This document shows, piece by piece, positions 1-41,054 of a stretch of DNA of 41,054 nucleotides. A program made the position numbers and the translations under genes. The DNA comes from a virus. The notes beneath the pieces were generated by a model. That model saw only the letters and a program-made list of their open reading frames with translations. It ran no database searches and was not told the origin of the DNA. The stretch is from positions 1-41,054 of IMG/VR virus record IMGVR_UViG_3300027844_001609. One strand, given 5' to 3'. Numbering within the stretch: the stretch's first letter is position 1; the number at the start of each line of letters is the position of its first letter.

Positions 1-93
1 TAAACCGGTGCCAACATGGATATCATTTTTATCCAGGCTTCCTATATTCTTCGGGTGCTCGAAATGATCTAAAACTTTATCACTATATGCCAT
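1..93 (-). CDS. iscU: IscU-like Fe-S cluster scaffold, 5' end only (gene runs off the window)
   Basis: Only the first 31 codons are present. They read MAYSDKVLDHFEHPKNIGSL and then DKNDIHVGTGL, which closely follows the N-terminus of bacterial IscU (MAYSxKVIDHYENPRNVGSF, DxNDxxVGTG). The first conserved cluster cysteine of the family (GAPACGD) would lie a few residues past the window edge, so function cannot be confirmed here. IscU is the scaffold on which IscS builds [2Fe-2S]/[4Fe-4S] clusters. An AAAGGA ribosome site lies just upstream of the ATG. The gene follows the Sm-like gene and probably shares its transcript. The N-terminal match is strong. That the full gene is intact is inference. 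Confidence 0.8.
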   Translation of the reverse strand, partial: MAYSDKVLDHFEHPKNIGSLDKNDIHVGTGL

Positions 94-119
94 ATTTTCC
101 TTTCAATCTATTTATGAAA

Positions 120-497
120 TTAAGTATCTGAATTAACTTGGCCGGTATTATAATTTAATATAGCAGATACAAATGAATGATATACACCAAGAGCTTCAGG
201 CCTAGGACTCGAAACGATCATCACAAACTTTTTATCAATTTCATATCTGCCTAAATTAGCATTAGTAGGAAATGTATTGGGTGATAACCTTTCAACGTTG
301 CGGCTCAAATCCACATCCCATTCCATAGACCACCGAAATTGAACGGATTCTATTAATTCATATTTATCTCCCAAATCTCTAATTTTTGAGACCACTTCTT
401 CGCCGGTAGTTAATTTAAGTACCTTTAGTTCATGGTCAAAAACCGCTTTAGATAAGGCTGCATCATGGTCGATCCTATGATCATTCACTTCATTCAT
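120..497 (-). CDS. small Sm-like (SH3-barrel-like) phage protein
   Basis: 125 residues from the ATG at 497, which overlaps the stop of the previous gene as ATGA; this tight coupling is why I prefer it to the longer reading frame. Residues ~20-53 (core VLKLTTGEEVVSKI, then a GDKYELIESVQ strand) look like the LSm/SH3-barrel pattern of small proteins found in cyanophages and other marine T4-like phages. The rest is predicted beta-rich and ends in a polar tail. No enzyme motif is seen. An RNA- or protein-binding role is possible from the fold guess alone. It sits between a zinc-ribbon protein and IscU. Confidence 0.7.
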   Translation of the reverse strand: MNEVNDHRIDHDAALSKAVFDHELKVLKLTTGEEVVSKIRDLGDKYELIESVQFRWSMEWDVDLSRNVERLSPNTFPTNANLGRYEIDKKFVMIVSSPRPEALGVYHSFVSAILNYNTGQVNSDT

Positions 498-688
498 ATC
501 GGAAATCCTTCTTTCAATTTTGTTATTTGATAGTGACCACAATGAGGGCACCATAATTTTTCATTATCAGGGAGACTTAAATCCATCTCTAATTTACTAG
601 GAGTATGAGTATAACTCCACCATTCTTGACAACAGCCACAGGTAAAATGATATAAAATTTCTATTGTGTATTCATGAATTGGAGCCAT
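494..688 (-). CDS. small zinc-ribbon-like protein
   Basis: 64 residues. Two cysteine clusters, CGCC (residues 17-20) and CPHC (47-50) followed by H52, are spaced like a zinc ribbon, so it probably binds one zinc ion. Tryptophans and tyrosines lie between the clusters (EWWSYTH). Such small proteins are common in phages and may touch nucleic acid or a host protein, but I cannot assign a role. It is the first gene after a good sigma70-like promoter and its stop overlaps the next start by 4 nt. The ribosome site is weak. Confidence 0.7.
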   Translation of the reverse strand: MAPIHEYTIEILYHFTCGCCQEWWSYTHTPSKLEMDLSLPDNEKLWCPHCGHYQITKLKEGFPI

Positions 689-711
689 AATATATTCGCT
701 TTTAAATCTAT

Positions 712-740
712 ATTATATAATAAAATTTATAAAAAATCAA
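712..740 (-). promoter_or_regulatory. sigma70-like promoter with embedded late-like box
   Basis: On the minus strand TTGATT (740-735), a 17-nt spacer and TATAAT (717-712) fit a host housekeeping promoter, 24 nt upstream of the zinc-ribbon start. Inside the spacer TATAAATT (731-724) differs by one base from the T4 late element TATAAATA, so the site could serve early and late. It would drive the zinc-ribbon, Sm-like and IscU genes. The match is visible in the sequence; use is inferred. Confidence 0.55.
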
Positions 741-743
741 GCA

Positions 744-920
744 TTATCTACGCTTATCTTGCTGGCCGTTTTGATATGCTTCAAAAAGAGCTCTCTCTGC
801 GAATAAAGCAATAGTTTTTTCATGATCCATAGGTAATTGAGTCATTACATAGCTCATAAGACTATCCTTAAATTTTCTCTTAGATTTTGGATTTTGTTTT
901 AGTTTTTCTTCGTAATTCAA
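744..920 (-). CDS. small hypothetical protein with TTG start
   Basis: A 58-residue frame from TTG at 920 to TAA at 744, filling the gap between bS21 and the zinc-ribbon gene. There is no ATG or GTG earlier in the frame. A GGGGA ribosome site lies 6 nt before the TTG, formed by the last codons of bS21, so the two genes are probably coupled. The protein starts MNYEEKLKQNPKSKRKF, is basic at the N-terminus and amphipathic helical later (ALFAERALFEAYQ), and ends basic. I do not recognise a family. If TTG is not used, ATG at residue 22 would leave only 37 residues. Confidence 0.55.
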   Translation of the reverse strand: MNYEEKLKQNPKSKRKFKDSLMSYVMTQLPMDHEKTIALFAERALFEAYQNGQQDKRR

Positions 921-924
921 ATGT

Positions 925-1167
925 TTATCCCCACATTTGTTGTTCCAGTCTTTCGACCTGTTTAATGTCTTTGCGAAAATCTTTTATTCGCTGTCTAGCC
1001 GCTTCTTCCTTTTTTAACCTTTTTGCCATAGAAGGTTTAACAAAATATCTTCGTTTTTTCACATCATTGAGAGTACCTTCACGTGACACCACTTGTTTTA
1101 ATTTTTGTAAAGCTTTTATAATATTTCGCTGGTCTGAATCCTTATGACCAATCTTTATTGAAATCAT
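925..1167 (-). CDS. rpsU: ribosomal protein bS21 homologue
   Basis: 80 residues (E. coli S21 has 71). Residues ~29-62 carry the family core: REGTLNDVKKRRYFVKPS followed by a Lys/Arg/Ala-rich helix (KKEEAARQRIKD). S21 sits by the anti-Shine-Dalgarno helix of the 30S subunit and helps initiation; phage copies are known in marine viruses, including a SAR11 T4-like phage, and are thought to enter host ribosomes. The start overlaps the end of the glycosyltransferase gene by 26 nt, with GGAAG 4 nt before the ATG. The C-terminus is longer than the cellular protein (IKQVERLEQQMWG). Confidence 0.85.
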   Translation of the reverse strand: MISIKIGHKDSDQRNIIKALQKLKQVVSREGTLNDVKKRRYFVKPSMAKRLKKEEAARQRIKDFRKDIKQVERLEQQMWG

Positions 1168-1813
1168 ATTCTTCCATTTCTATCCAATGTTTATCATATG
1201 TTGATTTAAGATACTCTTTATCAACGTTAGTTTTATACCAGGGACCGCCTAAAGTAAAATGAGCGGCACCAATATCCTCCTTATCAGGATAATTTGGTTC
1301 ATTTACTAACCAATTCCACTCTAAAGGAATTGATCCTATATATTTTTCTTCGGGTTCTGCCCACTCCATTTGATGTAAATAACTCATGGGTGCATGAAAT
1401 ATTTCTTTGCAAGTCAATGAATATTTTTCTTTATTAAATATCATAAAACTTGACCAATTCTTTCTAGGATAATTCACATTTTTATATTGTCCGCCCATTT
1501 TAACTTCGCCTCTTGAAACATAATTCTCATGCTTACAACAATATACCATTTTATTTTCATCTAAATCTCTAGCTAAACTCAAGGGATTTTTAAAAAATAT
1601 AAAATCATCATCGACAAACGCTACCCATTTATTATCTTCATTATAATCAATTAACGGAACTAAGTATCTTGTTCTGGCAAAAGGATTGTTCGTATTTTTA
1701 ACATAATAATGAGGAACACTATGAGTTTTTACTCCGAATTTTTCTAAAGAAAATCTACATTTCCTATTAACCTGTTCGCGTCCTGGCGTATATCCAACCC
1801 AAAAATCTATCAT
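1142..1813 (-). CDS. GT-A-like glycosyltransferase
   Basis: About 223 residues from ATG 1813, which overlaps the asparagine synthase stop as ATGA; a longer frame starts at 1849 but lies inside the upstream gene. The protein has a DDD run in FVDDDFIFFKNP, the usual place of the metal- and nucleotide-sugar-binding DxD motif of GT-A enzymes, followed by an aromatic-rich half (NYPRKNWSSFMIFN, EWNWLVNE, LGGPWY) as in several marine phage and bacterial glycosyltransferases. Likely substrate is a nucleotide sugar; the acceptor (virion protein, lipopolysaccharide, DNA) cannot be read from sequence. Coupling to AsnB suggests joint expression, perhaps a joint pathway. Confidence 0.65.
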   Translation of the reverse strand: MIDFWVGYTPGREQVNRKCRFSLEKFGVKTHSVPHYYVKNTNNPFARTRYLVPLIDYNEDNKWVAFVDDDFIFFKNPLSLARDLDENKMVYCCKHENYVSRGEVKMGGQYKNVNYPRKNWSSFMIFNKEKYSLTCKEIFHAPMSYLHQMEWAEPEEKYIGSIPLEWNWLVNEPNYPDKEDIGAAHFTLGGPWYKTNVDKEYLKSTYDKHWIEMEEYDFNKDWS

Positions 1814-3246
1814 ACTGATTCCATTATTTGATAACACGCATCTTTCCAAAGACTTATATCTTTTGAATCATTCGCTATATTTGTATTATTAATGTGATTG
1901 TAGAGTTCATTCATGTATCCTGAAAAACCTTGTTTTTTAGGCGGGGCAAACTTAAATTCTTTCTTAAATATTTCTACTAATTTTTCTTTTCCTATATCAT
2001 TTACAAAAGCATCATTATAAAATATAGTATGATCTAAAAAAGGATTTCTTGACTCTATACAGCTCATTCCTAATGCCAAATTTGCGCCAATAGCTGCACA
2101 AGGGAGAAAGGATCTCTGATCCAAATACTTATTTGTTTGAGTTACATTATTAACTTTAGAGATTTGTTTTGCTACTTGATGTTTGTATTTAGCATTTAGG
2201 TTTTTTCCGTCAGCTACTCTAGAATATTTGGAAAGCTTATTATCTTTATATAAATCATAACCCCCAAATATTTCATCTGCTCCCTCTCCCGTCAACATTA
2301 CTTTTACACGAGGGCTCATTGCTTTACCCATTATGTAATATCCAACATAACTCCAAGTATAGGGAATCATATATGATTTTTGAATATATTCTATTGCTGC
2401 TTCACACCATTGTTTTTCATCGTTTTTAACTTCCACTCTAGGCTCAAATCCATATTTTTTAATATCCGCCGAAGCCCAACATTTATCTTCATTAATTGTC
2501 GTTACATAATGATCTAAACTATCTTTAAAAAGAGCAGATATAACAGAACTATCTACTCCACCCGAAACTATTCCACAATTGACTCGATGGGTCGAATATG
2601 AACGTTGCATGTTTTTTAACAATTGTAATATATTGCCATCATAAACATGTTTCGGTTTAATAACGCGCGATTTAAGAGCTCTACCGCGCATGTTATAAGT
2701 GATTATTAAACCCTTGGGAAATAACTTAATATCTCTATAATGAGTTTTATCAAATATATAATGACGTGTTTGGTGCCAACGTTTGAGGAAGTCTTTATCT
2801 AATTTTGTTTTAACAGTTGTGGCAATAGATTTTATAGTATTACTATAAATTAAACAATTTTTATTATAATAGAAAAGAGGTACTTGCCCTATAGGATCTC
2901 TAATTAATGTTATAGTTAAATTTTTTTTGTCATAAACAGAAATTGCATATTGTCCGTTCACTTCATCAAAATTATAATCCTGTCTTCTTATTTTTTCTGC
3001 TAACCATTCCGTATCATTAGCGAAGCCCTTTGTAGGCGCGTTATATATTTCACCCACATATGTAAAATAATAATCGCCTGTATCAAATACTTGAGGACCC
3101 GGGAATGTTCCGGTGACGGGAAGAATACTTTGATGGAAAAATGAAGGGTTAAAGATAGCAGAAAAACTAATTTCTCCTCTTTCATCTATATCACTGAAAT
3201 CAGTATCAATTAAGGATCTGTCACTTATACCAAAAAAACCACACAT
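1810..3246 (-). CDS. asnB: class II glutamine-dependent asparagine synthase
   Basis: 478 residues. The N-terminus MCGFFGI provides Cys2, the glutaminase nucleophile, and VGEIYN matches the class II amidotransferase pocket. The synthase half has the ATP PP-loop SGGVDSS and the signature LTGEGADEIFGGY. The reaction is aspartate + glutamine + ATP to asparagine. Asparagine synthases occur in marine T4-like phages; some act on sugars or peptides instead. Odd points: the family motif NGEIYN reads VGEIYN (oxyanion Asn replaced by Val), and RGPD is reduced to RGEI, so the glutaminase half may be altered and the enzyme may use ammonia. No clear Shine-Dalgarno precedes the ATG. Confidence 0.87.
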   Translation of the reverse strand: MCGFFGISDRSLIDTDFSDIDERGEISFSAIFNPSFFHQSILPVTGTFPGPQVFDTGDYYFTYVGEIYNAPTKGFANDTEWLAEKIRRQDYNFDEVNGQYAISVYDKKNLTITLIRDPIGQVPLFYYNKNCLIYSNTIKSIATTVKTKLDKDFLKRWHQTRHYIFDKTHYRDIKLFPKGLIITYNMRGRALKSRVIKPKHVYDGNILQLLKNMQRSYSTHRVNCGIVSGGVDSSVISALFKDSLDHYVTTINEDKCWASADIKKYGFEPRVEVKNDEKQWCEAAIEYIQKSYMIPYTWSYVGYYIMGKAMSPRVKVMLTGEGADEIFGGYDLYKDNKLSKYSRVADGKNLNAKYKHQVAKQISKVNNVTQTNKYLDQRSFLPCAAIGANLALGMSCIESRNPFLDHTIFYNDAFVNDIGKEKLVEIFKKEFKFAPPKKQGFSGYMNELYNHINNTNIANDSKDISLWKDACYQIMESV

Positions 3247-3265
3247 AATAACAATAATATTTAAG

Positions 3266-3282
3266 CTACATCCTTAATGTAG
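3266..3282 (-). other. short hairpin before asnB
   Basis: A 6-bp inverted repeat CTACAT/ATGTAG with a 5-nt loop lies between the stop of the fibre-associated gene and asnB. On the minus strand it is followed by CTTAAATATT, not a T-run, so it is a poor intrinsic terminator. It could be a processing or pausing site. Confidence 0.25.
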
Positions 3283-3283
3283 G

Positions 3284-3652
3284 TTATTCTTTTGGAATAT
3301 CTGATTTAACTAGTGCAATAGCATCTTTCCATGTTGTAGTACCATTTATTTCATCATCATATAGCATTTCAAGTTGTGTGTCCCATTTTGGATATGAAGC
3401 CATCCGAAGCCTTGTCCATTCTGGCAGAGCTACCCACTCAGCATGTTCACCTTCTAGGCGCGCAAGATATGACGCGTTGTCGGTAGCCGTCTTATCCTCA
3501 ATAGCCTGCTGCCTGTCCATCTCAGCTTGTATAACATCAACAGCTATTTCAGTTGCACCTTCTTTCCATACAATACTATTAATGTCCTCACCCAGATAAT
3601 GAGTGTATTCTGCACCAAGTTCTGCTAGTGCATGTTTTATTTGAATAATCAT
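3284..3652 (-). CDS. tail-fibre-associated small protein
   Basis: 122 residues from ATG 3652, overlapping the preceding stop as ATGA; the longer open frame upstream lies inside the 592-residue gene and is not coding-like. The C-terminal half (RMASYPKWDTQLEMLYDD, TTWKDAIALVKS) carries the pattern YPxxxxQLxMLxxD...TWxxAIxxVK, which recurs at the ends of phage tail fibre or fibre-assembly proteins. It closes the adhesin cluster, so an assembly or fibre-tip role is plausible. No catalytic motif is seen. Confidence 0.65.
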   Translation of the reverse strand: MIIQIKHALAELGAEYTHYLGEDINSIVWKEGATEIAVDVIQAEMDRQQAIEDKTATDNASYLARLEGEHAEWVALPEWTRLRMASYPKWDTQLEMLYDDEINGTTTWKDAIALVKSDIPKE

Positions 3653-5427
3653 GTTTGTATCTCTTTTACTGTTAATGTTGAAGACTGCGACAGTATCTCC
3701 GCTGTCGTTGTTCCATTTACTCTGGCTGTTACTGTTACAGTAGCACCCTTTGCGATTGTGGACGTATATAAAAAGGAAGCAAAAACAGGCAGTATCCAAT
3801 CCGTTCCCACCGGTGAAGCTAACATCGTCTGTGCCTGGCCGCCTGGGCCGCCTTGTTGAATCCATTTATTATTGTAATATTGCGGATGCCCGCCTGACAT
3901 TCCGTTTCCTATCGCGATGGGATCAGAATGACCTAAATCTGAACTACCGTTAACGATCCATTGTAATCCAATTTGATCTCCATCTCCCAAAATAACCGCT
4001 GTCCGCGTCTGTAGTAAATATTTAGAATTAGCTGCTTTTGCTGTAAAAGTAACCGTTAATGGACCGCCCAACACATGTGTAAATGTTACGGGAGTGACTT
4101 GTCCAGAACCCAGTGCAGGCAGAGTCAAGGTTATTGTGGTAGCATCAACAATTGTTGCAACTGCGGTTCCATTAGTCAACCATCCGGCACCGGAAGTGGA
4201 CAGTACTGCTCCAGGCAAAATAGCTGGAGGAAAAGCAGTCGTGTAGTTAAATGTAGAAGAAGGGATCGCGGTTCCGCCTGAGCAAGGGAGCGCCGAGGAC
4301 AAATTTAACGATATCCTGGAGCTAGGAATATTTACAACCGTGAGATTAGTTGGGCCATATGAGCCGCCAGAAATGGTTGAGGCAGAAGAAGTACCTGAAG
4401 CTAACGGAGTAGAACTTAACGTCATTGCTGACGAACTAGTAAGTGCAGTAATCGTAGCCGTGCCACCCGCACCCGAAAGCCAATCCGTTGTCGATCCTGG
4501 ATTTGTAAATGTCAATGGGCCATATCCACTACCCACTGCAGGCTGGCTCATTATTATCGAAGTGGCGTTGACGACTATAGCTGTTGTTCCGCCGGCAATC
4601 CAACCTTGCGATCCGGATATTGTTGCTCCAACTAAAACTGGTCCGTATGGAGGGTTGTTGGTGAAAGTGAATCCACCTGCGTTAATGGTAGTCGAGCCGG
4701 CATTAACTGAGACTGAACCTCCATTAGGAGGGCCGGCCATTCCAGTAAAATATGAACTGCCGGTTACAACAGTAGGAGGAAGGGTAATGGTTGCTCCAAC
4801 TGTAATTCCTGCCGGTAGATTACCTGAGCTAGGGCTTATTGAAGTACTGGAAGTTGATAAAGTCCATGTTCCGGGAGTAATAGTAGGAGGAGTGGCTTGG
4901 CTTGGAACGAATTCCGATCCAACATGAATTCTGGTATCCATGAGGGCGCCGCCATTTGTGTTAAGCGCAGTTTGACCAGTAATTACAGTGTTCCATAAAC
5001 CTCCATCAGCGAATCCTTCGTTGAAGGTAGCAGTAGTTGAACCACCAGTGAACTGCCAGTTCTGCCCATCTGTAACGTTTGTTTCTCCAAAAGTTAGATC
5101 TGCAGCACTGGGCGCGCCCGATTTGGTCATGTTTGTTGATGATCCAACCATCGCATGTTCTTGGATTCCCGAACCACCAAAGTCAATCACGACACCAGGG
5201 CCTGTGGTTGTCGCTCCCGTAGTTGCTGCTATCTTTATCTGCTCTACACCTTGATCATCATTAAAAGAAATGTCCCCACCTGTTGCAGGCTGAAATATTA
5301 ATTTTTGATTAGGTCTGGCCTTTATGATAGTATCGCCAGAGGCAGGAACACTAATTATGTTTGTTCCGCCCTCATCCTGTATTTTCAGGTTATCACCTGT
5401 CCCTGCTTTTATAATTGAATCTGCCAT
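3649..5427 (-). CDS. fibre/adhesin protein, long paralogue with inserted repeat domain
   Basis: 592 residues, rich in Gly, Ser, Thr and Val, lacking charge. Residues 1-75 (MADSIIKAGTGDNLKIQD..., DISFNDDQGVEQIKIAATTG) and the last ~150 (TVTFTAKAANSKYLLQ to LTVKEIQ) align with the 252-residue gene next to it. The middle ~330 residues are extra and hold related beta-rich units with motifs such as GWIAGGTTAIVVNATSI and GWLTNGTAVATIVDATTI. AAGAGG precedes the ATG. Probably a virion surface fibre or decoration protein that diversified by insertion. No enzyme motif. Confidence 0.7.
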   Translation of the reverse strand: MADSIIKAGTGDNLKIQDEGGTNIISVPASGDTIIKARPNQKLIFQPATGGDISFNDDQGVEQIKIAATTGATTTGPGVVIDFGGSGIQEHAMVGSSTNMTKSGAPSAADLTFGETNVTDGQNWQFTGGSTTATFNEGFADGGLWNTVITGQTALNTNGGALMDTRIHVGSEFVPSQATPPTITPGTWTLSTSSTSISPSSGNLPAGITVGATITLPPTVVTGSSYFTGMAGPPNGGSVSVNAGSTTINAGGFTFTNNPPYGPVLVGATISGSQGWIAGGTTAIVVNATSIIMSQPAVGSGYGPLTFTNPGSTTDWLSGAGGTATITALTSSSAMTLSSTPLASGTSSASTISGGSYGPTNLTVVNIPSSRISLNLSSALPCSGGTAIPSSTFNYTTAFPPAILPGAVLSTSGAGWLTNGTAVATIVDATTITLTLPALGSGQVTPVTFTHVLGGPLTVTFTAKAANSKYLLQTRTAVILGDGDQIGLQWIVNGSSDLGHSDPIAIGNGMSGGHPQYYNNKWIQQGGPGGQAQTMLASPVGTDWILPVFASFLYTSTIAKGATVTVTARVNGTTTAEILSQSSTLTVKEIQT

Positions 5428-5441
5428 GGTTTAGCGACCTC

Positions 5442-6152
5442 TTATCCTATTTCTTCTACGGTTAAAGTTGTAGCTGTCGATTTTAAAGTAAGATCTCCGG
5501 TAGGAGCACTTACCATTCCTATTATAGTAACAGTTGCAGCAGCCGCAATTGAAGACTGATATGTAAAACTTGAAGACACTGGTAAAGTGAGTGCTCCCAC
5601 TGTTGGACTAGCGGCTACGGTCTGATTACCATCATTGTTAGTGAATGCGACATGACCACCGGTCACTGACATACCGGAAAAAACTGTTGAGGTAGATCCT
5701 ACCACAGTTCCGTTTACAGACCAATTAAAAAAAGCTGAATCAGATCCAGTGATAACAGTATCTAACTGCATAGCATATTTAGAGTTTGCAAATTTCGATG
5801 TAAATACCACTTGTAATATTCCGCCTCCAAAAGTAATATTATTTACTCCTGTGCTAGCAGTCATATCTGTGCCGGAACCTTGTACCACTTGTAAATTACC
5901 TCTCATTCCTCCGGTAGGATTATAAGATCCAAATGTAGTGGCTCCGGTTGTAGCCAATATCTTCAATTGTTCAGTACCTTGATCATCATTGAAAATAAGG
6001 TCACCGCTTGTCGCCTGTAAAACTAGATTTTGACCTGAAGAGGATTTTATTGTAGTATCTGCTCCAGCCATCACAGAAATGGCAGCTCCTCCTGCCGCAT
6101 CTTGGATTTTTAGGTTATCACCTACTGCTGGTTTTATAATAAAATCTGCCAT
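5442..6152 (-). CDS. fibre/adhesin protein, short paralogue
   Basis: 236 residues from ATG 6152 (MADFIIKPAVGDNLKIQD), chosen because AAAGGA stands 6 nt upstream and because this start aligns with the start of the 592-residue paralogue; the frame is open to 6200 without support. Shared features are the GDNLKIQD head, the LIFNDDQGTEQLKILATTG segment and the C-terminal FTYQSSIAAAATVTI...LTVEEIG. Beta-rich, no charged clusters, no catalytic motif. Likely a virion fibre or tip subunit. Confidence 0.7.
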   Translation of the reverse strand: MADFIIKPAVGDNLKIQDAAGGAAISVMAGADTTIKSSSGQNLVLQATSGDLIFNDDQGTEQLKILATTGATTFGSYNPTGGMRGNLQVVQGSGTDMTASTGVNNITFGGGILQVVFTSKFANSKYAMQLDTVITGSDSAFFNWSVNGTVVGSTSTVFSGMSVTGGHVAFTNNDGNQTVAASPTVGALTLPVSSSFTYQSSIAAAATVTIIGMVSAPTGDLTLKSTATTLTVEEIG

Positions 6153-6168
6153 TTTTTTCCTTTTTAAA

Positions 6169-6420
6169 TTATTCTGGTTTAGTAGGCCAAACTGGGTCAA
6201 CTAACACATCATCATCCGCACCAGGAAATGAAAAATCCCTGAGTGCTTGTCTGTAAGTTTTCCATGCAGCTTTTTTAGCTGTTGGATAATCCGTAACAAT
6301 ATATTTATCACTTTCAGCTAATAGATTGTTGCGCTCTGCTCTAGCAACTGCAATATCCATGCGCTCGTCATTTTCATAAAAAACTGGATCGCCGGTTCCC
6401 ATTTGTATCTTATTTGCCAT
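6169..6420 (-). CDS. phage tail assembly chaperone-like protein
   Basis: 83 residues. The pattern RNNLLAESDKY...AWKTYRQALRDF...PVWPTKPE follows the short phage tail assembly chaperone family (RxxLLxxsD...W..YRqALRD...PxxPxxP), whose members sit next to tail fibre genes. In that family the protein helps fold or trimerise the fibre. It lies directly after the giant fibre gene here, matching that role. Family call is by pattern recognition. Confidence 0.65.
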   Translation of the reverse strand: MANKIQMGTGDPVFYENDERMDIAVARAERNNLLAESDKYIVTDYPTAKKAAWKTYRQALRDFSFPGADDDVLVDPVWPTKPE

Positions 6421-6458
6421 ATTGCTCTTTTTATTAATTGATCTTGTTATTAAATATT

Positions 6459-9400
6459 TTATGCACCATCAAAGCCGTAACCAACTCCATAATGTGTATA
6501 TTGTGTAGAACTAGTGTTTTCTGCTATTCCATTCCTTAATCCATAAAGATATGCTCCTTCTCCTATCGTATCTTCACCCATGCCGCCCATGGGGTTCGAG
6601 TGCGTGTGGACGAAGCTTTGGTAGCCCGGACCGTGTACGGTCATATCTGATAATGGAAATTGTGCGTGTTTGAACCGCGTTTGAAGGCCTTGCTGCAGTA
6701 TAGCAGATCCGCTGTTGTTGGGCGCTGAAAGACCTCTAAACTCAATAGCGGCGAATTGATAATTATATGCTTGTTTCCACATATCTGCTCCATGATTATA
6801 TTGACCATCTGTTGTTGCGAGGGTGCACATTCCAGTTGTATATTGTCCATAGAGATTTTCAGTTACATAATTAGGACTCTCATAATAGGGATCTGCTCCA
6901 TAGTTGCTGCAAGCTATCCAATGAAATCTAGGCGGCTGTCTACAACGTCCTCCGCCAACCTGAGCATTATCAATGAATATAGTTATTTGGGTCTTATAAT
7001 GATCAAAAACTGATGAGCCTTGACCACTGCCGGCAGTGAAAGCTTGTACGGGAACTATATCTCCATTTTGGCTACTCATTATTGTAGATGTTCCATCGGT
7101 TTTTAGCGTTGTGGCGCAATAAGCGTGCTTGGCGCCGGCCTTCGCGGCAGCATTAAAAACAATAGATGGGCTTAAAGGACTTGTAGATGAAGCCGTGTTC
7201 ATTTGTTGAATCCACATCTGCATTCCAAGGCGATCATTGAGTGCATAACATGATATACCTGGAATTTTTATCATGTATTGAGAATACCTGTGCTTGGATG
7301 AGGTCGCTAGTCCATAAGAAAGTGGAACTTTTAAAAGATGTGGAGAATCATTAGTTCCATACATCCAACCTCCTTCATAGCGTACAAGTCCTAAGTAATC
7401 CCATCCTAATCCCATCGGAATACGTGTACCGGATGCGTCCTCTGCGACCTTCGCAGCGCCCGTAGTGGAGGTCGAAAGATATGCCGGATACACTGGATTT
7501 ACACCATGAGCTGATGTTCCGCCGGATTCTATTGCACCTTTTGAAATGGAATCTAATGATGTTAAACTTGAACCATCGGTCAATCCTCCGCCACCTGTAA
7601 CGGTGTTTTCAATTGATCCTGCAACAACTGCTCCTACTCTTGTAATATTATCCTGAACAGCTGTATTAATTGTGCCTGTAAAATTTGTACCGGCGATAGT
7701 AGGTTGACCGGTAATACCCGATCCTAATACACCTGTTACATCAGTCCCAATAACATGACTTGAAGTTAATGTGCCTGTTGTAGCAGATAAATCAACTCCT
7801 GCACCAAGTACGCCGGTGGCTCGATTAGTTATATTAACTCCAAGATCAAGATCACCAGTTTTATTGTCTAAGAAATTATCATCATAGTTTGAAACTAAAG
7901 GTTGGGCATTTGTTAGTGTACCGGAACCCACTACATTAAAACCACCCGTAATAAGAGTCACTCCAGTTGGAGTTTCTTCTTCAAAAAGTTTTCCTAAACG
8001 TAAGACTCCATTAACAGTTAATTCACCTGTCTGTAGGAATGTTTCTGAAAGTAATAGCTTATCTGTGCCTACAGCAATAGTTTGTGCAGGAAGTGGGTAT
8101 GTAGAACCTGTAGGATATTTTTCTACTAATGATGATAAGGACTCAACCGCTCCACTACCGCCTCCTCCTCCAGCAGATGTTCCTACTCCGTCAGCAATTA
8201 ATAATTCTGTTGCTGAAAGCGCAGTTCCCGCGATAACAGAAGGTGTATCTGCAGTTGTAGATAAAGTTCCAGATGCATCTGATTGTAAATAATATACAGA
8301 ACCAGGTGTTAAACCTGATTGGGCATCATCAATAGCACCGCCAGTTTGAATTGTTGCTGTAGCCGCATCTGCATATGCTCCGTCAGAAATTCCTATGTAA
8401 TTAGTTGTAGTAATATTCGGAGTACCGGCTATATTAACTGCTCCAGTAGTAAATTTGGTTTTTCCCGATCCGGCAACATAACCACCGGAGCTGGAACCAT
8501 CACCGTCAAACATGTGATTAACCATTAATTTAGTTCCGGAAGCATTCAATGCAGCAGTAAATTTTTCGTAACCGGAATTACTGTTCCAGGTATGACCATT
8601 CTCAGGTCCTGGAGTCATTTCCGTCGGAGTACCGTCAGCAGTTATTGTCGTTCCCGAGCCTGTAAGTAAAAATCTTTGTGCGTTGATTGTCTGTGAGTAA
8701 TAAGAGGCGCCTGATGCAGGGCTCCATACACCGAAAAATTTGTCAGCATCATTGGGGTCCCAGGATATTTGCACTGGAGAAGCACCGCCATAATTCCAGC
8801 CTTGTCCGGAATCCAAAACAAAAAGTGAACCAAAAGTCACGCCGGTTCCTGCTACTGTTCCTAATACTAATTCCGGTGTTTCGGTGTAGTTAGCATTTTT
8901 CCGCCTGAATGAAAATAAGAGTTGATTTTGTCTATTGGGATTCCATTCCATGTAGTGATCATTTTCTGATCCTTCTGTGCTTCCGATTCCGAAATGAATC
9001 TGAATTGCGGAACCTTTAGTCATAGTAGTTGCGTTCGAGGCAAGCTCAATAATAACCATTCTAGGTTCACCACCGTTGTGGTTCGCAAACGTAGCAAAAA
9101 ATTTGCCTTCCGTAAAAGGATCAAATCGACAACTTCTAATTCTAACAACACCACCGGTATATGTTCGATTGTCCAAACGATAAGCTGTTGTGCTAGCCGT
9201 CAACGTATGTGGTCCGGCTCCAACAGGTGAAATTATAGCTGATCCAGCATTATGGAGTTTCTCTCCGCTTGTTCCACCAACCGCAAATTCATTTTGCCAA
9301 GCGCATCTAAATCCTGTTCCTGTAAACTGTGAATCCCAATCGAATGAGAATGTAGCATCAGGAGTGCCCTGCTGGGAACCTCCAGAACAGTCTTGTCCTG

Positions 9401-12400
9401 CTTCAAAATCAAGTAAAGGATACCAGCTAAGTGATGTTCCTGTTACAGTTGCAACACCAAAGTGTGCGCCGTTGGTTTGTGTAGCGCCGGTTCCGTCAGT
9501 ACCGTATACAGCTCCTATCAAATTAGCTTGGGTAGGATGAAATTTAAAAGAAATCATACTACCACCTTGAGGTGCAGCGGTTTCAATATCTACTGGAGTA
9601 CCCCATGATATAGTTGTGCCTGTTAGTGTACCAACTACCATCTGCAAATAAGTTCCAGTTGCACCGGAACTATCCCAATATCCTACTACGAATTTATTAT
9701 CGTCATTCGGATCAAAGTCTATAGTTGATCCCCATCTATCATTCCTTATATCGCCATTGACCCCTTGAAGAGCTGTACCCTGAGCATCAGTACTAACTCC
9801 TAGTGCTCCTTGTGGAATGGCATGTTCAACTTTTCCATCTGAGCGAAGAATAACTCTATCTCCATCAGCTAATGCACCGGAAGCTACAGCTTCAAATCTT
9901 CCGGAACCCGGAACTGCGTCAGCAGAAGTCCAATTTGTTCCATCACTTGTTAGAAGTTTTCCTGCTGTTCCTGCTACTGGTAATCCGGGATCTGTCTCAG
10001 CGTTGGAAACCCAATTTGTTCCATCACTTTTTAAAACGTATCCGGCTAATCCTGGAGTTGGTAATTCCGCTTCATCTCCGGAAATCCAATTTGTTCCATC
10101 ACTTTTTAAAACTTTTCCGGCCACTCCTGCTGTTGGTAATTCCACTGGAGCATCTCCGGAAGTCCAATTTGTTCCATCACTTGTTAAAATTTTTCCTGTT
10201 GTTCCTGGTAATGGTAATTGCGAACCCACCACGCCTGGACGAGTGGCAGCAATTAATAATTCTGTTGCTGAAAGTGCTGTGCCAGCGAAAACGGAAGGTG
10301 TACCTGAAGTTGTAGCTAAAGACCCATTAGGTTGTATGTAATATGTAGAACCGGTTGTTAGGCCCGATTGAGCATCATCTGTAGCTCCAGAAAGTTGAAT
10401 TGTTGCTGTTGCTCCATCAGCATATACACCATCGGAAATTCCTAAGAAATTATCTACAGTAAGATTTGTTACTCCTTCTGATCCGATTGTACCAGTAGTA
10501 AGTTGAGTATCTCCAGTCGTTTCAGTATGGCTCACCATAAATTTCCTTCCGGAAGCCGATGCCGCAGCGTGCCAAGGATAAGTTAGAGTATTATCAAACC
10601 AGTCGTGATCAGCAATTGTTACCGGGGAACCAACCTCCGTTATAGTAGTACCAGTAATATTAAAGGCTTGGCATATGAGGTCAGCTGACGAGGAAAAAGC
10701 GGTTGTTACGCCGTAAAATCTACCTTGAGCGGCGCCGAGTGCAAAGAAAATATTCCATGGTTGTGACGGTGCGGTGTACCCTGGATGGGAAGCCTCCCAG
10801 TCTGTGGCAGTTGGGGTAAACCTAGTTCCCCAAGATACTGAAGTTCCACTTACTGTTCCTACGCACATTGTAGCGGGATTATATGTCTTACCTGAAAATA
10901 CGATTTGGTTTGCTATAGCAGGATTCCATTCACAGTAGGCCCCGTCATCACTATTATCTACACCTTGTCCCGTAAGCTGTATTTCTGAACCCAAACTAGG
11001 ATAATTATTTGAATCTAAATTAACTATGCGTAAAGCGTGACCTATTCCGCCTCCTCCTGAAGGGTAATGATGTATCCAAAAGAATTTCTTGTGAGTATTA
11101 GGATCAAATCGTAAAGATTTAATTTGTCCACCGCCCCATTGATAATTACCAGCAGTGAAAAGCCCTCGTGGCCATGTTGCTGAACCTGGAGTTATAGTAG
11201 TAGCGTCCACAGTAACTTTACCTGCTCTCAAAACTGGCATTCGATAGTTAACTGCACCGGAATAATCAAACCAAACATCCATGCCACAAGCATATTCTCT
11301 GGTACTACCACTTGAATTGCGATCCCAATCAAAGCAGAAATTACCTTTTTCGAAATGAGGTACACTCGAGCCGTATGAAGCACCCAGATGCATATTAAGA
11401 GAAGATTTGGGCACAAATCGCGCAGTCGGTGCGTTTTCAATCATTCCAAATGTAAGTATTGGACTTTTTGTACCCATATAGTCGGCGCCGTATGCAATTG
11501 CTACCAAATCAGCTACATCTGGATGAAAATGTATAGCAACAGGACTACTATCGTTATCCGTAGTGATATCAACTGGAGTACCTAATGTTATAGTTGTACC
11601 AGATATTGTTCCTACTACGGCCCTTGGATAACCTGTTCCAACTGGCGCGTTTTCGTCTTTATATCCTATGATGAATCTATTCTCGTCAAGTGGATCCCAA
11701 GAAATGAACGCTTTCTGCTGTGGTTGATCTGTTTGACTACTGCCTTGAGCCACTGTAGGTTCATCCATCCTTCCACCCATCGTTTGCGATTGAGTATCGG
11801 TAGTTGGAGTATCCAGCGGTGCCGGATTATTGGCAACTAGTTTAACCTTTCCATCTGCCTGAAGAATAACTTTATTTCCATTTGCCAAAGATCCAGATGC
11901 AACAATTTGTAAAGTATCGACGGCGTAAGCTGCGGCGACTCCTGCTGCTTGAGCGGATGCTTGAGCCGCATTTGCTTTAGTGGTTGCGTCGGTTGCTGCA
12001 CTGGACAATACTGTCGCTTCGGCTGCTACTCTAGTAATTTGATGTGCTGTTATAGCTGCGGTTGCTGCAGTTCTATCTAGTGTGATGTCTTTTAACACGG
12101 CAGAATCAGCTAATAATATTTTCGTTGTGCCAACTGCCGTTCCCACTAAAACTTCCGGTGTATTCGCAGTTGCAGATAAGACTCCATCTCCTTGTAAATA
12201 ATATTTGGTTCCTATTGTTAAACCTGATTGTGCATCGTCAACTGCGCCGGGAAGTTGAATTGTTGCTGTCGCGCCGCTTGCATATGCATCATCGGAAATA
12301 CCTAAGAAATTAGTTGCAGTAAGATTGGTTCCGGCTGAACCATAAAACGTAGATTGTGTGAACACAGGATCATTGGAAGGGTTTAAACCCTGGTAATAGA

Positions 12401-13721
12401 AAGCAAGTATTTTACTTCCAGTACTGGCAGCTTGGGGTGTCTTTGCAAAATTGCTTTCGGACTGAGTAGTTACGAGGTTAGTGGGATGTGAAATTTCTGT
12501 CCTGGTGTAAGGGGCAGATATGGTTGTACCGGTCCATGAAAAGGCTTGATGAAATAATGCGCCGTACATGCCCTGTGTATTTATATATCCTACAGCGAAA
12601 ATTTTGTCTGCAAGAAACTCCATTATCCGCCATGGTGTTTTAACACCATATCCAGAAGTATGTATCTCAAGTGGGGCTCCTATTGTTAGAGTAGTTCCTG
12701 AAACAGTTGCAATTGCAATTGCAGGTTTATCACCATGGTTATCGCGGCACCATGATATTAATACAAGATCGGAGACCGCGGTATTCCACATTAATTCAGA
12801 ATGAGAATACCGGTCAGCTCCACCACTTGCGTCGAGTTTGACTGCGGTGCCGAGGGTAATGGTAGTTCCTGATATAGTACCAATTCTCATCTGCATGTCT
12901 TGACTAGCGTGAACAGGTTGCACATATGCAAACTTACCTGCAGTATTCGGATCGAATGCAATAGGTCTTTCCCATGTATTGGTACCAATATTTGAGCCGT
13001 TATTTGTTTGTAGCATATGATCTGCCTGGCCCACGGTTCCGAAGGCAACTGAGCCACCATTGTCAGCGCATGTTCCGGCCATCAGATAAGTTTCGGTGCT
13101 TGAGCCCATCACGGGATCGTGATTGGCTTCCCAAGATAGAAGAAACCGATTTGTTGCGTTACCGGATCCTGTATACGCAGTATCCCAATCAAACATTGTA
13201 TAAGCCCCGTAATAATCCATTGGCATACCGCTCGAGGGCATGTTTGTCATGCCGGATGATCCGGATCCAATGATGAACAGACCAGAAGAACCACCATAAG
13301 ACAACAGAATTATCTTCATCCCATTCATTCCATCTGCCTGACCTATCGCGATTAAAGGGCTCTGCGGGGGCGTCCCTGGAATCATGGTGGAAGGATGATA
13401 TTTTACTTTCGGGGCGTAGCCATGCGCCGTCCAAGGCATTATAAAAGGAGACAGAGGAAATGATATAGTTGAACCACTTATTGTACCTACACTAGCAGCC
13501 ATTACATATTGTGAAACGTCTCTATAAATTATCACAAATTTATTTGGATCATTCGGATCAAAATCAACAGACTGGTATTGCGCAGCATTGGTTGAGTTGT
13601 GGGCTTGGGTTCTTGTGTTGGAACCATCATCTGCGAGCGGTGCTGTTATATACCCAATAGGATTTGAGACTATTTCAACTGTTCCATCTGATTTAAGAAT
13701 AACTGATTGTCCATCAGACAA
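6459..13721 (-). CDS. giant repetitive tail fibre/adhesin (~2420 residues)
   Basis: The longest gene here. Three ~550-residue units lie at about 13740-12090, 11915-10260 and 9893-8195. Each opens with a head like ADGDRVILRSDGKVE, holds repeated FDPNDPNKF and VGTISGTTI beta segments (propeller-like), and closes with a GISDxxYAxxATATIQ...DDAQSGL module. An Ala-rich helix links units 1 and 2; four short LxxxGxxGKxLxSDGTNWxS repeats link units 2 and 3. The last ~570 residues are a different fibre and tip region. The nearest usable start after an in-frame stop is TTG at 13721, which cuts off coding-like sequence upstream (see the next entry). Likely the host-recognition fibre. Confidence 0.75.
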   Translation of the reverse strand: MSDGQSVILKSDGTVEIVSNPIGYITAPLADDGSNTRTQAHNSTNAAQYQSVDFDPNDPNKFVIIYRDVSQYVMAASVGTISGSTISFPLSPFIMPWTAHGYAPKVKYHPSTMIPGTPPQSPLIAIGQADGMNGMKIILLSYGGSSGLFIIGSGSSGMTNMPSSGMPMDYYGAYTMFDWDTAYTGSGNATNRFLLSWEANHDPVMGSSTETYLMAGTCADNGGSVAFGTVGQADHMLQTNNGSNIGTNTWERPIAFDPNTAGKFAYVQPVHASQDMQMRIGTISGTTITLGTAVKLDASGGADRYSHSELMWNTAVSDLVLISWCRDNHGDKPAIAIATVSGTTLTIGAPLEIHTSGYGVKTPWRIMEFLADKIFAVGYINTQGMYGALFHQAFSWTGTTISAPYTRTEISHPTNLVTTQSESNFAKTPQAASTGSKILAFYYQGLNPSNDPVFTQSTFYGSAGTNLTATNFLGISDDAYASGATATIQLPGAVDDAQSGLTIGTKYYLQGDGVLSATANTPEVLVGTAVGTTKILLADSAVLKDITLDRTAATAAITAHQITRVAAEATVLSSAATDATTKANAAQASAQAAGVAAAYAVDTLQIVASGSLANGNKVILQADGKVKLVANNPAPLDTPTTDTQSQTMGGRMDEPTVAQGSSQTDQPQQKAFISWDPLDENRFIIGYKDENAPVGTGYPRAVVGTISGTTITLGTPVDITTDNDSSPVAIHFHPDVADLVAIAYGADYMGTKSPILTFGMIENAPTARFVPKSSLNMHLGASYGSSVPHFEKGNFCFDWDRNSSGSTREYACGMDVWFDYSGAVNYRMPVLRAGKVTVDATTITPGSATWPRGLFTAGNYQWGGGQIKSLRFDPNTHKKFFWIHHYPSGGGGIGHALRIVNLDSNNYPSLGSEIQLTGQGVDNSDDGAYCEWNPAIANQIVFSGKTYNPATMCVGTVSGTSVSWGTRFTPTATDWEASHPGYTAPSQPWNIFFALGAAQGRFYGVTTAFSSSADLICQAFNITGTTITEVGSPVTIADHDWFDNTLTYPWHAAASASGRKFMVSHTETTGDTQLTTGTIGSEGVTNLTVDNFLGISDGVYADGATATIQLSGATDDAQSGLTTGSTYYIQPNGSLATTSGTPSVFAGTALSATELLIAATRPGVVGSQLPLPGTTGKILTSDGTNWTSGDAPVELPTAGVAGKVLKSDGTNWISGDEAELPTPGLAGYVLKSDGTNWVSNAETDPGLPVAGTAGKLLTSDGTNWTSADAVPGSGRFEAVASGALADGDRVILRSDGKVEHAIPQGALGVSTDAQGTALQGVNGDIRNDRWGSTIDFDPNDDNKFVVGYWDSSGATGTYLQMVVGTLTGTTISWGTPVDIETAAPQGGSMISFKFHPTQANLIGAVYGTDGTGATQTNGAHFGVATVTGTSLSWYPLLDFEAGQDCSGGSQQGTPDATFSFDWDSQFTGTGFRCAWQNEFAVGGTSGEKLHNAGSAIISPVGAGPHTLTASTTAYRLDNRTYTGGVVRIRSCRFDPFTEGKFFATFANHNGGEPRMVIIELASNATTMTKGSAIQIHFGIGSTEGSENDHYMEWNPNRQNQLLFSFRRKNANYTETPELVLGTVAGTGVTFGSLFVLDSGQGWNYGGASPVQISWDPNDADKFFGVWSPASGASYYSQTINAQRFLLTGSGTTITADGTPTEMTPGPENGHTWNSNSGYEKFTAALNASGTKLMVNHMFDGDGSSSGGYVAGSGKTKFTTGAVNIAGTPNITTTNYIGISDGAYADAATATIQTGGAIDDAQSGLTPGSVYYLQSDASGTLSTTADTPSVIAGTALSATELLIADGVGTSAGGGGGSGAVESLSSLVEKYPTGSTYPLPAQTIAVGTDKLLLSETFLQTGELTVNGVLRLGKLFEEETPTGVTLITGGFNVVGSGTLTNAQPLVSNYDDNFLDNKTGDLDLGVNITNRATGVLGAGVDLSATTGTLTSSHVIGTDVTGVLGSGITGQPTIAGTNFTGTINTAVQDNITRVGAVVAGSIENTVTGGGGLTDGSSLTSLDSISKGAIESGGTSAHGVNPVYPAYLSTSTTGAAKVAEDASGTRIPMGLGWDYLGLVRYEGGWMYGTNDSPHLLKVPLSYGLATSSKHRYSQYMIKIPGISCYALNDRLGMQMWIQQMNTASSTSPLSPSIVFNAAAKAGAKHAYCATTLKTDGTSTIMSSQNGDIVPVQAFTAGSGQGSSVFDHYKTQITIFIDNAQVGGGRCRQPPRFHWIACSNYGADPYYESPNYVTENLYGQYTTGMCTLATTDGQYNHGADMWKQAYNYQFAAIEFRGLSAPNNSGSAILQQGLQTRFKHAQFPLSDMTVHGPGYQSFVHTHSNPMGGMGEDTIGEGAYLYGLRNGIAENTSSTQYTHYGVGYGFDGA

Positions 13722-13955
13722 TGCTCCGGTTGCAATGGCTTCTGTTGAACCACCGCCTCCGCCTGCTGATACTGCGGAAACCCAATTTGTTCCGTCATGT
13801 GTTAAAACTTCATCTAAAGCGCCTGCTGGTAAATTGAGATGGCCTGGATCTGCAGTAGTCCAATTTCCAGCGCCATCGCTTTTTAAAACTTGATCTGTTG
13901 TGCCGGGATCCGGAATTCAGGAATCGAACGTAAAGGGTGATCCTAAATATGCCAT
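13722..13955 (-). pseudogene. 5' extension of the giant fibre gene, interrupted by in-frame TGA
   Basis: ATG at 13955 has a good GGAG ribosome site and follows the previous stop by 1 nt. It encodes MAYLGSPFTFDS and then TGA (13919-13917). After the TGA the same frame stays open and coding-like into the 2420-residue protein: TDQVLKSDGAGNWTTAD and LDEVLTHDGTNWVSA are the same SDGTNW repeats found inside the protein. No ATG, GTG or TTG occurs between the TGA and 13721. Explanations are a nonsense mutation (one base from GGA Gly), a sequencing or assembly error, readthrough, or a leader peptide with reinitiation. Confidence 0.7.
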
Positions 13956-13956
13956 T

Positions 13957-14286
13957 TTATGTAATCTCCAAGAAAGACATTAATACATCCAAACTAGATG
14001 CGGTATCTGATGTTACGACGATTCTGTCCCCTACCATTAAAACAACTTTCTGATCACCGCCAATTGCTATTAAGCTAGAATTAGCAGGTATGGGTACGTC
14101 TTTAACTATATTCGTTACATTTGTTCCATCACTCATAGCAATAGTTGCTTTGACTTGAGAAGCGGTTATATTTGCGCATGACAACCCTATTACTGTAACT
14201 TCAGTGCCAGCTGGAACAGCTGATCCGACATCTGTAGCCGATGTTCCAATTGATCTTACTGTGGTATTCTTAAAAGTACTTGCCAT
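13957..14286 (-). CDS. small virion/fibre-associated protein
   Basis: 109 residues, beta-rich and nearly uncharged (MASTFKNTTVRSIGTSATDVGSAVP...GDRIVVTSDTASSLDVLMSFLEIT). The pattern of a short barrel-like protein with an alternating hydrophobic C-terminus occurs among small structural proteins of marine T4-like phages. AAAAGGAT precedes the ATG. The stop is 1 nt from the best start of the giant fibre gene, so the two are translationally coupled. Exact role unknown. Confidence 0.65.
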   Translation of the reverse strand: MASTFKNTTVRSIGTSATDVGSAVPAGTEVTVIGLSCANITASQVKATIAMSDGTNVTNIVKDVPIPANSSLIAIGGDQKVVLMVGDRIVVTSDTASSLDVLMSFLEIT

Positions 14287-14310
14287 GATTTATTTATCCT
14301 TTTTCTAGTA

Positions 14311-14910
14311 CTATCCTAGAGCAATTGCCATTGCTATCGCAATTCCAGTGACAAACTGACCGGTAGCGGTTCCTGTCCCGACAGCTAAATCAGTGGTTTC
14401 CCAAAATAAACCGGAAGAATTGGAATACAGCTTATTCGCAGTTATCGCGGGCTTTGTTACGTGATCTGTTATTTTTATAGAAGTTCCAGTTGCAAGTTCT
14501 GCTACTTTAAGTCCACCTGTTGAATTAGCTGATAATAATGTAGATGCACTTGCCGCACTAGTATCATCAGAAGAAGTTATCGCGTGTGTATGCGATGTAG
14601 TGGTAGCGGCATCTGTAGTAATAGCTGTTAATGTATCCGGCGTGCCTAATGTAATTGTTTGTGTATCATTTCCATCCGCACCGCCTGGTCGAACAGATAC
14701 TTGCATTCCATTGCCGGCAACAACTTCATCTAATCGGCCAGCATCAACCGAAGATTTCATCTGGGCATGTGTTCTATAATGGGCTACTCCACCTGGCGAC
14801 AATGAAAGAATTCTTCCACCGGATGCTGGAGACCCACTTGGAAGATTTGCAAGTTTAAAATCTCCCTCTACTTCTATTCCGCCTGTTGCTTTAAATGGTA
14901 CTGTTGACAT
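14311..14910 (-). CDS. fibre protein, short paralogue
   Basis: 199 residues. Its first ~145 residues align with the start of the 436-residue neighbour: a GRILSL segment, RTHAQMKSSVDAGRLDEVVAG, DTQTITLGTPDTLTAITTDA and SHTHAITSSDDTSAAS. The remainder is short and hydrophobic (FVTGIAIAMAIALG) and resembles a fibre tip rather than a membrane anchor. The SHTHAI motif is typical of phage fibre proteins. Probable origin is duplication of the neighbour followed by loss of the distal half. Confidence 0.65.
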   Translation of the reverse strand: MSTVPFKATGGIEVEGDFKLANLPSGSPASGGRILSLSPGGVAHYRTHAQMKSSVDAGRLDEVVAGNGMQVSVRPGGADGNDTQTITLGTPDTLTAITTDAATTTSHTHAITSSDDTSAASASTLLSANSTGGLKVAELATGTSIKITDHVTKPAITANKLYSNSSGLFWETTDLAVGTGTATGQFVTGIAIAMAIALG

Positions 14911-14915
14911 GTCGT

Positions 14916-16226
14916 TTATACGCTATGAAAGGTTGCTTCTACTTTGGCTTCTATTTCAACTCCGTCTCCATTGAGAACGTTCATTCCTATATGAGTTGCG
15001 CCTGCTGTAGAACCCGAACCATCGGTTGTATCAAAAGTTATTGTTGCAATAATATCATGACCTAATCCACCATATTGATTATTTTCTACTGTTCCGCTTC
15101 CACTTTCACAAAATAGATACTTGCGAAATTCAGTTTCATTAGCTCCTGCTTTTAATTTCAGAGCCACCTCTCCGGCAGACCAATTCGCTATGGGAACTTC
15201 AAATAACCATGCATTAGCTGCGTCTGCGATAGTAGCATCTGCTACTAGAGTTCGTGTTATATCTTTTTGATACGTATCGGTCCAAGTAGTTAAATCTCCT
15301 CCAACAACAGCTGCTTTCGCTACTCCTAAACCGCCGGATGATATTAATTGGCCTGTTGTATTAGATGTAGCATTAGTTGTTCCGTCGGCGTGTACAACAT
15401 TAGCAAAAACTGATTTAGCAACTCCTATACCGCCGTCTGTTCGAATAGAACCAGTTATACCACTTGATGAATCATCTGTACCGCGCGAATAAAATTCCAG
15501 AGCACTAACATTAGCATAAGTTGTAACAGTTAGGCTTCCTGTTGATAATCCACCATCAGTAGTTGTAATAAATGTAAAATCGTCTTCTGATTCATCCCAT
15601 ATAAAAGCAACATTCGCTGAATTACCTCTGTTGATCATAAGACCTTGATCATGGGTAGGATCAACTGAATCACCATTTGCGGATAAAGTAATTAAAGGAT
15701 CACTGACACTTAAATTCGTTGCATTAACATAGGTAAGTGCACCGTCAACGAATAGGCTTCCATCAATAGCTACATTAGCTGAAAATGTAGCATCTCCGGC
15801 TGCTGCGAATTCTTCTACTTTAACTCCACCAGTTGTATTTGCTGCTAATATGTATTCTTGAGTTGCTCCGCTAGTATCATTGGATCCGGTAATGGCGTGC
15901 GTATGAGAGTCTACTGTTACAGCATCTGTAGTAGAGGAGGTTATTGTAGATGGTGTGCCTAGTGTAACCGTTTGCGTATCAGTTCCAACTCCGCCGCCTG
16001 CTTTGGCGGAAACAGTAATACCATCACCGGCTACTACTGATTCTAATTCACCTGCATCTATTTCTGCTTTTACTTGTGCGAATGTGCGGACATGGACATT
16101 AGAATTATTATCTAATTCTAAAATTTTTCCACCAGTTGCTACTGTACCGCCGGTAGAAGTATTATTAAGAGTTAAATCCCCATCTGAAAGAATTCCACTT
16201 CTTACTCTAAACTGTTTCATTGCCAT
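14916..16226 (-). CDS. tail fibre-like structural protein
   Basis: 436 residues. The N-terminal domain is shared with the 199-residue paralogue. The middle has the fibre module SLFVDGALTYVNATNLSVSD...TLSANGDSV...GLMINRG and AFIWDESEDDFTF, seen widely in marine T4-like fibres, then repeats of the form TDGGIGVAKSV and SSGGLGVAKAA. The C-terminal 100 residues look like a separate beta domain. AAGGAAG lies 9 nt before the chosen ATG. Likely a trimeric fibre segment; no enzyme motif. Confidence 0.72.
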   Translation of the reverse strand: MAMKQFRVRSGILSDGDLTLNNTSTGGTVATGGKILELDNNSNVHVRTFAQVKAEIDAGELESVVAGDGITVSAKAGGGVGTDTQTVTLGTPSTITSSTTDAVTVDSHTHAITGSNDTSGATQEYILAANTTGGVKVEEFAAAGDATFSANVAIDGSLFVDGALTYVNATNLSVSDPLITLSANGDSVDPTHDQGLMINRGNSANVAFIWDESEDDFTFITTTDGGLSTGSLTVTTYANVSALEFYSRGTDDSSSGITGSIRTDGGIGVAKSVFANVVHADGTTNATSNTTGQLISSGGLGVAKAAVVGGDLTTWTDTYQKDITRTLVADATIADAANAWLFEVPIANWSAGEVALKLKAGANETEFRKYLFCESGSGTVENNQYGGLGHDIIATITFDTTDGSGSTAGATHIGMNVLNGDGVEIEAKVEATFHSV

Positions 16227-16257
16227 TGTTAATCTTCCTTAAATGTTCTGCTAAAAG

Positions 16258-17184
16258 TTAAGGTGCCCATGGAGTTCCGTCATAATTGGTACACACTGTT
16301 CGATGAACAGTAACCACTTGTTGATCAGAAGAAGTAGTAACTTTTAACCGAACATCTGTCCCTAATATATCTGCCGCGATTCCGGGTTCAATTGAAATCG
16401 CACCTAATTCTACTTCACCATAAATTACCTGTTCTGTATCTGTTCCATCATGAACTAATGCTATCTCACCGGTCCAATATGCCGTCGTACCCAAAGTGTA
16501 ATCTTCGCAGGTAACAATGTACTTGGCGGATCTGAATGTATTTATATTAAAAGTATCTGCAACAACCTCTCCTGCAGTAATGGCAAGTGTTCGTGAAGTA
16601 GAAAACATCATATCAGAATTAACTGTAAAAGTACCCTTAACCTGAAAATCTTCAAACTCTAGAAGATTTGTATTAACAGCTTTCCAAGCACTCAATGAAT
16701 CATTATATTGCCACATCATACCATCAGCATATACTGATGCTGCAACGTCTTCTAATTCCCCAATATTTTTTTGAGAAATGTCTAAATTGTCCGGAGTAGT
16801 TCCGGGACCAGCAATCCACTTTGATGCAGCTTTATCCCAGTTTAAGATATCTCCATTTGCGATTCCCTCGATAGTAACATCAGTTAATGCGGATATTTTT
16901 AGTTGATCTCCAAATGCAAGTAATCTAGTTCCGGTGATAGTGGTAGACCCTATCATAACATTAGATCCAAAATCTAAATATTCAACACCATCTTGTTCTG
17001 TTATTCCAATCGATTTGGTAGATAATGTAAGAGTATTACCTTGAAGAAATAAATCTCCAAACGGGGCTTCCGTAGTACCCAAACCGACAGGATTATTACC
17101 AGGTTCCGGAGCTTTAGGTTTTAAGTTGACCGTTAAATTTTCTAAATCAATTATACCTAATGATACGGTTGCTTGCTGTTGCAT
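16258..17184 (-). CDS. fibre/baseplate-associated structural protein, paralogue B
   Basis: 308 residues, co-linear paralogue of the next gene. Shared blocks: VNLKPKAPEPG, APFGDLFLQGNTLTLSTKSIGI, EYLDFGSNVMIGST, LTDVTIEGIANGDILNWD, DISQKNIGELEDVA, MMWQYNDS and the C-terminal SAKYIVTCEDYT and VRLKVTTSSDQQVVTVHRTV. The LTDVxIxGxxxGxIxxWxxxxSKWV pattern is common in phage fibre shafts. The protein is beta-rich with no signal peptide. AAGGAAT supports the start. Confidence 0.7.
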   Translation of the reverse strand: MQQQATVSLGIIDLENLTVNLKPKAPEPGNNPVGLGTTEAPFGDLFLQGNTLTLSTKSIGITEQDGVEYLDFGSNVMIGSTTITGTRLLAFGDQLKISALTDVTIEGIANGDILNWDKAASKWIAGPGTTPDNLDISQKNIGELEDVAASVYADGMMWQYNDSLSAWKAVNTNLLEFEDFQVKGTFTVNSDMMFSTSRTLAITAGEVVADTFNINTFRSAKYIVTCEDYTLGTTAYWTGEIALVHDGTDTEQVIYGEVELGAISIEPGIAADILGTDVRLKVTTSSDQQVVTVHRTVCTNYDGTPWAP

Positions 17185-17205
17185 TAATTAAATTCCTTAG
17201 ATGTT

Positions 17206-18189
17206 CTATAGATAATTATCAAACACTGTTCGATGAACAGTAACTACTTGTTGATCAGAAGAAGTGGTAACTTTTAATCGAACATTAGAGCCTGTTATAT
17301 CTGACTCAATTATAGGCATCATTGTAACTGAACCTATTTCCACGTCTCCATAAAGAGACAGTCCTGTATTTGTTCCGTCATGAACCAACATTGCTTGACC
17401 CATCCAATAAGCTTTGTTATCTGTGGTATAATCTTCACAGGTGACAATGTACTTAGCAGTTCTATATATATTTATATCAAAGGTATCTACTACAACCTGG
17501 CCGGCTAAAATCTGAATTGTTCGTGAAGAAGTATATCTTACTGTGCCTGTTGGGTGCTCGGCGGAGGTTCCAGAATTAACTGAAAACGTTTTAGCTTTAG
17601 GAAAATCTAAGTCAAGATCACTCGGATTGAGGCTTGCCCAAGCGTTCGCTGATGGACTATATTGCCACATCATACCTTCTATATAGGTATTGGGTGCAAC
17701 ATCATTTAATTCCGCAATATTTTTTTGAGAAATATCTAAAATAGCTGGATCAAGTGAGAAATCTGCTTGAACCCACTTAGATGTGTCCGCATTCCATTCT
17801 ATAATATTTCCATCTTCAACTCCGGCTATGGCAACATCAGTTAATTCGGTTGTTTTTAATTGATCCTGGAAAGCTAGTAATGTATCGCCTGAAATTACAG
17901 TTGATCCTATCACAACATTAGATCCAAAATCTAAATATTCCACACCGGACATGTCCTTTATTCCGATTGATCTAGTTGATATTGTAAGGGTGTTACCTTG
18001 AAGATATAAATCACCAAAAGGTGCTGTTGTTTCACCTAATGAGGGAGCTTTTTCACCGGCACCGACTACTTTAGGTTTTAGATTAACTGTTAAATTTTCA
18101 AAATCAACGTTACCTAAATGAACTATATTATCTTGTGAAGCAATTAAATTGATTTCCCCTTGTCGCCCGTCTTCATACAGTAGAGTCAT
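17206..18189 (-). CDS. fibre/baseplate-associated structural protein, paralogue A
   Basis: 327 residues, tandem duplicate of the 308-residue gene. The two share order and motifs along the full length, and the C-terminal VRLKVTTSSDQQVVTVHRTV block is identical. Differences concentrate in the region before the C-terminal domain (KTFSVNSGTSAEHPTGTVRY). AAGG precedes ATG 18189, 3 nt after the upstream stop. A heteromeric fibre or tandem shaft subunits are possible; function is inferred from composition and place. Confidence 0.7.
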   Translation of the reverse strand: MTLLYEDGRQGEINLIASQDNIVHLGNVDFENLTVNLKPKVVGAGEKAPSLGETTAPFGDLYLQGNTLTISTRSIGIKDMSGVEYLDFGSNVVIGSTVISGDTLLAFQDQLKTTELTDVAIAGVEDGNIIEWNADTSKWVQADFSLDPAILDISQKNIAELNDVAPNTYIEGMMWQYSPSANAWASLNPSDLDLDFPKAKTFSVNSGTSAEHPTGTVRYTSSRTIQILAGQVVVDTFDINIYRTAKYIVTCEDYTTDNKAYWMGQAMLVHDGTNTGLSLYGDVEIGSVTMMPIIESDITGSNVRLKVTTSSDQQVVTVHRTVFDNYL

Positions 18190-18191
18190 CT

Positions 18192-18575
18192 TTAACCTTC
18201 AAGAAGTAGTTTATTGCCGGATTCTAGTAAAGTCGCGCCTTTTGGACTTGCGGTGGGTCTTAATACTAATGAACCCTCTATCACGCGCCTGGTTATATCA
18301 AATTCAGAATTATGAATAACAATGTCGTAATTATAACGGCCGGAAGGAATATCATCGGATGCGGAACCCAATAATCTTAACTGTACTGCTCCCGTCGTCG
18401 GGCTTGTTATAGTTGTGGTAAATTTATATACTTTGCTTGCACCGGTCCACTTTTGAAAATAAGCTTCAGCCGTATAGCCTGTTAAATCAGTTGAGCCGCC
18501 GCTATCATTTTTAACTGTCAATGATAAAGTATAATCAGAACCTTGATCTGCAAATATATTTACAATGGATGCCAT
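18192..18575 (-). CDS. Ig-like small structural protein
   Basis: 127 residues. The pattern FADQGSDYTLSLTVKNDSGGSTDLTGYTAEAYFQK ... GRYNYDIVIHN ... RRVIEGSLVLRP is that of a short immunoglobulin-like domain found in phage baseplate-upper or fibre-adaptor proteins. AAGGAG stands 7 nt before the ATG. It opens the adhesin cluster after a 51-nt gap from queE, so it may be the adaptor by which the fibres attach. No catalytic residues. Confidence 0.65.
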   Translation of the reverse strand: MASIVNIFADQGSDYTLSLTVKNDSGGSTDLTGYTAEAYFQKWTGASKVYKFTTTITSPTTGAVQLRLLGSASDDIPSGRYNYDIVIHNSEFDITRRVIEGSLVLRPTASPKGATLLESGNKLLLEG

Positions 18576-18626
18576 ATAATTTCTCCTTATACATTATTTA
18601 GGAAAATTATAAATTCATAATTCCAT

Positions 18627-19592
18627 CTAAGTTCCCCATTTATTTCCAAATAAATCTACATGTAATCTGGGGGAATATTTGAAGCCATGTTTCATTGCCA
18701 TTTCAGCAACATTAAATTTTGTATTTTCTAACATTTCAGATGTTCCACCAACTGGCATTAAATAAATATCTATATAATCTTCCCACCGTGTGTATTTAAG
18801 TTCTATTTGTTTAATTTCTTCAATATCCTGTTCATCTTGAACGACAAATTTTAAATACAAATGTGAATTTTGTACTTCTTTATATTGGTGCCAATTTTCA
18901 GGTTTAATTGCTTTAAAACCCAATTCACCACTTATACTTAATTTTGGACTACATGACCACGTAATATGATGATCATAAAGACTATACTCATGTAACCATT
19001 TAAGAAATTCATCCGTTAAAGCAAATGTACTATTTGTTTCAAATGTAATATTTTTAATATGTCTAAATGAAGGATGACCTAATAAATCTGGCAATTGTTT
19101 CTGCCACATCATTGGTTCGCCGCCTGTAATCACCAAATGAATATCCTGTTTATTATCTTCATAATACCATTTTTTATCAGGACAAAGATCTATTAGTTTT
19201 TCAGCTATTACATCAGCCTCTTCAAATGTTGATAGATGCATATATTCTTTTGCCCAGCTTGCAGAACTATCACATCCTATTTTCATTACAGGTAATTCTT
19301 CAATACTCTTGTACTGACTAACATCAAGTTTTTTCCAAGGCATTTCATCTCGTGGAATTAATTGACCTCTGGGTTGTCCAAATCCAGGACACTCAAAATT
19401 ACACCCGAATAATCTTAAAAATACACTCGGTGTTCCTACAAATCTTCCTTCGCCCTGAATGCTATAAAACATTTCAGAATGTCTAAGTTTTTTCACAATT
19501 CTTTTCTCTTCTTTTTTCAATTCTCTCTCACCTTTTTGTAATTCTTTTATGACTTCTGGAATTCCTGTTCCATCTTTATAAACCGTAATCAT
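18627..19592 (-). CDS. queE: QueE-like radical SAM enzyme (7-carboxy-7-deazaguanine synthase)
   Basis: 321 residues. MFYSIQGEGRFVGTPSVFLRL is followed by CNFEC (C64, C68), and GGEP (157-160) is the SAM-binding motif. QueE turns CPH4 into CDG using SAM and a [4Fe-4S] cluster. The usual third cysteine (CxxxCxxC) is not adjacent: the position reads CPGF, and the likely partner is C107 in GCDSSASW, which resembles the CDTxxxW that normally follows the third cysteine. So ~38 residues separate C68 and C107. The gene starts 1 nt inside the queD stop (TAATG). In phages these genes can serve 7-deazaguanine DNA modification as well as queuosine. Confidence 0.8.
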   Translation of the reverse strand: MITVYKDGTGIPEVIKELQKGERELKKEEKRIVKKLRHSEMFYSIQGEGRFVGTPSVFLRLFGCNFECPGFGQPRGQLIPRDEMPWKKLDVSQYKSIEELPVMKIGCDSSASWAKEYMHLSTFEEADVIAEKLIDLCPDKKWYYEDNKQDIHLVITGGEPMMWQKQLPDLLGHPSFRHIKNITFETNSTFALTDEFLKWLHEYSLYDHHITWSCSPKLSISGELGFKAIKPENWHQYKEVQNSHLYLKFVVQDEQDIEEIKQIELKYTRWEDYIDIYLMPVGGTSEMLENTKFNVAEMAMKHGFKYSPRLHVDLFGNKWGT

Positions 19593-20104
19593 TATTCGTC
19601 TACGTCGAATAAATCTTCATTCCATTCTCTATGACCTTCACGCCATGCCATGTTGCTTTCTGTTTCACGTACTTCTACTCTATAACACCAGAGCCTTTCA
19701 GCTTCGGCCTTTCCCCACATATCGGGAATGAAGATTCCATTCATATATTTGTATAACATAGAAGAAAGACCTTCGCATCCAAGTTTTGGTAATACGGTGA
19801 GTTTTGCAATACCACGTTCTTGTAACTGTTTATAAAGTTCCATTTCTGGGTCATCTTCTGCTACCAATAATGTATGATCGAATTGCTCCTCTAAGAAACT
19901 TTTAAGTTCACCTAGTCCACCGTAATCTGCAACCCAATTCCTAACATCTAAATGATCTGTACCAAAAAAGAATCTCATAGTAAAACTATAACCATGAATA
20001 ACATTACAATGACTATCCGCCTTGTATTGTCTATATGCACAAGGAAACTTATCAACATATTCTTTTGTGCTATTATATTTGTATATTCTTGGATCTTTAT
20101 TCAT
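19592..20104 (-). CDS. queD: QueD/PTPS-like 6-carboxytetrahydropterin synthase
   Basis: 170 residues from ATG 20104, chosen because GGAGAGGAGGA lies just upstream; a start 39 nt earlier lacks support. QueD makes CPH4 from dihydroneopterin triphosphate. Seen: the CxxxHG motif (C33 catalytic, H37), D76-H77 and E147-T148 as in the family active site. Two usual zinc histidines are different: FxAAH reads FPCAY (Y24) and HGH reads HGY (Y39). HGY occurs in a known subfamily; loss of the first histidine as well is odd. It is coupled to queE downstream, so the two likely act in sequence. Confidence 0.8.
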   Translation of the reverse strand: MNKDPRIYKYNSTKEYVDKFPCAYRQYKADSHCNVIHGYSFTMRFFFGTDHLDVRNWVADYGGLGELKSFLEEQFDHTLLVAEDDPEMELYKQLQERGIAKLTVLPKLGCEGLSSMLYKYMNGIFIPDMWGKAEAERLWCYRVEVRETESNMAWREGHREWNEDLFDVDE

Positions 20105-20261
20105 ATTCTTCTTCCTCCTCTCCTTCGGTTTCATCGAATTCATCGTCGATATAAGTATTAGCCAACTCTTTATTGAGCCGACGATGTTTTTTTGACATTT
20201 TTTTCAAAACGTCTTTACTAAAACTCTCTCTTGTTTTTTGTTGTTTAAATGACTTTGCCAT
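20097..20261 (-). CDS. small hypothetical protein with acidic tail
   Basis: A 54-residue frame, ATG 20261 to TAA 20097, overlapping the end of the deformylase gene by 58 nt and the start of queD by 8 nt. It begins MAKSFKQQKTRESF, is basic to about residue 33, then ends in DETEGEEEEEYE. The Glu-rich stretch doubles as the purine-rich ribosome site of queD. No clear Shine-Dalgarno of its own; an internal ATG at 20198 would give 33 residues. It may be a real coupling gene or a by-product of the region's purine bias. Confidence 0.4.
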   Translation of the reverse strand: MAKSFKQQKTRESFSKDVLKKMSKKHRRLNKELANTYIDDEFDETEGEEEEEYE

Positions 20262-20776
20262 AGTGTTGGACTCGAGGTTTTTATTTTTTTAAGTTGAGAT
20301 CTCCGTTTTTTCCTCGCATTTTGTATATGAAGTTGACTAGCCCCTTCATAAAAAATCTTTCCTTTTATATGATCCATTTCATGTAAAAAGATGCGAGCAG
20401 ATAAATCAGAAAAATAACCATTAAGAGGTTTGTTTTCGGCATCCTCCCAAGATGCAGATAAACTCTTAGGTCTACTTATTTTAATATATAATCCGGGATA
20501 TGTCAAGCAACCTTCGGTTTCCCAAACAAATTCTTCCGACTCTTCAATAATTTGAGGATTAAATAATACCATGCCATTTCCTTCATGATTCATAGCGAAT
20601 GCACTATATTGATAACCTATCTGATTTGCAGATAATCCTACCCCATCATAATATTTCATGTTTTCTATTAATTCATCTCTAAATTCAATAGGATCAATCG
20701 GAGGGCTCCAGAAACTAAATGGAATAGTTTCCCGTTCTAATAATTCATGCCCTTCTGGTAATAAAGATTTAATCAT
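20204..20776 (-). CDS. def: peptide deformylase
   Basis: 190 residues. All three motifs are present: GVGLSANQ (45-52), EGCLTYPG (88-95, usual EGCLS) and HEMDH (132-136). C90, H132 and H136 bind the metal and E133 is the catalytic base. The enzyme removes formyl groups from new proteins. Phage deformylases in marine T4-like viruses are thought to speed maturation of phage or host proteins during infection. Unlike the short core enzyme usual in phages, it carries a basic tail of ~45 residues (KKRRSQLKK...). The start overlaps the gp46 stop as ATGA. Confidence 0.92.
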   Translation of the reverse strand: MIKSLLPEGHELLERETIPFSFWSPPIDPIEFRDELIENMKYYDGVGLSANQIGYQYSAFAMNHEGNGMVLFNPQIIEESEEFVWETEGCLTYPGLYIKISRPKSLSASWEDAENKPLNGYFSDLSARIFLHEMDHIKGKIFYEGASQLHIQNARKKRRSQLKKIKTSSPTLWQSHLNNKKQERVLVKTF

Positions 20777-22485
20777 AATATTATACTAAAGTTTTTTCGT
20801 TTTTCAAATTTCATATGAACTCCAAATTTATCATACAAAGTATCTCCCTTGTGAGAAATTACAAAAACATTTATAGTTTCTCCCTGTTCATTGACTATCT
20901 TCATAAATTCATCTGTTCCGTCGCCATCTAAGGAACTATCAAATACTTCATCTAATATTAATAAATTAGTATTAACCGAATTTTTTAATTTAGCAACTGT
21001 CCTCCATGTAAACAATAGTGCTAGATCAATGCGCATCTTCTCTCCCTCGCTAAAAGAATCATACGTAAAATCATCCCTATATCTTGACTTTATCTCTTCA
21101 TTAAAGTTCTCATCTAAATTAAAAGATACAAAGAAATTCATTTGAGTTAAATATTTGTTAATCAATTTATTCATGATTGGCAAATATTGTTTTATAATTC
21201 TAGATTTTATTCCTTCATCTTTTAAAATACTTTTGGCTGTTTCATTTATAAATTTTTCTTCAATTAATTCCTCTGTTTGAACATTTATTTCCTCAAACTC
21301 TTTCCCATATTCCTTTAATTTCTTTTTTTCATCATTTATATCGCCAGTATCTTGTTCTAAATGATTTATGCTTTCTTGCTGTTTTTTAACATATTGATCA
21401 ATAACACTTATACCATTATTAATTGTTTGTACTGTTGTCTGGTGATCTTGTATGTTTTCTTGAATTGATTGTATTGAAGATAATCGATCTCTGATTGCAT
21501 TAAGTTCTTCATCAATTTTATCGATTGCTGTTCTGAATTCTTTAATCTTTTCTTGCTTTTGAATAATTTCTTTGTGTTTGAAGGCGTGCTCGATGTTTTG
21601 TTTACATGTTGGACAATCATCATTTGTCTCAAAGAAGGTGATATTTTTTTGTTCGGAATCAACATTTCTGAGAATGGAACGTTGATATTCTGTAAGTTTA
21701 TCATGCTTATTATTCACCTGTTTGGCATCAGACACTTCATTTAAAAATTCTTCTACTGATTTATTAATTTCATCAATTTGTTTTAAGCGAGAATCTTTTT
21801 CATCTAAGGAATTTTTAATATCTTTTTCATATTTTGAAATAAGAGTTTTGGTTTTACGTTTCAGTTGTAATATATAGTTCTCTTTTAAGTCTATTTTATT
21901 TTCAAGTAAATCTTTAGCTGATTTAGTTTTATCTATTTTTAGTTTATTCTCTATTGCATATGTTTTAAGAACATTATTCATAGAAGAAAATATTTGTATG
22001 TCTAACAAGTCCTCTATAATATCTCTTCTGTCTGCTGCTTTCAATTGCATGAAGGGGATAAATGAAGAATTCCCCAAAATTACTATTTGAGTAAATGATT
22101 TATAATTTAACTTTAATACACTTTTTTCTAAAAATTCTTGAAAATCTCTTACATTAGCATTTTGTTGTAATTGAACACCATCTGTTTCTATTTCAAGGAA
22201 ATTTGGCTTAATCCCCCTGCGGACTAAAATATGTTTTTTACCAACTAAAAATTCTACCTCAACAACTGCTTCTCTTTCATTGACAGAATTTACTAATTGA
22301 GGTTTATTAACATTGCGAAATGGTTTACCAAATAAGCCGAATGTTAAAGCATCAAGCATAGTACTTTTACCTGCGCCGTTATCTCCGATGATAAGTGTAG
22401 TTTTAGATCTATCCAGATCTACTTGAGTAAACACGTTGCCGCTACTTAAAAAATTTTTGTAGCGGACAGCTTTAAATACTATCAT
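20773..22485 (-). CDS. 46: gp46-like recombination endonuclease subunit (SbcC/Rad50 type)
   Basis: 570 residues (T4 gp46 is ~560). Walker A GDNGAGKST (34-42), long coiled coils around a zinc hook CPTC (291-294), ABC signature SFSEGEK (477-483) and Walker B NLLILDEVFD (507-516). Together with gp47 it resects DNA ends for recombination-dependent replication and helps degrade host DNA. It is preceded by a 102-residue gene whose stop overlaps its ATG by 1 nt, and followed by def with a 4-nt overlap. Confidence 0.95.
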   Translation of the reverse strand: MIVFKAVRYKNFLSSGNVFTQVDLDRSKTTLIIGDNGAGKSTMLDALTFGLFGKPFRNVNKPQLVNSVNEREAVVEVEFLVGKKHILVRRGIKPNFLEIETDGVQLQQNANVRDFQEFLEKSVLKLNYKSFTQIVILGNSSFIPFMQLKAADRRDIIEDLLDIQIFSSMNNVLKTYAIENKLKIDKTKSAKDLLENKIDLKENYILQLKRKTKTLISKYEKDIKNSLDEKDSRLKQIDEINKSVEEFLNEVSDAKQVNNKHDKLTEYQRSILRNVDSEQKNITFFETNDDCPTCKQNIEHAFKHKEIIQKQEKIKEFRTAIDKIDEELNAIRDRLSSIQSIQENIQDHQTTVQTINNGISVIDQYVKKQQESINHLEQDTGDINDEKKKLKEYGKEFEEINVQTEELIEEKFINETAKSILKDEGIKSRIIKQYLPIMNKLINKYLTQMNFFVSFNLDENFNEEIKSRYRDDFTYDSFSEGEKMRIDLALLFTWRTVAKLKNSVNTNLLILDEVFDSSLDGDGTDEFMKIVNEQGETINVFVISHKGDTLYDKFGVHMKFEKRKNFSIIL

Positions 22486-22793
22486 TAATTCTCAGCTAAA
22501 AATCTGGGCTTGCTACCATTTTCGAATTGATATTCATTATCTTTTAGCTGATTTTTTAATACTTGAGATACGAGCTGATTTAATGTTATATCGTTTTCAT
22601 GAGCCATCAACATCAATTTGTTTAAATCTGGCTCTTCTATTTCAACTTCTATATTTTTTGCTTTAGATTTTGTTTCTTTTTCGTGGGATTTATCATCCAT
22701 AAAAATTCTCTCTGCTTCTTTCAATGAACAATTATGTTCTCTGGCTATTTCAGGTAAACGCTCACCATAAAACCAGGATGCGTTGTCACTCAT
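22485..22793 (-). CDS. hypothetical protein between gp47 and gp46
   Basis: 102 residues. T4 also has small unassigned genes between 46 and 47. The first third (REHNCSLKEAERIFMDD) is helical, the middle is Lys/Glu-rich and low complexity, and DLNKLMLMAHENDITLNQLVSQVLKNQLKD resembles the helix pair of ribbon-helix-helix proteins, without a clear strand. It may bind DNA or the nuclease complex, but this is a guess. Starts 1 nt after the gp47 stop. Confidence 0.7.
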   Translation of the reverse strand: MSDNASWFYGERLPEIAREHNCSLKEAERIFMDDKSHEKETKSKAKNIEVEIEEPDLNKLMLMAHENDITLNQLVSQVLKNQLKDNEYQFENGSKPRFLAEN

Positions 22794-22794
22794 A

Positions 22795-23850
22795 TTACTC
22801 TAAGGTTAAAGATTCATTATACAGGTTTCTCATTAAAATGTCAAGTCTTTTTTTATCTGCAATTGTTTCCATTTGATCTATATATGAAGATAAAATAGTC
22901 ATAGTATCTTGAGCTTCGTCAACGAATGTTTCGTCACTATCTAATTCAGCAAAAGATTCAACAACAGTAATATCTCCCACTCCTGATTTATACATTTTAT
23001 CTAATATCACATCAAATAGATATGGATTAGTTTTATTTTCAACAATTATTTTAATATAACAATTTTTCCATTTATCAAAATCTACACCTTGAACTGTTTC
23101 CGCCGTCCATTCTAAATCGTTATAAAAATACTTATGAAACATTTCATGAGGATTTTCAACAAATGTTAATTCTCTGGTCTCAAAATCAAATATGTGAAAT
23201 CCGCGTGGATCAGCATAATCCATCCAATTTGTTTGGTAGGGATTACCCGTATAATAAATGGTTCCGTTATCACTTTTATGATGAAAGTGACCGCTAAACA
23301 CCATATCAAATTTTTCAAATAATTTACGATCTAATCCTTCTTGGCAGAATTGGCCTCTAATCATTTCGAATCCATTTACTTCGAGATGACCAAACATCAA
23401 ATCACATTTAGTACCATTAATTAAATTAACAGCAGAATCATGATTTCCCTTACATATCCACGGCATCATTATAAATGTTGAATCGCAATATGTTAATTCA
23501 CATGGGTTACTATAAGTTGTAATATTAGAATATTCTTTTAATAAAAGGGCTGGAGAATTTATTTCATTGGTAGTTTTATAGAATGTATCGTGATTGCCGG
23601 CTAACATATGGCATTCTATATCATCTTTTGCCATGGGATCAAAAAACATTTGTTTAGCATCATAAAGAGATTTATAATTGACAAACTTTCGTCTATCAAA
23701 TACATCGCCCATATGTATAAGCTTTTTTATATTATGTTCTTTAAGATATGGAAAGAATATATTTTTGTAAAATTTGGTAAAATAACTAGAAAAAGCTATA
23801 TTATCATTCCTGGCACCGAAGTGTGTATCCGTAAGTATAGCTGTTTTCAT
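22795..23850 (-). CDS. 47: gp47-like recombination endonuclease subunit (SbcD/Mre11 type)
   Basis: 351 residues. Calcineurin-like phosphoesterase motifs in order: DTHFGA, GDVFDRR, GNHDTFY, GHLEV and SGHFHHK; these supply the di-metal ligands. Partner of gp46 in DNA end processing. The last ~100 residues are a less conserved partner-binding region. It overlaps the gp55 stop as ATGA, so late sigma factor and nuclease are made from one transcript. Confidence 0.93.
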   Translation of the reverse strand: MKTAILTDTHFGARNDNIAFSSYFTKFYKNIFFPYLKEHNIKKLIHMGDVFDRRKFVNYKSLYDAKQMFFDPMAKDDIECHMLAGNHDTFYKTTNEINSPALLLKEYSNITTYSNPCELTYCDSTFIMMPWICKGNHDSAVNLINGTKCDLMFGHLEVNGFEMIRGQFCQEGLDRKLFEKFDMVFSGHFHHKSDNGTIYYTGNPYQTNWMDYADPRGFHIFDFETRELTFVENPHEMFHKYFYNDLEWTAETVQGVDFDKWKNCYIKIIVENKTNPYLFDVILDKMYKSGVGDITVVESFAELDSDETFVDEAQDTMTILSSYIDQMETIADKKRLDILMRNLYNESLTLE

Positions 23851-24437
23851 GAAGCTGTTTTAGCCTCTACCATATAAGGTACCAATGTATTAGCCGCACT
23901 TACTGCAGTTTTTTTTGATTTTCTTGCTTTCGCATCTTCAAAATCTCCTACGAATTTATACATATTTGCTTTTTGTTCTTCTGTTAAAACTTCAACGTTG
24001 AAGTGATGATCATCTTGGTCATGATCTGATAATGCAATACTATCAGATAGCATACTATTATTATGAATGGTTTTATATTTTATATAAAGTTGTTTTTTTT
24101 CTTTTTGAATTCTTCTAATAAATGCAAAATATATAATTTGGGTAAAATAAGAAAATGGATTAGAAGACCTTTCCGGATTAAAATTATGTGCAGATTGAAC
24201 ACAATTTTCTATTCCATCAGATATCATTTCATCTCTGAAAGTATAATTAACAAAGTTTGGTCTTAAACTTAGTCTTTCCGCAATTTTCATGAAACAGCTT
24301 CCAATATAATCTGGAATAATTGGAACTAGTTCTTCTGGATCTTTTTTCTTTACCTCAGCACAATGATTTTTATAACTAACCATTTCTTCATGAAATTTTT
24401 TATTATCAACATAATGTATTGATTTCGCTCTGGCCAT
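23847..24437 (-). CDS. 55: gp55-like late transcription sigma factor
   Basis: 196 residues (T4 gp55 has 185). Residues ~66-120 look like sigma region 2: YTFRDEMISDGIENCVQSAHNFNPERSSNPFSYFTQIIYFAFIRRIQKEKK. gp55 directs host RNA polymerase to TATAAATA late promoters, at least six of which occur in this window. The C-terminus (NTLVPYMVEAKTAS) does not show an obvious clamp-binding motif like that of T4 gp55, though these motifs are short and degenerate. Confidence 0.88.
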   Translation of the reverse strand: MARAKSIHYVDNKKFHEEMVSYKNHCAEVKKKDPEELVPIIPDYIGSCFMKIAERLSLRPNFVNYTFRDEMISDGIENCVQSAHNFNPERSSNPFSYFTQIIYFAFIRRIQKEKKQLYIKYKTIHNNSMLSDSIALSDHDQDDHHFNVEVLTEEQKANMYKFVGDFEDAKARKSKKTAVSAANTLVPYMVEAKTAS

Positions 24438-24444
24438 GATTTAC

Positions 24445-25746
24445 CTATTTTTTAGATGACTTAGTTTTCTTTTTAAGTGCTTTACTAATTACCGCTTTTA
24501 CTGGTTTCTTTGCTACTTTTTTAACCGGTTTCTTTGCTACTTTTTTAACCGGAGGTTTGAGAATATTTATTTCCTCTTTAGCTGGTTTTTTTATCGGCTT
24601 CACTTCTTCGGCATCTTTTTTCAATGCTTCCCTATATACATTTACAATTTCATCCTGAAAATGCTGTGTATCTTTTTCCAACTTTTGCATTGATTCTAAG
24701 GTTGGATATTCTTTCTTTTTATGAAAAGATATTGTTTTTTTCATAGTATTTTGGGTAGATAACTCTTCAATATCAACATTAGCTATTTCTGTTGGGTCAA
24801 ACAACTTCATTGTTTTTTGATGAAATTGAACACTCTGTGGAGTATAATCTCTCTCTGGAATCATTTCTTTCGGAGGAAATACAATTACTGTAGGAGTCCC
24901 TATAAGCTGTGCTAAGTAAGAAAAACCGCCGCGTGATGATATTAGATAAGAACAATTTGAAATTGCAGTAAAGAGCTGTTTAGGAGTCATAGTATAATCA
25001 AGATATTCTATGCTACGTTTGGATTTTTTCAATTCCGAATTTAAATCATTCCAATATTTATTAACAACCTTTTCATCTCGCGCAATCATTTTATCACCGA
25101 TATTTTCAAAAGAATTTTGCGAAATTAAATCCCAGCCAATTGGAGGAGAATATTTGTATATGCAAACAGAATCTTTTTTGGGCCTACTCCATTGTGACTT
25201 AGTAGGATACCATTCCATTTGTGTTGAAAGAGGTGAAAACACATATTGCTCCATATTAATTGGAACATACTTATACCACATATTTCTATGAGTTCTATCT
25301 ATATGAGAAAAAAGGCCTTTACCTTTCAAAGCACTTTTATAAGTTCTTAAAATATTTCCAAATGACCTTCTTATTTTAGTAAATTTAATTTCAATATCTG
25401 AATCCCATTCTTTAATCATATGTTCAATTTTGGCTAAAGTAGATTCTTTATTATTAAACCCTTTTTCGGCATGTGTATCGTCATATAAAATTTTTAATCT
25501 TATAGGCCTAATTTCATTTAGCCATAACCAATAATTCATATTACAAACAATATCGCCATAACCATAATCAGTTATTATGCTAACCATTTTAGACAGATCA
25601 ACATTTAGTTCATTTAAAAATACTGAATCTATACTATTATGATGATATAATTCGTGTTCTAATTGATGATATTTTGCCCACCTATTAGTAGGTAAAAGAA
25701 TCCTATTCCCATCAAATAAAACTTTTATTGCTTTTTCCTTATTCAT
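24445..25746 (-). CDS. GT-B (GT9-like) glycosyltransferase with histone-H1-like Lys-rich tail
   Basis: 433 residues. Residues ~265-290 (CSYLISSRGGFSYLAQLIGTPTVIVFP) match the nucleotide-sugar-binding end of GT9-like enzymes, where a conserved residue precedes hxLAxxxGTPxVxLF. DYGYGDIV (60-67) near the N-terminus resembles the GxGDhh loop. From about residue 383 the protein is almost only Lys, Ala, Pro and Val (PVKKVAKKPVKKVAKKPVKAV-type), a pattern of histone H1 and bacterial H1-like proteins. It is the first gene after a sigma70-like promoter and next to gp55. T4 has its DNA alpha-glucosyltransferase gene between 47 and 55; a DNA-modifying role is possible, not shown. Confidence 0.65.
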   Translation of the reverse strand: MNKEKAIKVLFDGNRILLPTNRWAKYHQLEHELYHHNSIDSVFLNELNVDLSKMVSIITDYGYGDIVCNMNYWLWLNEIRPIRLKILYDDTHAEKGFNNKESTLAKIEHMIKEWDSDIEIKFTKIRRSFGNILRTYKSALKGKGLFSHIDRTHRNMWYKYVPINMEQYVFSPLSTQMEWYPTKSQWSRPKKDSVCIYKYSPPIGWDLISQNSFENIGDKMIARDEKVVNKYWNDLNSELKKSKRSIEYLDYTMTPKQLFTAISNCSYLISSRGGFSYLAQLIGTPTVIVFPPKEMIPERDYTPQSVQFHQKTMKLFDPTEIANVDIEELSTQNTMKKTISFHKKKEYPTLESMQKLEKDTQHFQDEIVNVYREALKKDAEEVKPIKKPAKEEINILKPPVKKVAKKPVKKVAKKPVKAVISKALKKKTKSSKK

Positions 25747-25759
25747 AACTATACCCTAT

Positions 25760-25788
25760 ATTATACCCTATTTCTGTATTAATATCAA
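25760..25788 (-). promoter_or_regulatory. sigma70-like promoter
   Basis: Minus strand TTGATA (25788-25783), 17-nt spacer, TATAAT (25765-25760). The next ATG is at 25746, so the leader is very short. It lies in the 119-nt gap after uvsW and would start the transcript for the glycosyltransferase, gp55, gp47, gp46 and downstream genes early in infection. The rest of the gap (25789-25865) is AT-rich and shows no gene; I see no convincing terminator in it. Confidence 0.6.
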
Positions 25789-25865
25789 CTGTTAACTTGC
25801 CGGTTGATTTTTCTGAAAAAATATATTATAATAAATATGTTGTCGGCACCGGAGAATATATAAAA

Positions 25866-27314
25866 CTATATCTCGATGTGAAACATGCTATATTTAAACT
25901 GTTGTTCATTATATTGCGAAATTCGTTCTTTAAAATGTTTAAGAGTATAATTGGTATAAGATTTATAAGATAAATCATCAGCTATATCAAATAATACGGC
26001 TTCTGTTTTATTATCACCTTTTCGCAATCCTCTTCCTATCGATTGTAAATTTCTTATCTTAGACTTAGAAGGACTGGCAAAAATGATATTATGAAGATTC
26101 CTAATATTAATACCAGTAGAAAATGTTCCGAATGAAGCCACAATAATCGCGTCAGTTTCTTGTTCTGTAATTTTTCTAATTTCTTCTCTATCTGCTCCAT
26201 CTACTCCTCCATGTACAAAAAATACTTTCCTATTACTCTCTACTTTTTCTTTTATTATATTATATAATATTTTACCATGTTTTTCAACAAATTGAAACAA
26301 AAGTAATGTATTTCCTTTTTGATCAACTGCTAGATTTCGAATAAATTTATTTCTTTTAGGATGTCTAACGAGGTAATCCATTTCCTCTTGATATGAAAAT
26401 CCTTTACACTCTGCTTTTGATTCATCACTATAAGTTAGTATAAGTGCCTTAATAGAAAATTCTGAAAGATATCCAGCATCAATTAAATCTTTTGTTTGGG
26501 TTACACTAAAAACCGGGCCAAATAATCCCTCAAGAATTAGCTTGTGAGTTTGAGTATCATCTAATGTACCCGTTGTACCAAATTTATATCTACATTTTTT
26601 TAACTTGCTCATTACAGAAGTTAAGGATTTGGCTTTAAATAGATGTGCTTCATCACCCACCATAAACTCGAATCCTTCGAAATAGCTTTTGGGTAAATTA
26701 TATATTGATTGCCAAGTTGATATAACTATTGGTTTATCAGTTTCTTTTTCTTTACCAGCCTTTATAATATGACAATTTTTTTCTACATCCCAGTTATCAC
26801 TATATTCTTGAAAATCTGTATACATTTGTTGTGTTAATGATACAGTTGGCACTACTATGAGACTCCTTGTATTATAATACCTTAATAACAAATATATTAT
26901 AAGAGATTTTCCGGAAGCTGTTGGAGATAAGAGTAAGCACCTATCATTTTGAATACAATGTGTTACAGCTCTTAATTGATAATCTCTGGGTTCTAGATTT
27001 AAAGCGTAGTTTCCATATAACCGAGAGCAATCAGTATCAGTGAAATTATTATTACCGAACGTAAAACTTTTATCAACTTGTAATTCATAGTCTCCGACCT
27101 CACAGAATTTTTTAACATATTCAGCAAGTCCATAATATAATCTCCCTGTTCTTATATCGAATAATCTAATTTTGCCGTCCCAAAATCCATTTTTGTAAGA
27201 CGATGTGAATCTAGCATTTGGAACTTCAAACGTAAAATAATCATTTAATTCCGCAGCTTGACCTCTTTCACACTCTACTAATAAATGAACATCATCTATT
27301 TTTTTTAATATCAT
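25866..27314 (-). CDS. uvsW: UvsW-like DNA/RNA-DNA helicase
   Basis: 482 residues (T4 UvsW ~500). SF2 motifs: Walker A SPTASGKS, DEAH box (GDEAHLF), FGTTGTL at motif III and QSIGRGLRKGD at motif VI. The N-terminal ~90 residues are the UvsW-specific substrate domain. UvsW unwinds R-loops and branched DNA, ending origin-dependent replication and aiding recombination-dependent replication. Overlaps the uvsY stop by 4 nt. Confidence 0.92.
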   Translation of the reverse strand: MILKKIDDVHLLVECERGQAAELNDYFTFEVPNARFTSSYKNGFWDGKIRLFDIRTGRLYYGLAEYVKKFCEVGDYELQVDKSFTFGNNNFTDTDCSRLYGNYALNLEPRDYQLRAVTHCIQNDRCLLLSPTASGKSLIIYLLLRYYNTRSLIVVPTVSLTQQMYTDFQEYSDNWDVEKNCHIIKAGKEKETDKPIVISTWQSIYNLPKSYFEGFEFMVGDEAHLFKAKSLTSVMSKLKKCRYKFGTTGTLDDTQTHKLILEGLFGPVFSVTQTKDLIDAGYLSEFSIKALILTYSDESKAECKGFSYQEEMDYLVRHPKRNKFIRNLAVDQKGNTLLLFQFVEKHGKILYNIIKEKVESNRKVFFVHGGVDGADREEIRKITEQETDAIIVASFGTFSTGINIRNLHNIIFASPSKSKIRNLQSIGRGLRKGDNKTEAVLFDIADDLSYKSYTNYTLKHFKERISQYNEQQFKYSMFHIEI

Positions 27315-27754
27315 TGTCCCATTGTAAAGCGTAAAAAGTCAATTGCTGATTTAATATTATATCCTCTAGTATTTAGGGATTTGATAATCGATTCTAAAAA
27401 CTCTACTTTTATCTTTTGATATTCTAATCTTTGATCAGATTCAATTAAATCTTCATCCCCATTTAGATATGTTTCTATTTTAGGTTCATATCCCTTAATT
27501 AATTTAACTTTAAATTGTTCCCATCCATGTTCTTCTAATTCTTCTTCACTCATTTTTCCAGCATACCAAATAGTTTTATACTTTAGAAGTCTTTTTTTAT
27601 CGTAAAAGAATTTTTTTTTGGTGAGAGATTCATCGTTATAAATTCCTAAGTATTTACTATGAAGATTAGGGAGTTTTAATAATTCTAAATCTAATTTGGT
27701 ATCTTCAATCTGACAATCTTTTTGCCACATTGTTTGAATATCACTTAATTTCAT
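27311..27754 (-). CDS. uvsY: UvsY-like recombination mediator
   Basis: 147 residues (T4 137). The N-terminus MKLSDIQTMWQKDCQIEDTKLDLELLKLPNLHSKYLGIYNDE parallels T4 UvsY (LxxLQxxxxxDxxIDxTKLxxE, LxSKWL) and the end LNTRGYNIKSAIDFLRFTMGQ parallels IKSRGFAIKHIQDM. UvsY loads the UvsX recombinase on gp32-coated single strands. Its place between a tube-like gene and uvsW is that of marine T4-like phages. Confidence 0.85.
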   Translation of the reverse strand: MKLSDIQTMWQKDCQIEDTKLDLELLKLPNLHSKYLGIYNDESLTKKKFFYDKKRLLKYKTIWYAGKMSEEELEEHGWEQFKVKLIKGYEPKIETYLNGDEDLIESDQRLEYQKIKVEFLESIIKSLNTRGYNIKSAIDFLRFTMGQ

Positions 27755-27760
27755 AATGTT

Positions 27761-28285
27761 TTATGTAGGTTCGTTTAGCCTTGTCATTGTATAATAATTA
27801 TATTGGAAAACTATGTCTGCTGTAGAATATGTTATATCGGCAGCCATTATATCAAACTGAACTGCTCCGAGAGATTTAGGCCACAAATTATAAAAATCAA
27901 ATCTTAATGAGGGATTTTTTGAACCAGTAAGAATGAATAAAGATCCAGTTGTATCAACTCCAATTTCTTTTCTTTTTTCATAATCCTTGAAACCGAAAGG
28001 TTTTCCTAAACCAATTATCCATGATTGAATTTCTTCCCAATTTCTTAGATATTCATCGACGATTATTGTTATTGAAAATTCATCAAATGTTACATTATCA
28101 CCGGCAACATAATGTTGTTTATGGGGTGTGGGTATAGCTATTTCTGATATTGAAACACCTGGTAAATTAGCTGTTTGACAGTAAAATTGAGTTTCTGGCA
28201 TAGCCGAGCAGAGAAATCTGAAGCCAGTAGGTGAAAGGTAATTTATATTATCTGAACCGCGTACGCCGGTGGATTTTTTTGCCAT
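27761..28285 (-). CDS. gp19-fold tail-tube/baseplate-tube protein
   Basis: 174 residues. The pattern TGFRFLCSAMPETQFYCQTANLPGVSI...TFDEFSITIIVDEYLRNWEEIQSWIIGL is that of the T4 tube-protein fold (gp19, gp54 and relatives), where PGVxI and the DE.L...W helix recur. Length equals T4 gp3 (176) and the gene occupies the slot after the capsid gene where marine T4-like phages carry gp3. I cannot decide between a tube terminator and a tube initiator. GAGG precedes the ATG. Confidence 0.65.
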   Translation of the reverse strand: MAKKSTGVRGSDNINYLSPTGFRFLCSAMPETQFYCQTANLPGVSISEIAIPTPHKQHYVAGDNVTFDEFSITIIVDEYLRNWEEIQSWIIGLGKPFGFKDYEKRKEIGVDTTGSLFILTGSKNPSLRFDFYNLWPKSLGAVQFDIMAADITYSTADIVFQYNYYTMTRLNEPT

Positions 28286-28300
28286 TGATACCTCGTGAGC

Positions 28301-28338
28301 ATAAAAAAAGGGTAAAGAATCTAAGACCCCTTACCCTT
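28301..28338 (-). terminator. intrinsic terminator after the capsid gene
   Basis: Read on the minus strand: an 8-bp perfect stem AAGGGTAA / TTACCCTT (28338-28331 with 28315-28308), 15-nt loop, then a run of T (TTTTTAT). It lies 28 nt after the gp23 stop, where a strong stop would shield the recombination genes from high capsid transcription. Confidence 0.7.
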
Positions 28339-28345
28339 ATTTATA
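28338..28345 (-). promoter_or_regulatory. T4-type late promoter element TATAAATA
   Basis: Exact TATAAATA, 53 nt before the tube-like gene at 28285. It abuts the 5' arm of the terminator stem, so an RNA from this site would start inside the stem and would not form the full hairpin. Confidence 0.6.
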
Positions 28346-28365
28346 TCACTTAATTTAATACAAGA

Positions 28366-29697
28366 TTACATCAAGTTTGTAACAAGACATCGTCTGTAAT
28401 AAACATTAGTATTATAAGTGAGTGATCCATCACTAGAAGCAGCAGATCCAGTAGAGAAAGGATTAGACACCATACCATAACGTGTCTTAAATCCAATCTT
28501 TGGCTGAAAATTATTCTCACCAACCGCACGTACCATTTGTAGTGGAACGTATGGGCAGTAGAAAAGTCCTGCATCATATGCGCTAGAACCTTTATATCCT
28601 AGTACAAACCAATTTGTATCTTGGATTGTTGCATATGGATCAACATATACTTTATAACGACCATTAAGTGTACCAGCGAATGTTGATTGTGTGTCATCAA
28701 CGTTCAAGGCATCGTTACCGGAAAGAGCAGGTGTGTAATCAAGTACACCAGCCATTTGCAATGCGGAAGCAACATCCGAAGAAGTCATAAGGATATTACC
28801 TTTTCCTCTACGTGTGTCGTGCCCGATAGCATTAGCTTCGCGCTCTATCTGGAACATCAGTCCCTTGAATTTTTCAACCATCCAACGACCGTTTGAATCA
28901 ACATCCATATCGAATGTTCCGGCTGTGGCTACGTTGTTCTGGGCACCAGTTTTGGCGTTACCATAAATTGTGCGGATAACTTCGCGGTTAATCTCTGCCA
29001 AAATTTCTGAACTCAAAATATTTGAGAGTTCGGTTTCAGCATCAAGACCATGAATTGCTTTTAGGTCTTGGGCGAGTTCCATTGTGTACTCACCTTTGAG
29101 CGCGCGTGTTTTCGCTGTAACAGTTACCTTATCGATTGAGAAGGCCATTTCAGCAAAAGCATTTGAAGCCGAATCGCCAAGTGCTTCACCAAGTGCCGTA
29201 GTCATTCCACGACCAGGTAGATATGCAGTTGAACTTGAAGCGGCTGCCGCAGGGTTACCATTAGCGGTATGTGCAGATGTACCATCAGCGTCAGTACCAG
29301 AAATACCAGAATCAGCTTCATTGAAAAGTGATTCTGAACCAGATTGACTTGCATAACGGGACTTCATGGCGAAAATTAAGCCAGTCGGACCTGTCATAGG
29401 TTGAACACCGCAAACATCGTATGCGATTAAGAGAGGCATACTTCTGCGAACCAAGGAAATAAGTACAGGGTCATAACCCTTAATATTTCCAGCTGTAGTA
29501 CCCATTCCGGCACCAACTGCGTTCCCAGGAGCGTCCTCAAATAAAATAGTAGATCCGCCTTCTTCCATAATTGATTTTTCCTCATTCTCTAACAAAACAG
29601 CTGTTACTGCTTTCCTATAAGAATCTTTAATAGGGGGAAGATCAGGATGGTCGAGTACGGGACCCCATTTTTCTTGTAAGGTTTCAGACAAATACAT
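28366..29697 (-). CDS. 23: gp23-like major capsid protein
   Basis: 443 residues (T4 gp23 is 521). Typical gp23 segments: GPTGLIFAMKSRY, the RALKGEYTMELAQDLKAIHGLDAETELSNILSSEI block and the C-terminal PKIGFKTRYGMVSNPF. Residues ~1-60 probably form the propeptide cut by gp21. AGGAG lies 8 nt before the ATG. Shorter than T4, as in cyanophages, which lack the chitin-like insertion. A terminator follows. The gene lacks an exact TATAAATA box directly upstream. Confidence 0.95.
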   Translation of the reverse strand: MYLSETLQEKWGPVLDHPDLPPIKDSYRKAVTAVLLENEEKSIMEEGGSTILFEDAPGNAVGAGMGTTAGNIKGYDPVLISLVRRSMPLLIAYDVCGVQPMTGPTGLIFAMKSRYASQSGSESLFNEADSGISGTDADGTSAHTANGNPAAAASSSTAYLPGRGMTTALGEALGDSASNAFAEMAFSIDKVTVTAKTRALKGEYTMELAQDLKAIHGLDAETELSNILSSEILAEINREVIRTIYGNAKTGAQNNVATAGTFDMDVDSNGRWMVEKFKGLMFQIEREANAIGHDTRRGKGNILMTSSDVASALQMAGVLDYTPALSGNDALNVDDTQSTFAGTLNGRYKVYVDPYATIQDTNWFVLGYKGSSAYDAGLFYCPYVPLQMVRAVGENNFQPKIGFKTRYGMVSNPFSTGSAASSDGSLTYNTNVYYRRCLVTNLM

Positions 29698-29750
29698 TGT
29701 TATTCTCCTGTATGTATTTTATTTTAGTAAATTTAAATTTAAAAAAAATA

Positions 29751-31052
29751 TTATCTAACATGTCTTGAAATAGCAGACATATAGTGTTCCATACCTTCTT
29801 GTATGGGTGCTTTTTCGCTTTCTTCGTCATTATTATGTGATTCAATGTCTTCGACCAGAGCAACTTTCTTTTCTTCCGAAGGAAAGTAATTTTCTTTAAG
29901 GACTTCTACTTTTTGTTCAAAATCCTCTGCATCATCAGCATCAACATTTTCTGCTAATTCTGCAACTTTTTCTTTCTGGGTCTCAGTAAGGTCTTTCGTC
30001 AATGACGATAAAACTTTTTCTTTTTTAACTTTTGTAAGTTCTGACTGAATGTCAACATTATTACTAATTTGCTCATTCAGTTCTGATTCTAAGGATTCAA
30101 CCTTATCAAACAGATCATCTACTACATCAACCTTCTCATCTGGAATTGTAATGTAGTGTTCTGTGAAAAGATCTTTTAGTCCAACGAGGAACCCTTCGGT
30201 CAATTCTGAGCGAATTCCTTTTTCGATGGCTAATTGATTATCTTTTACCCATTCTTCGGAAACATAGTTGAGATAATTATCAACTTTTTCTACGATTTCT
30301 TGGATATATGAATCAAGTTCTTCGGATAATCGTTCTTGCATTTGCTCTTCAAGTTCTTGTTCCTTGCCGAGAACAACCTGATTAACTTTAGCTTGAACAG
30401 ATGCTTCAAAAATAGTACTTGCCTTTACTTTGAAAGCATCAGAAAGATTTTCACCTTCGGTTAAAGCATCGATATCATCTTGAACATCAATGGGTGAAGA
30501 ATCCTCTACGTCTTCTGAACCCTCTTGAATTGTTAGGGTACTAAGAATAGATTCAAAATTAGTTGCAATCTGATCTTTTTTCAGTTTGCCTAATTTTTCA
30601 TAGACGGCAGCCATCATACCAGATTTGGTTTTTGGCATTTCATCTTCTTCTTTTACTTTAGCCATTGGTTCACCCTTATCAGAGTTCTTAGCTTTTCCCT
30701 TAACAGGATTACCCATTGCAGTACCGGAACCTTTAACTTCAGCAGGCGGCGAAACATCCGCAGCTTTTTCGCCCTTGGGACCTTCACCATCTTTTCCACC
30801 TTTATTAGGTGCGGGTTGATTTTTACTATCCTCTTGAACCTTACGTGCTTCCTGAACAAGACCTATCTCTTCCAACAATTCATCAGTCTCAGTGGCCGAT
30901 AGCCCCTCATCTTCGCATTTTGATTTAATTTGTTCAACGAGTTCTTCTCTTGCCTCGCCGTCTAATTCTAATGCTTGTTGAGCTAATGTTTCTAGTTCGT
31001 TCACACTATTGGCAAGAGTCTGCTGCTGTTCGGCAGTTTCTTGTTCAGACAT
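29751..31052 (-). CDS. 22: gp22-like prohead core scaffold, long form
   Basis: 433 residues from the second ATG (31052). AAAGGAG is only 1 nt from the first ATG (31058) but 7 nt from the second, so the second is favoured. The last ~240 residues match T4 gp22: EGENLSDAFKVKASTIFEASVQ, EWVKDNQLAIEKGIRSELTEGFLVGLKDLFTEHYITIPDE and SLTKDLTETQKEKVAELAE. T4 gp22 is 269 residues, so the first ~190 are extra: acidic helices, then a Lys/Gly/Pro linker (PNKGGKDGEGPKGEKAADV) and an MMAAVYEKLGKLKKDQ motif. The protein fills the prohead and is removed by gp21. Confidence 0.85.
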   Translation of the reverse strand: MSEQETAEQQQTLANSVNELETLAQQALELDGEAREELVEQIKSKCEDEGLSATETDELLEEIGLVQEARKVQEDSKNQPAPNKGGKDGEGPKGEKAADVSPPAEVKGSGTAMGNPVKGKAKNSDKGEPMAKVKEEDEMPKTKSGMMAAVYEKLGKLKKDQIATNFESILSTLTIQEGSEDVEDSSPIDVQDDIDALTEGENLSDAFKVKASTIFEASVQAKVNQVVLGKEQELEEQMQERLSEELDSYIQEIVEKVDNYLNYVSEEWVKDNQLAIEKGIRSELTEGFLVGLKDLFTEHYITIPDEKVDVVDDLFDKVESLESELNEQISNNVDIQSELTKVKKEKVLSSLTKDLTETQKEKVAELAENVDADDAEDFEQKVEVLKENYFPSEEKKVALVEDIESHNNDEESEKAPIQEGMEHYMSAISRHVR

Positions 31053-31099
31053 TTGCATTCTCCTTTAGAATATCTTTTTAGAATATTTGTTACTGGTAT

Positions 31100-31107
31100 T
31101 ATTTATA
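31100..31107 (-). promoter_or_regulatory. T4-type late promoter element TATAAATA
   Basis: Exact match 48 nt before the gp22 start, in the gp21-gp22 gap. Confidence 0.65.
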
Positions 31108-31110
31108 ACA

Positions 31111-31767
31111 TTAAAGCCTTGACATAAACTTTTCAAAGGATGAAACCAAGGCTGATTCATCCGGTCTAACTTTTATAAATTCTTTAACTATTTCATCTTT
31201 AATTTCTTGAACATCTGCTTCTTTTAAAAGTCCATTATTCCAAATCCATTCTCTGCCTTCCATGATACCTTCTACGAAGGCCATGGGCGCTGAGGGATCT
31301 GCAACAATGTCTCCAGCTGTTGCAAGATGAAAATCATTTTGTACGATTTGGGAACCACCTAACGATTTTAGTGAACCCATTCCTCTAGAACTTACTCCTA
31401 ATTTAGCACCTTCATCAATTAAATTTTTGACAATTTTACCATATGGAGTTTCCATAATTTTTGCTTTTCCAATAAAATTTGCACCATCTTGTTTGAGTTC
31501 CTTAACCATATGTGAAACTCTTTCAAGATTTATCTGAGGTCCGTCCGGATGCCCCAATTCGCCAAATGCTCTATTGGTATCAATATATTGCTTAGAATAC
31601 CTAGATACTTCATTTTGCATGGTTTCTAATGGATAAACTCGTCCGTTTCTATTTTTTTGTTCTGCTTGTAAAAATACACCTTTGATGTAGTAACTTTTTT
31701 GATCTGTAGAATTATCCTTCTCTACAAGCATTTCAACGTCTTCCATTAATTCGCAAATGAGTTTCAT
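31111..31767 (-). CDS. 21: gp21-like prohead protease
   Basis: 218 residues (T4 212). Family landmarks: YYIKGVFLQAEQKNRNGRVYP, GELGHP with the catalytic His (~73), and GAKLGVSSRGMGSL with the catalytic Ser (~126/127). It cleaves scaffold and capsid propeptides during head maturation. Lies just upstream of gp22 and gp23 as in T4. Confidence 0.93.
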   Translation of the reverse strand: MKLICELMEDVEMLVEKDNSTDQKSYYIKGVFLQAEQKNRNGRVYPLETMQNEVSRYSKQYIDTNRAFGELGHPDGPQINLERVSHMVKELKQDGANFIGKAKIMETPYGKIVKNLIDEGAKLGVSSRGMGSLKSLGGSQIVQNDFHLATAGDIVADPSAPMAFVEGIMEGREWIWNNGLLKEADVQEIKDEIVKEFIKVRPDESALVSSFEKFMSRL

Positions 31768-31775
31768 TTAATTCC

Positions 31776-32039
31776 TTATCTGAAGGCAACTTTGGTTAAA
31801 AATACACCGGCATTTGCCGCAAAAATTTGATCTGTAGGATCTTTTTCAATAAATGCCTCTGCACCACCTGCCATCCAGAAGCTACCTATCAAAACATCGC
31901 CTACAGTTTCTATGGTAACTAGATAATTAGTAGTTGTATTATTAAATGCTCGAACGCAAGTTGCTGAATCTACGTTGTCTCCCGCACCGGTTTGTACCGC
32001 GGCTGGTGCTGATACACCTAAAGCTTTAATCAATCTCAT
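31776..32039 (-). CDS. small head-region structural protein
   Basis: 87 residues, beta-rich, with a short basic start (MRLIKALGVSAPAAVQTGAGDN), then CVRAFNNTTTNYLVTIETVGDV and FIEKDPTDQIFAANAGVFLTKVAF. This is the pattern of very short beta-sandwich virion proteins of marine myoviruses. Its own late promoter and position between portal and protease suggest a virion or prohead part. No family with known function recognised. Confidence 0.65.
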   Translation of the reverse strand: MRLIKALGVSAPAAVQTGAGDNVDSATCVRAFNNTTTNYLVTIETVGDVLIGSFWMAGGAEAFIEKDPTDQIFAANAGVFLTKVAFR

Positions 32040-32069
32040 TGTTAAATATCCTAACTCGTGTTGTTGTTT

Positions 32070-32077
32070 TATTTATA
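32070..32077 (-). promoter_or_regulatory. T4-type late promoter element TATAAATA
   Basis: Exact match 31 nt before the 87-residue gene, in the short gap after the prohead-core candidate. Confidence 0.65.
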
Positions 32078-32089
32078 CAATTTCTTCGG

Positions 32090-32272
32090 CTATGATTCTG
32101 ATTCATTTTTATCAAATAAATTAGAATTAAAATCTTTTTTTAATTCGGCTATACGATTCGAAGTTTTATCTTTTAAAATGCCCAATGCCATGTCGCGTGC
32201 GTTGTATTCTTTTCCACATAATATGTCGTTAACCATATCCGCTATATTTTCTCTACTTCTATTTTCCAACAC
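32090..32272 (-). CDS. prohead-core-like small protein (gp67/gp68 slot)
   Basis: Sixty residues if GTG at 32272 is the start: AGGA stands 9 nt upstream and overlap with the portal end is only 14 nt. The open frame extends to 32386 inside the portal gene, and an ATG at 32236 would give 48 residues. The body ENIADMVNDILCGKEYNARDMALGILKDK and RIAELKKDFNSNLFD is helical and acidic-basic mixed, like the small prohead core proteins that T4 places between 20 and 21. Confidence 0.55.
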   Translation of the reverse strand: MLENRSRENIADMVNDILCGKEYNARDMALGILKDKTSNRIAELKKDFNSNLFDKNESES

Positions 32273-33908
32273 TTTTTCTTTTCCTATTTGGTAAGCTATA
32301 TACTCTTCCTCCTGTGAGCATTTCCGGTTTAACCTCTTCCGGTTGACCTGGTTCTGGAGGTGGAGCCGCTGCTCCGGGCTGAACATTAATCTGATTTGAT
32401 GGATCAGCTACTGGATCTCCGGGTACTTGTGGTGGAATTTCTTGTCCATCCTGCTCAGCTTCCTTAGCTTCTTTTTCCATTTCTTTTTCAATTTTCTTTT
32501 GTTCGTCTGGAGTATGTCTTAGAATATTATCTTTAACGTATTGTTTAGATATATATGTCCCCACTAATTCCTCAACATCCCTCATCATATTAAATCTATC
32601 AGTCATTAATTCTTGAGATTTTAGCTCAGCAAAATGATTATCCAGTGCATAATTAAATCTGATTGTTTCTCTTAATTTGGGCCATTCAGAAGTATGAATA
32701 ACATTTTTAAGAATTAATTGTTTTTCCAGACATTGATAAAATAAATGTGAAAATCTTATTCTAATTCTATCAATAAATCTTGAAAATTTTAATTCATCTC
32801 TACTAATTTCCGATGCTCTGCCTAATACAAAAGGTGTATCTGCTTCTAATCGTGACAAAGGAACATTTAATGATTGATATAATTTCCTTCTGAAATAATC
32901 AACATCGTCCATTTCACCTAGATTTTGACCGCCGGGTAAAGTAGTTATTTCTGTTCCTCTTCCACCTTCTCTCCGAGGAAGCCAATAATCTTCTAACATC
33001 GATTGATGCCGTCTATCATCTTTTATATCACCTGTAGCAGCATCATAAACTAATTTATTTTTATACCGAGTCATAATATCTTTGAGATATTGTTCGGCTT
33101 TCATTTTAGGTAAATTGCCTACGTCAATATAAAAAATTCTTCGTTCTGGTGCTCTTGCGATTCTATAAATTACAACAGCATCTTCCAGCATCCTTAATTG
33201 ATTTAATCCTTTAATGGCTTTATGTAAATGAGAAATAACATATTTTTTATCTTTAGTCATTACCCCTGAATGGGCCATTATAATGGAATCTGGTGCAACT
33301 TTGACCCCCATCTGACTTGGAGTCAATAAACCCTTATCATTAAATAGATAATATTCATGAAATTTTGGTAATTTAAAGACGCTAGGTGTTTGCCTAGGGT
33401 CTGATTTTATTTCTCTAACCTTTTTAATTTTAAGAGCATCTATTAATCTAAGCTCTTTTATTCCTTGTTGAGGTTCCTTAGGATCAATCATTACATGATA
33501 ATATATCCTACCTTCAATATACCATCTTTTAAAAATATCATATGCTTGATTATTAAAATCGAGCATTTTTAAAATGATATCAAATTCTTCATCGATTCGA
33601 TTTTGCAGACCTTTAGATAAATCCGTTTTTGTTAAATCTAATTCAACTGGATTTCTATTTTGATTTGTAATGATAGCTTCTTGAATGATATTTTCGACAG
33701 CCATATCACATTCGGGGTGTTCATTCATTTCCCTATATTTCATGATCAAATCTGATTCAGTTTTAGCAGTTGCTTCTAAATCTAAGTAGGAAGCAAATGC
33801 TCCACCTGCAGATGTGGCTTCTACAGCCCCTTCTTCATTTTCGGGGTACGCCAGAGCTGGGAGGTCCGGCTTATTATCTCTCTCAATATTAAATCCAAAT
33901 AATTTCAT
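32259..33908 (-). CDS. 20: gp20-like portal protein
   Basis: 549 residues (T4 524). Portal landmarks: LIMKYREMNEHPECDMAVENIIQEAI near the N-terminus, WYIEGRIYYHVMIDPKEPQQGIKELRLIDALKIKKVRE, and a long block with ERRIFYIDVGNLPKMKAEQYLKDIM, PRREGGRGTEITTLPGGQNLGE and LEADTPFVLGRASEISRDELKF. It forms the dodecameric DNA gate at the head vertex. The C-terminus is a Pro-rich tail (~490-535) before basic residues. Confidence 0.95.
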   Translation of the reverse strand: MKLFGFNIERDNKPDLPALAYPENEEGAVEATSAGGAFASYLDLEATAKTESDLIMKYREMNEHPECDMAVENIIQEAIITNQNRNPVELDLTKTDLSKGLQNRIDEEFDIILKMLDFNNQAYDIFKRWYIEGRIYYHVMIDPKEPQQGIKELRLIDALKIKKVREIKSDPRQTPSVFKLPKFHEYYLFNDKGLLTPSQMGVKVAPDSIIMAHSGVMTKDKKYVISHLHKAIKGLNQLRMLEDAVVIYRIARAPERRIFYIDVGNLPKMKAEQYLKDIMTRYKNKLVYDAATGDIKDDRRHQSMLEDYWLPRREGGRGTEITTLPGGQNLGEMDDVDYFRRKLYQSLNVPLSRLEADTPFVLGRASEISRDELKFSRFIDRIRIRFSHLFYQCLEKQLILKNVIHTSEWPKLRETIRFNYALDNHFAELKSQELMTDRFNMMRDVEELVGTYISKQYVKDNILRHTPDEQKKIEKEMEKEAKEAEQDGQEIPPQVPGDPVADPSNQINVQPGAAAPPPEPGQPEEVKPEMLTGGRVYSLPNRKRKSVGK

Positions 33909-33929
33909 AATATAATTTTTAATTTAGTG

Positions 33930-34493
33930 TTAATCGGCTGCGGTAATCGCTGCCTGCGCGTGCAAGTAATAGTCATATTGCCAATCTATTGTGAATTCCT
34001 GAATAGTATTAACACTATCCCAGTTTAAATCGATTGCGGACATATTAGATGGCCAGCAGTTAGCGAACTTCCAAGTCTGATCATCGGTTCCATCTTTTTT
34101 AAACATTTTTAATTCAATATCAGCACAATAATTACCGCGTGTTCCGGAGCCAGACGAGCCGTAAAGATTTTTTTTCGATAGGTTTTTTTCCGGATGATTC
34201 ATATCAGCCATCCAAGTAAGCATTCCTTGATAAATCGCACGGCCTTCATCGTTTACAACAGTTGTAGTTAACGGGCCAAATTCTCTACTTTCTCCTGCTA
34301 CTTTTACATTTCTACCAAAATATGGAACTTCAATAGGAGTAATTGTGGAACCAGGTATATTCGATGCCTTACACATGTACGTCCAGTCGGTAAATCCGGC
34401 ATATGCGTTGTTGGTCATTGTCACCATCATCAAATTAGTGCGCGCACCGCCGCCGGCCATAGCCGTAATAAAACCTGAAATAAAATCTGCCAT
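33930..34493 (-). CDS. 19: gp19-like tail tube protein, copy 2
   Basis: 187 residues. MADFISGFITAMAGGGARTNLMMVTM, then a CKASNIPGSTITPIEVPYFGR segment, AGESREFGPLTTTVVNDEGRAIYQGMLTWM and IDLNWDSVNTIQEFTIDWQYDYY are tube-protein motifs. It is co-linear with the upstream gene, indicating tandem duplication. One copy probably builds the tube and the other a variant ring or tube segment. Which is which cannot be told. Confidence 0.85.
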   Translation of the reverse strand: MADFISGFITAMAGGGARTNLMMVTMTNNAYAGFTDWTYMCKASNIPGSTITPIEVPYFGRNVKVAGESREFGPLTTTVVNDEGRAIYQGMLTWMADMNHPEKNLSKKNLYGSSGSGTRGNYCADIELKMFKKDGTDDQTWKFANCWPSNMSAIDLNWDSVNTIQEFTIDWQYDYYLHAQAAITAAD

Positions 34494-34521
34494 TGTTAAT
34501 TTCCTATATTACTTTTGATTT

Positions 34522-35082
34522 TTATAGAGCTTCCGATACCCAATAATCATATGCCCAATTAACAGTAAATTCCATTACAGCATCATTGGGTTCCCAATTA
34601 ACATCAATCTGATCTATAGAGGTCGGCCAACAATTTTTAAACCGCCATACGTTTCCATCAGTAGCACCGGCTTTTGTAAATGTTTTTAACATCATTGTTG
34701 CGGTGTAGCCAGAGAGTTTTGCCATATGAGTAGATGCTCTTACATTACCAGCATGAGAATTTAATTTACTCATCCAATTTTCAACTTGATTTCGGATCAC
34801 ATATCCTTCATCATTTATAATAGTAGTTGTAAGATCATCATATGATCTATTACCAGGCATTTTTACCGCACGACCTTTATACATAACTTGCGTTACGCCT
34901 ATGGTGTTGGCCGGTATTTGGATTCCCTTGCAGTAAAAATTGATTGCACCGGATGTTCCAGTATTGTGCTTTCGTGCCATGCTGATGGTAGCTTCGAAAA
35001 GAGATGCGCGAGCCCCTCCGGCAGTTAATTTTGATATAAAAGAATTAGGTCCGTCTACTACAAATCCTACTTGTCCTGCCAT
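34522..35082 (-). CDS. 19: gp19-like tail tube protein, copy 1
   Basis: 186 residues. Shared with copy 2: GGARASLFEATI, CKGIQIPANTIG, MYKGRAVKMPGNRSYDDLTTTIINDEGYVIRNQVENWM, KNCWPTSIDQIDVNWEPNDAVMEFTVNWAYDYW. T4 gp19 has 163 residues. It directly follows the sheath gene and two late promoters, which favours this copy as the main tube subunit. Confidence 0.87.
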   Translation of the reverse strand: MAGQVGFVVDGPNSFISKLTAGGARASLFEATISMARKHNTGTSGAINFYCKGIQIPANTIGVTQVMYKGRAVKMPGNRSYDDLTTTIINDEGYVIRNQVENWMSKLNSHAGNVRASTHMAKLSGYTATMMLKTFTKAGATDGNVWRFKNCWPTSIDQIDVNWEPNDAVMEFTVNWAYDYWVSEAL

Positions 35083-35115
35083 TTTCTCTTCCTTCGTATA
35101 TTAATTAATTTATAT

Positions 35116-35123
35116 TATTTATA
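35116..35123 (-). promoter_or_regulatory. late promoter element TATAAATA (proximal)
   Basis: Exact match 34 nt before the first tube gene. It belongs to a 15-nt direct repeat of which the second copy is 21 nt away. Confidence 0.6.
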
Positions 35124-35136
35124 CGATAATTTATAT

Positions 35137-35144
35137 TATTTATA
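35137..35144 (-). promoter_or_regulatory. late promoter element TATAAATA (distal)
   Basis: Exact match overlapping the sheath stop codon; second copy of the direct repeat GTATAAATAATATAA (minus strand). Two identical elements in tandem suggest a boosted tube-gene promoter. Confidence 0.6.
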
Positions 35145-37341
35145 CTGCGTTTACAACTTCTTCAAATTCAACGCCACTTCTTACAGCAACGAAGTTCAGC
35201 AATACAAAGTTAATACTCTTAGTCGGTTTGACAAAAATACTTCCAATAAATTCATTTCGATCAATAACCTCTTGAGTATTATTAGATGTGTCACAAACTA
35301 CTGCGAAATCTGTTATACCACCTCGGCCCTGAATATCTCTGAGGAAAGGTTCTACCGAAGAAACAAAACTGGATCTGGTAAAATCATCGTTGAATTCAAA
35401 CATTGAAAATCTAGCAAAATTTGCAATTGATTTTTCTAATGTAATAAAAAGCCTTCTAACGTTGATTCTATCAAATGCAGATGGTTTAGCTAATAGAGTT
35501 TTATCTCCAAATAGCAATGTTCCTTGTCCTGCGAAAGAAACAATTGGATTTACTCCATTTTTATAAAGATGATCTCTTTCCGTTTTATTTGGATTCCATG
35601 CTAGCCTAGCAATATTTTTAACTTGACCTCTATTAAATCCTGCTGGTGAGAAGAAAAAATCTCTTTCAACAGTAGTTCGTACAACCAACCCTGCAGTGTC
35701 CGGATTCAATGGAACATATCTGAAAGTATCATTATACTTGTCGTATTGATATTTCCAGCCGCTGTCTATAACAGAATAAGAAGAACTTGGCAATAAATTT
35801 CTAAAATTATTAACCGCAGTTACTTCATTTCCATCATTATTAACAACATCCGATTGTTCTGGTGAAATGAATACCATACAATCTTTACGTGCTTCTGCAA
35901 TATTATTAATAAGATATGAATTAACAACTGAAGAATTAGATCCAGTTATAACTAAAGATACATCAACATCTTCTGCTGATTTAAATTTATCATATCCCAT
36001 AATAACATTAGCGTCAGTTAATTCTTGTCCGTCCACACCGCCTGTCATGCTAGCCGAGATATTAGTTCTGGATTGTGTATAAGATGGTTTAGAAGCAACA
36101 TTAGCAGATGTGCCCCATGCAGCTGTATTGGGAGCTGTATCAGCACCTGTTCCGATTGGGTGTTTCATCCACCAAACATATTTGGATCGTCTATTAATTG
36201 CCTCTTTATAATAAAGTGCTTGACCATCTTCTGATTTAGCATCGCTGGCTACTGACAAAGCTGGGAATATTTCAAGAACAGTTCCTTTAACTCCTGTCCA
36301 TTCTCCATCTTCATCTAATATTACTACATGAACTTCATCATTATACACCCCTCTACGAGATGCAAAATCGGAGGTATTTGGAGGATAATCAAAATTACCC
36401 GCATATTCCCATTCTCTGGTATAATTCACGCCAGTTGTGATAGCGGATGCACTTGGAGATATTGCTGTTGCTAAAGTTGCACTTGTATTACTTGTAATAG
36501 AAGCTACTTCATGTGCTTCGCCAGAGATAGTTACGTTATCTCCAACTGTTAGTTGCAGATCAAAATATGTACCTGTACCAGACATTACTTTTCTAGCGGA
36601 GTCGGTAACTTGAACAGTTCCCATTATTGATCCGAATCCGTCTTGACCCAATTCTTTAAAGTGAGATGATGTAGTTCTTGTAAAAGTAGCTGCGACAGAT
36701 ACGTCGGTATTTTGTGAGGATACAACTGTCATTCCTGAATCAGTACCAATTGCTGTTACAAGGTAAAAGTCAGTTCCGATATGAACAACATCACTTACTT
36801 GTACTTCTGATGTGAATGCTGTTGATGTTCCTGTGACTGTTCCCTCTTCTGCGGCAAAAACTATTTGCACGGTACCTGAAAGCACGTCGCCGGCTACATC
36901 AGCACCACATAAAGATACTTTCATTGAATTGCCTAATTCTCCGGCATATTTAGATGCAAATTCCCCGAAATCACCTGAAGGGCCTGATCCTCCATATTCT
37001 GAGTAATATGTATTATAATAAGCTTCATCGCTTTTAATTAAAACCGCGTTTGCGGTATCTGTAGTTGCGTTAAATGCTGATGAATTTGCTACTCGAACAA
37101 CATTCAAATTTTGTCCGTAGGCTAAAAAATTCGCCGCTGAAAAAAAACTTAGATATGTTGAAGAGTCAGGCTTCTGAAAGTTTTCTACCAGTAGATCTTC
37201 GCTGCTTACATTAACAATTTTATCTATAGGTCCCCAGCGAAAAGCACCAGCAAAAGCACCTGCAGTTGTTCCGGTCTCAGGTACAATCGTAGTTAAATCT
37301 ATTTCGCGAGTAACTACCCCTGGACTTACTGTAAATGCCAT
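35140..37341 (-). CDS. 18: gp18-like contractile tail sheath protein
   Basis: 733 residues (T4 659). N-terminus FTVSPGVVTREIDLTTIVPETGTTAGAFAGAFRWGPIDK is the sheath signature; the C-terminal FDRINVRRLFITLEKSIANFARFSMFEFNDDFTRSSFVSSVEPFLRDIQGRGGI domain is highly typical. The middle has extra beta-rich insertions (~150-310) with GTVQ...GTG.xF repeats that probably project from the tail surface. AGGAG precedes the ATG. Confidence 0.94.
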   Translation of the reverse strand: MAFTVSPGVVTREIDLTTIVPETGTTAGAFAGAFRWGPIDKIVNVSSEDLLVENFQKPDSSTYLSFFSAANFLAYGQNLNVVRVANSSAFNATTDTANAVLIKSDEAYYNTYYSEYGGSGPSGDFGEFASKYAGELGNSMKVSLCGADVAGDVLSGTVQIVFAAEEGTVTGTSTAFTSEVQVSDVVHIGTDFYLVTAIGTDSGMTVVSSQNTDVSVAATFTRTTSSHFKELGQDGFGSIMGTVQVTDSARKVMSGTGTYFDLQLTVGDNVTISGEAHEVASITSNTSATLATAISPSASAITTGVNYTREWEYAGNFDYPPNTSDFASRRGVYNDEVHVVILDEDGEWTGVKGTVLEIFPALSVASDAKSEDGQALYYKEAINRRSKYVWWMKHPIGTGADTAPNTAAWGTSANVASKPSYTQSRTNISASMTGGVDGQELTDANVIMGYDKFKSAEDVDVSLVITGSNSSVVNSYLINNIAEARKDCMVFISPEQSDVVNNDGNEVTAVNNFRNLLPSSSYSVIDSGWKYQYDKYNDTFRYVPLNPDTAGLVVRTTVERDFFFSPAGFNRGQVKNIARLAWNPNKTERDHLYKNGVNPIVSFAGQGTLLFGDKTLLAKPSAFDRINVRRLFITLEKSIANFARFSMFEFNDDFTRSSFVSSVEPFLRDIQGRGGITDFAVVCDTSNNTQEVIDRNEFIGSIFVKPTKSINFVLLNFVAVRSGVEFEEVVNAV

Positions 37342-37402
37342 CTTCTTCTCCTGTGTATCGCTGAAAATTTTATTAAGTTCATATACTATTAGTTACTATG
37401 AT

Positions 37403-37410
37403 TATTTATA
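37403..37410 (-). promoter_or_regulatory. T4-type late promoter element TATAAATA
   Basis: Exact match 62 nt before the sheath gene and 16 nt from the end of the terminase gene. Confidence 0.65.
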
Positions 37411-37425
37411 ATTTCTCGGTCTCTA

Positions 37426-39075
37426 TCACCCAAATACATTATGACCAGTTTCTTTTAGCCTTTGGTCAGTTCTTTCTACTTTCCATCTTGTTCCTTGATC
37501 ATCAACAATTGTTTCCGGTTCAAGGCCATCTTCAATAAATCCGAAAGGTAAATAAGATTCGTCTATTTCTTTCATTTTTTCAGAATACATCTTTTCTCTT
37601 AAATCAAAATCAGTTAATTCTTTAAAATATTGCTGATTTGTTAGCCATGCAAATATTACTAGGGTAATGACTAAATCATCATGATGTCCTTCTTCTGCTT
37701 CATATGATTCTTTTTTAGCCGAGAAAGATGTGAGTTCATATATTATATCATAATCTGTAATTATGAGTTTGTCTTCTTCTATTAAATTTTTTAATGTTTG
37801 ACATCCTAATCGTTTAACTTGTTTTGTAGTTCTTACTCCCCACTGTGCGTTTTTTCCAAATCCACCGCCTAATTGCTGACCACCGCGACCTTTCCAATTC
37901 ATCATTAACATATTTTCATATTCCATGTCCTGATGAAGAATTATCGCGACTTGTTCTCCTATATCATTAACCTCTACTAATACGAATGCATTATTGTAAT
38001 GTTTTGCGGCTTTATAAACAAAGTTTGGATATAACATTGGAGATATTTCATTATCTCTGTATTTTGCAACTACCTTATAGGGCAGGCCTGTGCTATCAAT
38101 AACAGTGAAAGCGGAATAATCTAATTGTAAGCCTTTGGCTGTATCAACTACTATTGTATAAGTATGCTTTTCTATTGGTTGTTCAAATATGTCTAAATTT
38201 TCATAGGTATGGACTGGTGTTTTAAATGGCATAGATCTTAATTTTGAGCCAGATATTAATGTTCTTGTGCTGCCAATAAATTCAGTTTCAAATTCTTGTG
38301 AAAATTGTCTTTCGCTTGTATTGCGAATGGTCTCTTGTTTCCAAGCAACATCTCTGCCAGGAATTTCAGACCAATGAACTTCAATAGGTATATAATTACT
38401 TCTTTTTTCTTCGGCGTCTACCCACATTTTATAAAATTGATTTAAACCAAGTGGTGTAGATACTATAAAAACTTTTGTAGTTTGCCCGGAAGAAATTGTA
38501 GGATAAACCGAAGTGAAAAATTCTTCTGCTAATTCTTTCGGAACGTGCGCGAACTCGTCTAGAAAAATAATATTAAAAGATGATCCCCTTACTGCCGAAG
38601 ATGATGTCGCTGCAGCCAATACCTTTGAACCATTCTCTAATTCTATGTTACCTTTATTCCATGCCAATACACCTTGCTGCATCCATATAGGTAAATTTTC
38701 ATATGATAATTTTAATCTATCTAATAATTCTCTAGCCAGAGATCCTTTATTAGCTAGTATACCTACTTGAACATTTTCGTTAAAAAGTATATAATGTAAA
38801 AAGAAGGCTATGATAGTTGTTGATTTTCCTGATTGCCGCGGCATCTTACATATCACAAAACGATTATCATGAAATGTGCGAACCATATTTTCTTGAAAAG
38901 GATATAGATTAAAATCTACTAAGCCGTGATCAACATGAATGATTTTTACATATTCTGATATAAAATGAACGGGATCGTCTTGGCATTTAAGATATTCAGT
39001 TAATTGTTCCTCAGAAAATTCTACTGGAACATTTGCTGCTTTAAGTTTTGGATTGCCTAGGTAATGTTTGCCCAT
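37426..39075 (-). CDS. 17: gp17-like terminase large subunit
   Basis: 549 residues (T4 610). N-terminus YLGNPKLKAANVPVEF...QDDPVHFISEYVKIIHVDHGL; Walker A MPRQSGKST (78-86); Walker B with FLDEFAHV (171-178); the nuclease acid D311 in VVDTAKGLQLDYSAF and the late HHDDL acid pair. It pumps DNA into the prohead and cuts concatemers. The T4-like N-terminal extension is short. No recognisable small subunit (gp16) lies directly upstream. Confidence 0.95.
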   Translation of the reverse strand: MGKHYLGNPKLKAANVPVEFSEEQLTEYLKCQDDPVHFISEYVKIIHVDHGLVDFNLYPFQENMVRTFHDNRFVICKMPRQSGKSTTIIAFFLHYILFNENVQVGILANKGSLARELLDRLKLSYENLPIWMQQGVLAWNKGNIELENGSKVLAAATSSSAVRGSSFNIIFLDEFAHVPKELAEEFFTSVYPTISSGQTTKVFIVSTPLGLNQFYKMWVDAEEKRSNYIPIEVHWSEIPGRDVAWKQETIRNTSERQFSQEFETEFIGSTRTLISGSKLRSMPFKTPVHTYENLDIFEQPIEKHTYTIVVDTAKGLQLDYSAFTVIDSTGLPYKVVAKYRDNEISPMLYPNFVYKAAKHYNNAFVLVEVNDIGEQVAIILHQDMEYENMLMMNWKGRGGQQLGGGFGKNAQWGVRTTKQVKRLGCQTLKNLIEEDKLIITDYDIIYELTSFSAKKESYEAEEGHHDDLVITLVIFAWLTNQQYFKELTDFDLREKMYSEKMKEIDESYLPFGFIEDGLEPETIVDDQGTRWKVERTDQRLKETGHNVFG

Positions 39076-39085
39076 ATATTACCTG

Positions 39086-39328
39086 TTATTTTAATACGTT
39101 TTTCCAGTCAACGGAATCGTATGGAGTATTGGAATGAGGATCTGAAGTTTTTTTGAAATGTTTAAGATCAATGGAATTAATATATTGTTCATGATTCATA
39201 TTGCAATAATCATCGCGCCTATATTTAACATTTGTTTTACGAATTTCTTTTCTAACTGTTACACCGTTTGATTCTTTTATTGCCCGACGCGTTTTTCTAA
39301 AATTCCATACCCTTATATGATGGGACAT
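39086..39328 (-). CDS. small basic hypothetical protein before terminase
   Basis: 80 residues, basic in the first half (WNFRKTRRAIKE, VRKEIRKTNVKYRRDDY), polar in the second (NMNHEQYINSIDLKHFKK). It occupies the slot of gp16 in T4 but shows no resemblance I recognise. It could bind DNA. It ends 10 nt before the terminase start. Confidence 0.6.
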   Translation of the reverse strand: MSHHIRVWNFRKTRRAIKESNGVTVRKEIRKTNVKYRRDDYCNMNHEQYINSIDLKHFKKTSDPHSNTPYDSVDWKNVLK

Positions 39329-39340
39329 TAATTTCCTTGA

Positions 39341-39841
39341 TTACCGACCGGATTTCTTATGCATGGTCATATTTTTTCGTGCTTGTTTTATTCTTTTAGG
39401 TTCATCTCTTATTATTTGTCGTCTCATTGGTTTCATTTTTCTATTAATAATTGCTGCTTTTAGCCCCTTCCACATTTTTCTTTTTCTGATTCCAGCTGCT
39501 CCTTTTGCCTTCATTATATTAGAAGGAATAACTTGCCTTTGAGTTCTGGTCCGAGTGGAAGTTGTTATTTTATCTGCAGTTTTTCTTCTTAGCTGAGATC
39601 TTTTCTTTTTGTTTTTGAAGGATTGTCTTTTATTTCTTATTTTTGATTGCCGGCCCAGCTTTCTCATTCGTTGGGTATACTTAGCAGCACTTTCTTTTTC
39701 AAATAAAAAGTCTTCCCCAAGTCCTAAATCTTCCATTTCAATCCATTCGAAGAAATCAGACAGCATATTATCTTCTTCTACTTCTTCGATAAATTCTAAT
39801 ATTTCTTCGTCTATTTTGGAAAGTTCACCAAATGTCAACAT
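39341..39841 (-). CDS. acidic-head, strongly basic-tail hypothetical protein
   Basis: 166 residues with a sharp charge split. Residues ~1-50 are acidic (DEEILEFIEEVEEDNMLSDFFEW), residues ~55-166 are packed with Arg and Lys (RKTADKITTSTRTRTQRQV, KMKPMRRQIIRDEPKRIKQ). Such a split fits a DNA-binding virion or scaffold-associated protein that is kept inactive or targeted by its acidic head. AGGA stands 6 nt before the ATG. No family recognised. Confidence 0.6.
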   Translation of the reverse strand: MLTFGELSKIDEEILEFIEEVEEDNMLSDFFEWIEMEDLGLGEDFLFEKESAAKYTQRMRKLGRQSKIRNKRQSFKNKKKRSQLRRKTADKITTSTRTRTQRQVIPSNIMKAKGAAGIRKRKMWKGLKAAIINRKMKPMRRQIIRDEPKRIKQARKNMTMHKKSGR

Positions 39842-39856
39842 AGGGGGTCCTATCTT

Positions 39857-40147
39857 TTAAAAAAAGTGGCCGGCTGATATTACACTGAGTAATGCTATTA
39901 TAATTGCGACTGCACTTGTAATGATAATTCTATTTTGTTTTAAATGTTGTTCAATAAATAAGGATCTCATTTCATCTATACTTGTTTTAACCTTATCAAT
40001 TCTTTCATGTATTATTAATCTATCTTCTTTGAACGATTCTTTCAATTCATCATATTTTTCTTCCAATCGCGCATACCTTTCCGCACATAGATCGACATGC
40101 GTCTCCAAGCTATCCTTTTCGGTACTACTAACTTTTCGACTAGCCAT
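39857..40147 (-). CDS. coiled-coil protein with C-terminal membrane anchor
   Basis: 96 residues. Residues ~15-70 form a heptad coiled coil (ETHVDLCAERYARLEEKYDELKESF..., IDKVKTSIDEMRSLFI), followed by one membrane segment (IIITSAVAIIIALLSVISAGHFF). This layout resembles XhlA/haemolysin-type phage membrane proteins. It may take part in lysis or membrane remodelling with the next gene. Inference from topology only. Confidence 0.6.
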   Translation of the reverse strand: MASRKVSSTEKDSLETHVDLCAERYARLEEKYDELKESFKEDRLIIHERIDKVKTSIDEMRSLFIEQHLKQNRIIITSAVAIIIALLSVISAGHFF

Positions 40148-40181
40148 CTCTCCCTAGATCTAAGTTTACAAATGAATACTA

Positions 40182-40565
40182 TTATTCACTGTGCCCGTTT
40201 TGTGATTTTTCGAACTGTTCCATCTCTTTATGTTCCGGATCATCTTTTTCTTTAAACCAGTAGTCCGTGGATTTCCCGAGAACCGCGACATACGCGCCCA
40301 TCAAAATATTAAGTAAATCGCGAGATTCGTCAGGCAGTGTGGCAAAAAACAACAACCATACTAAAATCAAAAACGTTGCAACAACAAACATTGTTATTAT
40401 AAAGCGAGACCAAAAATTTAACTTTTTGCGCCGTTCGGTTCCTTCATAAATTAAAGCTTTCATCGGATCACCTTCCCATAATTTTTCTTCACTATCATGA
40501 ATCATTTCATTAATTGTATTTATCTTTCCGTCACCCAGACGGTCTTTTTTATTAGGTATCGCCAT
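40182..40565 (-). CDS. holin-like two-transmembrane protein
   Basis: 127 residues from ATG 40565 (MAIPNKKDRLGDGK); AAGGAAGG lies 6 nt upstream, so the GTG two codons earlier is rejected. Two hydrophobic spans: IITMFVVATFLILVWLLFFA and DLLNILMGAYVAVLGKSTDYWF, with charged N- and C-tails. The segment RDLLNILMGAYV...YWF resembles phage holins of the gene-transfer-agent type. Holin function is inferred from topology. Confidence 0.55.
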   Translation of the reverse strand: MAIPNKKDRLGDGKINTINEMIHDSEEKLWEGDPMKALIYEGTERRKKLNFWSRFIITMFVVATFLILVWLLFFATLPDESRDLLNILMGAYVAVLGKSTDYWFKEKDDPEHKEMEQFEKSQNGHSE

Positions 40566-40586
40566 AATCACCCTTCCTTGTAATTA

Positions 40587-40594
40587 TATTTATA
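40587..40594 (-). promoter_or_regulatory. T4-type late promoter element TATAAATA
   Basis: Exact match 21 nt before the holin-like start, in the gap after the lipoprotein gene. Supports late expression of the holin-like group. Confidence 0.65.
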
Positions 40595-40603
40595 TATTCT
40601 TAT

Positions 40604-40888
40604 TTAACTAGGATCAGGCCCGGTTGCACTTTCACCTCTGACACATCCTAAAGAATTATACCTACTTTGTCTCCATGAATGAGTTTCTTCATTATATCTC
40701 ATCCATATTTGATTACCAGTTGAATCACAATTTTGTACATATAGTTTTCCATTTATAGTAAACACTCCTGATTGTATAAAACCTTCAACCTTAGGTAGTG
40801 TCTCCATACTTCGTATCCATAATGGAGAGTTAGGGGGAGCACATGAAACGAGTAAGACAAGAATAAAAAGTATTATAAATGTTTTCAT
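40604..40888 (-). CDS. small phage lipoprotein
   Basis: 94 residues. Signal peptide MKTFIILFILVLLVSC with a lipobox LVSC (cleavage before C16), then a mature part rich in Asn, Tyr and Trp (QNCDSTGNQIWMRYNEETHSWRQSRYNSLGC). It would be lipidated and sit on the outer face of the inner or outer membrane. Two further cysteines (54, 77) may pair. Possible roles are superinfection exclusion or lysis; neither is shown. Overlaps the previous gene as ATGA. Confidence 0.65.
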   Translation of the reverse strand: MKTFIILFILVLLVSCAPPNSPLWIRSMETLPKVEGFIQSGVFTINGKLYVQNCDSTGNQIWMRYNEETHSWRQSRYNSLGCVRGESATGPDPS

Positions 40889-41054
40889 TTTTCTTCTTCT
40901 ATTAGCTTAGCCTCAAATTCTCTTAAGCGCCTAAAAACACTTATTAATTCAATAATGGTAGGCCACGCTTTTAATAGATATTGCATTGATCCTTCTACTC
41001 TACCAAATGCTCTTATTATTTGTTGCATTACACCTAGAGTCATTACCCCTGCAA
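40885..41054 (-). CDS. SbmA/BacA-like transporter, C-terminal end only
   Basis: Last 55 residues, cut by the window edge: VMTLGVMQQIIRAFGRVEGS followed by MQYLLKAWPTIIELISVFRRLREFEAKL. This matches the end of the SbmA/BacA inner membrane peptide-transporter family (QxxxAFGxVExSxQYL...WxTIxELxSIxxRLxxFE). Phage members of this family are known in marine T4-like viruses. In cells SbmA imports antimicrobial peptides and peptide-like nucleoside drugs. Only the tail is visible. Confidence 0.65.
   Translation of the reverse strand, partial: AGVMTLGVMQQIIRAFGRVEGSMQYLLKAWPTIIELISVFRRLREFEAKLIEEEK

Follow-up and report, generated by a model that had tools for sequence, protein, structure and literature searches.

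The analysed stretch of DNA, referred to below as the window, is a 41,054-base virus contig (IMG/VR record IMGVR_UViG_3300027844_001609). Its head, portal, sheath and terminase genes match T4-type families (PHROG matches), and its major head protein shares 65-67% identity with that of Methylophilales phage Melnitz and those of several cyanophages; judged by these gene matches, the contig is part of a T4-like marine myovirus genome. It carries a giant fibre gene preceded by a small gene, with the following organisation:

6459..13955, minus strand: giant fibre gene, broken at codon 13 in the window; intact relatives have 2,498 sense codons and a TAA
13722..13955, minus strand: the 78 codons of the fibre's conserved N-terminal module, which is lost with a restart at TTG 13721
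13957..14286, minus strand: small gene (109 aa) immediately upstream of the fibre, a synteny anchor kept in 21 loci

The fibre frame begins with ATG 13955-13953, reads MAYLGSPFTFDS and meets TGA 13919-13917 after exactly 12 codons, beyond which it is open as far as the TAA at 6461-6459. The program-made list of open reading frames begins the fibre only at TTG 13721 (2,420 aa). The initial annotation had proposed a well-supported start at 13955, a TGA after 12 codons and a continuing frame; these coordinates are correct and the start is kept in relatives. The start is well supported because the ATG directly follows the TAA of the upstream gene and because TTGGAGATTACATAAAATG at the fibre start is conserved in relatives, including the distant contigs L009, L010 and L060. 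The stretch 13955-13721 is, on comparative grounds, genuine coding sequence, since it can be aligned to the N-terminal end of this protein in relatives and shows a dN/dS of about 0.27-0.29 in divergent comparisons. The N-terminal module is 73% identical to that of L009 and 53% identical to that of L010. The dN/dS of the whole fibre gene is high, 0.68-0.88 between close relatives, as against the 0.27-0.29 of the N-terminus between more distant ones. Searches of PHROGs, Pfam and PDB sequences with the fibre protein (window 6459-13721) gave no match; among GenBank phages no homologue of the fibre N-terminus and a single weak match to the remainder of the fibre were found.

Codon 13 in related contigs

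The relatives comprise seven contigs, at least two of them from one population. Six are IMG/VR contigs with this fibre start, retrieved in searches by upstream gene, fibre and N-terminal profile, and the seventh, L060, is a contig inside a bacterial MAG recovered in a scan of genome contigs. The state of the codon is as follows:

13917..13919, minus strand: in-frame TGA, codon 13; CGA in L027, L029, L028, L026 and L009, CGG in L010 and L060

The comparison with close relatives that the initial annotation had called for thus gave an arginine codon in all seven contigs and TGA in none, and the sense codon it had offered as an example, GGA, proved wrong in detail, as relatives read CGA. From the same ATG the fibre is open for 2,498 codons in both L027 and L029, 2,494 in L028 and 2,478 in L026, so that a sense codon, CGA, and an intact frame occur together in these four close relatives, as a private nonsense allele would have it. 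L028 and L026 are about 94-96% identical relatives; L009, L010 and L060 are more distant and keep arginine at the aligned codon 13. Among 40 window genes compared with relatives the fibre is the only one interrupted by a stop, genes at the edge or with weak homologues being less certain; this comparison was made by alignment to relatives, as a list of open reading frames alone cannot reveal broken genes.

Some of the relatives show peculiarities of their own. In L010 (9332-14316) and L060 (3001-6183), contigs that are 97.6% identical, the fibre homologue is divided into two ORFs after codon 883, where stop and start overlap as ATGA, the second ORF in L010 being open for about 785 codons. The dN/dS of the first half between these two contigs is 0.24, while changes in the second half are too few for an estimate. 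This split differs from the window TGA in both site and arrangement. In L009 (9332-15476) two further ORFs come after the 1,278-aa fibre gene: one of about 119 aa (13212-13568), whose likeness to the small protein encoded just upstream of the fibre was judged by eye only, and next a fibre-like one of 632 aa. Outside the fibre, the L028 peptide deformylase, the homologue of window 20204-20776, has a TAA five codons before the usual end, which is probably harmless. Window ORFs 3284-3865 and 3649-5427 lie on the same strand in different frames with a 217-base overlap. L028 and L029 conserve both, and the smaller ORF may have been called too far upstream.

A three-base patch in near-identical sequence

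Contigs L027 and L029, which come from two other samples, show no difference from each other across 19,612 bases, over which the window differs from them at three positions (13826, 13919 and 13923), all within 98 bp. Besides the first base of the TGA, these are:

13923, minus strand: Asp11 reads GAT against GAC in the near-identical contigs, a private synonymous difference; L009 and L010 likewise have GAT
13826, minus strand: codon 44 reads GCA (Ala) against TCA (Ser) in the near-identical contigs, a private difference; L009 shares the G at the first base

The simulated chance of all three differences falling within 98 bp of 19.6 kb is 6.7e-5. Over the 28 kb common with L029 only two further substitutions are found outside the variable left edge, and the clustering of three of the five differences has a simulated chance of 3.6e-4. 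The rest of the 7.5-kb fibre gene contains no other difference from L027 and L029, as expected of a very recent change. Such clustering is compatible with strain variation confined to a short stretch as well as with poor coverage there. Two of the three private bases are alleles present in L009 or L010, for which about 5% is expected by random substitution; these matches tip the balance modestly towards real variation, leaving the TGA itself unproven by them.

The window haplotype was sought in other contigs, where an 18-base pattern containing the TGA gave five unrelated hits and longer patterns gave none. Templating from another copy in the window was rejected, as no other part of the window matches the TGA stretch beyond chance. 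A separate zone of sharp divergence from the otherwise near-identical L029 lies in the gene at window 120-554, where 300 bp contain about 43 substitutions and a 9-base indel. L028 nevertheless encodes an identical protein, and contig L027 also ends at this breakpoint, so by its sequence pattern this patch is a recombination or strain breakpoint.

Interpretation of the in-frame TGA

Seven window genes end in TGA, and their counterparts in relatives use TGA, TAA or TAG as stops. The terminase gene, one of those ending in TGA, stops one codon before its relatives and has further stops immediately after. The initial annotation had observed that other genes end in TGA and had considered genome-wide recoding unlikely, and both statements hold: a code 4-like reassignment of TGA was rejected on this stop codon usage. 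Among the explanations it had listed, a nonsense-silenced adhesin and a base-call error survive, whereas readthrough, reinitiation and phase variation are disfavoured.

Because relatives have CGA or CGG and intact frames, and TGA is a normal stop, the TGA is best explained as a private nonsense change (CGA Arg13 to TGA) in one haplotype of a T4-like marine phage population, a reading that we regard as probable, if with limited confidence. The 98-bp patch would then represent real strain-level variation, which may have arisen by recent mutation, by acquisition of a short recombined stretch, or through the merging of two co-occurring strains by the assembler. Translation of the TGA haplotype would terminate after 12 residues, yielding no or very little full-length fibre, because no usable restart precedes TTG 13721 and a restart there drops the conserved N-terminal module. 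Traces of full-length fibre could come from background misreading of UGA. Two considerations weigh against the nonsense allele: the window haplotype is represented by a single assembly and was found in no other contig, and selection should act against so early a stop, at codon 13, in a large and conserved structural gene. It is very unlikely, if somewhat less so than the readthrough discussed below, that the TGA allele is both real and common in its sample, with the fibre traded away or made in a few copies via leaky UGA readthrough.

The principal competitor holds that the TGA is an error of base calling or of a low-coverage consensus in the metagenome assembly and that the actual phage has an arginine codon; this is a serious possibility, though it appears less probable than the nonsense allele. 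All three differences are absent from the two near-identical contigs, three changes in 98 bp are what one bad read or a thinly covered patch would leave, and since about 4% of random single-base changes in the fibre gene create a stop, one stop among three errors would not be rare. An error is, however, harder to reconcile with the agreement of two of the three bases with alleles of relatives and with the fact that no other window gene appears broken. Programmed readthrough or recoding of UGA (by tryptophan, selenocysteine or a suppressor tRNA), which would provide a regulated amount of full-length fibre, is consistent with the frame being open beyond the TGA and with the following base, an A, which in E. 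coli makes UGA a comparatively leaky stop. It is nevertheless highly improbable. Arginine is invariant at codon 13, TGA occurs in no relative found, and TGA terminates ordinary genes. The 63-nt fold of the RNA downstream of the TGA is no better than those of shuffled sequences (z = +0.71), and no Rfam family matched. The window, which is part of a genome, contains no suppressor tRNA and no tRNA at all, and two larger relatives contain no UGA-suppressor tRNA, ARAGORN calling Asn, Tyr, Val and Cys only. Selenocysteine insertion and programmed readthrough are each unsupported because every homologue has arginine; the former was rejected since this residue is neither selenocysteine nor cysteine and no significant fold follows the UGA, and the latter since the stop is not conserved, with arginine in the seven relatives, and lacks a 3' stimulatory RNA element.

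Less probable than readthrough is a phase-variable adhesin in which the TGA is the OFF state of a reversible switch. Fibres are adhesins, and the intact copies in near-identical contigs resemble an ON state, but the change is a base substitution. Neither a slippage tract nor an inverted repeat, as slipped-strand or inversion switching would use, was found in 13750-14050, where there are only weak coding repeats, and no reverse transcriptase was recognised among the scanned genes, giving no sign of a diversity-generating retroelement. The least probable of all these explanations is reinitiation, whereby a restart downstream of the stop at codon 13 would produce a shorter working fibre. The ORF from TTG 13721 is open for 2,420 codons, and the ATGA stop/start overlap in the L010 and L060 homologues shows that the family can tolerate a split fibre. 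Codons 14-78, however, contain no ATG, GTG or TTG (65 codons), a restart at 13721 loses the most conserved module, and no such arrangement exists at the codon 13 site in relatives.

Interrupted fibre genes in other phages

Nonsense SNPs in the tail-fibre genes of nearly identical phages have already been published, and in this respect the window case is ordinary. Among T5-like isolates that differ by 2-5 nucleotides, three (saus132, poul149 and chee158) have premature stops in a tail-fibre gene, with no effect on host range noted (PMC5816814). As in the window, these are phages a few nucleotides apart with premature stops in a tail-fibre gene, but they are sequenced isolates that tolerate the stop, whereas the present case is a single contig from a metagenome, belonging to a T4-like marine phage known from sequence alone. 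In the host-range mutant 812K1/420 of a Staphylococcus phage, the tail-fibre gene orf119 is split by a premature stop owing to a 77-bp deletion (PMC6445280). Here too a tail-fibre gene is interrupted in one member of a near-clonal set, although by a deletion in an isolated host-range mutant rather than by a substitution. The code 15 crAss-like phages, for which recoding of TAG to Gln has been demonstrated by proteomics (PMC9523058), likewise have in-frame stop codons within structural genes; however, they recode genome-wide, while the window has one such TGA and otherwise uses TGA as a normal stop.

As a single case the TGA has little significance by itself, but it illustrates how a private stop codon can be told apart from recoding by comparing near-identical contigs. 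It is also a warning that gene callers will truncate such genes, here to TTG 13721. If the allele is real, it would represent natural fibre loss in an uncultured marine T4-like phage, and if it were in fact common, the nonsense codon would serve as a natural means of tuning the number of fibres or the host range.
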